DNA from: an uncultured Salinisphaerales bacterium
GTDB lineage: Bacteria; Pseudomonadota; Gammaproteobacteria; Nevskiales; CAJXLF01
Length of the DNA stretch: 64,000 bases
Assembly (NCBI GenBank): GCA_913055805.1
Contig: CAJXLF010000004.1
Coordinates: 124,001 to 188,000 of the forward strand
Direction of reading: 5' to 3'
Both the position numbers and the translations under genes were made by a program. The stretch's first letter is position 1. Every line of letters starts with the position of its first letter. Below the pieces are notes generated by a model. It saw only the letters and a program-made list of their open reading frames with translations. It did no database searches and was not told the DNA's origin. Below are positions 1 to 64,000 of the stretch, one piece after another.

Positions 1-1029
1 AAACGCCCTCTGCGCCAGCTTCTGCTGTGGCCGTTGTATCTGCCGACGCTGCTGACCGGCGCCAAATCCTTCAAGAAGAATCCCGTTATCGGCAACCGCC
101 TGCTCAATCGTCTGGGTCTGCATGTGCTTCGTCTGTTATTGGCGGCCGCCATCTTCAAACTGCGGCGCTGGCAACTGGCCTGGATGCTGGACAGCACAGA
201 CAGGCAGCAACTGCAGCGGCAGGGTTTTCTGGTCAAGGAAAGCTTTCTGCCTGCGGATATGTTTCAGCGCCTGGAGGAAGAGGCGCGCAATCGTCAGCTC
301 GAGGCTCGCATCTGTCTGCAGGGCGATGCCATCACCCACCGGGTCCTGCTGGATCATGTTACCCAAGCGCAACTGCCCGCCTGTCGTGAATTGTTGGCCT
401 ACCGGCCGTGGCGCCGCATGCTTGGTTATGCTGCCGGCCGTTACCGGGTACCGGGCGTCTGGATTCACCGTATCTATAATGGTGTGAATCCGGGCAAGCT
501 GGATCCGCAACTCACCCTGCACAGCGACAGCTTTCATCCCACCATCAAGGCCTGGTTATTCCTGGATGATGTGGATGAACGCAATGGTCCCTTCACTTAT
601 GTACCGGGTTCGCACCGTCTCAGCCTGCGTCGCCTGGTCTGGGAATACCGCCGCAGCGTGGGCATGACTGGCGAGGGTGATCACTACTCGGCCAGCGGCT
701 CACTGCGCCTTGGGCCCGGCGACAGTGAATACCTGAACCTGCCGCCGCCGGTGGCCTGCAAGGTAGCACGTAATACCCTGGTCATTGCCGATACCCACGG
801 TTTTCATTGCCGCGGCGCCTCTCAACCCGGCAGCTCACGGCTGGCCATCTGGTGCATTTCCCGAACCAATCCCTTCAACCCGCTGCCGGGTCTGCCCTTC
901 CGTTTTCTTGATCGCATCGATCTGGCCATCTTCCGTGGCCACCTGGCCTGGCAGGACTGGCGGGCGGCACGGCGCGGCGGCAAGCCCAGCTGGCGCAAGA
1001 CGCCCCCCGAATGGAGACCCGATAGCTAA
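1..1029 (+). CDS. Phytanoyl-CoA dioxygenase-family protein (5' end outside window)
   Basis: Probable non-haem Fe(II)/2-oxoglutarate-dependent oxygenase of the PhyH family; substrate unknown. The reading frame is open from the first base, so the true start lies to the left; a TTG at 34 is internal. The iron-binding facial triad can be read as an HSD motif in LHSDSFHP (about nt 520-545) and a distal histidine in DTHGFHCRGAS (about nt 790-820), followed by an arginine in SSRLAIW suited to 2-oxoglutarate. A PGSH motif lies between them, as is common in the family. It ends about 100 bp before amtB and shows no functional link to it. Family is fairly sure; function is not. Confidence 0.75.
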   Translation, partial: KRPLRQLLLWPLYLPTLLTGAKSFKKNPVIGNRLLNRLGLHVLRLLLAAAIFKLRRWQLAWMLDSTDRQQLQRQGFLVKESFLPADMFQRLEEEARNRQLEARICLQGDAITHRVLLDHVTQAQLPACRELLAYRPWRRMLGYAAGRYRVPGVWIHRIYNGVNPGKLDPQLTLHSDSFHPTIKAWLFLDDVDERNGPFTYVPGSHRLSLRRLVWEYRRSVGMTGEGDHYSASGSLRLGPGDSEYLNLPPPVACKVARNTLVIADTHGFHCRGASQPGSSRLAIWCISRTNPFNPLPGLPFRFLDRIDLAIFRGHLAWQDWRAARRGGKPSWRKTPPEWRPDS

Positions 1030-1130
1030 GGCTTTGTTTCTGCCGGGAATCGGGCTAGACTGCGTGGCAATGCCCTGGGGGTAATAAGGGGCTGGTGTGA
1101 GGAAAACATGGAATTTTGGGGGAGGAGATG

Positions 1131-2821
<1,691 letters not shown>

Positions 2822-2841
2822 GCGCACCTGACGGCTTGACC

Positions 2842-2909
2842 AGAGCCCCTGTTATAGTGGGCTCTGTGTCATGAAAGTTTCATGCAAGACGTTTAGTGTT
2901 TCTTGCAAG
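2842..2909. repeat. Three stacked inverted repeats between glnK and the 3D-domain gene
   Basis: In order: AGAGCCC (2842-2848) pairs with GGGCTCT (2859-2865); CATGAAA (2870-2876) pairs with TTTCATG (2878-2884) around a single G; GCAAGA (2884-2889) pairs with TCTTGC (2901-2906). The first could end glnK transcripts, although no T-run follows. The second is too tight for an RNA hairpin loop and would suit a protein operator. Functions are inferred. Confidence 0.5.
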
Positions 2910-3003
2910 CCTATGGATTTTCGGGAAAATTTTCTTGCCGAAACCAAAAGATAGGTGTAGTGTCGAATTGGGAGATCACCCTTGCACATAACAGGGGGAA
3001 GGC

Positions 3004-3702
3004 ATGGAGAAGCATACTGGGCGGGAGCACCAGGAAATTTGGGGCATTAGCCCGATTTCGCATGGCAGCGTATCCCGCCGCTCTGAAAACAGGGGTTTGT
3101 TCCGCAAAGTCATGGCCGGCAGCTGCATGGGCGTGGTTTGTGGCGTTTTGCTGACTTTTCTTGCGGAAGAGCCGGCACATGCTGAACTACACGATGCCCT
3201 GCATCTGGGCAGCATGCCCGGCGCCGATGCCTTCGGCGAGGCCGGATACGACCCTACCGAGAGAATGTCACGTGAAGAACTCGTGCTGCATGCCGGTATG
3301 GTCGATGACTACCGCTTCCGCATCCCGGCATGGTCGAAACCCGAGCACAGAACGCAAAGCCTGCAGGTCACGGCCACTGCCTATAACAACGTACCCGAGC
3401 AAACCGATTCAACTCCGGACATTGCCGCCTGGGGCGACCGTATACAGCCGGGCATGCCGCTTATTGCGGTATCGCGTGATCTGGTCAAGAAAGGCCTGAA
3501 ACGGGGTACCCGGGTCCGCATCGCCGGTATCGACGGGGAGTTTGTCGTGCTGGACAAGATGAACAAGCGCTTCAAGAAGCGTATCGATATCTACATGGGC
3601 AAGGATATTCAGGCGGCCCGTGAATTCGGACGCCAGAAAGTCATCATCAGCTGGACGCATAACGATCTGGTGGAAATCGGCACCCTCATCGCTTCACGCT
3701 AA
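3004..3702 (+). CDS. 3D (Asp-Asp-Asp) domain protein, envelope-associated
   Basis: 232-residue protein with an N-terminal hydrophobic segment (about residues 35-60, MAGSCMGVVCGVLLTFLAEEPAHA), either an uncleaved anchor or a late signal peptide. The C-terminal half is a 3D domain, the fold seen in MltA-type lytic transglycosylases and YabE/YuiC-like proteins: VTATAYNN, then GDRIQPGM, EFVVLDKMN and RIDIYMGK, giving the family's aspartates. A role in peptidoglycan metabolism is inferred from the family only. It stands alone, and the CDGSH gene converges on it 8 bp downstream. The start has a plausible ribosome site (AGGGGGAAGGC) just upstream. Confidence 0.75.
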   Translation: MEKHTGREHQEIWGISPISHGSVSRRSENRGLFRKVMAGSCMGVVCGVLLTFLAEEPAHAELHDALHLGSMPGADAFGEAGYDPTERMSREELVLHAGMVDDYRFRIPAWSKPEHRTQSLQVTATAYNNVPEQTDSTPDIAAWGDRIQPGMPLIAVSRDLVKKGLKRGTRVRIAGIDGEFVVLDKMNKRFKKRIDIYMGKDIQAAREFGRQKVIISWTHNDLVEIGTLIASR

Positions 3703-3709
3703 ATATCGG

Positions 3710-3958
3710 CTAGATATCCTTGAGCCGGTTGTGGCGTCCATCGCAGAAAGGTTTGTGCTTTGAACGCTTGCAGCCACAGAGCCATTGCGTGCGCGCCTTT
3801 CTGGTCACGACAAACTTCATGGGCGTAAAAGGGCCGCCTTTGTGCGAACCGTCACAGAACGGTTGACTGGCTGAACGGCCGCAGGCACACCACCAGTATT
3901 CCCCCGGCTCGAGATGCAGCGCATAAGGCGCCTGCTGCGGCATTTCAGGTTCTGTCAT
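3710..3958 (-). CDS. Tandem CDGSH iron-sulfur protein
   Basis: Small 82-residue protein with two CDGSH-type [2Fe-2S] motifs: CACGRSASQPFCDGSH and CGCKRSKHKPFCDGRH. Each supplies the three-Cys, one-His ligand set typical of the mitoNEET superfamily; two motifs in one chain resemble the CISD3/MiNT arrangement. No transmembrane segment is seen, so it is probably cytoplasmic. A role in electron transfer or Fe-S handling is general family knowledge. It converges on the 3D-domain gene and diverges from the DUF4124 gene. Confidence 0.88.
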   Translation of the reverse strand: MTEPEMPQQAPYALHLEPGEYWWCACGRSASQPFCDGSHKGGPFTPMKFVVTRKARTQWLCGCKRSKHKPFCDGRHNRLKDI

Positions 3959-4052
3959 TTCAACTTCTCGTTTGGAAACAGAATGCTATGCTTAGTGTCT
4001 AACGCGACGGAGACAGCGGGCAAGTCCCGCTTCAGACAGACAAGGATATTTC

Positions 4053-4460
4053 ATGGACCCGCTATTCCGGACCACCGCACGCACCATCGCCCTGATATCA
4101 GCTATCGCCCTGCTGTCTGCGCCGCTGGCGCAGGCGAGGGATATTTACCGCTGGGTGGATGAGGAAGGCGTTGCCCATTACGGCGACCGCCCCACCCCCG
4201 GCTCGGAACCGGTGCCGGTGCGCAATGGCAAACCCGTTGCCCCCAGCGGCAAAGACGCCGAGAGCGAGGAAATGGCCAAGCTGCGCGAGAATCAGTGCCA
4301 GCTGGCCAAGACCCGATATGCGGAATACAACGCCTCGGCGCGTATGGTCGAGAAAGACGACTTTGGCAAGGAAAGGGAACTCAGTGCTGAAGAACGCCTG
4401 CAGGCCATCGCCAAGGCCAAAAGCGACGTAGAGGCCTATTGCGCCTCCGACCAGCCCTAG
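4053..4460 (+). CDS. DUF4124-domain secreted protein
   Basis: 135-residue exported protein with a signal peptide ending near AQA (residue 28). The DUF4124 motif IYRWVDEEGVAHYGDRP follows immediately. The remaining part is charged and probably helical, with two cysteines (ENQCQLAK and VEAYCASD) that could form a disulfide. DUF4124 proteins are common in gammaproteobacterial periplasm and have no established function. It ends 3 bp before the convergent speE stop. Confidence 0.85.
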   Translation: MDPLFRTTARTIALISAIALLSAPLAQARDIYRWVDEEGVAHYGDRPTPGSEPVPVRNGKPVAPSGKDAESEEMAKLRENQCQLAKTRYAEYNASARMVEKDDFGKERELSAEERLQAIAKAKSDVEAYCASDQP

Positions 4461-4463
4461 GGG

Positions 4464-5330
4464 CTAGTTATCGACCACCTCTGAACTGAGGCCCTGCCGC
4501 ACGAAATTCGGGATGGCCAACGCCCCCCTGTGAACGTCCGCGTTGTAGTACTGCGTGTTCAGTTTCTCCACATCCACATCGGCGTAACGCGGTTGCAGTG
4601 AGGCATCCTTGAACGCCAGCGTACCGGACCACCATCCCGAGGGATATAACGGCTGTGGGAAGTTGATCATACCGGTATCGACAAAGCCCGCCGCCCGCAT
4701 GGCGCCATGCATAGCTGCAAGAATCGGCAGATGCAGCATGGGCGATTCACTCTGCTGCACCAGAATGCCCTGCTCACCCAGAGCGCGGAATACACTCTCG
4801 TAAAACGCCTGATTGAACAGGCCTTCGGCCGGCCCGACCGGGTCGGTGCTGTCCACAATCACCACATCCACGCTGCCCGGCTCGGCCCTGGCCATCCATT
4901 CGATGCCATCACCGAAATACAGTTCTGCCCGCGGATCATCATTGGACTCGCACAGCTCGGGAAAATGTTCTTCAGAAAGGCGCGTCACCCGCTCGTCGAT
5001 TTCCACCTGCAGCGCATACTCAATGTCCTGATGCTTCAGTACCTCGCGCAGGGTCCCGCAATCTCCGCCGCCGATAATCACCACCCGTTTCGGGTCAGGG
5101 TGGGTGAAAAGCGCCGGATGCGACATCATTTCGTGATAGAGGAAGTTGTCGCGGGTCGACACCATGGTGCAGCCGTCGATCACCATCAGCTTGCCGAAGG
5201 TTTCCGTCTGATAAATCTCGATCTTCTGGAAGGGCGTCTGCTCTTCCACCAGTTTCTCGCCGAGCTTCAGGGAGAAGGCGGTTCCGGCGGCCGGGTCAAT
5301 TTCGCTGAACCAGGTGTTATCCAGTGTCAT
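4464..5330 (-). CDS. speE: Polyamine aminopropyltransferase (spermidine synthase)
   Basis: Transfers an aminopropyl group from decarboxylated S-adenosylmethionine to putrescine to form spermidine. The 288-residue length matches E. coli SpeE. Motifs include YQTETFGKLMVIDGC, YHEMMSHPAL, the nucleotide-binding GGGDCGTLREVLKH and the catalytic-aspartate region VDSTDPVGPAEGLF. The start is ATG 5330 (MTLDNTWF); longer in-frame versions reach into the speA promoter region and lack homology-like sequence. It is divergent from speA with about 130 bp between them, so both steps of the arginine-to-spermidine route flank one promoter region. Confidence 0.95.
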   Translation of the reverse strand: MTLDNTWFSEIDPAAGTAFSLKLGEKLVEEQTPFQKIEIYQTETFGKLMVIDGCTMVSTRDNFLYHEMMSHPALFTHPDPKRVVIIGGGDCGTLREVLKHQDIEYALQVEIDERVTRLSEEHFPELCESNDDPRAELYFGDGIEWMARAEPGSVDVVIVDSTDPVGPAEGLFNQAFYESVFRALGEQGILVQQSESPMLHLPILAAMHGAMRAAGFVDTGMINFPQPLYPSGWWSGTLAFKDASLQPRYADVDVEKLNTQYYNADVHRGALAIPNFVRQGLSSEVVDN

Positions 5331-5460
5331 GTGCTTGCCTTTGCAATGTCCGGGCTTCTGCAGCCTGTAAAATCGCTTGCGTGATATGGTCTGAGCGCGG
5401 ATTATACGCGCCTTATCATCTCCCTTGATGACAGCAAGACAGCAACCGCCGGGATTAGCG

Positions 5461-7347
5461 ATGTCCACAAACTGGCAAACCACCGAAAGCAGCCGCCTTT
5501 ACAGCATCCCCAACTGGGGTGAGGGCTATTTCGAGGCGGGTGAGAACGGTCATTTGCATGTGCGGCCGTTCACAGACCCCGCGCGCGGCAATATTGATCT
5601 CTACGCGGTAGCGCGTGAAGTTGTGGACAGCGGTCTGCGACTGCCGGTGTTGCTGCGTTTTCGCGAAATCCTGCACGACCGGGTCGACAAGCTTGTGGGC
5701 GCTTTTGCGCAGGCCATCGAACAAACCGGCTACGACGGCCACTACCACTGCGTGTACCCCATCAAGGTCAACCAGCAAGGCAGCGTGGTGGAACAGATCG
5801 TCCGCCATGGCGGCGACCGGGTTGGCCTGGAAGCCGGCAGCAAGCCGGAGCTGATGGCGGTGCTGGGCATGGCGCCGGCCGGTGGCCTGATTGTCTGTAA
5901 CGGTTACAAGGACCGCGAATATATTCGCCTCGCCCTGATCGGGCAGCGGCTCGGACACCGGATCTTCCTGGTGATTGAGAAACCCTCGGAACTGGACGCC
6001 ATTCTTGCCGAAGCCCGGGAACTGGGCGTACGGCCGCTGCTGGGCCTGCGTATTCGCCTGGCCTCGATTGGCGCCGGCAAATGGCAGAACACCGGCGGCG
6101 AGAAGGCCAAGTTCGGACTTTCCGCCACCCAGATTCTGGATATGGTGGAGCGCCTTCGAGAGGCGGATTATCTCGACTGCCTGCACATGCTGCATTTCCA
6201 TCTGGGCTCGCAAATCGCCCAGTTGCGGCATATTCACAACGGCCTGCGCGAGGCGGCCCGTTACTATCAGGAATTGCGCCAGCTGGGCGCGCCGTTGTCG
6301 GTCATGGACGTCGGCGGAGGGCTCGGCGTGGATTATGAAGGCACGCGTTCACGCAGTTTCTGCTCGCTGAATTACAGCATGGAAGAATATGCCCTGAACG
6401 TGGTGCGCGCCTTTTCGGAAGCCTGCCGCGCCAACGACCTGCCGGAACCGGACATCATCAGTGAATCCGGCCGCGCCCTGACCGCGCATCATGCGGTGCT
6501 CGTCACCAATGTCATTGACGTGGAGTCCGGCAGCATCGACGATCCGCAGCCGCCTTCCGAAAACGCGCCTCTGATCCTGCACGATCTGTGGGAAGTACTG
6601 GAAAATCCGCGCCAGCGCCCGCCGCTGGAGTGTTATCACGATGCCGCCAACTGGCTGGCCGAGGCCCAGGCCATGTACGCGCACGGCAGCCTCAGCCTGG
6701 AATACCGCGCCTACGCCGAGCGCATGTATCACGCCGTCTGTCAGCGCCTGCGTCCACTGCTGAATCCTGAAGTGCGCAGCCACCGCGAGGTCATCGACGA
6801 ACTGCGTGAGAAGCTGGCCGACAAGTATTTCTGCAACCTTTCGGTTTTCCAGTCCCTGCCCGACGTCTGGGGCATTGAACAGGTCTTCCCCATTCTGCCG
6901 ATACACCGGCTGGATGAAATGCCGGACCGGCGGGCCTCCCTTTGCGACCTGACCTGCGACTCCGACGGACGCATCGACCAATACGTGGATGGCCAGGGTC
7001 TGGAGACCTCCCTGCCGGCCCATGCCCTGAAAGATGACGAAGATTATCTGCTCGGCTTTTTCATGGTCGGGGCCTACCAGGAAATCCTCGGCGACATGCA
7101 CAACCTGTTCGGCGACACCGATGCCGTGGACGTTGCCCTCAGCGCCGAAGACGGCTGGCAGTTGCTGGAAGCCGAACGTGGCGACCGCGTCGACGAACTG
7201 CTGCGTTATGTCCATATGGCGCCGGAACGCTTGCAGGCAGCCTATGCCGAAAAACTGAACGTGATCGAAAACGCCGAAGAACGAGAAGCCTTCCGCCAGG
7301 CCCTGCACGACGGGCTGGAGGGCTATACCTACCTGGAAGCCGATTAA
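5461..7347 (+). CDS. speA: Biosynthetic arginine decarboxylase
   Basis: PLP enzyme that converts arginine to agmatine, the first step of putrescine synthesis by that route. It is 628 residues, close to the family's roughly 630-660. The PLP lysine lies in YPIKVNQQGS; HFHLGSQ, DVGGGLGVDYEGT and SESGRAL are the usual cofactor and active-site segments. ATG 5461 (MSTNWQ) is chosen because homologous sequence starts there; earlier TTG/ATG codons at 5425/5428 lack a ribosome site. The next gene starts about 10 bp downstream. Confidence 0.95.
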   Translation: MSTNWQTTESSRLYSIPNWGEGYFEAGENGHLHVRPFTDPARGNIDLYAVAREVVDSGLRLPVLLRFREILHDRVDKLVGAFAQAIEQTGYDGHYHCVYPIKVNQQGSVVEQIVRHGGDRVGLEAGSKPELMAVLGMAPAGGLIVCNGYKDREYIRLALIGQRLGHRIFLVIEKPSELDAILAEARELGVRPLLGLRIRLASIGAGKWQNTGGEKAKFGLSATQILDMVERLREADYLDCLHMLHFHLGSQIAQLRHIHNGLREAARYYQELRQLGAPLSVMDVGGGLGVDYEGTRSRSFCSLNYSMEEYALNVVRAFSEACRANDLPEPDIISESGRALTAHHAVLVTNVIDVESGSIDDPQPPSENAPLILHDLWEVLENPRQRPPLECYHDAANWLAEAQAMYAHGSLSLEYRAYAERMYHAVCQRLRPLLNPEVRSHREVIDELREKLADKYFCNLSVFQSLPDVWGIEQVFPILPIHRLDEMPDRRASLCDLTCDSDGRIDQYVDGQGLETSLPAHALKDDEDYLLGFFMVGAYQEILGDMHNLFGDTDAVDVALSAEDGWQLLEAERGDRVDELLRYVHMAPERLQAAYAEKLNVIENAEEREAFRQALHDGLEGYTYLEAD

Positions 7348-7358
7348 ATATTGATGTG

Positions 7359-8228
7359 ATGAAAACCGGTTTTATTGGTCTGGGCGCCATGGGCTATTCC
7401 ATGGCTGCAAACCTGCACAAGGCCGGCCTGCTGGCTGGCGTGTGGAACCGCAACCCGGTACGGGCCGCCGGGTTTTGCCAGAACCTGGCCGGTCCGGCGT
7501 ACAGTGAGCTGGCCAGCCTGGCAGCCAATTGCCAGGCGCTGGTTATCTGTGTGTCTGCCGATGCCGATGTGCTGGCCGTCATCGAGGAACTGACGCCGGC
7601 GCTCAAGCCCGGCAGCCTGATAATCGACTGCTCCACCGTCAGCCAGGAGACTGCCATCGAAGCTGCCGGCCGGGTCGAGGCTGTGGGCGGTCACTTTCTG
7701 GATGCCCCCGTTTCCGGTGGTACCGAGGGCGCCAAACAGGGCACGTTAACCATCATGGCAGGTGGCTCGGAAGAAGGTTTTGCCCTTGCCCGACCGATCC
7801 TCGAGGCCATGGGCCGCCGCATTGAACACATGGGACCGGTCGGGGCCGGCCAGGCCACCAAGGCAGTGAACCAGGTCATGGCCGCCGGCATCAACCAGGC
7901 CGTGGGTGAGGCGCTGGCCTTCGCCGAAGCGCTGAACCTGCCGCTGGACAAGGTTATTGACGTGGTGGGTTCCGGCGCCGCCGGCAACTGGTTTGTGAAT
8001 CATCGCGGGCCGACCATGGTGCGCGGTGAGTTCCCGCCCGGCTTCAAGATGGCCCTGCATCACAAGGATCTGCGCATCTGTCAAGCCATGGCGAAAAAAG
8101 CCGGGGGCGCCTTGCCGCTGACCGAGCGCACCATGCTGGAATATGAAGAACTGATGGATGCCGGTTACGGCGACGAGGATATCTCTGCGCTTTACCGCCG
8201 CCTGCGCCGTCTTTTCCCCGAAGAATGA
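7359..8228 (+). CDS. NAD(P)-dependent beta-hydroxyacid dehydrogenase (HIBADH family)
   Basis: 289-residue member of the 3-hydroxyisobutyrate / tartronate-semialdehyde reductase family. The N-terminal Rossmann motif is GLGAMGYSMAANL, the substrate motif DAPVSGGTEGAKQGTL, and the catalytic lysine is in GAGQATKAVNQ. The exact substrate cannot be assigned; 3-hydroxyisobutyrate, 2-hydroxy-3-oxopropionate and succinic semialdehyde are all possible. It follows speA closely and its stop overlaps the start of the DUF924 gene, which suggests co-transcription. A GTG three bases upstream is an alternative start. Confidence 0.85.
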   Translation: MKTGFIGLGAMGYSMAANLHKAGLLAGVWNRNPVRAAGFCQNLAGPAYSELASLAANCQALVICVSADADVLAVIEELTPALKPGSLIIDCSTVSQETAIEAAGRVEAVGGHFLDAPVSGGTEGAKQGTLTIMAGGSEEGFALARPILEAMGRRIEHMGPVGAGQATKAVNQVMAAGINQAVGEALAFAEALNLPLDKVIDVVGSGAAGNWFVNHRGPTMVRGEFPPGFKMALHHKDLRICQAMAKKAGGALPLTERTMLEYEELMDAGYGDEDISALYRRLRRLFPEE

Positions 8229-8842
8229 TGCCGCTCAGCATTCCCGTCGATGCGATTCTTGAATCCTGGTTCGGTGATGCCGCCGCTCACCCCGAAAATC
8301 TGCCCGCGGTTTCACAGCGCTGGTACAGCGGCGGGCCGGCGTTTGATGCCGAACTGCGCGAACGTTTCGGCGCTGCGCTTGAGCTGGCGGCAAGTGACGC
8401 GGACTGGAACGGCGATGATATCCGCGAGCGCCTGGCCCGGGTCCTGTTGCTGGATCAGTTCAGCCGCAATATCCACCGGGGCAGGGCACAGGCCTTCGCG
8501 ACCGACCCTCTGGCCCTGCGTCTCAGTCTGACCGTTATCGACAACGGCCGTGACGCGGCACTGACCCCCATAGAAAGATCCTTCTTCGGTATGCCACTGC
8601 AGCACGCCGAGGATCGGCAGATACAACAGCGGTCCGTGGCCTATTTCAGGCTGCTTAAAAGCCTGGCCCGGCATCCCCAGGAAAAGAGCAACCTCAGCGA
8701 CAACCTCGCCTACGCCATCGAACACGCGGCCATCATTGAACGCTTCGGCCGTTATCCGCACCGTAACGACGTTCTCGGGCGTGACACCACTTCTGCCGAA
8801 CGCGACTATCTCAACCAGGGCGCGCCCCGCTTCGGACAATAA
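8225..8842 (+). CDS. DUF924 family protein
   Basis: 205-residue protein, probably all-helical, matching the DUF924 family by its ordered motifs: ILESWFG near the start, VLLLDQFSRNIHRG with AFATDPLAL, FGMPLQHAEDRQ and FGRYPHRNDVLGR. Its function is unknown; the fold is described as TPR-like. ATG 8225 or 8228 overlaps the preceding stop, so translation is probably coupled to the dehydrogenase. A long non-coding stretch with a regulatory site follows before the TonB receptor gene. Confidence 0.88.
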   Translation: MMPLSIPVDAILESWFGDAAAHPENLPAVSQRWYSGGPAFDAELRERFGAALELAASDADWNGDDIRERLARVLLLDQFSRNIHRGRAQAFATDPLALRLSLTVIDNGRDAALTPIERSFFGMPLQHAEDRQIQQRSVAYFRLLKSLARHPQEKSNLSDNLAYAIEHAAIIERFGRYPHRNDVLGRDTTSAERDYLNQGAPRFGQ

Positions 8843-8930
8843 CCCCTGTTTTCCAGCCGCTATACTGAAACTGTCGGCATCCACCTTGTACATCTCTAAA
8901 GATAACCTGGCAGATAGCCGATAGAGGGAT

Positions 8931-8979
8931 ATGATCTGGATCAAGACACAAACCGCGCAGGGATGCTGTAATCCGCAAT
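8931..8979 (+). promoter_or_regulatory. Candidate class II FNR/Anr-dependent promoter
   Basis: ATGATCTGGATCAA at 8931-8944 matches the FNR/Anr consensus TTGAT-N4-ATCAA at 9 of 10 specified bases. An extended -10 (TG-C-TGTAAT, 8964-8972) follows. If -10 is correct the predicted start is 8979, which puts the centre of the FNR site at -41.5, the class II position. It lies upstream of the TonB receptor gene (ATG 9013). No good -35 is seen, as expected of an activator-dependent promoter. Confidence 0.5.
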
Positions 8980-9012
8980 GCCCTTTTTCGGAAGGCGATC
9001 GGGAGACCAGCC

Positions 9013-10914
9013 ATGTCTGAAAAGAAAAATCAGCCTCCGGCGGCACTGCAACTGCTTCTCGGCGGGCTCTTGAGCCTCACTACGGTGGTAGCGCCGGCCG
9101 ACGAGTATGACCTCACTGAACTCTCCATCGAAGACCTGGCCAATCTGGTCGTCACCTCGGTTTCCAAGAAAGAAGAAAGACAACAGAGTGCGGCGGCGGC
9201 GATCTATGTCCTGACAGGTGATGAAATACGCGCACATGGCGCAACCAACATCGCCGAAGCGCTGCGTCTGGTCCCGGGCCTGAGTGTGGCTCGCAGCGAT
9301 GCCCAGAACTGGGCCATCAGCGCACGCGGCTTCAATTCTGCCCTGGCCGACAAAATGGAAGTGGTCCTGGATGGCCGCAGCCTCTACACCCCCCTGTTTT
9401 CGGGCGTGTTCTGGGACGCCCAAAGCACCTTCATCGACGATATTGAACGCATAGAAGTTATTCGCGGCCCGGGCGCCGCCGTGTGGGGGGCGAATGCCGT
9501 CAACGGCGTTATCAACATCGTTACCCGCTCCGCAGCAGATACCCAAGGCAATATCATCAACCTGGGTCTCGGCGATGAAGTAAAGCGCCAGATGGCCGCC
9601 CGGCACGGTGGTCGCATAGGTGAGAGCGGACATTACCGGGTTTACGCCCAGGGCACTGACTACGACGACAGTCTGGACCTGAACGGCAACAGCCGTTCCG
9701 ACGCCTGGGATCTGGCCCAGGCCGGTTTCCGCAGTGACTGGCAGCTGGAAGGCGGCGATGGCCTGACCCTGCAGGGCGATATCTATGACGGCACCCTGGG
9801 TACAGTTAGTCGCGACGGCGAGATTTCCGGTTTCAACCTGCTGGGCCGCTGGCAACATCGGCTGGATAACCAGAGCCAGCTGAGCCTGCAATCCTACCTG
9901 GATCATTCCGAGAGACTATTTCCCGGCGAATTCGAGGAAGAACGCGATACCCTCGACGTTGAGCTGGTGCATAACTTCATGTTCGGCAGCCGGCATGAGT
10001 TCGTCTGGGGTGCGGGTTTCCGGCACTCGTCCGACCAGATAGACAGCCTTCCGGGTGGCAGCATCAGTTTCGCCCCCGACGGGGACACGCTGGAAACCGC
10101 GAGTCTATTTGTGCAGGACGAGTACCGGCTGAACGAACACACCCAGCTCACGATAGGCACCAAGATCGAGGAAAACGATTTCACCGGCACCGAAGTCCAG
10201 CCCACGCTGCGCATCGCCTGGTCACCCGACAACCAGCGCACCTGGTGGGGCAGCGTTTCCCGTGCGGTCAGAACGCCCAACCGGCTGGACCGCGACGTGA
10301 CGATACAGGGATTCACCGGCTCGGATGATTTTGAATCCGAAGTGGCCCTCAGTGTGGAGAGCGGTTACCGCTTCCCGCTGGCTACTGATGTGCGCGCCGA
10401 CATCACCGTATTCTTCACCGACTATAAAGATCTGCGCGCCATCAACAGCAGCGGCCTGCCGCCCTTCCCGGTCGATAATCTCGGCGAAGGCGAATCCTGG
10501 GGTGTGGAGGCTTCCGCGCTATGGATTCCGGGGCCGCGCAGCCGCTGGTTGTTTGCCTACCGTTATCTGGACCTGGAACTGGAATTCCCGGCCCAGGCGA
10601 TCAACGGCCAGTTGAATACCGATCCGAAGCACCAGGCCTTTGTGCGCGGCCATTATGAATTGAGCGACCGCCTGGATATTACCGGCATGCTGCGCTATTC
10701 CGACGAACTGCCGGAAGAAGCCGGCTCACTGGTTGGCGGTGGCGATCCCGTACCTTCCTATACGGAATTGAATCTTGGCCTGGTCTATCGGGTCAGTCCG
10801 CAACTGGAATGGTCGCTGCATGGCCGGGACCTGCTGCACGACAGTCATCGCGAATTCGGTAATACGGCGGAAATCGAACGCAGCGTGTTCACCCAGCTTA
10901 AATGGCGTTTTTAA
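9013..10914 (+). CDS. TonB-dependent outer-membrane receptor
   Basis: 633-residue receptor. A signal peptide (residues about 1-33) precedes a plug domain with VTSVSKKEERQQSAAAAIYVLTGDEI, RGFNSALADKMEVVLDGRSLY and VIRGPGAAVWGANAVNGVINIVT. A beta-barrel follows and ends with the outer-membrane signature FTQLKWRF. No siderophore- or vitamin-specific feature is visible, so the ligand is unknown. It is followed within 3 bp by a YfiR-like gene and then a histidine kinase, which suggests one operon and a sensory or signalling role rather than plain uptake. Confidence 0.92.
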   Translation: MSEKKNQPPAALQLLLGGLLSLTTVVAPADEYDLTELSIEDLANLVVTSVSKKEERQQSAAAAIYVLTGDEIRAHGATNIAEALRLVPGLSVARSDAQNWAISARGFNSALADKMEVVLDGRSLYTPLFSGVFWDAQSTFIDDIERIEVIRGPGAAVWGANAVNGVINIVTRSAADTQGNIINLGLGDEVKRQMAARHGGRIGESGHYRVYAQGTDYDDSLDLNGNSRSDAWDLAQAGFRSDWQLEGGDGLTLQGDIYDGTLGTVSRDGEISGFNLLGRWQHRLDNQSQLSLQSYLDHSERLFPGEFEEERDTLDVELVHNFMFGSRHEFVWGAGFRHSSDQIDSLPGGSISFAPDGDTLETASLFVQDEYRLNEHTQLTIGTKIEENDFTGTEVQPTLRIAWSPDNQRTWWGSVSRAVRTPNRLDRDVTIQGFTGSDDFESEVALSVESGYRFPLATDVRADITVFFTDYKDLRAINSSGLPPFPVDNLGEGESWGVEASALWIPGPRSRWLFAYRYLDLELEFPAQAINGQLNTDPKHQAFVRGHYELSDRLDITGMLRYSDELPEEAGSLVGGGDPVPSYTELNLGLVYRVSPQLEWSLHGRDLLHDSHREFGNTAEIERSVFTQLKWRF

Positions 10915-10917
10915 ATC

Positions 10918-11496
10918 ATGCGCCGGCCAAGCATCTTGACAGCCCGGCCCTTGCGCACAGTTCTGCGCCTGTTACTGGCTGGCTGGCTGCTGGGCGCCGG
11001 CACAACGCTATTGGCCGCCGGCCCGGCCACGGAAACCGAGGTCAAGGCCGCCTATCTTTATAACTTCGCCAAATTCATTCACTGGCCGGATAGCGCTTTC
11101 AGCGATGCGCAGTCACCCCTGCGTATCTGCGTAGCAGGCGACACGGAGCTGCTGGGCATTCTGCAGAAAATCCTGCAGGACAAACAGATTGATAATCGCG
11201 AAGTCCGGGCGCAGGCGCTCAATCGCCTGGATAACAGTATCGCCAGCTGTCAGATTCTGTATCACCTGTCCGCATCCGGTATCGATGCACGGTCCCTGCT
11301 GGCCCGAACCCGCCAGCTGCCGGTGGTCACGATCGGGGATAACGGGGAGTTTCTCGACCTCGGCGGCATGATCGCCTTTGTCATCGTCGACCAGCGCGTT
11401 CGCTTCGAACTGGATCTGGCTGCGATACGGCAGGCCGACATTCAGCTCAGTTCACGGCTTATGGGCGTCGCCTACAAGGTGCGGGAAGCGCCATGA
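10918..11496 (+). CDS. YfiR family periplasmic protein (DUF4154)
   Basis: 192-residue exported protein with a hydrophobic N-terminus (RTVLRLLLAGWLLGAGTTLLAA). The DUF4154/YfiR signature is KAAYLYNFAKFIHWP, followed by LRICVAGD and a C-terminal RLMGVAYKVRE. In Pseudomonas, YfiR is a periplasmic redox-sensitive repressor that binds the sensor domain of the diguanylate cyclase YfiN. Here no cyclase is adjacent; the next gene, overlapping by ATGA, is a histidine kinase. A partner role with that kinase is inferred. Two cysteines (RICVAG and IASCQIL) could carry a disulfide. Confidence 0.88.
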   Translation: MRRPSILTARPLRTVLRLLLAGWLLGAGTTLLAAGPATETEVKAAYLYNFAKFIHWPDSAFSDAQSPLRICVAGDTELLGILQKILQDKQIDNREVRAQALNRLDNSIASCQILYHLSASGIDARSLLARTRQLPVVTIGDNGEFLDLGGMIAFVIVDQRVRFELDLAAIRQADIQLSSRLMGVAYKVREAP

Positions 11497-13070
11497 AGTG
11501 GCTCGACTCCATTCACGATATGTCCTTCGGGCGCAAGCTGAGCCTGTCCATACTGGGCACCAGCGCCGCCGCGGTAGTCATCATCACCCTGCTTATCCTG
11601 ATTTTTACCCTGATTACCGAGCGCCGTGAAATCCAGGATGAACTGAAAGTGATGGCGCGCATGGTCGGGGACAACAGTTCTGCCGCCCTGGTGTTCGGTG
11701 ACCACCTCGCTGCCCGCGAAACCCTGTTTGCGCTCAAGGCCCGCGAAAGCGTGGAGATGGCCTGCCTCTATATCGTGGAAGGTGAACAGACCCGACTGTT
11801 CGCCGACTACTACCGCTTGAACCGCCAGTGTCCGGAGCAGGTGGAAACCTCGCCTTCCTATACCGGACTGGTTGTCACGGTGCCCATCGAATTGCGCGGC
11901 AATGTCATCGGATATCTGCAGCTGCAGGAAAACTACCAGGCGCTGTGGGATGTATCGCTGCTGTACACGCTGGCCATTTCCCTGTCCTTGCTGATCGCCC
12001 TGATTCTTGCCTGGGTACTGAGTATCCAGTTCAAGTCCTGGCTGTCCGCGCCGGTCATTGACCTCACGCAGACGGCGAACCGTATTGCCGAAACAGGTGA
12101 TTACTCTTTGCGTGTAACCGATTACGGCGATGATGAAGTGGGTCAGCTGATCCGGCGCTTCAATGAAATGCTGATGCGCATCGAGGCGCAGAACGACGAA
12201 TTGCTGGAGTCGCGCAATCATCTGGAGGAACGCGTTGCAGACCGTACTGCAAGAATTGCGCAGGCCATGCATCAACTGGAGGATGCGCAGAAGCAACTTA
12301 TCCAGACCGAGAAACTGGCTGCGCTGGGCAGCCTGGTGGCGGGCGTGGCGCATGAAATCAACACCCCGGTCGGAGTAGGCATGACCGCCAGTTCCTCGCT
12401 CAATGACCTGAGTCGGGATGTACAGGAAAAGCTGCAGGCCGGCACCCTGACAAAAGGCGCTTTCGAAGACTATCTGCGCGATGCCCTGGAAGCCTCCGAC
12501 ATTATTCTCAAGAACCTGGGCCGGGCCGCGGAACTGGTACGCAGCTTCAAACAGGTCGCCATCGACCAGTCCGGGCTGGAGCGCCGCAAGATAGGATTTG
12601 CAGACTACATTCAGAGCGTACTCACCAGCCTGCATCCGGCCCTGCGCAAGGGCGGACATGCGGTTGAAATCGATTGTGATGAAGAACTGTGCATTGACAC
12701 CTATCCCGGCGCCCTTTCACAGATACTGACCAACCTGGTTATGAACTCCATCACGCATGGCTATGATGAAGGCCAGCAAGGCCATATCCGCATCCGCGTG
12801 CTGCAGGAGGGCGCCGACATCCGCCTGATCTACCTGGATGACGGCAAGGGCATGTCGGCCGAGTACCTGGCGCATGCCTTCGAACCCTTCGTCACCAGCC
12901 GTCGTGGCCAGGGAGGTAGCGGGCTGGGTCTGCATATCGTGCATAACATCGTGACCCAGACACTGAACGGCCGCATCAGCCTGATCAGCACGCCGGGCAA
13001 AGGTGTGCGCTTTGAAATTCTCATGCCTGTCGAGCTTGTGGACACGGCCCGCAAGCAGATGCTGGGTTAG
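11493..13070 (+). CDS. Membrane histidine kinase with CHASE8-like sensor and HAMP
   Basis: 525-residue sensor kinase. Transmembrane segments lie at about residues 17-41 and 155-177. The periplasmic part between them (ARMVGDNSSAALVFGD, KARESVEMACLYIVEGE) resembles the CHASE8 domain of YfiN. A HAMP domain covers about 178-231, then a coiled coil, and the phosphoacceptor is His287 in VAGVAHEINTPVG. The ATPase boxes are intact: LVMNSITHGY, DDGKGM and GGSGLGLHIV. It overlaps the YfiR-like gene by 4 bp. No cognate response regulator lies in the same operon; the converging hybrid protein 13 bp downstream is the nearest candidate. Confidence 0.9.
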   Translation: MKWLDSIHDMSFGRKLSLSILGTSAAAVVIITLLILIFTLITERREIQDELKVMARMVGDNSSAALVFGDHLAARETLFALKARESVEMACLYIVEGEQTRLFADYYRLNRQCPEQVETSPSYTGLVVTVPIELRGNVIGYLQLQENYQALWDVSLLYTLAISLSLLIALILAWVLSIQFKSWLSAPVIDLTQTANRIAETGDYSLRVTDYGDDEVGQLIRRFNEMLMRIEAQNDELLESRNHLEERVADRTARIAQAMHQLEDAQKQLIQTEKLAALGSLVAGVAHEINTPVGVGMTASSSLNDLSRDVQEKLQAGTLTKGAFEDYLRDALEASDIILKNLGRAAELVRSFKQVAIDQSGLERRKIGFADYIQSVLTSLHPALRKGGHAVEIDCDEELCIDTYPGALSQILTNLVMNSITHGYDEGQQGHIRIRVLQEGADIRLIYLDDGKGMSAEYLAHAFEPFVTSRRGQGGSGLGLHIVHNIVTQTLNGRISLISTPGKGVRFEILMPVELVDTARKQMLG

Positions 13071-13083
13071 ACGTTAATCCGAT

Positions 13084-14319
13084 TCAGACGGAAACCTGGC
13101 TGGCAACTGGCAAGCGGACCGTAATTTCCGTGCCAAGGCCTGCTTCACTCTGCACCTCAATACTGCCGGCGTTGGCATCCACAATGCGCTTGCACAGATA
13201 CAGGCCAATCCCCGTGCTCGGCACGCCATTGATGACGGCCCGTGAATAGGGCTCGAACATCTTGGCCAGCTCACCGGGCTCGATACCCTGCCCCTGACAA
13301 AATATATGAATACACAGCGCGTCATCTTCATGAGCCGGGCAGGTTTCAATCCTGACCTGCGCTGTTTTCTGTTCAGGGTTGTTAAGGGCGACTTCTTCAA
13401 TAAGCGTGCTGAACAAAAGCAGCAGACTGTCGGCATCGCCCTGGATACTGCCCAGTTCATCCACTTCTGTTTGCAGTTCTACGGCTTCATGCTTTTTGTT
13501 CACGGCGGCCAGCACCTGGTCAAACAACGCGTTGAGTTGCACAGTCGAGATCGCCGTCTCCTGTGTTTCCAACTGATAACTCTGTCTGAGGCCATCGATC
13601 AGGTCGGATATACGGGCTGAATAACCGATCAGCTTGCCGGCCGCTTCTTCCACCTTGCTGCCGGGTTCCACCTGCAGCGCCCCGGTCAGCTTGTCCGTCC
13701 ACAGCCCGATCTTGCGCAGGGGTTCCTGCAGATCATGCGAGGCTGCCCGTGCAAAACTTTGCAGGCGGCGGTGCGCGGCCTGTAATTGCGCGTACTGCTG
13801 CAGAAGCTTGTTATCGGCTTCTTCGCGGCGCCGCATTTCGGAACTGAGCGCCAGCAGGTCGCGGTAGGAGGACAGCGACGTATAGAGCTGACTCATGAGT
13901 TTGTCCGAGGTCATCTCGGTCTTTTCGCGATAGCCGTTGATGTCGTACCGGGCGACCACGTCTATTTCCGGCGCACGGCCAGCCTGACCGGTGCGCACGA
14001 TAATTCTCACCAGCCGGTTATTCAGCTGGTTGCGGATATAGTCGATGACCTTGAGCCCGGCATCCTCGGTCTCCATAACCACATCGAGGAAGATCACCGC
14101 CAGATCGTGATGCTCACGCGCCAGGGCCCGGGCCTGCTCGCCGGTCAGCGCCCTGATAACCTCCACGGCCCGGCCTTCATAACGGAAATTACGCAAAGCC
14201 AGCTCGGTGACGCGATGCACTTCGTCATCATCATCGACCACCAGCAATTTCCACGGCTGCGCCTGGGGCGTTACCGGGGTAATGGGCAACTCATCCTCTG
14301 CAAGCCAGTCCAAGCGCAT
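13084..14319 (-). CDS. Receiver-histidine kinase hybrid with degenerate ATPase boxes
   Basis: 411-residue soluble protein. A receiver domain occupies about residues 22-150 (acidic VVDDDDEVH, phospho-acceptor Asp79 in FLDVVMETEDAG, Thr110, Lys133 in YREKTE); it resembles the receivers of DUF3369/HD-GYP regulators. A coiled coil and HisKA with His195 in ASHDLQEPLRK follow. The C-terminal ATPase has an intact G2 box (STGIGLYLCKRI), but the N box reads STLIEEVALNN, where two asparagines are expected, and G1 reads CQGQGI instead of DNGxGI. It may therefore be a weak or inactive kinase. It is convergent with the membrane kinase. Confidence 0.85.
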   Translation of the reverse strand: MRLDWLAEDELPITPVTPQAQPWKLLVVDDDDEVHRVTELALRNFRYEGRAVEVIRALTGEQARALAREHHDLAVIFLDVVMETEDAGLKVIDYIRNQLNNRLVRIIVRTGQAGRAPEIDVVARYDINGYREKTEMTSDKLMSQLYTSLSSYRDLLALSSEMRRREEADNKLLQQYAQLQAAHRRLQSFARAASHDLQEPLRKIGLWTDKLTGALQVEPGSKVEEAAGKLIGYSARISDLIDGLRQSYQLETQETAISTVQLNALFDQVLAAVNKKHEAVELQTEVDELGSIQGDADSLLLLFSTLIEEVALNNPEQKTAQVRIETCPAHEDDALCIHIFCQGQGIEPGELAKMFEPYSRAVINGVPSTGIGLYLCKRIVDANAGSIEVQSEAGLGTEITVRLPVASQVSV

Positions 14320-14388
14320 GTCATCCCGCCGTGTACCTGTATCTCATATCAGTACTTCGGCAGATTCGCGGAAAACTTGAGGATTATT

Positions 14389-15783
14389 TCAGGTGATGCG
14401 GCTGCGGGCGCGCGCGGCCGCCGCCCTGACCTGCTCTGGCGCCGTGCCGCCGATGTGATTGCGGGCCGCCAGTGAGCCTTCCAGGGTCAGCACTTCGAAC
14501 ACATCCTCGGCGATCACATCGCTGAATTGCTGCAGTTCACTCAGTTCCAGTTCGGCCAGATCCCGGCCCTGCTGCATGGCGAACTGCACGGAGCGGCCCA
14601 CCACGGCATGCGCATCACGAAACGGCACACCCTTGCGCACGAGATAGTCCGCCAGATCCGTGGCGGTGGAAAAACCCTGAGCAGCCGCCTTGCGGCAGGC
14701 CTCCCGCTTCACTTCGATATGCGGGATCATGGCCGCGAACAGGCTGACCGATGCCAGCACGGTATCGATGGCATCGAACAGCGGTTCCTTGTCTTCCTGG
14801 TTGTCGCGGTTATAGGCCAGCGGCTGACCCTTCATCAGGGTCAGCAAGGCGGTCAGATCGCCGTAGACCCGGCCGGTCTTGCCGCGCACCAGTTCCGGCA
14901 CGTCAGGATTTTTCTTCTGCGGCATGATCGACGAACCGGTACAGAACCGGTCCGGCAGATTCACAAAGCCGAACTGTGACGAGGCCCACAGGATAAGTTC
15001 CTCCGACCAGCGCGATAGATGCATCATGATCAGGCTGGCGGCGGCGGTAAATTCAATCGCGAAATCCCGGTCCGAAACCGAGTCCAGCGAATTCTCCGTC
15101 ACGCCGTCGAACCCCAGCTGTTCGGCCACGAATACCCGGTCGATGGGATAGGTGGTGCCGGCCAGTGCCGCCGCACCCAGTGGCAGTACATTGACCCGTT
15201 TGCGCACGTCGGCCAGCCGCGCCCGGTCACGCACAGTCATTTCAAACCAGGCCAGCATGTGGTGGCCAAAGGACACCGGCTGGGCTACCTGCAGATGCGT
15301 AAACCCGGGCATCACGCTGTCCACTTCCCGCTCGGCCAGATCCACCAGCGCCTGCTGGAGTTTTTTCAACTCGCCGTCGAGTACATCGATGGCCTCGCGC
15401 AGATACAGGCGCACGTCGGTCGCCACCTGGTCGTTGCGCGAGCGTCCGGTATGCAGCTTCTTGCCTGCTTCACCGATTCTGTCGGTGAGGCAGGCCTCGA
15501 TATTCATGTGCACGTCTTCCAGACGGGTGGACCAGTTGAAATGACCGCCCTCGATTTCCTGCTGAATGACATCCAGCCCCTCGACTATGGCCGTCACCTC
15601 GGTGTCGGACAGAACCCCGGCCCGGCCCAACATGCGCGCATGCGCCTTGGAACCGGCGATATCCTGCGCATACAGGCGCCGATCGAAACTGACCGATTCT
15701 GAGAAGGCCTCGACCAGGGCATCGGTGCCCTCGGAAAAGCGCCCGCCCCAGGGCTTGCCGTGAGGGTTGTCTGTATTGCTCAT
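14389..15783 (-). CDS. argH: Argininosuccinate lyase
   Basis: Cleaves argininosuccinate to arginine and fumarate, the last step of arginine synthesis. It has 464 residues, the normal length. Motifs include [30 protein letters not shown], the fumarase/aspartase superfamily signature [12 protein letters not shown] and [10 protein letters not shown]. The start is ATG 15783 (MSNTDNPHG); upstream in-frame sequence to 15852 is unlike the family. It is divergent from algZ, as in Pseudomonas. Its product, arginine, is also the substrate of SpeA encoded earlier in the window. Confidence 0.97.
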
Positions 15784-15916
15784 GACTCTACCGATATTGC
15801 AGTCGCCGTGACGGCATCGAAAACGGCGCACAGTATAGCGTGGAAGTAGCATTAGCCGGGCTATGCGATGCTGTTAACGCTTGACCGCAAAGCATTTTCG
15901 CGCCAAGACTTGCGCT

Positions 15917-16978
15917 ATGCAGCAGGGTTCAACAAAGCACTCAACAGCTCCCAGCGGCGCCGATTTCCTGCCGGATTTCTGCGCCGGCCCGAAGGTGTTC
16001 ACGGTGCTGTTCATTACCCAGCTGGTGGCGGTACTGCTGACGCTGGCAGTGGTGGATGCCGGCCCCGGCCTGTGGATGGACCTGTTCTGGCTGTCCCTGT
16101 ACCTGCAATGGATTGGCTTATGCAGCGCCATTGGCCTGTGCACCCTGCGCCGTTATCTGCATTCCATGCCGGGGGTGAGCGCGGCCTTTCTGGCCTATGG
16201 CCTGTTGCTGCTGATCACCGGCGTCATTTCCGAGATGACGTTTCAGCTCGGCGCCTATATGAATCTGCCCATCTTCTTTTCCACCGGCCATGCGGAGTTT
16301 CTGGTGCGCAGTATCGGCGTTTGCGCCGTGGTGAGTGGCCTGGCATTGCGTTATTTCTGGTTACAGCATCAGTGGCGGCGCGAGACGCTGGCCACCGGAC
16401 AGGCGCGTTATGAGTTGCTGCAGGCGCGTATCCGGCCGCATTTCCTGTTCAACTCGCTCAACAGCATTGCCGAACTGACGGCGAGTCACCCGGCTGACGC
16501 GGAAACGGCGGTGGAGGATCTGGCCGCCCTGTTCCGCGCCAACCTCAGCCAAGGCAATCAGCCGGTAACGCTGACAGAGGAACTATCCCTGTGCCGCGCC
16601 TATCTGCGCATGGAGAAGCTGCGGCTGGGTGAGCGCCTGCAAACCGACTGGGCTGTGGAGTCCGCCGCGGAAACGGCGCTGTTGCCGCCGCTGATCCTGC
16701 AGCCTTTGTTGGAAAATGCAGTACGGCACGGCATCGAATGCATGCCGGAGGGCGGCTGTATCCGTATTTCCGCCCGGCTCGCAGAAGACGAGCGTTTGCT
16801 TGTGGACATCCGCAATCCCGTAGGAGAGCTGCGTAATCCCGGCACCGGTGAAGCGTTACTGAATATCGAACAACGCCTGCACTGGTTGTATGCTGAAAAG
16901 GCCCGTCTCAGCACCCGGGTGGAAGGGGAACAGTTCCATGCCAGTCTTGCCCTGCCCTGCAGACCTCCCGAATCATGA
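15917..16978 (+). CDS. algZ: LytS/AlgZ-type sensor histidine kinase
   Basis: Membrane sensor kinase of about 353 residues. Four or more hydrophobic spans cover the first half; a His_kinase domain with phospho-accepting His in RIRPHFLFNSLNSI and the ATPase box PLLENAVRHGIE form the second half. Partner of AlgR by overlap (ATGA at 16975). In Pseudomonas, AlgZ/FimS-AlgR controls alginate and type IV pili; targets here are unknown. The start is uncertain: ATG 15917 has no clear ribosome site, and a TTG at 15881 gives 12 more residues. Confidence 0.9.
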   Translation: MQQGSTKHSTAPSGADFLPDFCAGPKVFTVLFITQLVAVLLTLAVVDAGPGLWMDLFWLSLYLQWIGLCSAIGLCTLRRYLHSMPGVSAAFLAYGLLLLITGVISEMTFQLGAYMNLPIFFSTGHAEFLVRSIGVCAVVSGLALRYFWLQHQWRRETLATGQARYELLQARIRPHFLFNSLNSIAELTASHPADAETAVEDLAALFRANLSQGNQPVTLTEELSLCRAYLRMEKLRLGERLQTDWAVESAAETALLPPLILQPLLENAVRHGIECMPEGGCIRISARLAEDERLLVDIRNPVGELRNPGTGEALLNIEQRLHWLYAEKARLSTRVEGEQFHASLALPCRPPES

Positions 16979-17700
16979 AGATCATACTGGCTGATGACGA
17001 ACCCCTGGCGCGCAGCCGCCTGCGCCGCCTGTTGGCCGAGATTCCCGAATGCCAGCTGGTGGCCGAGGCCACCAATGGTGAAGATCTGCTGACCGCGGTT
17101 CGCGAACAACAACCCGATATCGTCCTCATCGATATTCACATGCCGGGTATGGACGGCTTGCATGCCGCGCGCCGGCTGGGTGAACTCAAACCGGCGCCGG
17201 CCATCATTTTCACCACGGCCCACAGTGAGCATGCCTTGAGCGCCTTCGCCACCACCGCCAGTAGCTATCTGCTCAAACCCATCAACCGGGAGCAACTGCA
17301 AGCGGCCCTGCTCAAGGCGCGCACGCCCAGCAAAGCTCAACTGGGCCCGACAGCCACGCAAGGCGGTGAAGATGCATTTATCGAGGTGCGCGAGCGCGGC
17401 CGTCAGCTGCGTGTTCCCTTGTCTGCGGTGCTTTATTGCCAGGCGGAAGACAAATACACACGACTGGTCTGGGAGGGAGGTGAACACCTGATTGACGACT
17501 CCCTGCGTCAGCTGGAATCGCGCTTTCCCGAGGCGCTGTTGCGCGTGCATCGCAAAGTGCTGGTGGCCCCGCAGGCAATACGGGGCCTGGAAAAGCATAT
17601 GTCGGGGTTAAGGTTATTGCTGCGTGGCTGCACGCATCAGCCACCGGTCAGTCGGCGGCTGGCGCAGAACGTGCGCGAACTGCTCAAGTCGAGTCCCTGA
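16975..17700 (+). CDS. algR: LytTR response regulator AlgR
   Basis: 241-residue regulator. The receiver starts MKIILADDEPLARSRLRRLL, with the phosphorylated aspartate in VLIDIHMPGMDG and the conserved lysine in YLLKPINREQL. A LytTR DNA-binding domain covers about residues 130-235 (RVPLSAVLYCQAEDKYTRL, LLRVHRKVLVAPQAI). It overlaps algZ by 4 bp and is followed by hemC after 24 bp, the same order as in Pseudomonas. DNA targets cannot be predicted from this window. Confidence 0.94.
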   Translation: MKIILADDEPLARSRLRRLLAEIPECQLVAEATNGEDLLTAVREQQPDIVLIDIHMPGMDGLHAARRLGELKPAPAIIFTTAHSEHALSAFATTASSYLLKPINREQLQAALLKARTPSKAQLGPTATQGGEDAFIEVRERGRQLRVPLSAVLYCQAEDKYTRLVWEGGEHLIDDSLRQLESRFPEALLRVHRKVLVAPQAIRGLEKHMSGLRLLLRGCTHQPPVSRRLAQNVRELLKSSP

Positions 17701-17724
17701 TGGCTGGCGGCCTATAATGGCCGG

Positions 17725-18672
17725 ATGAATACTGAACTATCCCGAATTCGCATAGCCACCCGCGAAAGCAAACTGGCCCTGTGGCAGGCCGAACATGTGC
17801 AGGCGCAATTGCAGACATTGCATCCCGGCCTCGAGGTTGAACTGGTTCCCATGACAACCCGCGGTGATCAGCTGCTCGACAGCCCGTTATCGCGCATTGG
17901 CGGCAAGGGCCTGTTTCTCAAGGAACTGGAAACCGCCCTGCTCGACGGCCGTGCCGATATTGCCGTGCATTCCATGAAAGATGTTCCGGCGCAGATGCCC
18001 GCGGAATTTCAGTTGCCGGTGATCCTGGAACGCGGTGATCCCTTTGATGCCTTTGTCTCCAATGATTACGCCAGGCCCGAGGATCTGCCGGAAGGCGCGG
18101 TGGTGGGCACCGCCAGTATGCGGCGCCAATGCCAGTTGCTGGCGCGCTTTCCTTCCCTGCGCATTGAAAACCTGCGCGGCAATGTCCAGACCCGCCTGCG
18201 CAAACTCGACGACGGTCAATACGACGCCATTATCCTGGCCAGCGCCGGTCTTGAACGCCTGCAACTGGATGATCGCATTACCTATCGGCTGGCGGCAGAT
18301 GAAAGCCTGCCCGCCATAGGACAGGGCGCGATCGGCATCGAGTGCCGCGCGGAGGATGAAGCGGTTCTGCAATGCATTCAGCCACTGCATCACCATGAAA
18401 CCGGGCTCTGTCTGGCCGCCGAGCGCGCCGTTAATGCCCGCCTGGAGGGTTCCTGCCAGGTGCCGCTGGCCGGATATGCCGAACTCAGCGGCGAGCAGCT
18501 GTCCATCAAGGCCCTGTTGGGCAGCCCGGACGGAAAGCAGATACTGCGGGCGCAAAGCCGGGGCGAAGCTGATCAGGGCGCGCATCTGGGACTGGCGGTT
18601 GCCGAAGAGTTGTTGCGCAATGGCGGCGACCAAATCCTGGCCTCTCTGGCGCTGGATCACGCTGAATCATAA
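17725..18672 (+). CDS. hemC: Porphobilinogen deaminase
   Basis: Polymerises four porphobilinogens to hydroxymethylbilane in haem synthesis. It has 315 residues. Motifs: [28 protein letters not shown] with its active-site aspartate, [22 protein letters not shown] and the dipyrromethane-attachment cysteine in [15 protein letters not shown] 17725 lies seven bases after a TATAAT that could act as -10, so some transcripts may be leaderless. The stop shares one base with the hemD start (TAATG). Confidence 0.97.
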
Positions 18673-19454
18673 TGAATCCGCCCGCCCGCCCCCTGGAAGG
18701 GCGCAATATCATCGTCACCCGCCCGGCCTCGCAGGCCGGAGGTCTGCTGGCCCGCCTGGAAGCCCTGGGCGCACGCTGCAGCTGCCTCACGCTGTTTAAC
18801 ATAGAGCCGCTTGATTATTCACTGACGACGTCGGCAGATCAGTATGCGGGCGCCATCTTCACCAGCCGCAATGCAGTGCAATATTCCCCTTCATTGAGTC
18901 AATTGCCGGAAACGCTGCTGGCGGTCGGCCCCGGTACGGCTACCGCATTGCGGGATCGGGGGGCAAAAAACGTCATTGTGCCGGAAGACACGCGTACCGA
19001 AGGTTTGCTTGATCTACCCGGGTTGGCGGACATTCGCGACCAGCGCTGGCTGGTCATCAAGGGCGAGGGCGGCCGCAATACCCTGCTTGCATCACTGCGT
19101 TCGCGTGGTGCCAGGGTCGATAGTCTGAACGTCTATCGCCGTCTTCCTCTGCAGCAGGATCCGGCCCTGCTGCGAGAATATATCGCCGATGCCGATGCGC
19201 TTCTGATTTTCAGTGGTGAGGGTTTGCAACATCTCTGGCTGCAATGTCCCGAAGCGCTGCGTTCACGGCTTGCGGCTCTGCAACTGGTGGTGCCCAGCCC
19301 GCGTGTGGTAAAAATGGCGCAGGATATCGGCTTTACGGCCCCGGCCCGGCCGGCACGGAGGATGTCGGACGAGGAGCTGGTCGCTGCCCTGCAGTCGGCC
19401 ATGCAATCATTACCGGACAACGACAAGGGGAGAACCCCTGAGGATCATGACTGA
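18672..19454 (+). CDS. hemD: Uroporphyrinogen-III synthase
   Basis: Cyclises hydroxymethylbilane with ring-D inversion to uroporphyrinogen III. The 260-residue protein has the weakly conserved HemD pattern: IIVTRPASQAGGLLARLEALG at the N-terminus, IFTSRNAVQYSP, AVGPGTATALRDRG and LVIKGEGGRNTLLASLRSRGA with VYRR. Assignment relies on these motifs and on its place between hemC and hemX. It overlaps hemX by 8 bp. Confidence 0.94.
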   Translation: MNPPARPLEGRNIIVTRPASQAGGLLARLEALGARCSCLTLFNIEPLDYSLTTSADQYAGAIFTSRNAVQYSPSLSQLPETLLAVGPGTATALRDRGAKNVIVPEDTRTEGLLDLPGLADIRDQRWLVIKGEGGRNTLLASLRSRGARVDSLNVYRRLPLQQDPALLREYIADADALLIFSGEGLQHLWLQCPEALRSRLAALQLVVPSPRVVKMAQDIGFTAPARPARRMSDEELVAALQSAMQSLPDNDKGRTPEDHD

Positions 19455-20517
19455 CAACACCGCTGACAAGGCTGCTTCGCCGAAGAAATCCAGACGCCCG
19501 ATCATAGGCTGGGGGCTTTTTGCCTTTGTAACGCTCAGCCTGGCCATTTCGGCAGCCGTTGGCGCCTGGTACGTCTATCGCGATGCGGAGAAAGACCGCA
19601 CCCGCCTGCTGGCCACGCTGGACGAGATGACCATTCAGCTGGCCGAGCTGGAGAAACTCAAGGATACCCAGGCTGCGATTATCCGCGGTCAGGACGACGC
19701 CGCCAGTGCGCTGGCCTCCATGGCTTCGCGTATGGAGGAAAGCGAAAATGAAACCGCCCGGCTCGGCAACCTGGTTGAAGGCGGACGGCGCCACTGGCAG
19801 GTGGTGGAAATCGAACAGCTGCTGCTGATCGCCAATGACCGCCTGCAACTGCATCACGACCTGGCCGGCGCGCTGCATGCACTTAACATTGCCAATCAAC
19901 GCCTGGCCGATATTTCAGAACCGCGCCTGCTGCCGACGCGCAAGATTCTGGCCGAGGAAATTTCCGCGCTCAAGGCCGTGCCGGAAACCGACATACAATC
20001 CATGGTGCTGCAGATCACGGCGTTGATCACGCGGGCCGGCGAATTACCGTTGTCCAGTGATTTGCCGCGCAACTTTGAAAATATCGCCGTGCAACCCGAT
20101 ACGGCGCCGCAAACCACTACCGGATGGCGGCGTTTCGTCGATAAACTGCTGGTCGCCGCACGCGGTATGTTGCAGATTCGTCAGGCCGAACGACCTCTGG
20201 TTCCACTACTGCCTCCAGATCAGGAATTCTTCCTCAAGCAGAATCTGATTCTTAAACTGGAGACCGCAAGGCTGAGTCTGTTACAGCGTGATACGGCTTC
20301 CTTCCGCAGCGCACTGGATTCTGCGCGCGGCTGGCTCAAGGCCTTTTACAATCTCAGCGACAGCCGTGTGCAATCGGCCGTGGAAGAGGTTACCGCGCTG
20401 GGCCGCCAGGATCTGCGCTGGGCACAGCCGGATATTTCCGGCAGTCTGCAGGCCCTGCGCCGTTATTTGGCGCTTTCAGGCAGCAACGCCGGAACAGGGG
20501 AGCCTGTAACACAGTGA
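19447..20517 (+). CDS. hemX: HemX-like membrane protein
   Basis: 356-residue protein with one N-terminal transmembrane segment (about residues 18-41), a coiled coil (LLATLDEMTIQLAELEKLKD) and a long helical periplasmic part with HWQVVEIEQLLLIANDRLQL, the usual HemX signature. Although often annotated as uroporphyrin-III C-methyltransferase, it lacks a methyltransferase fold. A scaffold role in haem synthesis is inferred from its constant linkage to hemCD and hemY. Its stop overlaps the hemY GTG. Confidence 0.92.
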   Translation: MTDNTADKAASPKKSRRPIIGWGLFAFVTLSLAISAAVGAWYVYRDAEKDRTRLLATLDEMTIQLAELEKLKDTQAAIIRGQDDAASALASMASRMEESENETARLGNLVEGGRRHWQVVEIEQLLLIANDRLQLHHDLAGALHALNIANQRLADISEPRLLPTRKILAEEISALKAVPETDIQSMVLQITALITRAGELPLSSDLPRNFENIAVQPDTAPQTTTGWRRFVDKLLVAARGMLQIRQAERPLVPLLPPDQEFFLKQNLILKLETARLSLLQRDTASFRSALDSARGWLKAFYNLSDSRVQSAVEEVTALGRQDLRWAQPDISGSLQALRRYLALSGSNAGTGEPVTQ

Positions 20518-21704
20518 TTCGCGTTGTTCTGGGGCTGCTTTTCTTCGTCCTGTTCGGGGTGGGCCTCACCCTCTTCTTCAATCAGGACAACGGTTATGTG
20601 CTGATGCGCTACCAGGACACCGTGGTGGAAACCTCACTGGTGTTTTTCGTGGTCGCGCTGGTTATCGCCCTCTGGGCGCTGCTGTTTCTGTGGCGCATAG
20701 TACTGACCCTGCTTGGCCTGCCCACGGTTATTCCGGCCAGCTTCCGTGAACGCAAAATCAATCAGGCGCGTGATGCCCTTTTGCGCGGCCTGCGCCTTTA
20801 TCTGGAAGGCCGGTGGCGCGAAGCCGAAAGTGCGCTGAGCAGCAACCTCAAGGATCCGGGTACACGCCTTATCAACTTCCTGTTTGCCGCGCGCGCTGCC
20901 CAGTATCAACAACAGATCGAGCGCCGCGATCAGCATATTGAAGCTGCCCATGGCGCCAAACCCGGCTCCGAGACAGCGGTTCTACTCACCCAGGCGCGTC
21001 TGCAACTGCGCCAGAATCAGGACACCCAGGCGCTGGCCAGCCTGGAGCGTTTGTGGGAATCGCATCGGGATCACCCGGTCGTACTGGAACTGCTTTTGCA
21101 GACCCTGCAACGGCTCAAGGACTGGAACCGGCTGGAAGAGCTGCTTGCGGATGCGGAACGACTGGAAGCCGGCCCTGTACCCTGGCGGCGCGAACTTTCG
21201 ATCCAGACCTATCATGTAAAACTCAATCAGGCAGCGGAACGGGGTCTGGACGCACTCAGTGACAGCTGGGAAAAGCTGCCGCGCAAACTCAAGCGCAGCC
21301 CCAAGCTGCTGGAACTCTATGTGCAGCTACTCAGCCGCTTTGAAGCCGGACATAGTGAAGCCGTGCGTCTGGTCACGCAGAATCTCAAGCGTGGCTGGTA
21401 TCCCGCCCTTGCCCGTATTTTCTGTGAGCTGAAGACGGATAACGACACTGCACAACTGGCTGCCGTGGAAGAATGGATCAAGCAGCATGGTGAGCAAAAT
21501 GAACTGCTGCTGCTGGCTGGCCGCCTGTGCCTGAAGAACCAGTTATGGGGCCGGTCCCGCAGTCATCTGGAAACCCTGCTGAAGAAATCCCCGAGTCCGG
21601 AAGTCTGGTACGAAATGGGGCGGCTGTATGAAAAAACCGGTGATACCGCCAATGCCTGCAAGGCGTTCGCCAAGGGTCTGGGATTGAAACTGGAAGAACG
21701 CTAA
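20514..21704 (+). CDS. hemY: HemY-like TPR membrane protein
   Basis: 396-residue inner-membrane protein with two N-terminal hydrophobic segments (about residues 1-22 and 40-63), the HemY_N motif RERKINQARDALLRGLRLYLEGRWREAE and TPR repeats towards the C-terminus (VWYEMGRLYEKTGDTANACKAF). Function in haem metabolism is unproven; this is not the protoporphyrinogen oxidase of the same name. It starts at GTG 20514 overlapping the hemX stop, and converges with the ferredoxin-reductase gene with a 4-bp overlap of stops. Confidence 0.93.
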   Translation: MIRVVLGLLFFVLFGVGLTLFFNQDNGYVLMRYQDTVVETSLVFFVVALVIALWALLFLWRIVLTLLGLPTVIPASFRERKINQARDALLRGLRLYLEGRWREAESALSSNLKDPGTRLINFLFAARAAQYQQQIERRDQHIEAAHGAKPGSETAVLLTQARLQLRQNQDTQALASLERLWESHRDHPVVLELLLQTLQRLKDWNRLEELLADAERLEAGPVPWRRELSIQTYHVKLNQAAERGLDALSDSWEKLPRKLKRSPKLLELYVQLLSRFEAGHSEAVRLVTQNLKRGWYPALARIFCELKTDNDTAQLAAVEEWIKQHGEQNELLLLAGRLCLKNQLWGRSRSHLETLLKKSPSPEVWYEMGRLYEKTGDTANACKAFAKGLGLKLEER

Positions 21705-22750
21705 CCCGTCGAAGCTTCCTTGTCCGGCCAGGTCTGATAGGCGTAATCGAAGGAATCGTAGTGCAGCTGGCCGTCCGGCAAGCCCTGACTTGAAAACTGC
21801 TTGCTTGCAGCCTGTATCATCACCGGCGGACCGCTCATATAGACATCCAGATCCCGCATATCTGGGTGATCCTCTGCTACCGCCTCATGCACCAAGCCAC
21901 GTTTCCCTGGCCACTGATCCTCTTCCGTAGCTTCTGACAATACCGGTGTGAAGCGCAGAGACGGGTTTTTCGCCTGCCATTGCTCAGCCAGATCCGACAT
22001 ATACAGGTCACGGCGCGCTCTCACCCCCCAATAGAGGTGCATGGGACGGTCCAGTTTCCGCTCAAGAGCGTGTTCAATCATGCTCTTGATAGGCGCAAAT
22101 CCAGTTCCACCGGCCATAAAAACAATCGGACGTTCGTTATCTTCCCGCAAATAGAAGCCGCCCAGCGGCGCTTCCATGCGCAGCATGGCGCGATCCGTCA
22201 TTTCATTGAATACATGCGCTGTAAAACTGCCTTCCGGCACATGGCGCAGATGCAGCTCCAGAAGCCCGGTTCGGCGGAATTCAGCAGGTGAATTTGCAAT
22301 TGAGAAACTGCGGCGACGGCCATCCCGCAGGAGAAAATCCAGATACTGGCCCGCAAGGTATTCGAATGCCTCGCCTTTCGGCAGCCTCAGCCAAAGCGCC
22401 ATGACGTCATGACAGAGCTGCTCGCGGCGTTCGACCCGCACAGGCATGTTGCGGACCTGAATGGCGTGATGATCCGGCAGTTCTTCTACCTGTATTACCA
22501 GGTCGCTACGCGGACGTGCCTGACACAGCAGGGCATAACCCTCGGCTTTTTCCCGTTCGCTTAATGCAGGCGGATCGTAATCGTATTCGACTTCGCCACT
22601 AACGATACGGGCGCGGCAGGCGCCGCAGCCTCCACTCTGACAACCATAGGGCAGGCCGATTTCCTGATACAGGGCGGCTTCCAGCAGGGTTTCATCTTCC
22701 TGTACTTCGAACTGCCTTTGATTGTCCTGCAGGCTGACCTTATATGTCAT
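21701..22750 (-). CDS. [2Fe-2S] ferredoxin-NAD(P)H reductase fusion
   Basis: 349-residue electron-transfer flavoprotein. The plant-type ferredoxin domain has Cys37, Cys42, Cys45 and Cys76 (YGCQSGGCGACR; ALLCQARP). The FNR module follows with RRSFSIANSP for FAD and GGTGFAPIKSM for NAD(P)H, ending ...YMSGPPVMI. The layout matches proteins annotated as CDP-6-deoxy-delta-3,4-glucoseen reductase and the reductase parts of oxygenases; no dideoxysugar genes are nearby, so a general reductase role is more likely. ATG 22750 (MTYKVS) is preferred over an upstream in-frame start. Confidence 0.88.
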   Translation of the reverse strand: MTYKVSLQDNQRQFEVQEDETLLEAALYQEIGLPYGCQSGGCGACRARIVSGEVEYDYDPPALSEREKAEGYALLCQARPRSDLVIQVEELPDHHAIQVRNMPVRVERREQLCHDVMALWLRLPKGEAFEYLAGQYLDFLLRDGRRRSFSIANSPAEFRRTGLLELHLRHVPEGSFTAHVFNEMTDRAMLRMEAPLGGFYLREDNERPIVFMAGGTGFAPIKSMIEHALERKLDRPMHLYWGVRARRDLYMSDLAEQWQAKNPSLRFTPVLSEATEEDQWPGKRGLVHEAVAEDHPDMRDLDVYMSGPPVMIQAASKQFSSQGLPDGQLHYDSFDYAYQTWPDKEASTG

Positions 22751-22802
22751 AAGCTGCGGGCCCCGCATTAAGGCCACTTAAGTCAATGAAAATAAAAAGA
22801 TT

Positions 22803-25241
<2,439 letters not shown>

Positions 25242-25256
25242 TCAACCAACGCAAGA

Positions 25257-26330
25257 TTATATCACGCGCGCGATCCGACCTTGTTCCACGTGAAACCTTT
25301 TTTGCTCCACAGCCTCTGAAATCAGGGTTTCCTCCAGACAAGTGAGGAAACTCTGCAATCCCAGCTCGGTAATAACCTCCAGGAGTGTTTGTCGGTACTG
25401 CGGACCCAGTTCAGCGGCCAGGTCATCGACCAGCAGTACCGGCTTCTTGGCGCCCTGCCCGGCCAGCAAGGCTGCCTGCGCCAACATAAGACAACAGATC
25501 AACACCTTCTGTTCTCCACGTGACGCGCGCTGCTCTGCCTTGACCCCATGCCAGCGTATACGCAGGTCAGCCCGATGGGGTCCATGCATGGTGTAACCCA
25601 GTTGCCGATCCCTCTGTAATCCCGCATTCAGTGCCTGCGCATAGTCCATATCCCTGGGCCAGCCCGGTGTATAACGAATATCGATCTCCGCCGTATTGGG
25701 GAAGCGCTGAAGAAATGACGGTAACACCCGGTTAAGTTCGTCCACATAACGTTTCCGTGTTGCATCCACATGTGTCGCGGCTGTCAGAATATCGCGGTCC
25801 CAGGCGTGGATGACCTGGTCACTCGCATGCGAGCGCAAGGCAGAATTGCGCTGCTGCAGGGCCCGGCTATATCGCCGCCAGGCGGGGTAGAAGGCATGTT
25901 CCACGTGAAACACCCCCCAATCCAGGAAGCGGCGGCGCTGTGATGGTCCTTCGTCGAACAATGCATGCAGTGTAGGATCCAGTAATTGAACCGGCATGGC
26001 CCGGACCAGGTGAATCAGACGCGCCTCGGGATCACTGCTCAATTTGAAGCGCAATTCCTCATTGTCGCGTTCCAGGCCAATACTGAATGGCTGCCCATCA
26101 TCGTCCTGCACCCTTGAAAACACTGAAAGGGATTCCGCCTCATTGCGAATCAGCCGGGACTGGGGCGCGGATCGGAAAGAACGGCCGCGGGAGAGGAGAT
26201 AGACGGCTTCGAGAAGACTGGTTTTGCCGGAGCCATTGTCTCCCACAAAAACATTCAATCCAGGACCGGGCTCCAGATCGATTGCCTGCAAACAGCGCAG
26301 GTCGCGGATTCGCAGGCTGTTTAGATACAT
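25257..26330 (-). CDS. recF: DNA repair and replication protein RecF
   Basis: 357-residue SMC-like ATPase that helps load RecA at gaps with RecOR. Walker A is GDNGSGKTSLLEA, the signature region ASRGEQKVLICCLMLAQAALL, and Walker B LLVDDLAAELGP. It starts MYLNSLRIRDLRCLQ. A rho-independent terminator lies between dnaN and recF, so recF-gyrB may depend mostly on promoters within or after dnaN. Confidence 0.97.
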   Translation of the reverse strand: MYLNSLRIRDLRCLQAIDLEPGPGLNVFVGDNGSGKTSLLEAVYLLSRGRSFRSAPQSRLIRNEAESLSVFSRVQDDDGQPFSIGLERDNEELRFKLSSDPEARLIHLVRAMPVQLLDPTLHALFDEGPSQRRRFLDWGVFHVEHAFYPAWRRYSRALQQRNSALRSHASDQVIHAWDRDILTAATHVDATRKRYVDELNRVLPSFLQRFPNTAEIDIRYTPGWPRDMDYAQALNAGLQRDRQLGYTMHGPHRADLRIRWHGVKAEQRASRGEQKVLICCLMLAQAALLAGQGAKKPVLLVDDLAAELGPQYRQTLLEVITELGLQSFLTCLEETLISEAVEQKRFHVEQGRIARVI

Positions 26331-26399
26331 GACGCTAGTTTACTACGCCGTACCAGGGCGCGAATCTGCCAGGAATGCGCAGTTGCGTATGACTTGCCA

Positions 26400-26437
26400 A
26401 GAAAAACGGCGGCCTCTGCATCGAGCAGGCCGCCGTT
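26400..26437 (-). terminator. Rho-independent terminator after dnaN
   Basis: On the minus strand an 11-bp perfect stem AACGGCGGCCT/AGGCCGCCGTT closes an 11-nt loop and is followed by a T-run (GTTTTTC). It starts about 30 bp past the dnaN stop and would separate dnaN from recF. Confidence 0.8.
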
Positions 26438-26465
26438 GGTAACGGGTAGTTAATGCGGTAAACGA

Positions 26466-27566
26466 TCAGAGCCGCATCGGCATGACAACATAGCGACTGC
26501 TGTCGTCAGCAGGATCACTGAGCAGGCCGCTGCTGTCCGGACTGCTCAGTTCCATGGTGAACTGTTCGCCTTCCATCGCACCCAGGGCGTCCAGAAGATA
26601 ATTTACGTTGAAGCCGATTTCGATCGGGGTGCCGGAGTAGTCAACTTCCATATCCTCTTCGGCTTCCTCGTGATCCGGATTCTGAGCCTGCAGGCGCAGG
26701 CGCCCCTCGGCCAGACTCACACGCACACCACGGAACTTTTCATTGGACAGGATTGCCGTGCGCATGAGTGCCTGGCGCACCGGTTCGCGATCCCCCTGCA
26801 GGAGTTTGTCGCCCTCTTCAGGAATGACCCGCTCGTAATCAGGAAAACGCCCATCGATAAGTTTGGTGGTGAAACGGATAGCCCCGAGTTGCACCCGAAG
26901 GTGGTTGCCGGTCACAAACAGACGCAGTTCCTCCTGTCCTTCATCCAGCAGTCTTTGCAGTTCGGTAATAGCCTTGCGCGGGACAATGATCTGCAGACTG
27001 CCTTCAACGCCGAGATCAGCCTGCATATCGCTTAGTGCCAGGCGATGTCCGTCGGTGGCTACCGAGCGCAGGCGCTTGGGCGTTGCTTCCAGGAGCAGGC
27101 CATTCAGGTAATACCGCACATCCTGATGCGCCATGGCGAAGTGGGTGCGATCGATCAGTTTGCGCAGCCCGTCTCTGGACACATCAAACTGCTGCCCTTC
27201 TTCCAGACCCTCCAGCATGGGAAATTCGTCGGCCGACATGGTCGCCAGCACAAACCGGCTGCGGCCAGAACGCAGGGTCGCGCGTTGCTCGCTCAGTTCA
27301 AAGGAGATGCTCGCCCCATCAGGCAAACCACGACAGATATCGAACAGTTTGCGGGCAGGAACTGCCGCGGCTCCATCAGCCGCATCTTCCACAGGCAATC
27401 GGTTGATCAACTCAAGCTCCAGGTCGGTACCGGTCATTTCCAGTTCGTTGCCACTGACCTTGAGCAGCAGGTTGGAAAGAATCGGCATGGTCTGGCGTTT
27501 TTCGACTACGCCGACCACTGCCTGCAGAGCCTTGAACAGAGCATCACGCGAGGTGGTAAACCGCAT
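26466..27566 (-). CDS. dnaN: DNA polymerase III beta sliding clamp
   Basis: 366-residue clamp, the usual length. It begins MRFTTSRDALFKALQAVVGVVEKRQTMPIL-like sequence, has TDLELEL and SVATDGHRLALSDM, and ends with the conserved YVVMPMRL. It is 282 bp downstream of dnaA, an unusually long gap that is AT-rich and holds DnaA-box-like sequences. A terminator follows it. Confidence 0.98.
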   Translation of the reverse strand: MRFTTSRDALFKALQAVVGVVEKRQTMPILSNLLLKVSGNELEMTGTDLELELINRLPVEDAADGAAAVPARKLFDICRGLPDGASISFELSEQRATLRSGRSRFVLATMSADEFPMLEGLEEGQQFDVSRDGLRKLIDRTHFAMAHQDVRYYLNGLLLEATPKRLRSVATDGHRLALSDMQADLGVEGSLQIIVPRKAITELQRLLDEGQEELRLFVTGNHLRVQLGAIRFTTKLIDGRFPDYERVIPEEGDKLLQGDREPVRQALMRTAILSNEKFRGVRVSLAEGRLRLQAQNPDHEEAEEDMEVDYSGTPIEIGFNVNYLLDALGAMEGEQFTMELSSPDSSGLLSDPADDSSRYVVMPMRL

Positions 27567-27848
27567 GTCAACCTCTCTAGTTACTTCTTATATATAAGTT
27601 AAATACATGGTGGTAGTAATACTAACACCGCCAAATACATGTGGATAATAGTAAATTATCCTTTAAATTCAATATGTTAACAACGGCTAAAAGCTGTGTT
27701 AATGATTCCTGAAAACTGCCGTATAGCCTGTGGACAAAATGTGGCCATTTATTCAGCTCCCAGTTGCCCACCTTTTATACGGTGGTTTTCCAGAACGTTA
27801 TACACAGCTTTTGCTTTTGCGTGTCGTTAACCTCTACTCATCCTTTTA
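27567..27848. other. dnaA-dnaN intergenic region, candidate oriC part
   Basis: AT-rich 282-bp gap. DnaA boxes: TGTGGATAA at 27640-27648 (exact TTATCCACA on the minus strand), TTATACACA at 27798-27806 (exact to TTATNCACA), TGTGGACAA at 27729-27737 (one mismatch), and the weaker TGTGTTAAT at 27695-27703. AT-rich tracts lie near 27580-27625 and 27650-27685. It could be part of oriC, or it could serve dnaA/dnaN regulation. Confidence 0.55.
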
Positions 27849-29171
27849 TCAGTGACTCAGTATGCGCGACAGGTTGCTGTAATCTTCGTTGATGCGGCTA
27901 TCCGAATCACGCAACTCCTGAACTTTGCGGCAAGCGTGCAGCACCGTGGTGTGATCGCGCCCGCCAAAGGCCTCTCCGATTTCCGGCAGGCTGTGATTGG
28001 TCAGGTCCTTGGCCAGCGCCATGGCGATCTGCCGCGGCCGCGCCAGGGATCGGTTGCGGCGGGAAGACAGCAGATCCGAAACGCGGATCTTGTAATATTC
28101 CGCCACCGTCTTGATGATGTTTTCCAGGGTGATCAGACGATCGTGTACCGCCAGCATGTCCTGCAGCACCTGCTTGGCAAATTCGATGTCGATGGCAATA
28201 CCGGTAAACTGCGATCCCGCAATCAGCCGATGCAGGGCGCTTTCCAGATCGCGCACATTCGAGCGCACCCGCTTGGCCACGAAGAAAGCGACTTCCTGCG
28301 GCAGGCTGATGCCCGCCTGCTCGGCCTTGCTGATGAGAATGGCGACCCGGGTTTCCAGTTCCGGTGGCTCTACCGAGACTGACAGCCCCCAGGAAAAACG
28401 CGATTTCAGACGATCTTCCAGGTCATCCAGTTCCTTGGGGAAACGGTCACAGGTCAGCACGATCTGCTGCTTGCCTTCCAGCAGGGCATTGAAGGTGTGG
28501 AAGAACTCTTCCTGTGAACCCTTCTTGCCGGCGAAGAACTGGATATCGTCAATCAGCAGGGCATCGCAGGAGCGATAGAAACTCTTGAACTCGTCCATGC
28601 GGCTATGCCGGATGGCAGCCACCATTTCATTGACGAAACGTTCCGCCTGGCGATAGACCACGCGCGCCTTGGGATTGTGTTGCACCATGCGGTGCCCGAT
28701 GCCGTGCATGAGGTGAGTCTTACCCAGGCCCGAGCCGCCGTAGATCAGCAGCGGGTTATAAGAGCCGCCAGGATTATCGGCCACCTGCTCTGCCGCGGCG
28801 CGGGCAATGTGATTGGACTTGCCCTGCACGAAAGATTCAAAGGTGTACTTGGGGTCCAGGCGGGTGCCCAGGGTCACGGCCGCAGGAGTGGTGTCTTCTT
28901 CCTCTTCGGGCAGAGAAGGGATGACGCTGTTGCTGCCAATGCGCAGCCGAACCTGGGCGCCAGGGTCAACGCCACACTCGCCGACAACGCGATTAATCAG
29001 TGAAAGATAGTGTTGCTCAATCTGCTCGCGCACCATGGCGTTGGGCGCCAACAAGTCCAGACCGGAGTCGGTTTCAACAGCCTGCAGCGGCATGATCCAG
29101 GTGCCAAACTCCTTGTCTGACAACCTTTCTGAAAGTTTTTGTGTGCATTGTTGCCACAGGTTCGCCGACAA
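27849..29171 (-). CDS. dnaA: Chromosomal replication initiator DnaA
   Basis: 440-residue AAA+ initiator. Domain I begins [26 protein letters not shown]; Walker A is [13 protein letters not shown], Walker [13 protein letters not shown], and domain IV ends with the DnaA signature [15 protein letters not shown]. The start is TTG 29171 (reads MSANLWQQ): AGGAGGT lies seven bases upstream, whereas the open frame reaching 29471 has no family-like sequence before this codon. A TTG start may limit DnaA output. Confidence 0.96.
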
Positions 29172-29275
29172 GGCACCTACCTCCTCTGGTATGTGATCAC
29201 GGCCCGGATACCGTCGGCATGGGCCGCAAACCTGGATGAAAAAATGGTCTGCCAGTCTAACGCGGAACCGGCAAG

Positions 29276-29284
29276 TTATCCACA
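29276..29284 (+). promoter_or_regulatory. DnaA box upstream of dnaA/rpmH
   Basis: TTATCCACA matches the consensus exactly. It lies in the 239-bp divergent space between dnaA and rpmH (29172-29410), where one origin of Pseudomonas-like genomes maps and where dnaA autoregulation is expected. Apart from this I see only a small TGGCC/GGCCA hairpin at 29382-29396 just before rpmH. Confidence 0.6.
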
Positions 29285-29410
29285 GGCTGTTTTTGTCTCT
29301 TTCCAAGCAGCTGATTTTGGTCAGAAAGCTTGAAAAAAGCGCACTTTGTAGGCAAACTACGCGGCCTTTTGATTCTTCGTATGGCCTTTGTGGCCAGTCA
29401 GGTGATAACC

Positions 29411-29545
29411 ATGAAGCGCACCTTTCAGCCCAGTAATCTCCGTCGCAAGCGTACCCACGGGTTCCGTGCACGCATGGCCACCAAGGGCGGCCGCAACGTC
29501 ATCAAGTCGCGCCGCGCCAAGGGCCGCGCACGCCTGTCCGCCTGA
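29411..29545 (+). CDS. rpmH: 50S ribosomal protein L34
   Basis: 44 residues, beginning [19 protein letters not shown] and ending RARLSA; exact family length and sequence. It is the first gene of the rightward rpmH-rnpA-yidD-yidC block. ATG 29411 has AGGTGA upstream. A longer in-frame extension to 29330 is rejected. Confidence 0.98.
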
Positions 29546-29564
29546 GCGGAGCCGTAGCTCTGCA

Positions 29565-29906
29565 GTGACCGATGCGCGATTCCCGGGCACTGCGCGCCTG
29601 CGTAATGCCCCGGAATTCAGGCAGGTACTGTCAAACGGCCGCCGCCGGCACGATGATTTCTTTACCGTCGTCGTACTGGCAAACGAACTGCAAAGGCCAC
29701 GCCTGGGTATTACCGTTTCCCGCCGAGCTGCCCGTCTTGCCGTGCAACGCAATCGCATCAAAAGACTGATACGCGAGAGCTATCGTCAGCAGATAGAAAC
29801 CCTGCCGGCCGTGGATATCGTGGTCATGGCAAAATCCCAGGCACGCGATGCAGATAACAGGACGCTGATCCAGAGTCTTGAATCGCATTGGCACCGACTG
29901 CGCTGA
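29565..29906 (+). CDS. rnpA: Ribonuclease P protein component
   Basis: 113-residue basic protein that assists the RNase P RNA in tRNA 5' maturation. The signature [13 protein letters not shown] is present, with [13 protein letters not shown] and [13 protein letters not shown] before it. GTG 29565 (VTDARFPGT) is taken as start: it lies 19 bp after rpmH with GGAG upstream. A longer open frame overlapping rpmH is not family-like. Confidence 0.95.
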
Positions 29907-29914
29907 GAAACAAC

Positions 29915-30190
29915 ATGCGCACTCTGTTCATTTTTCTCATTCGCTTTTATCAGCAGCTGATCAGTCCCCTGCTCGGACCGCGCTGCCGTTACTATCCCAG
30001 CTGTTCGCATTATACGGTCGAAGCCATCGAGCGTTTCGGCGTTTTACGTGGAGGCTGGATGGCCCTGCGCCGTGTGCTGCGCTGTCATCCCGGCCGTCCG
30101 GGCGGGTATGATCCGGTGCCTGATCATTCACATCAGGCAGGTTGCTGCCACAGCAGCCAAACCACAAGACTGGAACACAAGGAATCCTGA
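29915..30190 (+). CDS. yidD: Membrane protein insertion efficiency factor YidD
   Basis: 91-residue protein with the family motif [37 protein letters not shown] split across residues 11-48; three cysteines ([21 protein letters not shown]) are as usual. ATG 29915 ([14 protein letters not shown]) is chosen over an upstream in-frame start. It assists YidC-dependent insertion. yidC starts 3 bp after it. Confidence 0.95.
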
Positions 30191-30193
30191 TTC

Positions 30194-31924
30194 ATGGAAA
30201 ACCGACGTTTTGTCCTGCTCTGCGTAATGGGCGTTCTGCTGTTTATGCTGTATCGCGCCTGGCAGGAAGACTACGGTCCAAAACCCGAAGATCAATATAA
30301 ACAGGCGTCCGTCCCCACCCAGGTGCAAACCAGCCTGGACGAGGACCAGCCACCTGCGCAACAGGCAAAAGGCGATGTTCCCAGTATTGAAGCCGCGCCT
30401 TCACGTGAAGCAGCGGTGGCCGAAAAACAACAGATAAGCGAGCCAGCCGGAGGTGACATCATCAAGCTGCGCACCGACCGGCTGTATGTGGAGATTGATA
30501 CAGCCGGTGGCGTACTGCGTCAGGTTCAGCTGCTGGGTATACCGGTTTCCAAGGATGCGCCCGGGCAGGATTTGCATCTGCTGAACAACAGCCTGCCTAA
30601 TTACTTTATTGCCCAGAGCGGGCTGGTGGCGCGTGATGCCGAAGCGCCGGACCATCGCAGTCTGTTCGAGGCGGCGCGCTCTGAATATACGCTGGCCAAG
30701 GATGCCGACAGTCTTGAAGTGCGTCTGGACTGGAAGCAGGGTCAGCGCACGGTCACCAAGGTTTATGGCTTCAAGCGCAACAGTTATGAAATAGACCTCA
30801 AATATGAAGTGCACAACGGCGATGCCGAACCCTGGGTGTTGAGCCCCTACCTGCGCTACTGGCGCACAGCCTATTCCGAAGCCGAGGAACCGCCTTTTAT
30901 CCAGAGTTTCTTCGGCATCGGCTGGTATGAGCAGAAACCGGACGATGGCGGTTATCGATATACCAAGCTGGATTTCGACGATCTGGAAGACGAGAAGTTA
31001 TCCGTGCAGCAGACCGGCGGCTGGCTGGCCATGCAACAACATTATTTCCTGGCCGCGGTAGTGCCGCCGGAAGACCAGACGCATAGCTATTTCGCGCAGC
31101 CCAAGCGTATTGAAAACGGCATGGGTCAGGCACAGGGCTATGCGGCCGGCTACATCGGCCAGCAGGAAACCCTGGAACCCGGCGGCAGTCATGTTTTCAA
31201 CAGTCGCCTGTTTATCGGTCCGATGTTGCAGGGCAAGCTCGATGATGTTGCGCCAGGTCTGGAACTGGCCATTGACTACGGCATTCTCACCTTGCTGGCC
31301 GAACCGTTGTTCTGGGTGCTGGACAAGTTGCATGGCTTAACCGGCAACTGGGGCTTTGCCATTATTCTGCTGACCCTGATCATCAAGCTGGCGTTCTTCA
31401 AACTGTCCGAGCATCAGTACCGCGCCATGGCGCGCATGCGTAAATTCACGCCGCGCATCCAGTCCATCAAGGAACGCTACGCCGACGACCGCGAAGGCAT
31501 GCAGAAGGCCATGATGGATTTGTATAAGAAGGAAGGCTTCAACCCGCTTGGGGGTTGCTGGCCCATGCTGGTACAGATTCCGGTATTCATTGCCCTGTAC
31601 TGGGTGTTGTTGCAGAGTGTGGAACTGCGTCAGGCCGATTTCGCATTGTGGCTGAACGATCTGTCAGCACCTGATCCCTATTATGTGCTGCCGGTGATGT
31701 TCGGTGTATCGATGTGGCTGCAGCAGAAACTGTCCGGCACGGCCATGACCATGGACCCGATGCAGCAGCGCATGATGACCATCATGCCGATTGCCCTGAC
31801 CGGTTTCTTTGCCTTCTTCCCGGCTGGTCTGGTGCTGTACTGGCTGGTAAGCAATGTCATCGGTATCGCCCAGCAGTGGGTGATTACACGCCGCATGGAC
31901 AAGGAAGACGCCCCGTCAAAATAG
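30194..31924 (+). CDS. yidC: Membrane protein insertase YidC
   Basis: 576-residue gram-negative-type YidC. It has an N-terminal transmembrane anchor (FVLLCVMGVLLFMLYRAW), a large periplasmic beta domain (about residues 60-345) and a conserved C-terminal insertase region with GNWGFAIILLTLIIKLAFF, KYR-like HQYRAMARMRKFTPRIQ, NPLGGCWPMLVQIPVFIALYWVLL and NVIGIAQQWVI. It inserts proteins alone or with SecYEG. mnmE follows after a REP-like repeat. Confidence 0.98.
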   Translation: MENRRFVLLCVMGVLLFMLYRAWQEDYGPKPEDQYKQASVPTQVQTSLDEDQPPAQQAKGDVPSIEAAPSREAAVAEKQQISEPAGGDIIKLRTDRLYVEIDTAGGVLRQVQLLGIPVSKDAPGQDLHLLNNSLPNYFIAQSGLVARDAEAPDHRSLFEAARSEYTLAKDADSLEVRLDWKQGQRTVTKVYGFKRNSYEIDLKYEVHNGDAEPWVLSPYLRYWRTAYSEAEEPPFIQSFFGIGWYEQKPDDGGYRYTKLDFDDLEDEKLSVQQTGGWLAMQQHYFLAAVVPPEDQTHSYFAQPKRIENGMGQAQGYAAGYIGQQETLEPGGSHVFNSRLFIGPMLQGKLDDVAPGLELAIDYGILTLLAEPLFWVLDKLHGLTGNWGFAIILLTLIIKLAFFKLSEHQYRAMARMRKFTPRIQSIKERYADDREGMQKAMMDLYKKEGFNPLGGCWPMLVQIPVFIALYWVLLQSVELRQADFALWLNDLSAPDPYYVLPVMFGVSMWLQQKLSGTAMTMDPMQQRMMTIMPIALTGFFAFFPAGLVLYWLVSNVIGIAQQWVITRRMDKEDAPSK

Positions 31925-31943
31925 GCGGATACAGGGCGTACTT

Positions 31944-32029
31944 GTCATTACGGCCGAAGCGCAGCAATCTCCATCAATAATCAATCATCAGGAGATAGCG
32001 GCGTTACCTCAAACGCGGCGCGTAATGAC
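31944..32029. repeat. REP-like palindrome, family A copy 1
   Basis: Imperfect inverted repeat between yidC and mnmE. The outer left arm GTCATTACG (31944-31952) and the right arm CGTAATGAC (32021-32029) match exactly; inner ends AATCTCC and GGAGATA also pair. The interior is less regular. It shares the GTCATT-CG...GAAGC...CAATC pattern with the element at 37837. Confidence 0.6.
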
Positions 32030-32038
32030 CGGGCACTT

Positions 32039-33391
32039 ATGACAGCAGTCACCGAAACCATAGCCGCCATCGCTACGCCTCCGGGTCGCGGCGGGGTGGG
32101 CATCATCCGTGTATCGGGAGCTGACGTTCCTCGCATCGCCACGCAGCTGGTGGGTAAATTGCCGGAACCACGGCGCGCCCGCCTGGCAGACTTTTGCTCG
32201 GCTGATGGAGCAATCATCGACCACGGTTTGACACTGTATTTTCCCGAGCCGCATTCCTTCACCGGCGAACATGTAATCGAGCTGCAGGCGCATGGTGGCC
32301 CCGTCATTCTCGACCAGCTACTGGAAAGGGTCTGTGAACTGGGCGCCCGCCTGGCGCGTCCCGGTGAATTCACCGAACGTGCCTTTCTCAATGACAAGCT
32401 GGATCTTGCTCAGGCAGAAGCCGTTGCAGACCTGATCGATGCCGGCACGCGAGAGGCCGCGCGCGCCGCCCTGCATTCTCTGGACGGGGCTTTCTCCGAC
32501 CGGATTCATGCCCTGGTCGAGGCGCTCACCGAACTGCGGGTTTATGTCGAAGCCTCGATCGATTTTCCTGAGGAAGAAATCGATTTTCTGGCCGACGGTG
32601 TGGTGCAGAAAAATTTGGCGCATCTGCAGGAGCAGTTGTCCGCCATCCTTGCCCAGGCGCGCCAGGGCGCCCTGCTTCGGGAAGGCGTTACGGTGGTTCT
32701 GGCCGGCGTACCCAATGTTGGCAAATCGAGTTTGCTTAATTGTCTGGCCGGCCGGGAAGCAGCCATTGTTACCGATATTCCCGGCACAACCCGTGATGTA
32801 TTGCGTGAGCATCTGGCCATCGACGGCCTGCCTCTGCATATCATTGATACGGCCGGTCTGCGGGACTCGGATGATCCGGTGGAAACCGAAGGCGTGCGCC
32901 GCGCCCGCGCCGAACTGGAGCGGGCGGATCATGCCCTGCTGCTGGTGGACGATCGCATGGGGGTGGATGCCGAAGCCCGGGTCCTGCTGGAAAGTCTGCC
33001 GGCGGAACTGGCTCTGACGGTGGTTCGCAACAAATGCGACCTTTCCGGCCGGGAGGCCGGCAAACGGCTGGTGGAGGGTGTGACCGAAATCACCCTGTCG
33101 GCCAAAACCGGCGCCGGACTCGAATCACTGCGCGAACATCTCAAGAACATCATGGGCTATCAGGCTGCAGAAGCGGGCGGGTTTGTTGCACGTCGCCGTC
33201 ATCTGGATGCGCTGCGCAGGGCCGAAACCTGTCTGGCCGAAGGCACGCGTCAACTGATCGAATTCCGCGCCGGTGAACTGTTGGCGGAAGAACTGAAAGC
33301 CGCCCAGGACGCACTCGGCGAGATCACCGGGGCCGTCAGCAGCGAAGATCTGCTGGGTGAAATCTTCTCCAGCTTCTGTATCGGCAAATAG
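32039..33391 (+). CDS. mnmE: tRNA modification GTPase MnmE
   Basis: 450-residue GTPase that with MnmG makes cmnm5U34 in tRNA. N-terminal tetrahydrofolate domain starts [22 protein letters not shown]. The G domain has [27 protein letters not shown] and NKCD. The C-terminal motif FCIGK is intact. ATG 32039 is adjacent to a repeat and lacks a strong ribosome site. Confidence 0.98.
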
Positions 33392-33434
33392 CTTAACGCC
33401 GGCGTGTAAGGGTAATGACCATTCCCTGCCGTAT

Positions 33435-33464
33435 TTGGGAACTCATACATACGGCTCATATAAT
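33435..33464 (+). promoter_or_regulatory. Candidate sigma-70 promoter for aceE
   Basis: TTGGGA (33435-33440) and TATAAT (33459-33464) are separated by 18 bp, upstream of aceE ATG 33540. The -10 is perfect and the -35 is weak. Confidence 0.5.
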
Positions 33465-33539
33465 CCACCCGCCATATATATAAGATAGGCTGTATTGAAG
33501 CAGCGCTCGTCGGCTTGGCCAACGACCAAAGGATCACAG

Positions 33540-36212
33540 ATGGCGGACACGCAATCGCAGCGACAGGATGCCGATCCTGTCGAGACGCAGGAATGGCTCG
33601 AGGCCATTGATGCAGTCATTGAGCGGGAAGGCCCCGAACGGGCGCATTTTCTGCTCGAAGCCCTGATTGACAAATCACGTCGGTCCGGGGCCTATATACC
33701 CTTTTCCCCGAACACGGCCTACCTGAATTCCATTCCGCCGGAAGCTGAGGTGCCCTCGCCGGGCGACCACGCACTGGAATGGAAAATCCGTTCGCTGATT
33801 CGCTGGAATGCCATGGCCATGGTGATCCAGGCCAATCGCGACCATGCCGGCATTGGCGGACATATCGCCAGCTTCGGTTCTTCGGCCACGCTGTACGATG
33901 TCGGCTTCAACCACTTCTTCAAGGGGCCGGATCATCCCAGCGGCGGTGACCTGGTCTACATCCAGGGCCATGTAGCGCCGGGCATCTATGCCCGTTCCTA
34001 CTTGGAAGGACGCCTGAGCGAAGAACAGCTGCACAATTTCCGTTCCGAAACCGGCGGCAAAGGACTCTCTTCCTACCCGCATCCCTGGTTGATGCCGGAC
34101 TACTGGCAGTTCGCCACCGTGAGCATGGGTCTGGGCCCGATCATGGCGATTTACCAGGCCCGCATGATGAAGTACCTGCACAACCGCGGCCTGTCCGACA
34201 TGAAGGACCGCAAGGTCTGGTGCTTCTGCGGCGACGGCGAAATGGACGAGCCCGAATCCCTGGGTGCGATTGATATCGCCGCGCGCGAAAAACTCGACAA
34301 CCTGGTGTTCGTCATCAACTGCAATCTGCAGCGGCTAGACGGGCCGGTGCGCGGCGATGGCAAGATCATCCAGGAACTGGAAGGTGTGTTTCGCGGCGCC
34401 GGCTGGAACGTCATCAAGGTCATCTGGGGTTCGCTATGGGATCCGCTGATTGCCCAGGATCAGAAAGGCGTGCTGCAGAAACTCATGGACGAAACCGTCG
34501 ATGGCGAGTACCAGAACTGCAAGGCCAAGGGCGGCGCCTATACCCGCGAAAGTTTCTTCGGCAAGTATCCGGAAACGGCACGCCTGGTCGAGCGCCTGTC
34601 GGACGAAGACGTGGCGCGCCTCAATCGCGGCGGTCACGATCCACACAAGATTTACGCGGCCTATCACCGCGCCGTGAACCAGGCCGACGGCCGCCCCACG
34701 GTAATCCTGGCCAAGACGGTCAAGGGCTACGGCATGGGCGAGGCCGGTGAAGGCCAGAACATCACCCATCAGCAGAAGAAAATGGGCGAAAAGGCGTTGC
34801 GCGATTTCCGCGACCGCTTTGAAATTCCGATCTCGGATGAAGACATCAGCGCTGTACCCTTCTACCGGCCGGCCGAGGATTCCGAGGAAATCAAATATCT
34901 CAAGCAGCGGCGTGAAGAGCTGGGCGGCCCCCTGCCGGCGCGCCGGCCCAGCACCGAGAAGCTGGAGATCCCGGAACTGGAAGATTTCAAGGCCCTGCTG
35001 GAAGGCACCGGCGACCGCGAAATTTCCACCACCATGGCCTTCGTGCGCATCCTGCAAACCTGTTTGCGGGACAAGAAAATCGGCTCACGCGTGGTGCCCA
35101 TCGTGCCCGATGAGGCCCGTACCTTTGGTATGGAAGGCCTGTTCCGGCAGTACGGCATCTATTCGGTGGTCGGTCAGTTATATGAGCCGCAGGATGCCGA
35201 TCAACTGGCCTATTATCGCGAAGACATCAAGGGTCAGATTCTGGAAGAAGGTATTACCGAAGCCGGCTCCATGTCGTCCTGGGTTGCCGCGGGCACCAGC
35301 TATGCCAACCATGGCGTGGCGCTGATCCCCTTCTATATTTTCTATTCCATGTTCGGCTACCAGCGCATCGGCGACCTGGCCTGGGCGGCCGGCGACATGC
35401 GTACCCGTGGCTTCCTCATCGGCGGCACTGCCGGCCGTACCACGCTGAATGGCGAAGGCCTGCAGCATGAAGACGGCCACAGCCACATCATTGCCGACAC
35501 CGTGCCCAACTGCGTGGCCTACGACGCCACTTTCGCCTACGAGCTGGCGGTCATCATCCAGGACGGCATGCGCCGCATGTATGACGACCACGAAGACATT
35601 TATTACTACATCACGGTCGAAAACGAGAATTACGTACACCCGGCCATGCCCGAGGGCGTGGAAGACGGCATTCGCCGTGGCATGTACCTGTTTTCCGAAG
35701 CAGACAAAAAAGCCAAGAAGAAAGTACAGCTGCTTGGCTGTGGTTCCATTTTCCGCGAAGTCCTCGCCGCGGCAGAACTGCTGAAAAACGATTGGGACGT
35801 GGAGGCCGATGTCTGGAGCGTACCCGGCTTTTCCGTACTGCGGCGCGACGGCCAAGATGTGGAACGCTGGAACATGCGTCACCCCGAAGCAGAACCGCGT
35901 CAGTCCTATGTCGAACAATGCCTGGCTGACCGCGACGGTCCGGTGATTGCAGCGACTGATTACATGCGCGCCTACGCCGACATGATCCGGCCTTATGTGA
36001 AGGCGCCCTATTACGTTCTCGGCACCGACGGATTCGGTCGCTCGGATACCCGTGAAAACCTGCGTCATTTCTTCGAAGTCGACCGCCGCTGGATTACGCT
36101 CAAGGCGCTGACGGCCCTGGCCGACGCCGGCCAGATCGAGCGCAAGCAGCTGAAGGAAGCCATCGACAAGTATGGATTGAACGGCGACAAGCCCAATCCC
36201 TGGCAGGTGTAA
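33540..36212 (+). CDS. aceE: Pyruvate dehydrogenase E1, homodimeric type
   Basis: 890-residue ThDP-dependent decarboxylase of the pyruvate dehydrogenase complex. The ThDP motif runs GDGEMDEPES...VFVINCN (about residues 231-262). GGHIASFGSSATLYD, HFLIGGTAGRTTLNGEGLQHEDGHS-like and SWVAAGTSYANHG segments match E. coli AceE, which has a similar length (887). ATG 33540 has AAAGGA upstream. aceF starts 2 bp after its stop. It supplies acetyl-CoA together with AceF and LpdA. Confidence 0.97.
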   Translation: MADTQSQRQDADPVETQEWLEAIDAVIEREGPERAHFLLEALIDKSRRSGAYIPFSPNTAYLNSIPPEAEVPSPGDHALEWKIRSLIRWNAMAMVIQANRDHAGIGGHIASFGSSATLYDVGFNHFFKGPDHPSGGDLVYIQGHVAPGIYARSYLEGRLSEEQLHNFRSETGGKGLSSYPHPWLMPDYWQFATVSMGLGPIMAIYQARMMKYLHNRGLSDMKDRKVWCFCGDGEMDEPESLGAIDIAAREKLDNLVFVINCNLQRLDGPVRGDGKIIQELEGVFRGAGWNVIKVIWGSLWDPLIAQDQKGVLQKLMDETVDGEYQNCKAKGGAYTRESFFGKYPETARLVERLSDEDVARLNRGGHDPHKIYAAYHRAVNQADGRPTVILAKTVKGYGMGEAGEGQNITHQQKKMGEKALRDFRDRFEIPISDEDISAVPFYRPAEDSEEIKYLKQRREELGGPLPARRPSTEKLEIPELEDFKALLEGTGDREISTTMAFVRILQTCLRDKKIGSRVVPIVPDEARTFGMEGLFRQYGIYSVVGQLYEPQDADQLAYYREDIKGQILEEGITEAGSMSSWVAAGTSYANHGVALIPFYIFYSMFGYQRIGDLAWAAGDMRTRGFLIGGTAGRTTLNGEGLQHEDGHSHIIADTVPNCVAYDATFAYELAVIIQDGMRRMYDDHEDIYYYITVENENYVHPAMPEGVEDGIRRGMYLFSEADKKAKKKVQLLGCGSIFREVLAAAELLKNDWDVEADVWSVPGFSVLRRDGQDVERWNMRHPEAEPRQSYVEQCLADRDGPVIAATDYMRAYADMIRPYVKAPYYVLGTDGFGRSDTRENLRHFFEVDRRWITLKALTALADAGQIERKQLKEAIDKYGLNGDKPNPWQV

Positions 36213-36214
36213 TC

Positions 36215-37828
36215 ATGGCCAGCATAGAAGTCAAAGTTCCCGACATTGGCGATTTCGACGCCGTCGAAATCATCGAGGTGCTGGTGGCCGAAGGCGATCG
36301 GGTTGAAACCGAGGCCTCGCTGATTACGCTGGAATCGGACAAGGCCACCATGGACGTACCGGCACCCGAGGCCGGGGTGGTGAAATCGCTCAGGGTCAAG
36401 GCCGGCGACAAGGTTTCCGAAGGCGACCTTATCCTGGAACTGGAACTTGAGGCGGCAGACGCGGGTGCGCCTGCTGATGAACAGGCCGAACCAGAGGCAT
36501 CTCCCGAAACAACAACCCCCGAAGAAGCACCTGCAGCGCCGCCGGCGCCTGCCGCCGCCAGCAGCAGCGAAATAGAAGTGGATGTGCCGGATATCGGTGA
36601 CTTCGAATCGGTGGAAATCATCGAGGTGCTGGTCGCCGAAGGCGATATGGTGGATGCCGAAGCCTCGCTGATTACGCTGGAGTCCGACAAGGCCACCATG
36701 GATGTGCCGGCGCCGGTGGCCGGCAAGGTGAAGTCGCTCAAGGTCAAGGCCGGCGACAAGGTCTCCGAAGGCGACCTTATCCTGGTGCTGGAAAGTGGCA
36801 GCGCGGAGGCCGAAGACGCTGGCCCGCCGCCTGCGCCATCACCTGCTCCCGTCAGTGCCGAGCCGGCAGCCAAAGCCGAGCCCGCACCGCCGCCCGCACA
36901 AAGCGCGCGTCTGGATGAAACGGCCTTTTCCAAAGTGCATGCCTCGCCCTCGGTGCGGCGTTATGCCCGCGAACATGGTGTGGACCTTGGCCGGGTCAAG
37001 GGCAGCGGTCCCAAGGACCGCATTCTCAAGGAAGATGTCCGGCTCTATATAAAGGGCGTCATGTCAGCGCCGGTGCAGACCGCCGGTGGCACCGGCTTGC
37101 CGCAAATGCCGGCCGTGGATTTCTCCAAGTTCGGTGACACCGAGACCATGCCGCTGCCGCGTATTCGCAAGCTGTCGGCGGCCAACCTGCATCGCAACTG
37201 GGTCATCGTGCCGCATGTCACGCAGTTCGACGAAGCCGATATCACCGAGCTGGAAGACTTCCGCAAGGAGAGCAAGGGCGACGCGGAAAAGGAAGGTATC
37301 AAGCTCACCATGCTCGCCTTCCTGTTGAAAGTCAGCGCCAATACCCTGCTGGAATTCCCCGAACTCAACAGTTCGCTGGCACCGGACGGCGAAAACCTGA
37401 TTCTGAAGAAATACGTCAACGTTGGTGTCGCGGTCGATACCCAGAATGGTCTGGTGGTGCCGGTGATTCGCGACGTCGACAAGAAGGGATTGTTCCAGAT
37501 CGCCCGCGAGCTGGGTGAAGTCAGCACCCGCGCACGCGAAGGCAAGCTGTCAGCGGCCGACATGCAGGGGGGGTGTTTCTCCATCTCCAGCCTCGGCGGT
37601 ATCGGTGGCACCATGTTCACGCCCATCGTGAATGCGCCGGAAGTCGCCATCCTGGGGGTATCGAAGTCGCAGGTGAAACCGGTCTGGAACGGCAAGGAGT
37701 TCGAGCCGCGCCTGATGTTGCCGCTGTCACTGTCCTATGATCACCGCGTTATCGACGGCGCACAGGCAGCACGCATTACCGGTTATCTGGCCGAGCTGTT
37801 GTCGGATATAAGAAGGGCGCTGCTTTAA
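36215..37828 (+). CDS. aceF: Dihydrolipoyl acetyltransferase E2 of PDH, two lipoyl domains
   Basis: 537-residue core acetyltransferase. Two lipoyl domains (about residues 4-80 and 116-192) each carry the lipoylated lysine in LESDKATMDVPAP and are near copies of each other at protein and DNA level. They are joined by Pro/Ala-rich linkers. The E3-binding domain has HASPSVRRYAREHGVDL and GPKDRILKEDV. The catalytic domain ends with SYDHRVIDGAQAARI, containing the HxxxDG motif. E. coli has three lipoyl domains; two is common elsewhere. Confidence 0.97.
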   Translation: MASIEVKVPDIGDFDAVEIIEVLVAEGDRVETEASLITLESDKATMDVPAPEAGVVKSLRVKAGDKVSEGDLILELELEAADAGAPADEQAEPEASPETTTPEEAPAAPPAPAAASSSEIEVDVPDIGDFESVEIIEVLVAEGDMVDAEASLITLESDKATMDVPAPVAGKVKSLKVKAGDKVSEGDLILVLESGSAEAEDAGPPPAPSPAPVSAEPAAKAEPAPPPAQSARLDETAFSKVHASPSVRRYAREHGVDLGRVKGSGPKDRILKEDVRLYIKGVMSAPVQTAGGTGLPQMPAVDFSKFGDTETMPLPRIRKLSAANLHRNWVIVPHVTQFDEADITELEDFRKESKGDAEKEGIKLTMLAFLLKVSANTLLEFPELNSSLAPDGENLILKKYVNVGVAVDTQNGLVVPVIRDVDKKGLFQIARELGEVSTRAREGKLSAADMQGGCFSISSLGGIGGTMFTPIVNAPEVAILGVSKSQVKPVWNGKEFEPRLMLPLSLSYDHRVIDGAQAARITGYLAELLSDIRRALL

Positions 37829-37836
37829 GCTTTCAT

Positions 37837-37905
37837 GTCATCGCGAGCCTGAGGGGCGCGGCGATCTTCAGCCTTATGGGATTGCTTCGCTTCGCTCGCA
37901 ATGAC
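37837..37905. repeat. REP-like palindrome, family A copy 2
   Basis: Downstream of aceF, GTCATCGCGAGC (37837-37848) faces GCTCGCAATGAC (37894-37905), pairing with one mismatch. GGCGATC and GATTGC ends pair more loosely. Related to the element at 31944-32029 and to the widespread GTCATTGCGAGC-type intergenic repeats of proteobacteria. Confidence 0.65.
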
Positions 37906-37912
37906 CGTTTCC

Positions 37913-38533
37913 TTAATCCAGATATTGCCCCATATAGCCCACCGAGACCCGGCAGGCCTCCTCCACGATTTCCGGCGTCATGGCATGCAGTGTGTATTCG
38001 CCGGTGGCGAATACTGCACGCACGATTTCGCAATTGATCAAATACACATCCGGTTCGCGCGGCAGGTCCGGAACATCGTAGGCGTTGCGGAATAATTCGC
38101 GCACGGTGTTGGCGACACGTTGCAGGGTGTTTTCCTGCGCTTCATATAACTGCGGGGTGAGCGAGCCACCCAGCAGGAGCGCGCGGGCACCATGCTCATC
38201 GACATAGTAGTCGGCCACGGAGCGGATCAAATAGCGCAGGGCCGAGCGCCAGTCGGGTGAAACCTTGATATCGAAACCCTGCCGGATCAATTCTTCCACA
38301 TGAGAAAGATGGGTTTCGCCCAGGGTATTGAACAGGGCGTATTTGGTGGGAAAAAATTGATAGACCGTGGCTTTGGGAACTTCGGCGGCTTGCGCCAGCT
38401 TGGGTAGCGAAAACTCATCCACCCGTCCCTCACGCAGCATATCCGCGGCAACTTCCAGCATGTGCTGTACTTTCGCCTTGCTGCGCGCCTGCACCGGACG
38501 GCGTGCGATATATTCGGGTTGTGTCTGTGGCAC
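37913..38533 (-). CDS. TetR family transcriptional regulator
   Basis: About 206 residues. The HTH lies near the N-terminus: VQHMLEVAADMLREGRVDEFSLPKLAQAAEVPKATVYQFFPTKYALF, split here as the TetR_N pattern. GTG 38533 (MPQTQPEYIARRP) is chosen: the longer frame starting at ATG 38590 would begin inside a perfect palindrome that is probably its operator. The C-terminal ligand-binding part (SALRYLIRSVADYYVDEHGARALLLGG) gives no clue to the ligand. Divergent from the DUF1329 gene, which is its likely target besides itself. Confidence 0.88.
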   Translation of the reverse strand: MPQTQPEYIARRPVQARSKAKVQHMLEVAADMLREGRVDEFSLPKLAQAAEVPKATVYQFFPTKYALFNTLGETHLSHVEELIRQGFDIKVSPDWRSALRYLIRSVADYYVDEHGARALLLGGSLTPQLYEAQENTLQRVANTVRELFRNAYDVPDLPREPDVYLINCEIVRAVFATGEYTLHAMTPEIVEEACRVSVGYMGQYLD

Positions 38534-38583
38534 TTGAACCCCAACTCGCTTGACATGTCTTAGCTGGGTGACAACAATGGCAC

Positions 38584-38607
38584 AAAACATGACTCAAGTC
38601 ATGTTTT
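38584..38607. promoter_or_regulatory. Perfect 11-bp-arm palindrome, probable TetR operator
   Basis: AAAACATGACT (38584-38594), centre CA, AGTCATGTTTT (38597-38607): no mismatch in 22 bases. It lies in the 161-bp divergent region between the TetR gene and the DUF1329 gene. A second, smaller inverted repeat (CAGCGG 38629-38634 / CCGCTG 38646-38651) sits in the DUF1329 leader. Confidence 0.75.
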
Positions 38608-38694
38608 TACCTTTGCTGCCAAGAAGAACAGCGGCTACTGTTAGACCGCTGAGTTTGTTTTGCTGTCTAAAAAGTCAGATCTGAGGAGACGGAA

Positions 38695-40056
38695 ATGAAG
38701 TTTTCCCACAAGAGTTTGTTGCTCGCAGCCGGCCTGGTTGCATCCGGCGCGGTGCTCGCCAAAGCACCGCCGGAAGAGATCGCCAAGCTCGGTCTCGAAG
38801 GCACCGAATATACCCCCCTGGGTGCAATCCGCGCCGGCACTGAAGATGGCAAAGTGCCCGCCTGGACGCCGTACACGCCGCATGGGGAAAAGCTGATCAA
38901 GGAAACCCCCTGGCTGGAAGATCGTTACAAGGACGAAAAACCGCTGTTCACCATCACCAAGGCCAACATGGCGGAATATGCCGACCTGCTGTCCGAAGGT
39001 CACAAGCAGATGTTGACGCGCTACGACACCTACAAGATGCACGTCTACCCGAGCCATCGTGATTCTGCCTGGCCCAAACCCATTTACGAGGCCACTATCA
39101 AGAATGCCTCCACGGCCGAACTGGAAGGCGGCGACCCGGACAAGATCCGTAACGCCACCCTTGGCTTCCCGTTCCCGATTCCGACCAGCGGTGCGCATCC
39201 CTGGTGGAACCACCGCCTGAAATGGCGCGGCAACGATGTGGTGCGTTTCAACAACCAGGCCATCGTGCAGCAGAATGGTTCACACCAGATCACCAAGCTG
39301 GTTGAGGAAGTGAAGTTCGTTTATTCGAATCTGGATACTCCGGGTTCCATGAACTCCGGCGAAGACATCTTCCTGTACTACCTGTCGGAAACCATCGCCC
39401 CGCCGCGTAACGCCGGTCAGTTGCTGCTGGCCTGGGAACACGCCGACTACCGTGACGCCTGGCTGTACAACCCCGGCCTGCGCCGCATCCGTCGTGCGCC
39501 TTCGGTGGCCTATGACAATCCCTATGAAGGCACCGACGGTCAGCAGTTCTATGACCAGGTTGACATGGTCAACGGCAAGCTGGACCGCTTCACCTGGAAG
39601 CTGGTCGGACGCAAGCCCATGATCACGCCGAACAACTCCTACAAGATCAACTCCAACACCCTGAAGTACGAGGACATCCTGAGTCCGCATCACATTGATC
39701 AGGAACTGCCGCGTTATGAAATCCATCGTATGTGGGTGGTTGAGGCCAACAACAAACCGGATGTGCGCCATACCTTCAAGAAGAAAGTGATCTACTTCGA
39801 TGAAGACACCTGGACTGCGACGATGCTGGACAACTACGATCATCGTGACCAGTACTACAAGTTCCAGGAAGGTCATCTGGTATGTCTGGAAACCATGCTG
39901 ACCTGCAGCACGGTGCCGGAAATCATCTACGATCTGCAGACCGGCATTTACTTCGCCACGGCCATGATCAACGAAGACAAGCCGAATGACTTCACCGTCA
40001 GCTACGACGAGAAGCACTTCCAGGCTTCTCAGGTGAAGAAACGCACCACGCGTTAA
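38695..40056 (+). CDS. DUF1329 exported protein
   Basis: 453-residue exported protein with signal peptide ending VLA (residue 22). DUF1329 features include LGLEGTEYTPLGAIRAG, PIPTSGAHPWWNHRLKWRG, AWLYNPGLRRIRRAPSVAYDNP and a C-terminal YYKFQEGHLVCLETM. The family is related to LolA/LolB-like lipid-binding folds and in pseudomonads often sits with DUF1302 and MMPL-type exporters; here neither is adjacent. It has a strong ribosome site (CTGAGGAGACGG) and a strong terminator. TetR control is inferred from the divergent palindrome. Confidence 0.9.
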   Translation: MKFSHKSLLLAAGLVASGAVLAKAPPEEIAKLGLEGTEYTPLGAIRAGTEDGKVPAWTPYTPHGEKLIKETPWLEDRYKDEKPLFTITKANMAEYADLLSEGHKQMLTRYDTYKMHVYPSHRDSAWPKPIYEATIKNASTAELEGGDPDKIRNATLGFPFPIPTSGAHPWWNHRLKWRGNDVVRFNNQAIVQQNGSHQITKLVEEVKFVYSNLDTPGSMNSGEDIFLYYLSETIAPPRNAGQLLLAWEHADYRDAWLYNPGLRRIRRAPSVAYDNPYEGTDGQQFYDQVDMVNGKLDRFTWKLVGRKPMITPNNSYKINSNTLKYEDILSPHHIDQELPRYEIHRMWVVEANNKPDVRHTFKKKVIYFDEDTWTATMLDNYDHRDQYYKFQEGHLVCLETMLTCSTVPEIIYDLQTGIYFATAMINEDKPNDFTVSYDEKHFQASQVKKRTTR

Positions 40057-40130
40057 TTTGCGGAAATCCGCGGGCGATTAATCCCCCGCGGTTCAAACCG
40101 TCTCCTCGCTGACATGACAGTCAGCTTGCA

Positions 40131-40161
40131 GGCCGCGGCACGTTGCCGCGGCCTCTTTTTT
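40131..40161 (+). terminator. Rho-independent terminator after the DUF1329 gene
   Basis: A perfect 10-bp GC-rich stem GGCCGCGGCA/TGCCGCGGCC with a CGT loop is followed by TCTTTTTT. A weaker CCGCGGG/CCCGCGG hairpin precedes it near 40068-40091. Confidence 0.93.
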
Positions 40162-40181
40162 GTTCCCATAACCCCTCCGGT

Positions 40182-40200
40182 TCCCCCTGGCTAAGGGGGA
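40182..40200. repeat. Short C5/G5 REP-like palindrome, family B copy 1
   Basis: TCCCCCT (40182-40188) faces AGGGGGA (40194-40200). Its GGTTCCCCCT context is shared with the right half of the large inverted repeat at 49093-49223. The rest of the 297-bp gap before lpdA holds the terminator and no recognisable gene. Confidence 0.5.
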
Positions 40201-40353
40201 GGGTTTCTACAATAGCCGCTTACTGCCCCGTTGAATTCATGGACGGGTACTTTTCCTTGTCTGTGCGACTTATTTCCCTCGCCCGCATGCGGTAAGCTTT
40301 GCGTCCGGCGAAAGGCATAAAATGCCGTAAGAAACATCGGGGAATACAGCAAC

Positions 40354-41772
40354 ATGAGCGAAACTATCGAAACGCAAGTCGTCGTCCTGGGCTCAGGCCC
40401 GGGCGGGTACACCGCCGCCTTCCGCGCCGCAGATCTGGGGCTGAAAACCACCCTGGTCGAGCGTTATCCTTCACTCGGCGGCGTTTGTCTCAATGTCGGT
40501 TGTATTCCTTCCAAGGCCCTGCTGCATACCGCGCACATCATCCAGGAAGCCGGCGCCATGGCCGAGCATGGCGTGGCCTTCGGCGAGCCGAAAATCGATC
40601 TGGACAAACTGCGCGGCTTCAAGGAAAGCGTGGTCGGCAAACTCACCGGCGGCCTGGGCACCATGTCCAGGCAACGCAAGATCACCGTCGTGCATGGCGA
40701 AGGCCAGTTCACCTCCGACACCACCCTGTCAGTAAAGGGTGAAGACGGTGAGAAAACCATCAAGTTCGAAAACTGCATCATCGCGGCAGGTTCCGAATCC
40801 ATGCAGCTGCCCTTCCTGCCGGACGACGGGCGAGTCATCACTTCCACCGGCGCGCTGGAACTGAAAGATATTCCCAAGAGCATGCTGGTTATCGGCGGCG
40901 GCATCATTGGCCTGGAAATGGCCAACGTCTATGCCGTGCTGGGCAGCAAGGTCGACGTGGTCGAGCTGACGCCGGGCCTGATTCCCGGTGCCGACAAGGA
41001 CCTGGTGCGGGTGTTGGAAAAGCACATGAAGCCGCTGCTGAATAATGTGCTGTTGAATACCAAGGTCACCAACGTCGAGGCGCAGAAAAAAGGTCTGAAA
41101 GTCAGCTTTGAAGGGGACAAGGCGCCGGACGCGCTCACCTACGATAAAGTGCTGGTGGCCGTGGGCCGCAAGCCCAATGGTGGCAACATTGCAGCCGACA
41201 AGGCCGGGGTAAAAGTCGACGAACGCGGCTTCATTCCGGTGGATAAACAGCAGCGCACCAACGTCAAGAACATTTTCGCAATCGGCGATGTGGCTGGACA
41301 GCCCATGCTGGCGCACAAGGCTACGCACGAAGGCAAAGTGGCTGCCGAAGTTATCGCCGGTCACAAGGTGCAGTTCGACGCGCTGTGTATTCCCTCCGTC
41401 GTCTACACTCATCCCGAAGTGGCATGGGTGGGTAAAACCGAAGAACAGTGCAAGGCCGAAGGCATCGAAATCGAAAAGGGCAACTTCCCCTGGGCAGCCA
41501 ATGGCCGCTCACTGGGTATGGGCAACAGTGATGGCTTTACCAAGCTCCTTTTTGAAAAAGCCAGCGGTCGCATCATCGGCGGAGCTGCGGTAGGTCCGAA
41601 TGCCGGTGAGCAAATGGCCGAAATCGGTCACGCCATCGAAATGGGATCCGACATGGAAGACATCGGCCTCACCATCCACGCCCACCCGACCCTTTCTGAA
41701 ACCGTGGGCATGGCAGCCGAAGCGGCTGCCGGTACATTAACCGATCTCTACTTGCCCAAGCGCAAGAAGTAG
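40354..41772 (+). CDS. lpdA: Dihydrolipoyl dehydrogenase (E3)
   Basis: 472-residue flavoprotein that reoxidises dihydrolipoamide. FAD motif GSGPGGYTAAFRAADLG; redox disulfide in GGVCLNVGCIPSKALLH; NAD motif GGGIIGLEMANV; the C-terminal HAHPTLSETVGMAAEA with the catalytic histidine is intact. It is about 2.5 kb from aceEF, separated by the TetR and DUF1329 genes. It may serve both pyruvate and 2-oxoglutarate dehydrogenases. Confidence 0.97.
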   Translation: MSETIETQVVVLGSGPGGYTAAFRAADLGLKTTLVERYPSLGGVCLNVGCIPSKALLHTAHIIQEAGAMAEHGVAFGEPKIDLDKLRGFKESVVGKLTGGLGTMSRQRKITVVHGEGQFTSDTTLSVKGEDGEKTIKFENCIIAAGSESMQLPFLPDDGRVITSTGALELKDIPKSMLVIGGGIIGLEMANVYAVLGSKVDVVELTPGLIPGADKDLVRVLEKHMKPLLNNVLLNTKVTNVEAQKKGLKVSFEGDKAPDALTYDKVLVAVGRKPNGGNIAADKAGVKVDERGFIPVDKQQRTNVKNIFAIGDVAGQPMLAHKATHEGKVAAEVIAGHKVQFDALCIPSVVYTHPEVAWVGKTEEQCKAEGIEIEKGNFPWAANGRSLGMGNSDGFTKLLFEKASGRIIGGAAVGPNAGEQMAEIGHAIEMGSDMEDIGLTIHAHPTLSETVGMAAEAAAGTLTDLYLPKRKK

Positions 41773-41778
41773 CCCGTC

Positions 41779-42021
41779 ATGATCCGCATCCTGCTACTGG
41801 TGGCTGGCGCTATCGTCGTCGGCATGATGCTGCGCAAGTTCCTCGACAAGGGTGAAACCGTCACCCTGGAAGCCCGCACGGTACCCCAGTCCGATGAAGG
41901 TGTGAAAGAACTCCTCGGCCGCGGCAAGAAAATTGCCGCCATCAAACTCTACCGGCAAATACACAACGTCGGCCTCAAGGAGGCCAAAGAGGCCGTCGAA
42001 CGGCTTCAGCGCCAGGGCTGA
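41779..42021 (+). CDS. Small membrane-anchored protein with L7/L12 C-terminal-like domain
   Basis: 80 residues. A hydrophobic N-terminus (IRILLLVAGAIVVGMML) is followed by a segment, KKIAAIKLYRQIHNVGLKEAKEAVE, that resembles the factor-binding C-terminal domain of ribosomal protein L7/L12 (compare KKIxVIKxVRxxTxLGLKEAK). Such small fusions exist as uncharacterised proteins. It is only 6 bp after lpdA, so probably co-transcribed. Function unknown. Confidence 0.75.
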   Translation: MIRILLLVAGAIVVGMMLRKFLDKGETVTLEARTVPQSDEGVKELLGRGKKIAAIKLYRQIHNVGLKEAKEAVERLQRQG

Positions 42022-42144
42022 ATCACTCTCCCGTTCTTGCTCAAAGCATTGATTGGGCTATAGTGAAACTTCGGGCTTTCAATACTAATAACCGGGGTTT
42101 CTCGATGACGCATTTCCCACTTACGTTATTGCTATCTACTTATA

Positions 42145-42151
42145 GTTAGGC
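42145..42151 (+). other. attC right-end-like core GTTAGGC
   Basis: GTTAGGC fits the integron core site GTTRRRY and lies 5 bp before the ATG of the following small gene, the spacing expected at the start of a cassette. Upstream sequence does not give a clear matching left half, so on its own this is weak. Confidence 0.4.
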
Positions 42152-42155
42152 ACCT

Positions 42156-42575
42156 ATGAGAAGGCATTACTCGCGAATTCCAAAATTCTTATTGATTGCG
42201 TTAGCCGTTTACTGCCTGGCGAGCCTGGCACACTTCGCCCATAACGCAGAGTTTCTAGCCGACTATCCCAATTTACCGGCCTGGTTTACCCGCTCAAAGG
42301 TGTACCTCGCTTGGGTAGCTGTCACCGCTGTTGGCGCTTTGGGCACAATCCTCTTCATACTCCGGCTACGTCTCATAGGTCTACTCACCATTGCAGCTTA
42401 TGCCACGCTAGGTTTCGCCGGCCTTGATCACTATTGGGTAGCACCCGTATCGGCACATTCCATGGGCATGAACGTAACAATCTGGTTTGAGGTAGCAGCT
42501 GCTGGTGTGCTTCTGGCCGTAACACTTGCCATGCTGATTTCTTCCAAGCGACAGCCGGCGCCAGATGATGATTAA
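42156..42575 (+). CDS. Small multi-spanning membrane protein, unknown
   Basis: 139 residues with about four hydrophobic segments (near residues 10-27, 50-68, 72-90 and 108-130). No family was recognised. There is no ribosome site before ATG 42156; the gene begins 5 bp after a GTTAGGC core and ends at the start of an attC-like hairpin, a layout typical of integron cassettes. Codon use is visibly more AT-rich than in lpdA. Confidence 0.65.
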   Translation: MRRHYSRIPKFLLIALAVYCLASLAHFAHNAEFLADYPNLPAWFTRSKVYLAWVAVTAVGALGTILFILRLRLIGLLTIAAYATLGFAGLDHYWVAPVSAHSMGMNVTIWFEVAAAGVLLAVTLAMLISSKRQPAPDDD

Positions 42576-42632
42576 CAAGTCATTCAAACGGCACCGCCCT
42601 GATCGGGCAGCCCCTTAATTCCGGCGGCAGGC
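42570..42632 (+). repeat. attC-like element b
   Basis: Starts at the stop of the preceding gene with TTAACAAGTC, then ATTCAAACGG (42582-42591), a CGCCC/GGGC-type hairpin, CCCCTTAATTCCGGCG (42611-42626) and GGCAGGC where GTTAGGC would be expected. The two quoted blocks recur in the same order in element c, with 9/10 and 14/16 identity. Read as a decayed integron recombination site. Confidence 0.55.
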
Positions 42633-42647
42633 ATCTGAAGAATTTCC

Positions 42648-42980
42648 ATGGAATTTCTTAAGGTTTCAGGTCTATTTATTGTCACAGCAGTCGCTGAAAT
42701 TATCGGCTGCTATTTGCCTTACCTTTGGCTGAAGCAGGGGCACAGTGCCTGGTTGCTTGTACCAGCGGCTCTCAGCCTGGCCGCCTTTGTCTGGCTTCTT
42801 ACGCTTCATCCTCATGCAGCCGGTCGTGTATATGCTGCATATGGTGGCGTCTATATTAGTGTTGCCCTGTTCTGGTTGTGGGCTGTCGACTCAGTGCGTC
42901 CAACCGTCACCGATCTCATTGGAGTTGGGGTATGTTTGCTTGGCATGTTCATCATCATGTTTGGTCATCGTCATGCTTAA
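42648..42980 (+). CDS. ynfA: YnfA family (UPF0060) membrane protein
   Basis: 110 residues with four predicted membrane spans. Family features: [36 protein letters not shown] and a C-terminal [18 protein letters not shown]. YnfA proteins resemble small multidrug resistance transporters; function is poorly known. Here it is flanked on both sides by attC-like elements, so it can be read as one cassette. No clear ribosome site before ATG 42648. Confidence 0.9.
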
Positions 42981-43036
42981 TATGAAATTCAAGCGGGGCT
43001 GGCCTACAGGCCAACCCCTTATTTCCGGTGTTTGCA
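42978..43036 (+). repeat. attC-like element c
   Basis: Hairpin directly after the ynfA stop. ATTCAAGCGG (42987-42996) and CCCCTTATTTCCGGTG (43015-43030) repeat the blocks of element b; the centre GGGGCTGGCCT/AGGCCAACCCC forms a strong stem. It ends GTTTGC where GTTRRRY is expected. A terminator role is possible too, since TTATTT follows the stem. Confidence 0.55.
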
Positions 43037-43076
43037 ACTATCAGTGTCATAGATCCGGACAAGTCAGGAGACAAAT

Positions 43077-43433
43077 ATGCCAGTTTCACATTATGAAGGC
43101 GGTTGCCAATGCGGCGCCGTTAACTATGAAGTCGATGTGGATTTGGACAACACAGTCACTTGTAACTGCTCCCGCTGTCAGCGGATGGGTTTCGTGCTCG
43201 CATTCACGCCGCGCAATAATTTTCATCTGAAATCGGGTGAACGCGAATTAACAGAGTATTTGTTCAACAAGAAAGCAATTCACCACCTGTTCTGTAAGAC
43301 ATGTGGTATTGAAAGCTTCGCGTATGGCAGCATGCCAGACGGATCGCCTATCGTTGCTATCAATGCCAATTGCCTGGATGGGATTGAACCAAGAGAGCTG
43401 GAAAGCAAGCATGTGGACGGAAGAAGCTTCTAG
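43077..43433 (+). CDS. GFA/CENP-V family zinc protein
   Basis: 118-residue member of the glutathione-dependent formaldehyde-activating enzyme-like family. Zinc ligands are readable: GGCQCGAVNYEV, TCNCSRCQRMG and HLFCKTCGIESF. Most family members have no proven role; direct action on formaldehyde is not implied. AGGAGAC gives a good ribosome site. It lies in the cassette-like region and a second GFA gene occurs at 45440; the two differ too much to be recent copies. Confidence 0.9.
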   Translation: MPVSHYEGGCQCGAVNYEVDVDLDNTVTCNCSRCQRMGFVLAFTPRNNFHLKSGERELTEYLFNKKAIHHLFCKTCGIESFAYGSMPDGSPIVAINANCLDGIEPRELESKHVDGRSF

Positions 43434-43512
43434 ACCAGCAACTAACAAGGTACTGCGCCGTACAGTGGCAGGCGTGTTTGGTCGTCAGGCCCGGCAGGAC
43501 AGTTTTTGAATA

Positions 43513-43947
43513 ATGGCCGATACAATTTCGCCTAGACTGGCCACAATCGTAGAGGCCCTTCCACTTAGTCCCGGCATGCGTGTTTTAGAGATAGGCTGCG
43601 GCCCCGGGGTTGCTGCCCGAGCAGTTCTTCGGCGTATAGGCACCGGACAGGTTCTCGCCATTGATCGCTCACCTAAAGCTATCGCCCTGGCCATCGCGGG
43701 CTCTGCTACAGAGCTTGCGTCGAATCGTCTTGAGTTCCGCTGCGTTTCGATTGAAGACTTTGTTCTTTCCAACGGGGAGCAGCCTTATGATCTTGCATTC
43801 GCCATACGGGTCGGCGTGCTGGACGGTCGTCATCCAGCTAAAGGCCGCATGGCGCTCGACCGGTTACGGCAGGTGCTCGTCAAAAATGGTCGGGTGTTTA
43901 TCGACGGTGGTAATCCACTCAAAGAGGTTCCTTTAGATGTGGTCTAA
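43513..43947 (+). CDS. Class I SAM-dependent methyltransferase, short
   Basis: 144 residues. The SAM motif is VLEIGCGPGVAARAV, followed by VLAIDRSPKAIALA. The protein is shorter than the usual 180-250 and ends soon after the post-motif strand (NGRVFIDGGNPL), so it may be a compact cassette-type enzyme or a truncated one. Substrate unknown. It lacks a ribosome site and its stop sits inside an attC-like element. Before it, CTAACAAGG (43442-43450) may be the left half of another decayed site. Confidence 0.75.
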   Translation: MADTISPRLATIVEALPLSPGMRVLEIGCGPGVAARAVLRRIGTGQVLAIDRSPKAIALAIAGSATELASNRLEFRCVSIEDFVLSNGEQPYDLAFAIRVGVLDGRHPAKGRMALDRLRQVLVKNGRVFIDGGNPLKEVPLDVV

Positions 43948-44016
43948 GCATTCGCCCAAGGCCTGCTGCACACGGGGCGTACAGCTTTGCCCACACCTTT
44001 AACTCAGGCGTTAAGT
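43941..44016 (+). repeat. attC-like element e
   Basis: Begins GGTCTAAGCATTCGCCCAAG at the stop of the methyltransferase gene and ends TTTAACTCAGGCGTTAAGT, where GTTAAGT (44010-44016) fits GTTRRRY. The TTAACTCAGGCGTTA segment is characteristic of Pseudomonas-type attC right halves. This is the best-preserved of the sites here. Confidence 0.6.
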
Positions 44017-44059
44017 ATTATGGCGGCTTGTCAACGGGCAAAATAACGAGGAGATAAAT

Positions 44060-44518
44060 ATGGAAAATGAAAATCTGGAATACGTTGGTTTTTGGCCAAG
44101 AGTCGGTGCAACACTTATCGACTCAATACTTATTTTGGTTATAACCCTTCCTCTTCTCCTGATGATTTATGGCGAACAGTATTTTGCTTCCGAATCCTTT
44201 GTTCAAGGACCAGCCGATGTAATCATTTCGTGGATTCTCCCTGCGGTTGCGGTCATATGGTTTTGGTCCGCAATGCAAGCAACGCCGGGGAAAATGGCCG
44301 TTGGTGCAAAAATTGTTGACTCCAGAACAGGAAACATTCCCTCTACAGGCCAGTGGATCGGTCGTTACCTCGCCTATTTTCTGTCTGCTATCCCGCTTTG
44401 CCTTGGGTATATTTGGGTTGCATTCGATCCCAAGAAGCAGGGTTGGCACGACAAATTGGCCGGTACAGTAGTGGTACGGCTTAAAAATAGACAACCACAG
44501 AAAGTTGAGTTCGAATGA
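44060..44518 (+). CDS. RDD family membrane protein
   Basis: 152 residues, three to four membrane spans. The RDD signature is VGFWPRVGATLIDSILILVI with its Arg and Asp; later TPGKMAVGAKIVD and KKQGWHDKLAGTVVV are family-typical. Function unknown, transport suggested for some members. ATG 44060 has CGAGGAGA upstream. The DNA is markedly AT-rich: in 44101-44160 I count 24 G+C in 60 bases. Confidence 0.88.
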   Translation: MENENLEYVGFWPRVGATLIDSILILVITLPLLLMIYGEQYFASESFVQGPADVIISWILPAVAVIWFWSAMQATPGKMAVGAKIVDSRTGNIPSTGQWIGRYLAYFLSAIPLCLGYIWVAFDPKKQGWHDKLAGTVVVRLKNRQPQKVEFE

Positions 44519-44558
44519 GTCTTGGTCGGTCGACCTGTGACTTTGGTATCAACTATCC

Positions 44559-44975
44559 ATGAATAATAGTTTTGTCGTTTATAGGCGCGTGCGGTTCGGG
44601 GACTGTGACCCCGGAGGCGTGCTCTATACACCTCGAATCGGTTATTTCGTGGTCGAGGCGGTATTGGATTTTCTTGCGGATCGTCTTGGTGGGCCAGCTG
44701 AACGTAGAATCCTTGACCTGGGCATCTACCCGCCTGCTCGGGCGTTTTCCGTCGAATTCCTGAAGCCGATGGCATGGGATGATGAGCTTGAGATTCATGT
44801 GAGCGTTAAGCAGATGCGCACACATGCCATTTGTTTTTCCGTGCTGGGTTCAGTCGCCGGCGAAAGGACTTTCACAGCCGAACTCACCCAGGTATGTGTT
44901 TCTGCGGAAACGAGACGTCCTGTTACGATTCCGGAACCACTGCGCTTGGCGCTCAGTGAGGACGAATCAAGCTAA
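44559..44975 (+). CDS. 4-hydroxybenzoyl-CoA-type thioesterase (hotdog fold)
   Basis: 138 residues. The N-terminal RVRFGDCDPGGVLYTPRIGYFV carries the catalytic aspartate context of the 4HBT family; VEFLKPMAWDDELEI follows. Hydrolyses an acyl- or aroyl-CoA, substrate unknown. It stands alone among small accessory genes and is not part of the aryl polyene cluster 7 kb away. Confidence 0.85.
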   Translation: MNNSFVVYRRVRFGDCDPGGVLYTPRIGYFVVEAVLDFLADRLGGPAERRILDLGIYPPARAFSVEFLKPMAWDDELEIHVSVKQMRTHAICFSVLGSVAGERTFTAELTQVCVSAETRRPVTIPEPLRLALSEDESS

Positions 44976-44995
44976 TAAACGCTCTTTGTATCGCC

Positions 44996-45430
44996 ATGAT
45001 TGAAGGTTCGTCATACTCGGCCAGAACACACAGGGGTTGGAAATTGAGCACCGGTAAAAAGATCGGCCTGGGCATTGTTTTTGTCTGGTTCTTTTTCGGC
45101 GGTATCGGCCATTTTGTGATGACCGATTTCTTCGTGAGCATTGTGCCGCCATGGGTACCGTGGCCGGAGGCGGCCGTTTATGTCAGTGGTGTGTTTGAGC
45201 TGCTGGGCGCTTTCGGCATCCTGGTGCAGCGGTTTCGTTCACTCGCCGGCATCGGGCTTTGTCTGTTGACGCTGGCTGTGACACCGGCCAATGTGCATAT
45301 GTGGCTGCATCCGGAGCTGTTCCCGGATTTTCCTGAGCCGCTGCTCACTGTTCGTCTGGTGATTCAGGTTCTGTTCCTCGGGTGTATCTGGTGGAGCACC
45401 CGGCCGGTCGCTGTTAAATATGCCGCCTGA
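44996..45430 (+). CDS. DoxX-like membrane protein
   Basis: 144 residues with four predicted spans. FVWFFFGGIGHFVMTDFFVSIVPPWVPWPEAAVYVSGVFELLGA is split here as the DoxX-like motif (GxxHF, P, SGxxEL). ATG 44996 is used, but TTG 45044 is also possible and would remove a hydrophilic leader. Function unknown; some relatives are linked to oxidative stress. It is followed after 9 bp by a GFA gene. Confidence 0.8.
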   Translation: MIEGSSYSARTHRGWKLSTGKKIGLGIVFVWFFFGGIGHFVMTDFFVSIVPPWVPWPEAAVYVSGVFELLGAFGILVQRFRSLAGIGLCLLTLAVTPANVHMWLHPELFPDFPEPLLTVRLVIQVLFLGCIWWSTRPVAVKYAA

Positions 45431-45439
45431 GGAAAGCTT

Positions 45440-45901
45440 ATGAGTGAAGCGAATAACTGCCGTTGTGAATGTGGGCAAGTACAGTTCAATGTGACCGGTA
45501 CGCCGCTGATGCGGGGTTTCTGCCATTGCACGATTTGCCAGGCATTCAACGAGGCACCTTTTGCTGATATCACTCTCTTCCGGCCCGCCGACGTGATCAT
45601 GCCGGACGACACCGCTGTTGAATTCAGGGCTTATCGCCCACCCCCGGCTGTGCAGCGCGGCAAGTGCAGACAGTGCGGCAAGCCGGCGATTGAGAAGATG
45701 CATATCTTCCCTTTGCCGAAAGCGATTATTGTCCCGAGCCAGAATATTCGTGACGACGCCTTGTTGCCGGAACCCTCGATGCATGTTTTCTACAACAGCC
45801 GTGTAGCCGAGGTAGATGACGACCTGCCCAAATACAGCGGCTACCTGAAGAGCCAGCTGGCGTTCAGTCATAAGCTGATCGTTTCCATGCTGCGCCGCTG
45901 A
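45440..45901 (+). CDS. GFA/CENP-V family zinc protein, second copy
   Basis: 153 residues. Zinc-ligand motifs CRCECGQVQFNV, GFCHCTICQAF and GKCRQCGKPA are present. It is longer and distinct from the protein at 43077. Gene GC content is back to the window's norm. GAGGAAAG precedes ATG 45440. Probably co-transcribed with the DoxX-like gene. Function unknown. Confidence 0.85.
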   Translation: MSEANNCRCECGQVQFNVTGTPLMRGFCHCTICQAFNEAPFADITLFRPADVIMPDDTAVEFRAYRPPPAVQRGKCRQCGKPAIEKMHIFPLPKAIIVPSQNIRDDALLPEPSMHVFYNSRVAEVDDDLPKYSGYLKSQLAFSHKLIVSMLRR

Positions 45902-45932
45902 GTGGCCGGTATGAGTTAACGGGATTGTCCAG

Positions 45933-46304
45933 ATGAACGTGACTGCAGTGAGAACGTTCTGCCGTGCCTTTCCCGGCGCTCGGGAGAAGGATGCCGGCGA
46001 GCCTTCGAATGTGCGGGTCTATTATGTGGGCGACAAGTTCTTTGCCTACTTCAAGACCAGCGAGCCCGAGCGTTGGCGTTTCAGTTTCCGCACTACCCCG
46101 GAGCGCTTTCTGGAGCTGACGGATCAGCCCGGCATCAAGCCTGCGCGGTATATGCAGCGTTTCCACTGGGTGACGGTGGTAGACGTGGCCAACATGGATC
46201 CGGACTATCTGCGGGAATTGATTGAGTGGTCTTATGCCAATGCGCTCTCCCGTTTGCCGAAAAAGACGCAGAAGCAAATCGCCGAACTGACGCCGGCATC
46301 ATGA
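45933..46304 (+). CDS. MmcQ/YjbR family protein
   Basis: 123 residues. FPGAREKDAGEPSNVRVYYVGDKFFAYF and the C-terminal WVTVVDVANMDPDYLRELIEWSYANAL fit the MmcQ/YjbR-like family, proposed from structure to bind DNA, with no firm function. Its stop overlaps the next start as ATGA, indicating coupling with the LysE gene. Confidence 0.85.
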   Translation: MNVTAVRTFCRAFPGAREKDAGEPSNVRVYYVGDKFFAYFKTSEPERWRFSFRTTPERFLELTDQPGIKPARYMQRFHWVTVVDVANMDPDYLRELIEWSYANALSRLPKKTQKQIAELTPAS

Positions 46305-46918
46305 CCGCGACTCACTTCGCCGCCCTGTTCGGCACCATGTTCCTGCTCTCGGTCGTGCCGGGGCCGAGCGACTTCGCGGTGGTTACGCGCTCGGCGGCTT
46401 CAGGCTTCACACATGGGCTGATCATGATCGCCGGCATTATCTCGGCGGATTTCCTGTTCATTATTCTGGCCATGTACAGCCTGGCGGCGGCGGCCGATGT
46501 GATGGGCGAAAGCTTTGTCTGGATTCAGTACCTGTGCGGGGCCTATCTCATCTGGATGGGGGTGGGAGCTATGCGTTCGCAGCCGCAGATGCTGACCGGT
46601 GATGCCCCGCCTGAATACTCGCGCGCCTCCAGTTTCATGGGCGGGCTGTTGATTACCCTGGGCGACCCCAAGGCGATTCTTTTCTATATGGGCCTGTTGC
46701 CGGCCTATGTGAATCTGGCTGAAGCCGGTTTCAGGGACGCGCTTCTGATCATGCTGGCGGCAACGGCGGCCATTGTGCTGGCCAAGACCGGTTATGCCTA
46801 TCTGGCCGAGCGTGCCGGTCGTTTCTTCCAGAATACGGTGGCGAGAAAACGACTGGACAGGCTCGCCGGCGTTGTGCTGCTGGGCACCGGCGTGTTTCTC
46901 ATTATGTATCGAGCATAA
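46301..46918 (+). CDS. LysE family translocator
   Basis: 205-residue inner-membrane exporter with about six spans. The family signature LSVVPGPSDFAVVTRSAASGFTHGL is near the N-terminus, with GAYLIWMGVGAMRS and GDPKAILFYMGLLPAYV later. Substrate (amino acid, homoserine lactone or other) cannot be told. ATG 46301 overlaps the preceding stop; the longer in-frame version into the MmcQ gene is rejected. Confidence 0.9.
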   Translation: MTATHFAALFGTMFLLSVVPGPSDFAVVTRSAASGFTHGLIMIAGIISADFLFIILAMYSLAAAADVMGESFVWIQYLCGAYLIWMGVGAMRSQPQMLTGDAPPEYSRASSFMGGLLITLGDPKAILFYMGLLPAYVNLAEAGFRDALLIMLAATAAIVLAKTGYAYLAERAGRFFQNTVARKRLDRLAGVVLLGTGVFLIMYRA

Positions 46919-46942
46919 GTAGTTTGCTCTTAGGTTGGTTCC

Positions 46943-47461
46943 TTGCTTCGATTGCGCCCCGCCAACATTGAAGACCTTGCCTTGCTTCGGCACTGGGACG
47001 AGCAACCCCATGTGGTTGCGGCAGACCCCAATGACGACTGGGAATGGGAGACGGAGTTGCTGCACTTTCCCGCCTGGCGTGAGTGGCTGATTGCCGAGGA
47101 CGAGGCCAGTGGTGAACCGCTGGGCTTCATGCAGATTATTGATCCGGCCCTGGAGGAGACCCATTACTGGGGAGATATCGAGAATCATCTGCGCGCCATT
47201 GATATCTGGATCGGTGAGGCGAGGTATCTGTCCGTTGGCTATGGCACGGAGATGATGCAGCAGGCGCTGGCCCGCTGTTTCGCTTCGCCGGAAGTCAAGG
47301 CCGTGTTGATCGATCCGCTGGCGTCCAACACACGGGCGCACCGGTTCTATGAGCGCCTGGGCTTTCGTTTTGTAGAGCGTCGTCAGTTTGGTGTCGATGA
47401 TTGTTATGTGTACCGCCTGGACCGCGCGGCCTGGGAGCCAACAACGGGGCCGGACGAATAA
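46943..47461 (+). CDS. GNAT acetyltransferase, AAC(6')-like
   Basis: 172 residues. LRLRPANIEDLALLRHWDEQPHV opens the domain, IDIWIGEARYLSVGYGTEMMQQAL is the acetyl-CoA-binding region and DPLASNTRAHRFYERLGFRFVERR the C-terminal motif. The pattern resembles chromosomal proteins annotated as aminoglycoside 6'-acetyltransferase-like. Actual substrate is not predictable. TTG 46943 is the only suitable start seen. Confidence 0.82.
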   Translation: MLRLRPANIEDLALLRHWDEQPHVVAADPNDDWEWETELLHFPAWREWLIAEDEASGEPLGFMQIIDPALEETHYWGDIENHLRAIDIWIGEARYLSVGYGTEMMQQALARCFASPEVKAVLIDPLASNTRAHRFYERLGFRFVERRQFGVDDCYVYRLDRAAWEPTTGPDE

Positions 47462-47480
47462 ACATTGCATCCTGATCATT

Positions 47481-47526
47481 CCCTCCTATAGTTCAAGGGC
47501 TGACAAGAGAACGAATAATAGGAGGG
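47481..47526 (+). promoter_or_regulatory. Inverted repeat that includes the ribosome site of the M15 peptidase gene
   Basis: CCCTCCTAT (47481-47489) and ATAGGAGGG (47518-47526) pair perfectly over 9 bp around a 28-nt loop. The right arm contains the GGAGGG ribosome site 7 nt before ATG 47534. A possible promoter (TTGCAT 47465-47470, 16 bp, TATAGT 47487-47492) overlaps the left arm; if it is the only promoter, the left arm would not be transcribed and the repeat would act as DNA instead. Confidence 0.5.
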
Positions 47527-47533
47527 CTGAGTC

Positions 47534-48358
47534 ATGCATATACCTGTTGAAGCAATCAGAATCCTGCAGCGTGAGCTGGGATTCAGGGGCGCTGCAGTAG
47601 ACGGCGTCGCCGGAAAGCAAACTGAGCGAAAACTGGATACCTGGCTGGGCAATCGAAAAGCCGACCTGGCAGCCCCGCACGCTGCCCCCATACTGGCCGG
47701 TTCCCGCCGCAGGAAAGTCACGGCGGCGATTCAGTTACTGGCTAAGGCGCGGGGTATTGATGCCGGCACCATCGACGGCTATTGGGGACCGCAGACCGAT
47801 TTCGCCTGCGACAGCCTGATTCACGTCGAGACAGATGGCAGCAAGCCGCCCGTGTGGCGGGACGATCCTGCCCCGCCGCCCAATCCGAATCGCTGGCCCC
47901 CGGAAAACGACGCCGACCTGAAAGCCTTCTACGGTCAGCCGGGGACAAATCAGGTTTCCGTAGGCGTGCCTTATGTGCACAAGCTTGCCTGGGATCTCAA
48001 TCAGCGCGTTACGCGAATACGCTGTCATGCAAAGGTGGCCGATTCGCTGCTGCGTGTACTCGGCAGAGTGCTGGATCATTATGGTCAGCAGCAGATCAGT
48101 GACCTGCATCTGGATCACTGGGGTGGCTGTTTTAACAAGCGGCGCATCCGCGGCGGCAGCCGTTGGTCCACGCATGCCTGGGGCATTGCCCTGGACTATG
48201 ACCCGGCACGCAATCAGCTCAAATGGGGACGTGATCGCGCCTGGTTCGCACGGCCCGAATACGACCCCTGGTGGCAGTTCTGGGAAGAGGAAGGTTGGGT
48301 GAGTCTGGGACGCGCCCGTAACTACGACTGGATGCACGTACAGGCTGCGAGACGCTAG
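47534..48358 (+). CDS. M15-type peptidase with N-terminal peptidoglycan-binding-like repeats
   Basis: 274 residues. Two helical repeats resembling peptidoglycan-binding domains (about residues 7-35 and 62-92, VDGVAGKQT and IDGYWGPQT) precede an M15 D-Ala-D-Ala carboxypeptidase / endolysin-like domain. Zinc ligands are probably His214 and Asp221 in STHAWGIALD and His268 in DWMHVQ. No signal peptide is visible, so release would need a holin, lysis or another route. No phage genes flank it. It has a strong ribosome site within an inverted repeat. Confidence 0.8.
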   Translation: MHIPVEAIRILQRELGFRGAAVDGVAGKQTERKLDTWLGNRKADLAAPHAAPILAGSRRRKVTAAIQLLAKARGIDAGTIDGYWGPQTDFACDSLIHVETDGSKPPVWRDDPAPPPNPNRWPPENDADLKAFYGQPGTNQVSVGVPYVHKLAWDLNQRVTRIRCHAKVADSLLRVLGRVLDHYGQQQISDLHLDHWGGCFNKRRIRGGSRWSTHAWGIALDYDPARNQLKWGRDRAWFARPEYDPWWQFWEEEGWVSLGRARNYDWMHVQAARR

Positions 48359-48458
48359 CGAAAAAGTTTTAAGGTGTTCATCTTCCGTTCAGGGACCCAC
48401 GGGTATTCTGATTCCGTAATTTGGGAATTGGCTATAAATACTTCAGAGGAGGTCAGCC

Positions 48459-49028
48459 ATGAACAATATGTTGATTGCCGCCGCCATTGCGGCTCCCCTG
48501 GCCACCGCCGGTGCGGTGGGTGGTTACCAGTACGTGAAGAACAGCAACGATGACGGTATCCCCGAGGGCCATGCCCGGGTGTTGAGTGCCGAGCCCATCG
48601 TCAGGGAAATCAAGGTGGCCGTGCCCCGCCAGGAATGCTGGCAGGAAAAGGTCGTGACCTATGAGAAAAAGGAAACCGGTAAGGAATCCTGGAAACTGGG
48701 TTCGACCATGCTGGGCGCCCTGATCGGTGGCGCTATCGGTCACCAGATTGGTGGCGGTCGCGGCCAGGACGCTGCCACGGTGGCCGGTGCAGCGATCGGC
48801 GGCAAGGTGGGTCATGATGTGTATAAGGACGACCACAAGCCGGAAACCATTGAGCACGTGAACTACAAACAGCGTTGCAAGACGGTGAATGATTACCGCA
48901 CCGAGACCAAGACGGATGGTTATGCCGTGACCTATGAGTATCAGGGCAAGATCTATGACACCGAAATGGAACAGGCGCCGCAAGGTGAATTCATGCCGGT
49001 AGAGATCAATATCGCTCCGCAGTCCTGA
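48459..49028 (+). CDS. Glycine-zipper 2TM domain envelope protein
   Basis: 189 residues. N-terminal hydrophobic segment (NNMLIAAAIAAPLATAGAVGGYQYV) without a lipobox. The 17-kDa-antigen/glycine-zipper segment LGALIGGAIGHQIGGGRGQDAATVAGAAIGG is at about residues 84-115. A paired-cysteine pattern (RQECWQEK, KQRCKTVNDY) could form a disulfide. Envelope location is inferred. ATG 48459 has AGAGGAGGT upstream. A good terminator follows. Confidence 0.85.
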   Translation: MNNMLIAAAIAAPLATAGAVGGYQYVKNSNDDGIPEGHARVLSAEPIVREIKVAVPRQECWQEKVVTYEKKETGKESWKLGSTMLGALIGGAIGHQIGGGRGQDAATVAGAAIGGKVGHDVYKDDHKPETIEHVNYKQRCKTVNDYRTETKTDGYAVTYEYQGKIYDTEMEQAPQGEFMPVEINIAPQS

Positions 49029-49057
49029 CGTTAAGTCAACGCGGGTTAGCGAGGAGC

Positions 49058-49091
49058 ACGGCGGGCCTGAAAGGGTCCGCCGTTCTTTTTT
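49058..49091 (+). terminator. Rho-independent terminator after the glycine-zipper gene
   Basis: Stem ACGGCGG (49058-49064) / CCGCCGT (49077-49083) is followed by TCTTTTTT. Confidence 0.88.
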
Positions 49092-49092
49092 C

Positions 49093-49223
49093 CCACTATT
49101 GTTTTCACAACCCCCTTTAATCCCCCCTGACTCAGGGGGTGAGCACCACGCCGATCGGTAGTCCGGAAGGGTTTGGTTCCCCCTTGAGTAAAGGGGGCCA
49201 GGGGGTTGTGGAAACAATAGTGG
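49093..49223. repeat. 131-bp inverted-repeat element, family B copy 2
   Basis: Outer arms 49093-49115 (CCACTATTG...CAACCCCC) and 49201-49223 (GGGGGTTGTG...CAATAGTGG) are complementary at 22 of 23 positions. Inside lie two C5/G5 hairpins (49122-49139 and 49179-49197). It begins right after a terminator. No open reading frame of note is inside. It could be a REP/BIME-like or very small MITE-like element. The remaining 49257-49458 stretch shows nothing recognisable. Confidence 0.75.
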
Positions 49224-49225
49224 AA

Positions 49226-49256
49226 ACAAAAAGGCCCGACGTTCTAAGGCCGGGCC
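49226..49256 (-). terminator. Minus-strand terminator-like hairpin
   Basis: GGCCCG (49233-49238) pairs with CGGGCC (49251-49256); read on the minus strand a TTTTTGTTT run follows. No minus-strand gene lies close to its right, so its role is unclear; it may belong to the adjacent repeat element. Confidence 0.45.
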
Positions 49257-49458
49257 AGGAAGCCGTGAGTGGAGAGACGAGACATGCTACGGCTTCAGGC
49301 GGAGCATAGAGCGCGCAAATGACAGGACGATGACACGTCCGGATCCGCTGTAACCCCCACTCTGACCGCTGCCAGTTAACAGACTTCCCTGCTCAGGGCA
49401 CAATAGCGCACCATAGCGCATGGAGACGCCATACCCCGGGTTGGAAAGGAGTGCGGAA

Positions 49459-49998
49459 ATGAAAATACTGAAGATTGTTGTCGGCGTTGTGGTGTTGTTG
49501 CTGGGCGTGCTGCTGCTCATCGCCTTGCTCATGGATTCGGAATGGCGCGTTGAACGCAGTGCAGAGGTGGATGCCCCGCCCAACAAGGTCATGGCCTTTA
49601 TCAGCATGCTGCCCAACTGGCCGGAATGGACGGTCTGGAACACGGAGAATTATCCGGAAATGAAAATGAGCTATGCCGGTCCGAACTGGGGCGTGGGCGC
49701 CCAGCAGAGTTGGGATGATGGCAGCATGGTTGGCGTGCTCGAAGTGACCGCTTACGATCCCGCCGCCTATATGGAATACGTGGTCGATATGGATAACGGC
49801 GGCTTCGTCATGCAATGTCGTATAGAAACCAGGCCCGTACTCAGTCACTCGGAAGTCATCTGGTCCTGCTGGGGCGATACCGGGGCCAGCCCGATCGACA
49901 AGCTGATGATGGTCGTTTTCGAACCCCTGATCGGCAAGGACTTCCAGGGTGGGCTGGATAAGCTGGCGGCTCGCTTCGCCAAAGAGAGGGCGCCATGA
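49459..49998 (+). CDS. SRPBCC-fold membrane-anchored protein
   Basis: 179 residues. One N-terminal transmembrane segment ([23 protein letters not shown]) is followed by a START/polyketide-cyclase-like domain: [48 protein letters not shown]. Ligand unknown. ATG 49459 has AAAGGAG upstream; the extension to 49420 is rejected. The stop overlaps the msrB start (ATGA). Confidence 0.82.
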
Positions 49999-50405
49999 GC
50001 CAGAAGATCAGCAAGTCCGACGCCGAGTGGCGTGAGCAACTGGACAAGGAACAATACGAGGTTACACGGCGCAAGGGCACCGAGCGGGCCTTCACCGGCG
50101 CCTATTGGGATAATCATGCAGACGGTATGTACCGCTGCATCTGCTGCGGGCAGCCGTTGTTCTCCTCCGAACACAAATTCGATTCCGGAACCGGTTGGCC
50201 GAGTTTCTGGCAGCCGGTGGATCAACCCGCGATAGCCGAAGCCGAAGACCGCAGCCTGTTCATGCGCCGCACCGAGGTAATGTGCAGCCGTTGCGATGCC
50301 CATCTGGGGCATGTGTTTGCGGATGGGCCGCAACCGACGGGTTTGCGGTATTGCATCAACTCCGCCTCGCTGGATTTCGATCCAGAGGCCGGGTCGTCTG
50401 AGTAA
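49995..50405 (+). CDS. msrB: Peptide-methionine (R)-S-oxide reductase
   Basis: 136-residue repair enzyme for methionine-R-sulfoxide. Zinc-binding CxxC pairs occur in [11 protein letters not shown] and [25 protein letters not shown] is the substrate motif, and the catalytic cysteine is in [13 protein letters not shown]. Cytoplasmic. Overlaps its neighbours on both sides (ATGA before, TAATG after), forming a tight three-gene unit with SRPBCC and amidotransferase genes. Confidence 0.96.
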
Positions 50406-51124
50406 TGCGGGTTCACTGGTTACAGCATGTGCCCTTCGAGGGCCTTGGCAGCATTGGCCCCTGGCTGGAGCGGCAGGGTGCGGAAGTCAGCATGACCCGT
50501 CTGTATGCCGGCGAGTCTCCTCCCACGCGAAATAACTTCGATTGGCTGATCGTCATGGGCGGTCCCATGAATATCTATCAGGAGGCGGAATATCCCTGGT
50601 TGATTGAAGAAAAGCTTTGCATCAAGCGGGCTATCAAGCAGGGGCACAAGGTGCTGGGTATCTGCCTGGGCGCCCAGTTGATCGCCGATGTCCTGATGAG
50701 CCGTGTCTACAAGAACCCGCAACGCGAGATCGGGTGGTTTGATGTTGAATTAACGTCTGATGGCGTTAATTCGGACATATTTGGCGGTTTTTCCGGAAAG
50801 TTCGAGGCGTTTCACTGGCATGGTGACACCTTTGGCGTGCCCGAGGGTGCGGCCGCTCTGGCATCGTCACAGGCCTGCGCCCACCAGGCCTTTGTCTATA
50901 ACAATGCGGTGGTGGGCCTGCAGTTTCATCTGGAAACCACGCCGGAGTCGGCGCGTGCACTGATCGAGCATTGTGGAGATGAACTGGAGGGCGGGGGCGA
51001 CTTTGTACAGAGCGCTGAAGCCATGTTGGCAGACGCCGCGCGTTTCAACCGCCTGAATGGCTTGATGACACGGTTATTGGACAATCTGCAGGCAGCAGAG
51101 GCGCCCGCGATGTTGGCGCTTTAG
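50405..51124 (+). CDS. Class I glutamine amidotransferase-like protein
   Basis: 239 residues. The nucleophile elbow is GICLGAQLIADV; MGGPMNIY and the histidine-glutamate pair GLQFHLETTPES complete the Cys-His-Glu triad. It resembles GMP-synthase-like stand-alone amidotransferases; no synthetase partner is adjacent, and the acceptor is unknown. It ends 7 bp before the convergent stop of the chorismatase gene. Confidence 0.88.
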   Translation: MRVHWLQHVPFEGLGSIGPWLERQGAEVSMTRLYAGESPPTRNNFDWLIVMGGPMNIYQEAEYPWLIEEKLCIKRAIKQGHKVLGICLGAQLIADVLMSRVYKNPQREIGWFDVELTSDGVNSDIFGGFSGKFEAFHWHGDTFGVPEGAAALASSQACAHQAFVYNNAVVGLQFHLETTPESARALIEHCGDELEGGGDFVQSAEAMLADAARFNRLNGLMTRLLDNLQAAEAPAMLAL

Positions 51125-51131
51125 CGGACGG

Positions 51132-52175
51132 TCAGAAAGGCAGTTGGTAGTAGCCTTCGATTTCGATGAGAAGATCCTGTCGGCAGATGTCGCCTTCCAG
51201 GAACACCATGGGGACATTCGGACCCGACCAGCGCTGGATATATTCACGGATGGTATCGACATTGCCGTGATGGGGGCGCAGGTACACACGTAGCAGGGAG
51301 AGTTCGTCCAGCCGGGCCTTGCTGAACCGGGGCTGATGCCTGGCGGCTTCATCCAGTAACGCCTGCATGTTGCGGCCGATCTCTTCCGTCTGGGCTTCAA
51401 CGTCGTCCAGATGCACGCTTTCATGGCCTACCACGCTGGCGGTGCCGGAAATGTACAGCTGTGATTCGTCTGCCCAGTCCTTGAGCTTGGCGCGGGAAAA
51501 GGACGGACTCTTGGGTCCGTACTGGCGGGGATAGTGAAAGGCGCTGACCTGGCGCGGGTTTTCAATCTGTACCCCGGGCGTACGGGCAGCCACGAAGTGA
51601 ATCAGCAGTCCCGAGCGATACGAACCGATGGCGCTGGCGGCCGGCAGGGCCCGTTCGAAGTGCCGGAACTGCTCGAAGGTGCGGGCGCGGCCCAGTGAAA
51701 ACTGGCGGTAACGCTCGTCATCGGCATCGCCGACGTTGATATCAGGGAAGAAATTCCACATGCGCAGGGCGTGCTTGTAGCCCTGGTTGCGCTGGAACGC
51801 CAGGATCCGCTGGTAGGCTTCGAAGGCGGCTTCGTCCAGTGAGGGGTAATCGTTCTCGTTCAGAACCAGTTGGCCGACGAGGATATGCTCGTTGCGGGCA
51901 AAGGCCACGCCGTTCTTGAAGCCATGTTCCACCGGCAGCGTGCTGCGCCAGATCTCGAGCAGCGGCTTGTCCCCGACTTGCTCCAAAGCGACGCTGATCT
52001 GGCGGGGATCTTCGTTGATTCTGCCGACATCTGCGCCGAACTCGACAACAGCTAACAGGTTTTCACTGTCCTGGGCAAGTAGCTGGGCCGCATCTCCGTA
52101 ACGGTATTCGACACTGAACGGCGCTGCTATGCCGGTGGCGCTGGGTTCAGATTCAAGCGGTCGTGCGGTGCTCAA
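51132..52175 (-). CDS. Chorismatase, XanB2/FkbO/Hyg5-like
   Basis: 347 residues. Two RidA-like halves; the C-terminal half has SPSFSRAKLKDWADESQLYISGTASVVGHESVH (in part), LRVYLRP and FLEGDICRQDLLIEIEGYY. Family members hydrolyse chorismate; XanB2 of Xanthomonas yields 3- and 4-hydroxybenzoate, and one product is the xanthomonadin starter. Its place in an aryl polyene cluster supports that role. TTG 52175 is chosen: it overlaps the upstream stop (TTGA), with ACAGGA before it. Which hydroxybenzoate is made cannot be told without alignment. Confidence 0.87.
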   Translation of the reverse strand: MSTARPLESEPSATGIAAPFSVEYRYGDAAQLLAQDSENLLAVVEFGADVGRINEDPRQISVALEQVGDKPLLEIWRSTLPVEHGFKNGVAFARNEHILVGQLVLNENDYPSLDEAAFEAYQRILAFQRNQGYKHALRMWNFFPDINVGDADDERYRQFSLGRARTFEQFRHFERALPAASAIGSYRSGLLIHFVAARTPGVQIENPRQVSAFHYPRQYGPKSPSFSRAKLKDWADESQLYISGTASVVGHESVHLDDVEAQTEEIGRNMQALLDEAARHQPRFSKARLDELSLLRVYLRPHHGNVDTIREYIQRWSGPNVPMVFLEGDICRQDLLIEIEGYYQLPF

Positions 52176-53524
52176 GCGATATCCTGTTCTGTCGTGCCCC
52201 CGGTAAAAGCGGTGCGTGCGCGTTTGGCACGGCGCTTCACGTCGGCCCAGGCTGAGCGCCATTCGCTCAGACTGAAGCCGTAGTACAACACTTTAAAGGC
52301 TTCCAGTCGCCAGTCTACCTTCGGATTGCCGTAAACGTCACCTGCCAGCACCGAGGTCACCGCCTCTTCTATGCGCAGCGGGTTGCCCGGATTCATGAAC
52401 AGTTTGCGCAGGCCCGGCGAATTGAAGCGCTCGATAAACCAGGAGAACGTGCGAATACCCTTGTGCACGCGCTTTTGGTATTGCTTGAGCATGGCCGCGG
52501 TACCGGGTTTGCCCTGCAGGAGGGCATCGACGATATCGGTGGCATGCGTGGCATTGGTCATGGCCATCAGCACGCCGCTGGAGAAGATGGGGTCGATAAA
52601 GGCATAGGCGTCGCCCACCATCAGCCAGCCGTCACCGTACATCTGGGTGCACTGATAGGAGAAATTGCCGGTGGCGCGGACTTCGAATTCAGGCACCTTC
52701 TTTGCGTCTTTCATGCGTTCGCGCAACTCGGCCGGGGCCAGTTCCAGTGTCTGGAAGAAAAACTCTTGCGGACTGACGGTGCGCGACTTCAGGTAATTCG
52801 GGTCGCAAACGGCGCCGATGCTCGTGGTGCCGTCGAGCAGGGGAATCAGCCAGAACCAGCCATGCTCGAACCAGTAGGCACTGATGTTGCCGGCATTCTC
52901 GCCGGGGCGACGCTCCACGCCGGTGAAGTGGCAGAAGATGGCGGCGCTGGCATGGCGCGGATTCTTGCGCTTGAGGCCGAATTTGCTGGCGATAAAGGTA
53001 TCGCGACCGGAGGCATCCACCAGGTAACGGGCTTCCCAGATCTGTTTTTGGCCGCCGCTCTCGGCGGTTACACGGCAGCTCTTGTCCTGCCTGAACTCGA
53101 CGTCAGTGACTTTGGTTTCTTCAAAAACGCGGGTGCCCTTCTCGGCGCTGTTCATGAGCAACATGTGATCGAATTCCGAACGGCGTACCTCGAAGGCATG
53201 CGGCCAGCGGGCATCCATGGCGTTGCGGAAATAGAAGTTATGTCGTGGCGGCGTGTAACCCTCGGCGTTGAAGTCGGCGCCCGGCTTGGGAATACCGATG
53301 GCGGCGACCTTGTCGAGCACGCCCAGCCGCTCGAAGATATCCAGGTTCTTCGGCAGCAGTGATTCGCCTATGTGGAAACGCGGGTGTTTGGCCTTTTCCA
53401 GCAGTGCCACGTCGTAACCCTTTTCGGTGAGCAATGCGGATACGGTGGAGCCGCCGGGCCCGCCTCCGACCACAAGCACATCACAACGCTGAACGGAGTC
53501 GGTAGAAGGCGCGGAATTCGACAT
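52172..53524 (-). CDS. FAD-dependent oxidoreductase with flavin-halogenase signatures
   Basis: 450 residues. FAD motif VVGGGPGGS near residue 20 and FHIGESLLP at 50. Two signatures used to recognise flavin-dependent halogenases are both present: WxWxIP (Trp223-Phe-Trp225-Leu-Ile-Pro228) and FxxPxxSxG (residues 309-317, FIDPIFSSG). Lys80 in GIPKPGADF is a candidate for the catalytic lysine. Xanthomonadins are brominated aryl polyenes, which makes halogenation plausible. Related oxidoreductases can share one motif, so this is not proven. Co-transcribed with the chorismatase; divergent from the acyl carrier protein gene. Confidence 0.8.
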   Translation of the reverse strand: MSNSAPSTDSVQRCDVLVVGGGPGGSTVSALLTEKGYDVALLEKAKHPRFHIGESLLPKNLDIFERLGVLDKVAAIGIPKPGADFNAEGYTPPRHNFYFRNAMDARWPHAFEVRRSEFDHMLLMNSAEKGTRVFEETKVTDVEFRQDKSCRVTAESGGQKQIWEARYLVDASGRDTFIASKFGLKRKNPRHASAAIFCHFTGVERRPGENAGNISAYWFEHGWFWLIPLLDGTTSIGAVCDPNYLKSRTVSPQEFFFQTLELAPAELRERMKDAKKVPEFEVRATGNFSYQCTQMYGDGWLMVGDAYAFIDPIFSSGVLMAMTNATHATDIVDALLQGKPGTAAMLKQYQKRVHKGIRTFSWFIERFNSPGLRKLFMNPGNPLRIEEAVTSVLAGDVYGNPKVDWRLEAFKVLYYGFSLSEWRSAWADVKRRAKRARTAFTGGTTEQDIA

Positions 53525-53680
53525 AGCTTTCTCAAAGCCTCGGTAAAAAAGTAGCGGATTGCCAGAACAGGAATTCTAGCCCAGACAGGCGAATCAGTAA
53601 TAGTGCGGCCTGTGGAACCGTAAGTAATAAGTCATGCTAGACTTTTGCCTTTGCAACCGAAGGACCATGGGAACCGACTT

Positions 53681-53953
53681 ATGGCAGAACAGAGCGCGAA
53701 CGAGCACGAACTCGCCCAACTGATTGTAGAAACCCTCGATTTGCAGGACGTTGACCCTGCCGACATCGAGCCCGAAGCGCCCTTGTTCAGGGAAGGCCTG
53801 GGCCTGGACTCCATCGACGCCCTGGAACTTTCGCTAGCGATTTCCCAGCAATACGGTGTGCAGTTGCGGGCTGATGACAAGAACAACAAGGCTATCTTCA
53901 GTTCGTTGCAGTCGTTGAACGCCCATATCGAACAGAACCGTCCCGCCGCCTAA
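53681..53953 (+). CDS. Acyl carrier protein of aryl polyene synthesis
   Basis: 90 residues. The phosphopantetheine serine is in EGLGLDSIDALELSLAI. It should carry the growing polyene chain. ATG 53681 (MAEQSANE) is preferred; an in-frame ATG at 53645 lacks family sequence. Many aryl polyene clusters have two carrier proteins in tandem; only one is seen here. First gene of the long rightward operon, 156 bp from the divergent halogenase-like gene. Confidence 0.92.
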   Translation: MAEQSANEHELAQLIVETLDLQDVDPADIEPEAPLFREGLGLDSIDALELSLAISQQYGVQLRADDKNNKAIFSSLQSLNAHIEQNRPAA

Positions 53954-53980
53954 GATTCTTTTGCGGCGGAGCCTAGCCTT

Positions 53981-54607
53981 ATGCCGGTCCTGCTGCTTGC
54001 CTACCCACTGCTGATCTTTGCCGCTGTCCGTTGGCAGCTGCCGTGGCTGGGCATGCTCGCGTTGCTTGGTTTTGGCGCCCAGGTTTTGTGGCCGGTGCTT
54101 CGTCAGGGCAAGCCATGGGCCTGGCTGATGATGGCTGTGCTGGCCGCCGCCGGCGGCTGGTCGGTGTTGACCGGCGACGGACGCGCCTTGCTGCAACTGG
54201 TGCCGGTGATGATCTTCCTGTTGCTGGCTGTTTTCTTCGGCCGCACGCTGCTGGGGGGGTCAGTGCCGCTGGTCACGCGTATCGCGGCAGCGGCCCGTGA
54301 TATTCCCCACGAACGCATTCTGCAGGACATGCAACCGGCGCTGCTGCGCTATACCAGGCGGGTTACCCAGTTCTGGATGTGTCTGTTCCTCATATTCGCG
54401 GCCGAGGATCTGTTTCTCATGTGGCTGGCGCCGCCGTTGCCTTGGCCCTATATCATTAATGCCGTGAATTTCAGCATTGTTTTCAGCCTGCTGGTGGGCG
54501 AGTACCTTTATCATAGTCGCCGTTACCCCAACCCCAAGCACAATAATTTTCTGGACTTTGCCCGTGACGTCGCGCAATTCGATTATCACAGCCTGCTGGA
54601 TGATTAA
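53981..54607 (+). CDS. COG4648-type membrane protein of aryl polyene cluster
   Basis: 208 residues with about five to six hydrophobic segments (AYPLLIFAAVRW, LGMLALLGFGAQVLWPVL, WLMMAVLAAAGGW, VMIFLLLAVFF, MCLFLIFAAEDLFL, FSIVFSLLVGEYLYH). It ends HNNFLDFARDVAQFDYHSLLDD. The family is found with the carrier protein and acyl ligase in aryl polyene clusters; function unknown. A MITE-like element begins directly at its stop codon. Confidence 0.85.
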   Translation: MPVLLLAYPLLIFAAVRWQLPWLGMLALLGFGAQVLWPVLRQGKPWAWLMMAVLAAAGGWSVLTGDGRALLQLVPVMIFLLLAVFFGRTLLGGSVPLVTRIAAAARDIPHERILQDMQPALLRYTRRVTQFWMCLFLIFAAEDLFLMWLAPPLPWPYIINAVNFSIVFSLLVGEYLYHSRRYPNPKHNNFLDFARDVAQFDYHSLLDD

Positions 54608-54957
54608 GGCCTGTTAACACTGATTTGGCGGTGTCGCCGGAGGCCGTAAAGCCCCAGCGCACGAAACGAGGAGTGAAATTTGCCAATTGTAAATTTAACC
54701 AGGGCAAATGAACGACGAGAGACACAGCGATGGGGCTTTACGGCCCCGTCCCGCAGGGTTGCTCGCCCAAGCCCGCCATACTCTGTTGCGCGGCCCTTCC
54801 CTGGGCCGCGTCCTGACGGACTCGCTGCGCTCGCGACAATACGTTCCCTACGCATTGTTGCTCGCCTTGCCCTTAGATTGGCTAAGGGCTGCGGTGTGCG
54901 CCTTGTCTGGCAGACTTGGTTGAGCAACGCCATCCGCCGAATCAGTGTTAACAGGCC
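54608..54957. mobile_element. MITE-like element, 350 bp, 24-bp terminal inverted repeats
   Basis: Termini 54608-54631 (GGCCTGTTAACACTGATTTGGCGG is the first 24 bp in two blocks GGCCTGTTAACAC / TGATTTGGCGG) and 54934-54957 are complementary at 23 of 24 positions. Inside, GGCCGTAAAGCCCCAGCG (54642-54659) and CGATGGGGCTTTACGGCC (54728-54745) form a second, nested repeat with one mismatch. No transposase; short open frames on both strands end in the same residues because of the terminal repeats. No clear target duplication. It separates two genes of the aryl polyene operon. Confidence 0.75.
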
Positions 54958-54964
54958 CTAGCCC

Positions 54965-56311
54965 ATGAGCAGCCTGCCGTTGATCAAGGGCCATGCCGCC
55001 GATGAGGTCATGGTGCGGCATGAGGGCCGTGATATCACCCGGGCTGAATTCCTGTTGCAGGTCGAGGCGCTGGCCGAGCGTCTGCCCGAAGCCCGCTATG
55101 CCTTCAATTGCTGTGACGACCGTTATCATTTTCTGGTGGCCTTTGCCGCGGTGCTGTTGCGCGGTCAGACGAATCTGTTGCCGCCCAGCCGTGGCCCGGA
55201 AACCATTCGTGATATCGCCCAGGATTATCCGCAGTCTTATTATCTGACCGACGAAAGCGTGGCGATCGACAGTGTGCCGGTGCATTGCTTTACCCTGCAG
55301 GCGGCCAGGCAGGTCAGGAGTCCCGACCCGCAGATACCGGCAGAGCAACTGGCCGCGGTGGCGTTTACCTCCGGCAGCACCGGCCGTCCCAAACCCAATA
55401 ACAAGACCTGGGAAGCCCTGCATATCGGCACCGACCTGGCGCGACGCTGTTTCTTTTCGGACCTGCCAAGGCCGCCTTATATCCTGGCTACCGTGCCGCC
55501 GCAGCATATGTACGGTCTGGAAAAAACGGTGCTGCACGCCTTGCTCAGTGGCGCCGTCATGCACAGTGGCCGCCCCTTGTTTCCCGAAGATATTCGCCGG
55601 GATCTGGAGGAACTGCCTCACCCGCGTGTATTGATCACGACGCCGGTACATCTGCGTGCCTGCGTGAAATCAGGTCTTGAATTTCCATCGCCCGAATTCA
55701 TCATCTCCGCCACGGCGCCTCTACCGATAGAGCTGGCGCAAGCGGCCGAGCAGGTATTTGCCGCACCGGTACGCGAGATTTATGGCTGTACCGAAGCCGG
55801 CAGTCTGGCGACCCGCCGCACGCTGGACGGCGAGCAATGGACGCTATATCCCGATATGCGTCTGCGCATGGCCGACGACCTGCCGCTGCTCAGCGGGCCG
55901 CAACTGGCCGAGCCTGTGCCCCTGCAGGACCTGGTGGAACCACGCGGCGAGCACGCCTTTGTCCTGCGCGGGCGCAATGCCGACATGATCAACATTGCCG
56001 GCAAGCGCGCCTCGCTGGCGGACCTGAATATCAAACTACTGGCCATCGGGGGCGTTGAGGACGGTGTGATCGTGATGCCCGACGAACAGGATGGCGCGGT
56101 GACGCGCCTGGCGGCGCTGGTAGTAGCACCGTCCTTGAACGAGGCAGCCATCCAGAATGCCTTGCGTGCCTCCTTTGATCCGGTCTTTGTACCCCGCCCC
56201 ATTTACCTGGTGAATAAGCTCCCGCGTAACGAAACCAGTAAACTTCCGCGCAGCGCAGTTCTCGCCATGCTTGAAAATCTGCGCAACAAAGAACAGGCCC
56301 TGACCGAATGA
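54965..56311 (+). CDS. AMP-binding acyl/aryl ligase of aryl polyene cluster
   Basis: 448 residues. The adenylate-forming core is VAFTSGSTGRPKPNNKTW (about residues 132-149), followed by PPQHMYGLEKTV, ISATAPLP, REIYGCTEAGS and a C-terminal RNADMINIAGKRASL. It probably activates the hydroxybenzoate starter and loads the carrier protein, as proposed for ApeH-type enzymes. Shorter than typical ligases (about 500-550). ATG 54965 lies 7 bp after the MITE-like element. Confidence 0.88.
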   Translation: MSSLPLIKGHAADEVMVRHEGRDITRAEFLLQVEALAERLPEARYAFNCCDDRYHFLVAFAAVLLRGQTNLLPPSRGPETIRDIAQDYPQSYYLTDESVAIDSVPVHCFTLQAARQVRSPDPQIPAEQLAAVAFTSGSTGRPKPNNKTWEALHIGTDLARRCFFSDLPRPPYILATVPPQHMYGLEKTVLHALLSGAVMHSGRPLFPEDIRRDLEELPHPRVLITTPVHLRACVKSGLEFPSPEFIISATAPLPIELAQAAEQVFAAPVREIYGCTEAGSLATRRTLDGEQWTLYPDMRLRMADDLPLLSGPQLAEPVPLQDLVEPRGEHAFVLRGRNADMINIAGKRASLADLNIKLLAIGGVEDGVIVMPDEQDGAVTRLAALVVAPSLNEAAIQNALRASFDPVFVPRPIYLVNKLPRNETSKLPRSAVLAMLENLRNKEQALTE

Positions 56312-56652
56312 CCTCGACAGACTCTTCCAGTCCTGCCATTGATTTCACCAGCGAAACGCTGCGTATTGCTGCAGACCACCCCAGCCTGCCCGGCCATTTC
56401 CCGGGCCATCCTGTGGTACCGGCCGTGGTGGGGCTTCAAACAGTCACCGAAGTGCTGCAGCGTCAGCGCCCCAAATGGCAAGTTCATGGAATTCGCCAGG
56501 CCAAGTTCATGAGTCCCCTGTTGCCGGAGGAAGACTTCACCATCGTCCTGCGCGGCAGTCTGCCGAACATCGAATTCCAGTGTGTTTCGGGCGAGCGCCT
56601 GGTCGCCAAGGGCAGTCTTGAAGTCGGTGTCGGGGAGTCAGAGCACGCATGA
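56308..56652 (+). CDS. FabZ/ApeI-like hotdog dehydratase
   Basis: 114 residues. The FabZ-type loop HFPGHPVVPAVVGLQTVTEVL is split as HFPG (catalytic His) then PAVVGLQT. Where E. coli FabZ has its active-site glutamate, this protein has Gln (GLQT). It may dehydrate 3-hydroxyacyl-ACP or have another role. Start overlaps the ligase stop (ATGA), and its stop overlaps the acyltransferase start. Confidence 0.82.
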   Translation: MTSTDSSSPAIDFTSETLRIAADHPSLPGHFPGHPVVPAVVGLQTVTEVLQRQRPKWQVHGIRQAKFMSPLLPEEDFTIVLRGSLPNIEFQCVSGERLVAKGSLEVGVGESEHA

Positions 56653-57578
56653 GCCCGCAGTGGCAAAAGCAGCGTGAGCGCAGTACGCCGTTCGCATTGA
56701 AGATCATTCGCTGGATAGCCCTGCATCTGGGCCGCGGTTTTGCGCGCCTGCTGCTCTACCCGATTGTTGGCTATTTTCTGCTGACCTCGCGTGAGGCCTG
56801 CCGCAGCTCCAGGCAGTTTCTCAGCCGGGCGCTGGGCCGGCCGGCCACCGGCATGGATGTGGCCCGGCACCTGCATACATTCGCCAGCACGATTCTTGAT
56901 CGGGTTTTCCTGATCACCGACCGATTCGATGAGTTCGAAATTGAAATCTTCAACGAGGATGTGGCGCGTGCACATGCCCAACTGGACAATGGTTGCCTGC
57001 TGATCGGCTCGCATCTGGGCAGTTTCGAGGCCTTGCGGGCGCTGGGTGTGGTCAAGGGCGAGGATCACGGCATCAAGGTCAAGATGTTGATGAACCGGGG
57101 TCAGAACGAAATGATCACAAGGGTGCTGGAAGCCCTTAATCCGTCCGTGGTCGACATGATGATAGATACCAGCGGCGGCGATGCGGATACTGCGCTTCGC
57201 ATCAAGAACGCGCTGGATGAAGGCTGTGTGGTCAGTATGCTCGGCGACCGGGTCAATTCAGCGCAGGAGAAATACACCCACTGCAACTTCCTGGGTGAAA
57301 AGGCTGTCATTCCCCTGGGCTGGCTGTTGCTGGCTTCGGTACTCAAGGTGCCGGTGCTGCTGTGTTTCGGTCTTTATCGCGGCGGTAACCGTTACGACAT
57401 TCATTTCGAACTGCTCAGCGACGGCATTCATCTGGAACGGGGGCGGCGTGAAGAGCAGGCGGCCGAATGGGCGCAGCGCTATGCTGACCGTCTGGCGCAT
57501 TACGCCCGTCTGGCGCCCTACAACTGGTTCAACTTTTTCGATTTCTGGGAAAGCGCGTATGTCGATCATCTGGAATAA
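56649..57578 (+). CDS. LpxL/HtrB-type acyltransferase
   Basis: 309 residues, inner-membrane-associated. HX4E motif at His122-Glu127 (IGSHLGSFEAL); MLGDRVNSAQEKY and an LGWLLLASVLKVPVLLCF segment match lipid A acyltransferase relatives. In aryl polyene clusters such enzymes are thought to attach the polyene to a lipid anchor. It overlaps the LolA-like gene by 20 bp. Confidence 0.87.
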   Translation: MSPQWQKQRERSTPFALKIIRWIALHLGRGFARLLLYPIVGYFLLTSREACRSSRQFLSRALGRPATGMDVARHLHTFASTILDRVFLITDRFDEFEIEIFNEDVARAHAQLDNGCLLIGSHLGSFEALRALGVVKGEDHGIKVKMLMNRGQNEMITRVLEALNPSVVDMMIDTSGGDADTALRIKNALDEGCVVSMLGDRVNSAQEKYTHCNFLGEKAVIPLGWLLLASVLKVPVLLCFGLYRGGNRYDIHFELLSDGIHLERGRREEQAAEWAQRYADRLAHYARLAPYNWFNFFDFWESAYVDHLE

Positions 57579-58176
57579 GCGTCTGGCCTGCGCCATTCTG
57601 CTGCTGCTCAGTTCGCCGGTCATGGCCTGGGACGCGGCCGAGGTGATTCGCGGGCTGGCGCATGCCCAGGCGGACGCTGCGCGCTTTACCGAGATCAAGT
57701 ACCTGCAATCCCTGGAACGTCCGATCCGCCTGGACGGTGAAGTGCGCTTCACGCCGCCTGACGGCATGGAAAAGCATGTCACGGCGCCTTACGAGGAACG
57801 CATGCAGGTAACCAACGGCATGTTGCGCCTGGAGCGCGGTGACAAGGTGCGTGAACTGTCGCTGGAACGTCATCCCATCGCCCAGGCGTTCGTCACTGCA
57901 TTTACCGCCACTCTGGCGGGCGATGCAGAAACATTGTCGGAGCATTACCTGATTGAATTGTCGGGCAACAGCCGTGCCTGGCAACTCGATCTGACGCCAC
58001 GTGACGAGGACTTGACGGAAAAGGTCAGCCTCATCCGGGTGACAGGCAGCGGAGAAACCCTGCAGTCCTTCGAGACCCTGCAGCCTGGCGGTGACCGCGC
58101 GATCATGTATTTCTCGGCACTACCCCAGGGTGTGCTGGAGCCGACACCGGGTAGCACGGATTCCCGGAGTGAATAA
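57559..58176 (+). CDS. LolA-like outer-membrane lipid carrier
   Basis: 205 residues with a signal peptide (RLACAILLLLSSPVMAW). The mature part matches LolA-like proteins of aryl polyene clusters: ARFTEIKYLQSLERPIRLDGEVRFTPPDGM (in part), VRELSLERHP and WQLDLTPRDEDL. Likely carries the polyene lipid across the periplasm. ATG 57559 is the first codon compatible with the signal peptide. The exporter gene starts 8 bp before its end. Confidence 0.86.
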   Translation: MSIIWNKRLACAILLLLSSPVMAWDAAEVIRGLAHAQADAARFTEIKYLQSLERPIRLDGEVRFTPPDGMEKHVTAPYEERMQVTNGMLRLERGDKVRELSLERHPIAQAFVTAFTATLAGDAETLSEHYLIELSGNSRAWQLDLTPRDEDLTEKVSLIRVTGSGETLQSFETLQPGGDRAIMYFSALPQGVLEPTPGSTDSRSE

Positions 58177-60502
58177 GCGCGGTCTGGTCAGCCTGTGGGT
58201 GCTGTGGCTGGCCGCTCTGGCAGCCGCCGGTATCTGGCTGCTGCTTGATCTGCAGGTACGTTCCGATCTCACCGCCTTCCTGCCCCGGGCCGAAACCGAA
58301 ACCGAAACCCTGTTGCTTGATGAGCTGCAGAACGGTGCAGCTTCGCGGTTGATGCCGATAGCGGTCAGTGGCGCCGACCTCGACAGCAGCGCCGCGATCA
58401 GTAAACACATGGCGGCCACCTTGCGTAGTGATACGCAGTTTGCCCAGGTGTTGAACGGGCAGCAGGATTTCGACGCCGGGCAGCTGGAATGGGTCATGGC
58501 GCACCGTTATCTGCTCAGTCCGGCCATCGATGCGCAGCGCTTTAGCGAAGCCTCACTGCGTGAGGCTCTGAACGAACGGCTGTGGGAGCTGGGCTCGGCT
58601 GCCGAGCTGGCAGTGAAGGATTTGCTGGCGCGCGATCCCACGCACGAAAGTCTGGCCGCGCTGGCGCAATGGCGGCCACCGGGCGAGCCGGACACCCACC
58701 GGGGTGTCTGGGTGCAAAAGGCGCAGGCCCGTGCACTGCTCATGGCTGAAACCACCGCACCCGGATTCGATCTGGACGCGCAGGCAGCCGCGGTACAGGC
58801 GGTGGAAACGGCATTTGCCGCCGCCCTGGCGGAACTGGATTTGCTGGCCGGTGAGACGCAACTGGTAATGACCGGCCCCGGCCCTTTCGGCGTCGAACTG
58901 CAACGCACCACCAAGCAAGAAGCGCAGATGTTCAGCACACTGGCGGTGATCATACTGCTTGCCTTCCTGCTGTGGATCTATCGATCAGTAAAGCTGGTGC
59001 TGCTGGGCGGATTGCCCCTGGCCAGTGGGCTGCTGGTGGCGTTGTTGCTGCTCAACAGCGGTTTTGGCGGATTGCATGGCATTACGCTGGCCTTCGGCGT
59101 GACTCTGCTGGGCGTGGCCATCGACTATCCCCTGCATCTCTTCAGTCATCAGGCCGCGGGTCAGAGTGCGGTCATGGCCGTACGCAATATCTGGCCAACG
59201 CTGCGTCTGGGCGTCGCCAGCACCTGCATCGCTTATCTGACCATGGTCGTCAGCGATTTCGAAGGCCTTGCCCAGCTGGGCTGGTTGACGGTGGCCGGTC
59301 TGACCGTGGCGGCATTGAGTACGCGCACCCTGCTGCCCTTGTTGATGGATACCCATCGTGAATTCGATGCGGCCGACGGCTGGGCAGCAGGCTGGCATGC
59401 GCGTCTGGCACGGAGCCCGCGTGTGCCCTGGTGGCTGATGCTGTTGCTGGCGGCTGGCCTGCTGGCGTTTCTCGCCACCCGCCCCCAGTTATGGCAGGAC
59501 GACCTGGGCACCCTTACGCCGGTGCCCGAGGCGCGACAGTTACAGGATCATGATCTGCGGCAGGCGCTGGCGGCGCCGGATCTGCGCTATATGGCCGTGT
59601 TGCGTGGCGCTGATGCCGAAGCGTTGCTGCAGGCCAGCGAGCAACTGGGCCAGGCCCTGGCCGAGCCCCTGGCGCAGGGCTGGCTGGCGGGTTTCGACAG
59701 TCCGGCACGTTATCTGCCGAGCCAGGCAACGCAGCGTGAGCGGCAGGCTCGGTTACCCGACAGCGAGTCGCTGGCCGCCACCCTGGCGGCGGCCGGTACA
59801 GGCCTGCCCTTCCGTGAAGGTTTGTTCCAGCCTTTTCTGAACGAGGTGGCGCAGGCGCGTGAACAGAGCCTGCTGACTCCGCAGGACATGGTCGCTTCTC
59901 CCCTGGCCGGCCCCGTTTCGGCCCTGCTGCGGACCGAGGCTGACGGCCGCTGGCATGCATTGCTGCCCTTGCGTGCGGTGAGTGAGCCGGCCTTGCTGCA
60001 GGCCTGGTTCGCCGAACAGCAGAGCGTGCAGCTGCTTGATATGAAGCAGGCGTCGGAAGGGATGGTGGCGGGTTTTCGCGGTGAAATGCTGTGGCGTATA
60101 GCGGCCGCCGCCTGCGTCATCCTGGCCATGCTGCTGCTGGGCCTCAAGCCGCGCCGTCGCTGGATGTTCGTATTGTTACCGGTAATGGCCGCCGTGCTGG
60201 CGACGGCAGCCTTGCTGCAAATGGCGGGTGTAAAGCTATCGCTGTTTCATATGACCTCCCTGATGCTGGTAGCCGGGATCGTGCTGGATTACGCCCTGTT
60301 CTTCGACCGGCCGGAACATGATCACGCCGAAGCTGTGCGCACATTGCATGCCTTAAGTGTTTGCTGTGTTTCCACGGTGACAGTGTTCGGTATACTGGCC
60401 CTGTCCCAGATACCCGTATTGCGGGCAATAGGCGCGACCGTCACTTGTGGCGTTGTTCTGGGATATTTTCTGGCGGTATTGGGACGCCGTCAGTCCTTAT
60501 GA
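58169..60502 (+). CDS. MMPL/RND-type exporter of aryl polyene cluster
   Basis: 777 residues. A first span at about residues 7-25, a large periplasmic loop, a group of spans (STLAVIILLAFLLWIYRSV, ITLAFGVTLLGVAIDYPLHLF and others), a second loop, and a last group (LWRIAAAACVILAMLLLGL, HMTSLMLVAGIVLDYALFF). The GxxxDY motifs (GVAIDYP, GIVLDYA) are those of RND proton relays. It probably moves the lipid-linked polyene out of the inner membrane. GTG 58169 overlaps the LolA-like gene. Confidence 0.9.
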   Translation: MNKRGLVSLWVLWLAALAAAGIWLLLDLQVRSDLTAFLPRAETETETLLLDELQNGAASRLMPIAVSGADLDSSAAISKHMAATLRSDTQFAQVLNGQQDFDAGQLEWVMAHRYLLSPAIDAQRFSEASLREALNERLWELGSAAELAVKDLLARDPTHESLAALAQWRPPGEPDTHRGVWVQKAQARALLMAETTAPGFDLDAQAAAVQAVETAFAAALAELDLLAGETQLVMTGPGPFGVELQRTTKQEAQMFSTLAVIILLAFLLWIYRSVKLVLLGGLPLASGLLVALLLLNSGFGGLHGITLAFGVTLLGVAIDYPLHLFSHQAAGQSAVMAVRNIWPTLRLGVASTCIAYLTMVVSDFEGLAQLGWLTVAGLTVAALSTRTLLPLLMDTHREFDAADGWAAGWHARLARSPRVPWWLMLLLAAGLLAFLATRPQLWQDDLGTLTPVPEARQLQDHDLRQALAAPDLRYMAVLRGADAEALLQASEQLGQALAEPLAQGWLAGFDSPARYLPSQATQRERQARLPDSESLAATLAAAGTGLPFREGLFQPFLNEVAQAREQSLLTPQDMVASPLAGPVSALLRTEADGRWHALLPLRAVSEPALLQAWFAEQQSVQLLDMKQASEGMVAGFRGEMLWRIAAAACVILAMLLLGLKPRRRWMFVLLPVMAAVLATAALLQMAGVKLSLFHMTSLMLVAGIVLDYALFFDRPEHDHAEAVRTLHALSVCCVSTVTVFGILALSQIPVLRAIGATVTCGVVLGYFLAVLGRRQSL

Positions 60503-60518
60503 CTACAGCTACTAAAAG

Positions 60519-61715
60519 ATGCAGAGTTTACAAATCAGCCATTACACCTTGACCAGTGCGCTGGGGCGGGGCGTTGCAGCACACTGGGAGGCGCTGCAAA
60601 ACGAACGCAGCGGCCTGCGCGCCTGTGATTTCGATACCTGTGACCTGCCGGCCTGGATTGGCCGGGTGGACGGTGTTGAAGACGAGAAACTGAACGGGGC
60701 CTGGTCTGCGCATGACGGTCGCAATAACCGCCTGGCGCATATCGGTCTGCAGCAGGATGGTTTTGCCGAGGCGGTGCTCGCCGCGCGTGAACGTTACGGC
60801 GCCGAGCGCATCGGCGTTTTCCTGGGCACGAGCACATCCGGCATCTACCAGACCGAGCTGGCGTTCAGGCATCGCGTGCCCGAGACTGGCGAGCTGCCCG
60901 CCGATTTCACCTACCGCCATAGCCAGAATTGCTACTCCGTGGGCGACTTTGTGCGCGGCTACCTGGGCCTGCAGGGGCCGGCGCTGGTGGTGTCCACCGC
61001 CTGTTCTTCAAGCGCCAAGGTCTTTGCTACCGCAAGCCGCTACATTGCCAGCGGGTTGTGTGATGCTGCCGTGGTAGGGGGCGTCGACAGCCTGTGCCTG
61101 ACTACGCTTTATGGTTTCAGTTCATTGCAGTTGGTGTCACCACAACCCTGCCGGCCGGCCGATGTGGATCGCAACGGAATTTCCATTGGCGAGGCTGCCG
61201 GGTTTGCCCTGCTGGAAAAGGCGCAGGATGCCGAAGCCATCCAGTTGCTGGGCTATGGTGAGAGCAGCGATGCCTATCATATGTCATCGCCGGATCCCGA
61301 AGGCAAGGGCGCTGCCCTGGCCATGCAACAGGCGCTGGACAAGGCCGGGCTGAATCCACAGGACATCGGCTACGTGAATCTGCATGGCACGGCCACGCCG
61401 GCCAATGATCTGTCCGAGGGGCGCGCCGTTGCCCATATCTTTGGTGACGACGTGCCCTGCAGTTCCACCAAGGGCTGGACCGGCCATGCGCTGGGCGCCG
61501 CCGGAATTACGGAGACGGTGATCTGCGCCCTGGCCGTTGAGCATGGTTTCCTGCCACGCAGCCTGAATACCACCCGACTCGACCCCGACATTCCCAATCG
61601 CATACTCATGGAGTCGCTGAACTCGCCGATTGAGGCGGCGTTGACCAATTCCTTCGGTTTCGGCGGCAGTAACTGCAGCCTGGTTATCGGCCGCCGCAGG
61701 GGGGGCGCGGCATGA
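60519..61715 (+). CDS. Beta-ketoacyl-ACP synthase (KAS I/II type)
   Basis: 398 residues, complete triad: Cys162 in VSTACSSSAKV, His289 in NLHGTATPAND and His323 in KGWTGHALGAAG. It elongates the polyene, most likely as a heterodimer with the chain-length-factor-like protein encoded next (overlapping ATGA). Only one full ketosynthase is visible; others may lie right of the window. Confidence 0.94.
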   Translation: MQSLQISHYTLTSALGRGVAAHWEALQNERSGLRACDFDTCDLPAWIGRVDGVEDEKLNGAWSAHDGRNNRLAHIGLQQDGFAEAVLAARERYGAERIGVFLGTSTSGIYQTELAFRHRVPETGELPADFTYRHSQNCYSVGDFVRGYLGLQGPALVVSTACSSSAKVFATASRYIASGLCDAAVVGGVDSLCLTTLYGFSSLQLVSPQPCRPADVDRNGISIGEAAGFALLEKAQDAEAIQLLGYGESSDAYHMSSPDPEGKGAALAMQQALDKAGLNPQDIGYVNLHGTATPANDLSEGRAVAHIFGDDVPCSSTKGWTGHALGAAGITETVICALAVEHGFLPRSLNTTRLDPDIPNRILMESLNSPIEAALTNSFGFGGSNCSLVIGRRRGGAA

Positions 61716-62515
61716 GCGAAATGATGATCGGTGTAAAGGCCATCGGCATGGCCGCCCCGGGCCTGCCGAGCTGGGCGGAAGCCCAGGCCGTATTACGCGG
61801 CGAGTCGCCCTACCATGCGGAAGAGCTGCCCCGTTATGCCCCCAGCCTGTTGCCCTCCAACGAACGCCGGCGCACAACGCCCGTTGGCCGGTTGGCTTTC
61901 CAGTCCGCCGAGGAAGCCATTGGGGTAGTGAATGGGGAAGCCTCTCACCTCGCCTCGGTGTTTGCTTCCTCCGGAGGTGACACCGATATCGTCTGCAAGA
62001 TCTGCACGGCCCTGGCGACGGAAGAACGGCTGGTCTCGCCCACCAATTTCCATAATTCGGTACACAACGCCGCGGCTGGCTACTGGAGTATAGCCACGGG
62101 TTCACATGGCGCCTCCACCAGTCTGTCCGCCTATGACGGCAGTTATGTGGCGGGTCTGCTGGAAGCGGCAGTGCTGGCCCTGGGTGAAGACGTTGATGTA
62201 CTGCTGGTCGGTTACGACGTGCAGGTGAGCGAGCCTTTGCACGACAAGCGGCCCATAGACGATCCCTTTACGAGTGCGCTGATATTGACGGCCGATATCG
62301 AAAACGCGCCCTGGCGTTTGCGACTGTCTCTTAGTCATGAAGGTGATGAGACAGTGATGGAAAACGCCGCGCTGGAGGCCTTGCGCCAGAACAACCCTTC
62401 TGCCCGCGCCCTGCCTCTGTTGCAGGTGCTTGCTGCGCCGCAGGGCGGCGCCGTCAGCTTGCCCGGTGTGGACGGTCTGTATCTGAATATACAAATCGAG
62501 AGAGCGCAGGACTAG
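61712..62515 (+). CDS. Chain-length-factor-like ketosynthase homolog (ApeC-type)
   Basis: 267 residues, matching the N-terminal half of ketosynthases. The segment corresponding to TACSS reads STSLSA, so the catalytic cysteine is missing. FASSGGDTDIVCKI and SPTNFHNSVHNAAAGYWSIA are characteristic of the ketoacyl-synt_2 family. In E. coli, ApeC partners ApeO as a chain length factor; the same role is inferred here. Confidence 0.87.
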   Translation: MSEMMIGVKAIGMAAPGLPSWAEAQAVLRGESPYHAEELPRYAPSLLPSNERRRTTPVGRLAFQSAEEAIGVVNGEASHLASVFASSGGDTDIVCKICTALATEERLVSPTNFHNSVHNAAAGYWSIATGSHGASTSLSAYDGSYVAGLLEAAVLALGEDVDVLLVGYDVQVSEPLHDKRPIDDPFTSALILTADIENAPWRLRLSLSHEGDETVMENAALEALRQNNPSARALPLLQVLAAPQGGAVSLPGVDGLYLNIQIERAQD

Positions 62516-62518
62516 ATC

Positions 62519-62962
62519 GTGTTGCTGCAGCGTCAAGAACTCGAGAGTCTGATACCGCATGCCGGCGGCATGTGTCTGCTGGACGGCGTTACCGCCTGGG
62601 ATGACAGCAGTATTACCTGCGTAACGCAGAGTCATGCGCTGGACAACAATCCTCTACGCACGGCCGCCGGGTTGCATAGCCTGCACCTGGCGGAATACGG
62701 CGCCCAGGCCATGGCGGTGCATGGTGGCTTGCTGGCCCGTGCCGAAGGCCGCAAGGCTGCACCCGGTTTTCTGACCATGTTGCGTGCTGTGAAGCTGCAT
62801 CGCCAGCGGGTGGATGACCTGGCGGGTGAACTTACCGTGCAGGCGCAGCAGATGATGGCTGCCGACAGTGGCTGGACTTACAACTTTGTTGTCAGCCACC
62901 AGGGTCAGGCGCTGGCTGAGGGCCGGGTGATGGTGATGATGCAGCCGGAAGCTGTGGCATGA
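62519..62962 (+). CDS. ApeP-like 3-hydroxyacyl-ACP dehydratase
   Basis: 147 residues, hotdog fold. LIPHAGGMCLLDGV holds the catalytic histidine and HLAEYGAQAMAVHGG the acidic residue, the pattern of the COG4706/ApeP family. GTG 62519 is the start, 3 bp after the previous stop. The stop overlaps the ketoreductase start. With both residues present this is the more convincing dehydratase of the two in the cluster. Confidence 0.88.
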   Translation: MLLQRQELESLIPHAGGMCLLDGVTAWDDSSITCVTQSHALDNNPLRTAAGLHSLHLAEYGAQAMAVHGGLLARAEGRKAAPGFLTMLRAVKLHRQRVDDLAGELTVQAQQMMAADSGWTYNFVVSHQGQALAEGRVMVMMQPEAVA

Positions 62963-63687
62963 GTGCTCCTCGGCGCGCGCTGGTTACCGGAGGCAGTGGC
63001 GATATCGGCAGCGCCATTTGCCGACGGCTGGCCGGGCAGGGCCTGGAAGTCGTGGTGCATGCCAACAGCCGTCTGGAAAAAGCCGAAGTTGTGGTTCAGG
63101 AGATTATGGCAGCAGGTGGCAAGGCCTCGGCGGTTGCCTTTGATGTCAGTGACGGTACTGCCAGCGCCGGCGCGCTGCAGGATGTATTGGCCGATGGCCC
63201 GGTTCAGGTAGTGGTCAATAACGCCGGCATTCATGACGATGCGCCTCTGGTAGGTATGAGCGCGGAACAGTGGCGGCGTGTCATCGATGTGTCATTACAC
63301 GGCTTCTACAATGTGACCCAGCCTCTGTTGATGCCGATGATGCGTGGGCGCTGGGGCCGGGTCATCAGCATCTCCTCCATCGCCGGGCAGATGGGCAATC
63401 GTGGTCAGGCGAACTATGCGGCGGCCAAGGCGGGCCTGCATGGGGCGAGCAAGTCACTGGCGATTGAAATGGCCTCGCGCGGCATCACGGCGAATGTGGT
63501 GGCGCCCGGCATTATCGCGGGCAGCATGACCGAAGACGTCTTTGATGACAGTATGGTCAAGCAGATGGTGCCCGCGCAGCGCCCCGGTACGCCGGAGGAA
63601 GTGGCTGCGCTGGTGGCTTTCCTGGCCTCGGACGATGCGGGCTACATCTCTGGTCAGGTCATCGGAATCAATGGAGCAATGGCATGA
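62959..63687 (+). CDS. 3-ketoacyl-ACP reductase (FabG/ApeQ-like)
   Basis: 242-residue short-chain dehydrogenase. Cofactor motif VTGGSGDIGSAI, NNAGIHDDA, catalytic Ser-Tyr-Lys in SISSIAGQMGNRGQANYAAAKAG, and C-terminal ISGQVIGINGAMA. Reduces the beta-keto group in each polyene cycle before dehydration. ATGA overlaps join it to the dehydratase and to the glycosyltransferase gene. Confidence 0.93.
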   Translation: MSAPRRALVTGGSGDIGSAICRRLAGQGLEVVVHANSRLEKAEVVVQEIMAAGGKASAVAFDVSDGTASAGALQDVLADGPVQVVVNNAGIHDDAPLVGMSAEQWRRVIDVSLHGFYNVTQPLLMPMMRGRWGRVISISSIAGQMGNRGQANYAAAKAGLHGASKSLAIEMASRGITANVVAPGIIAGSMTEDVFDDSMVKQMVPAQRPGTPEEVAALVAFLASDDAGYISGQVIGINGAMA

Positions 63688-64000
63688 GCCAAGCCTTGAC
63701 GCCAGCGGATGTGGCGGTTGTTATCCCGGCTTATAACGAAGCCGCGACCATTGTTGAAGTGGTGCGCCGGGCCCGGGCCCAGGTGCCGCGGGTCATCGTG
63801 GTGGATGATGGCTCCACCGATGGCACGGCCGAACTGCTGGGTGATCTGGACGTGACAGTGCTGCGCAATGCCGAGAACAGCGGCAAGGGCGCCAGCATCT
63901 TCAATGGCGCCGGGCAGGCGCTGGCCGATGGCGCCAAGGCCATCATCACGCTCGACGGTGATGGCCAGCATCAGCCCGAAGATATCCCGCGCGTGCTCAC
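63684..64000 (+). CDS. Family 2 glycosyltransferase (3' end outside window)
   Basis: The first 105 codons are visible from ATG 63684. Motifs: VVIPAYNEAATIVEVV, the nucleotide-binding VVDDGSTDGT and the metal-binding ITLDGDGQHQPEDI, all typical of GT-A family 2 (DPM1/DPG synthase-like). Glycosyltransferases occur in aryl polyene and xanthomonadin clusters and may modify the head group or lipid anchor. No stop before the window edge. Confidence 0.9.
   Translation, partial: MSQALTPADVAVVIPAYNEAATIVEVVRRARAQVPRVIVVDDGSTDGTAELLGDLDVTVLRNAENSGKGASIFNGAGQALADGAKAIITLDGDGQHQPEDIPRVL

Follow-up and report, generated by a model that had tools for sequence, protein, structure and literature searches.

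A mobile palindromic MITE with co-changing terminal arms at an aryl polyene gene junction of an uncultured Salinisphaerales bacterium

Between two genes of an aryl polyene (APE) cluster, this genome carries a mobile palindromic MITE. It is a real insertion, one of five copies, and in each of these the two terminal arms are complementary and have changed in concert. Our best explanation as a whole, to which we give a probability of roughly 0.6, is a non-autonomous MITE, mobilised in trans, whose arms evolve together by template switching. The features below are numbered within the window, that is, the whole 64,000-nucleotide stretch of DNA that was analysed.

53981–54607, + strand: upstream gene of the APE cluster, encoding a 208-aa protein; a homologue precedes the ligase gene in relatives
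54605–54606, + strand: left TA of the target duplication, forming with 54607 the stop codon TAA of the upstream gene
54607–54958, + strand: whole element, 352 bp between the TA duplications, with YTAR-flanked ends as in much of the family
54608–54631, + strand: left arm of terminal stem P1, GGCCTGTTAACACTGATTTGGCGG; its middle, 54614–54622, varies among copies
54642–54745, + strand: inner hairpin P2, arms 54642–54660 and 54727–54745, with the conserved unpaired motif ACGAAACGAGGAG / CGACGAGNGACACAG
54689–54703, + strand: 15-nt insertion at the tip of P2, in the window copy only
54759–54927, + strand: inner hairpin P3, arms 54759–54778 and 54908–54927, with a nested stem 54854–54876 / 54882–54902
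54781–54852, + strand: optional 72-nt block, identical in copy C2:273401–273735 and missing from the other three copies
54934–54957, + strand: right arm of P1; its CAGG (54952–54955) lies 9 nt upstream of the ATG
54959–54960, + strand: right TA of the target duplication
54965–56311, + strand: downstream gene of the APE cluster, encoding an AMP-binding ligase

The first-pass annotation had described 24-bp terminal inverted repeats (TIRs), and the left arm indeed matches the reverse complement of the right arm at 23 of 24 positions. A nested repeat with one mismatch was also claimed; it exists with that mismatch (54642–54660 against 54727–54745), at a length of 19 nt and not 18 bp. The predicted capacity to fold is borne out by an RNA folding energy of -186.5 kcal/mol, against -127.1 ± 5.7 for shuffled sequences (z = -10.5). 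The element was correctly placed between a stop codon (TAA, 54605–54607), the third base of which it supplies, and the next start codon (ATG, 54965), leaving a gap of 7 nt. Its core form is about 265 bp, compared with 352 bp in the window copy. No transposase gene lies within these 352 bp, and a coding element was ruled out, no frame being open across all copies. Insertion of a promoter or terminator was rejected, neither a promoter nor an intrinsic terminator having been found within the element. A structured non-coding RNA or riboswitch was rejected on the absence of any match to curated Rfam models at E≤1 and of a wobble preference in the stems, and a phage origin on the absence of matches among phage records.

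The 208-aa upstream protein has no Pfam match. The "tightly overlapped operon" said to surround the element is largely borne out: the two junctions that follow it do overlap, by 4 nt each, but the gap preceding the 208-aa gene (53953 to 53981) is 27 nt.

Relatives show the empty sites. Where both neighbouring genes were found, as they were in 22 members of the order, the APE junction measures from -34 to +22 nt, against 357 nt here, and the atpF-atpH gap is 2 to 26 nt in 29/29 relatives against 270 nt here. The five copies in this genome are the window copy, C2:273401–273735, C1:453634–453896, C2:227196–227458 and C5:205525–205787. Together with IS5/IS427-type TIRs and a TA duplication, these results support the suggestion of a MITE-like mobile element; the copies and empty sites exclude the contrary case named in the first-pass annotation, that of a single copy fixed in relatives, and the empty sites rule out a fixed regulatory region. 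All five copies lie in the sense orientation between the stop and start codons of co-directional genes inside operons (atpF-atpH, nqrA-nqrB, sufC-sufD, flgJ-flgK and the APE pair; nqrA, atpH, sufC and sufD were identified from sequence and gene order). TA is found on both sides of the window copy and of the copy labelled C2b and is absent at C1, C2a and C5; many relatives have CTAG/YTAR. At the C5 copy, the sufC frame has lost its own stop and continues for about 20 codons inside the element (L012, reverse strand, oriented 4481–5284).

The outer end of the TIR, GGGYCTGTT, and the TA duplication match those of IS5-family (IS427-like) elements, and the duplications of the IS427 group are mostly of 2 bp (PMC3281130). 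An ISAba31-family (IS5-like) IS of Acinetobacter lwoffii has TA|GGGTCTGTTGACATTTACT at both ends, and genome G081 of our set contains an 860-bp element around a PF13340 transposase with ends TA|GGCCCTGTTGA and TA|GGGCCTGTTGA. Only the outer 9–18 nt are common to our element and IS427-like elements elsewhere. These ends point to an IS5-family (IS427-like) transposase, acting in trans, as the element's probable mobiliser. The element would have inserted at the TA within a YTAR site, here the one at the upstream gene's stop codon. YTAR targets are rare in coding DNA and frequent at TAG and TAA stops, a bias that explains the start of the elements at stop codons. In 85 genomes the same 17-nt end never occurred as an IS-sized pair, and a PF13340 transposase was found neither in this genome nor in 6 of 7 other carriers tested; since this genome lacks that transposase and the 85 genomes lack a same-end IS, the family may be inactive here. 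When the genome was searched with a degenerate TIR frame, zero-mismatch matches among those listed fell only at the known copies.

By nucleotide search, relatives of the element occur in 42 of 85 genomes of the order. A pattern scan of contigs gave many chance matches, from which a profile search distinguished the true elements. The latter recovered full-length members in a record named Salinisphaeraceae (L170), beyond the order in records named Pseudomonas akapageensis (L147) and Betaproteobacteria (L152), and on plasmids of Azotobacter chroococcum and Pseudomonas aeruginosa. Members are typically 262 to 273 bp and share one architecture: the terminal stem P1 (about 31 bp), hairpin P2, a small centre hairpin and hairpin P3. 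On inspection of the sequence, P2 and P3 seem to be related to one another by inversion. Copies in other genomes are found in both orientations between convergent, divergent and co-directional genes, as judged from neighbour directions called by GC3, a rough measure which mis-called one known gene. In a Burkholderiales MAG (SJ103), members sit at contig ends (L122, L123, L137, L148, L171, L185 and L186). As assemblies break at members, which occupy many contig ends, the number of copies is probably higher than counted.

The two terminal arms of every copy match, while their middle 9–12 bp differs strongly from copy to copy. Among the five copies of this genome the mean distance is 0.63 in the stem middle versus 0.12 in the interior; arm-mismatch counts from this comparison that lay one base out of register at some loci were left aside. 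Both sides have changed at 13 of the 28 pairs of P1 (24 cells), with 98.6% of cells paired; this level of double change was reached in 0 of 500 shuffles, and the covariation was lost once the partner arm was slid. Across 40 family members, 79 of 91 consensus pairs carry double changes and 93.7% of cells are paired, a figure biased upward by the prediction of the structure from the same alignment. The complete genome G050 contains 18 matched versus 7 one-arm changes (shuffled mean, 4.2). Two of its copies are 93.6% alike in their interiors and unlike at 6 of 12 stem-middle sites, where both arms carry the same differences. Together, the co-changing arms and the wide family go beyond what the first-pass annotation had observed.

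The arms most likely match because, as the DNA is replicated, one of them serves as the template for the other. Single-stranded at replication, the element would fold into a hairpin, and a change in one arm would be copied to the other by template switching, so that the stems drift in sequence and remain complementary, as the substitution pattern suggests. Homogenisation of inverted repeats by template switching has been described (PMC8794818, PMC8604942). By the standards of the known mechanism, the roughly 200 nt to be spanned here make a long spacer, unless it is shortened by the inner hairpins.

The main alternative to such DNA-level homogenisation is selection for symmetric ends during transposition: ends would have to be equal or base-paired, either because the transposase picks symmetric ends or because a single-stranded hairpin intermediate is mended, and only symmetric copies would spread. 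The layout of the family ends, with the outer GGGNCTG and an inner part conserved and the middle variable, is in keeping with this, as are 57-bp palindromes consisting of the two ends only, which occur in at least 8 places in genome G049, some with a single change matched in both arms. However, copies changed in one arm coexist with matched ones, and a variable spacer that no protein reads need not match; we judge this reading unlikely. The 57-bp multicopy palindromes are apparently minimal mobile forms. Perfect or near-perfect examples are L271–L274 and L326–L329 (G049), L322–L325 (G050), L276, L277 and L278.

It is likewise improbable, in our estimation, that the folded RNA is functional in host mRNA, having been exapted as an intercistronic element (for coupling, processing or stability) with its compensatory mutations maintained by selection. 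The strong fold, the 13 double-changed pairs of P1 and the five sense copies between stop and start in core operons would all fit, and the last of these is not predicted for a purely neutral element. Selection for RNA pairing should, however, leave G-U far in excess of A-C. Instead, the P1 mismatches comprise 29 G-T versus 32 A-C, those of all stems in the 40 members 116 versus 98, and those on the sense strand of co-directional copies 6 versus 10. This near equality, unlike the pattern of selected RNA stems, disfavours selection at the RNA level and favours homogenisation of the arms at the DNA level. Furthermore, copies elsewhere have convergent, divergent or co-directional neighbours, the last in either orientation, the pattern recurs among recent copies of G050, and five sense orientations out of five, given co-direction, reach only p = 0.06. 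An ordinary MITE, with ends that differ because several transposases each use a TIR of their own, is very unlikely: TIR types do vary by genome and resemble those of different IS5-family elements, but five copies with similar interiors in one genome have five different middles, and that genome is without a PF13340 transposase.

In four of the five copies, inspection of the sequence shows the terminal CAGG to be paired inside P1, with 5 to 9 nt between it and the ATG that follows. In the folded mRNA, P1 would bring the upstream stop codon beside the downstream start codon, and the CAGG would act as the ribosome site of the downstream gene, held inside P1; once a ribosome reached the upstream stop, the 5' arm would be opened and that site released. 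Perhaps, then, translation of the downstream gene depends on ribosomes terminating upstream, a speculative model which we regard as possible though not probable. More doubtful still is the broader proposition that these are a widespread class of mobile palindromes, conserved in fold and not in sequence, with both arms continually rewritten at once, and kept in this lineage only as sense joints that couple translation in core operons.

Compensatory changes are usually held to prove that an RNA is functional. In the present case the covariation of a mobile DNA family is as strong as that of a structured RNA (79/91 pairs), with no preference for G-U. The family therefore lends itself naturally to testing template-switch homogenisation, and it sounds a caution for automated searches for structured RNAs. 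With its good sampling and 57-bp minimal palindromes, it also allows one to ask how TIRs change and yet keep their symmetry.

The family is apparently undescribed so far: our search of freely accessible papers found no description of it or of co-changing MITE ends, and it may be known under another name. MITEPsy1 of Pseudomonas syringae, an IS5-family MITE (PMC3189936), resembles our element in being short, non-coding and bounded by TIRs, in its probable mobilisation in trans and in its insertion at CTAG/YTAA-type sites. It differs in its length of 100 nt, its 18-nt TIR (GGAAGGTCTGAAAAAGCC) and its 4-nt duplication; no interior in common was seen, and co-changing arms are not reported for it (PMC3189936). 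IS427-like elements of the IS5 family (ISAba31 family; on the group, PMC3281130) share the GGGYCTGTT outer end and TA duplication, but measure 780–860 bp and carry the transposase which our element lacks. REPs and REPINs are also palindromic and intergenic, with ends that often supply a TAG stop codon, but they are 20–40 bp, tagged by GTAG/CGTC and RAYT-linked, (PMC3733652), whereas our element has TA/YTAR ends and a length of at least about 265 bp. By their descriptions, ERIC, YPAL and NEMIS/Correia are comparable MITEs which can be transcribed and whose long hairpins influence mRNA (PMC3733652, PMC10969869). The Chunjie MITE of Geobacter, as described in the review PMC10969869, likewise lies in an operon without breaking it; it reaches up to 235 bp and, unlike our element, has conserved TIRs. 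Conservation of the terminal repeats in sequence also sets ERIC, YPAL and NEMIS/Correia apart from our element.

Two further observations concern the interior. The 72-nt block is identical in the window and C2:273401 copies even though their overall likeness is only 88%, and blocks similar in size and place, with a related layout, occur in genome G060 (L085, L087) and in L039. The GGAGGAG-bearing hairpin tip of L050 and L052 belongs to P3, not P2, when placed with respect to the centre hairpin, which looks as though hairpins had been inverted or swapped.
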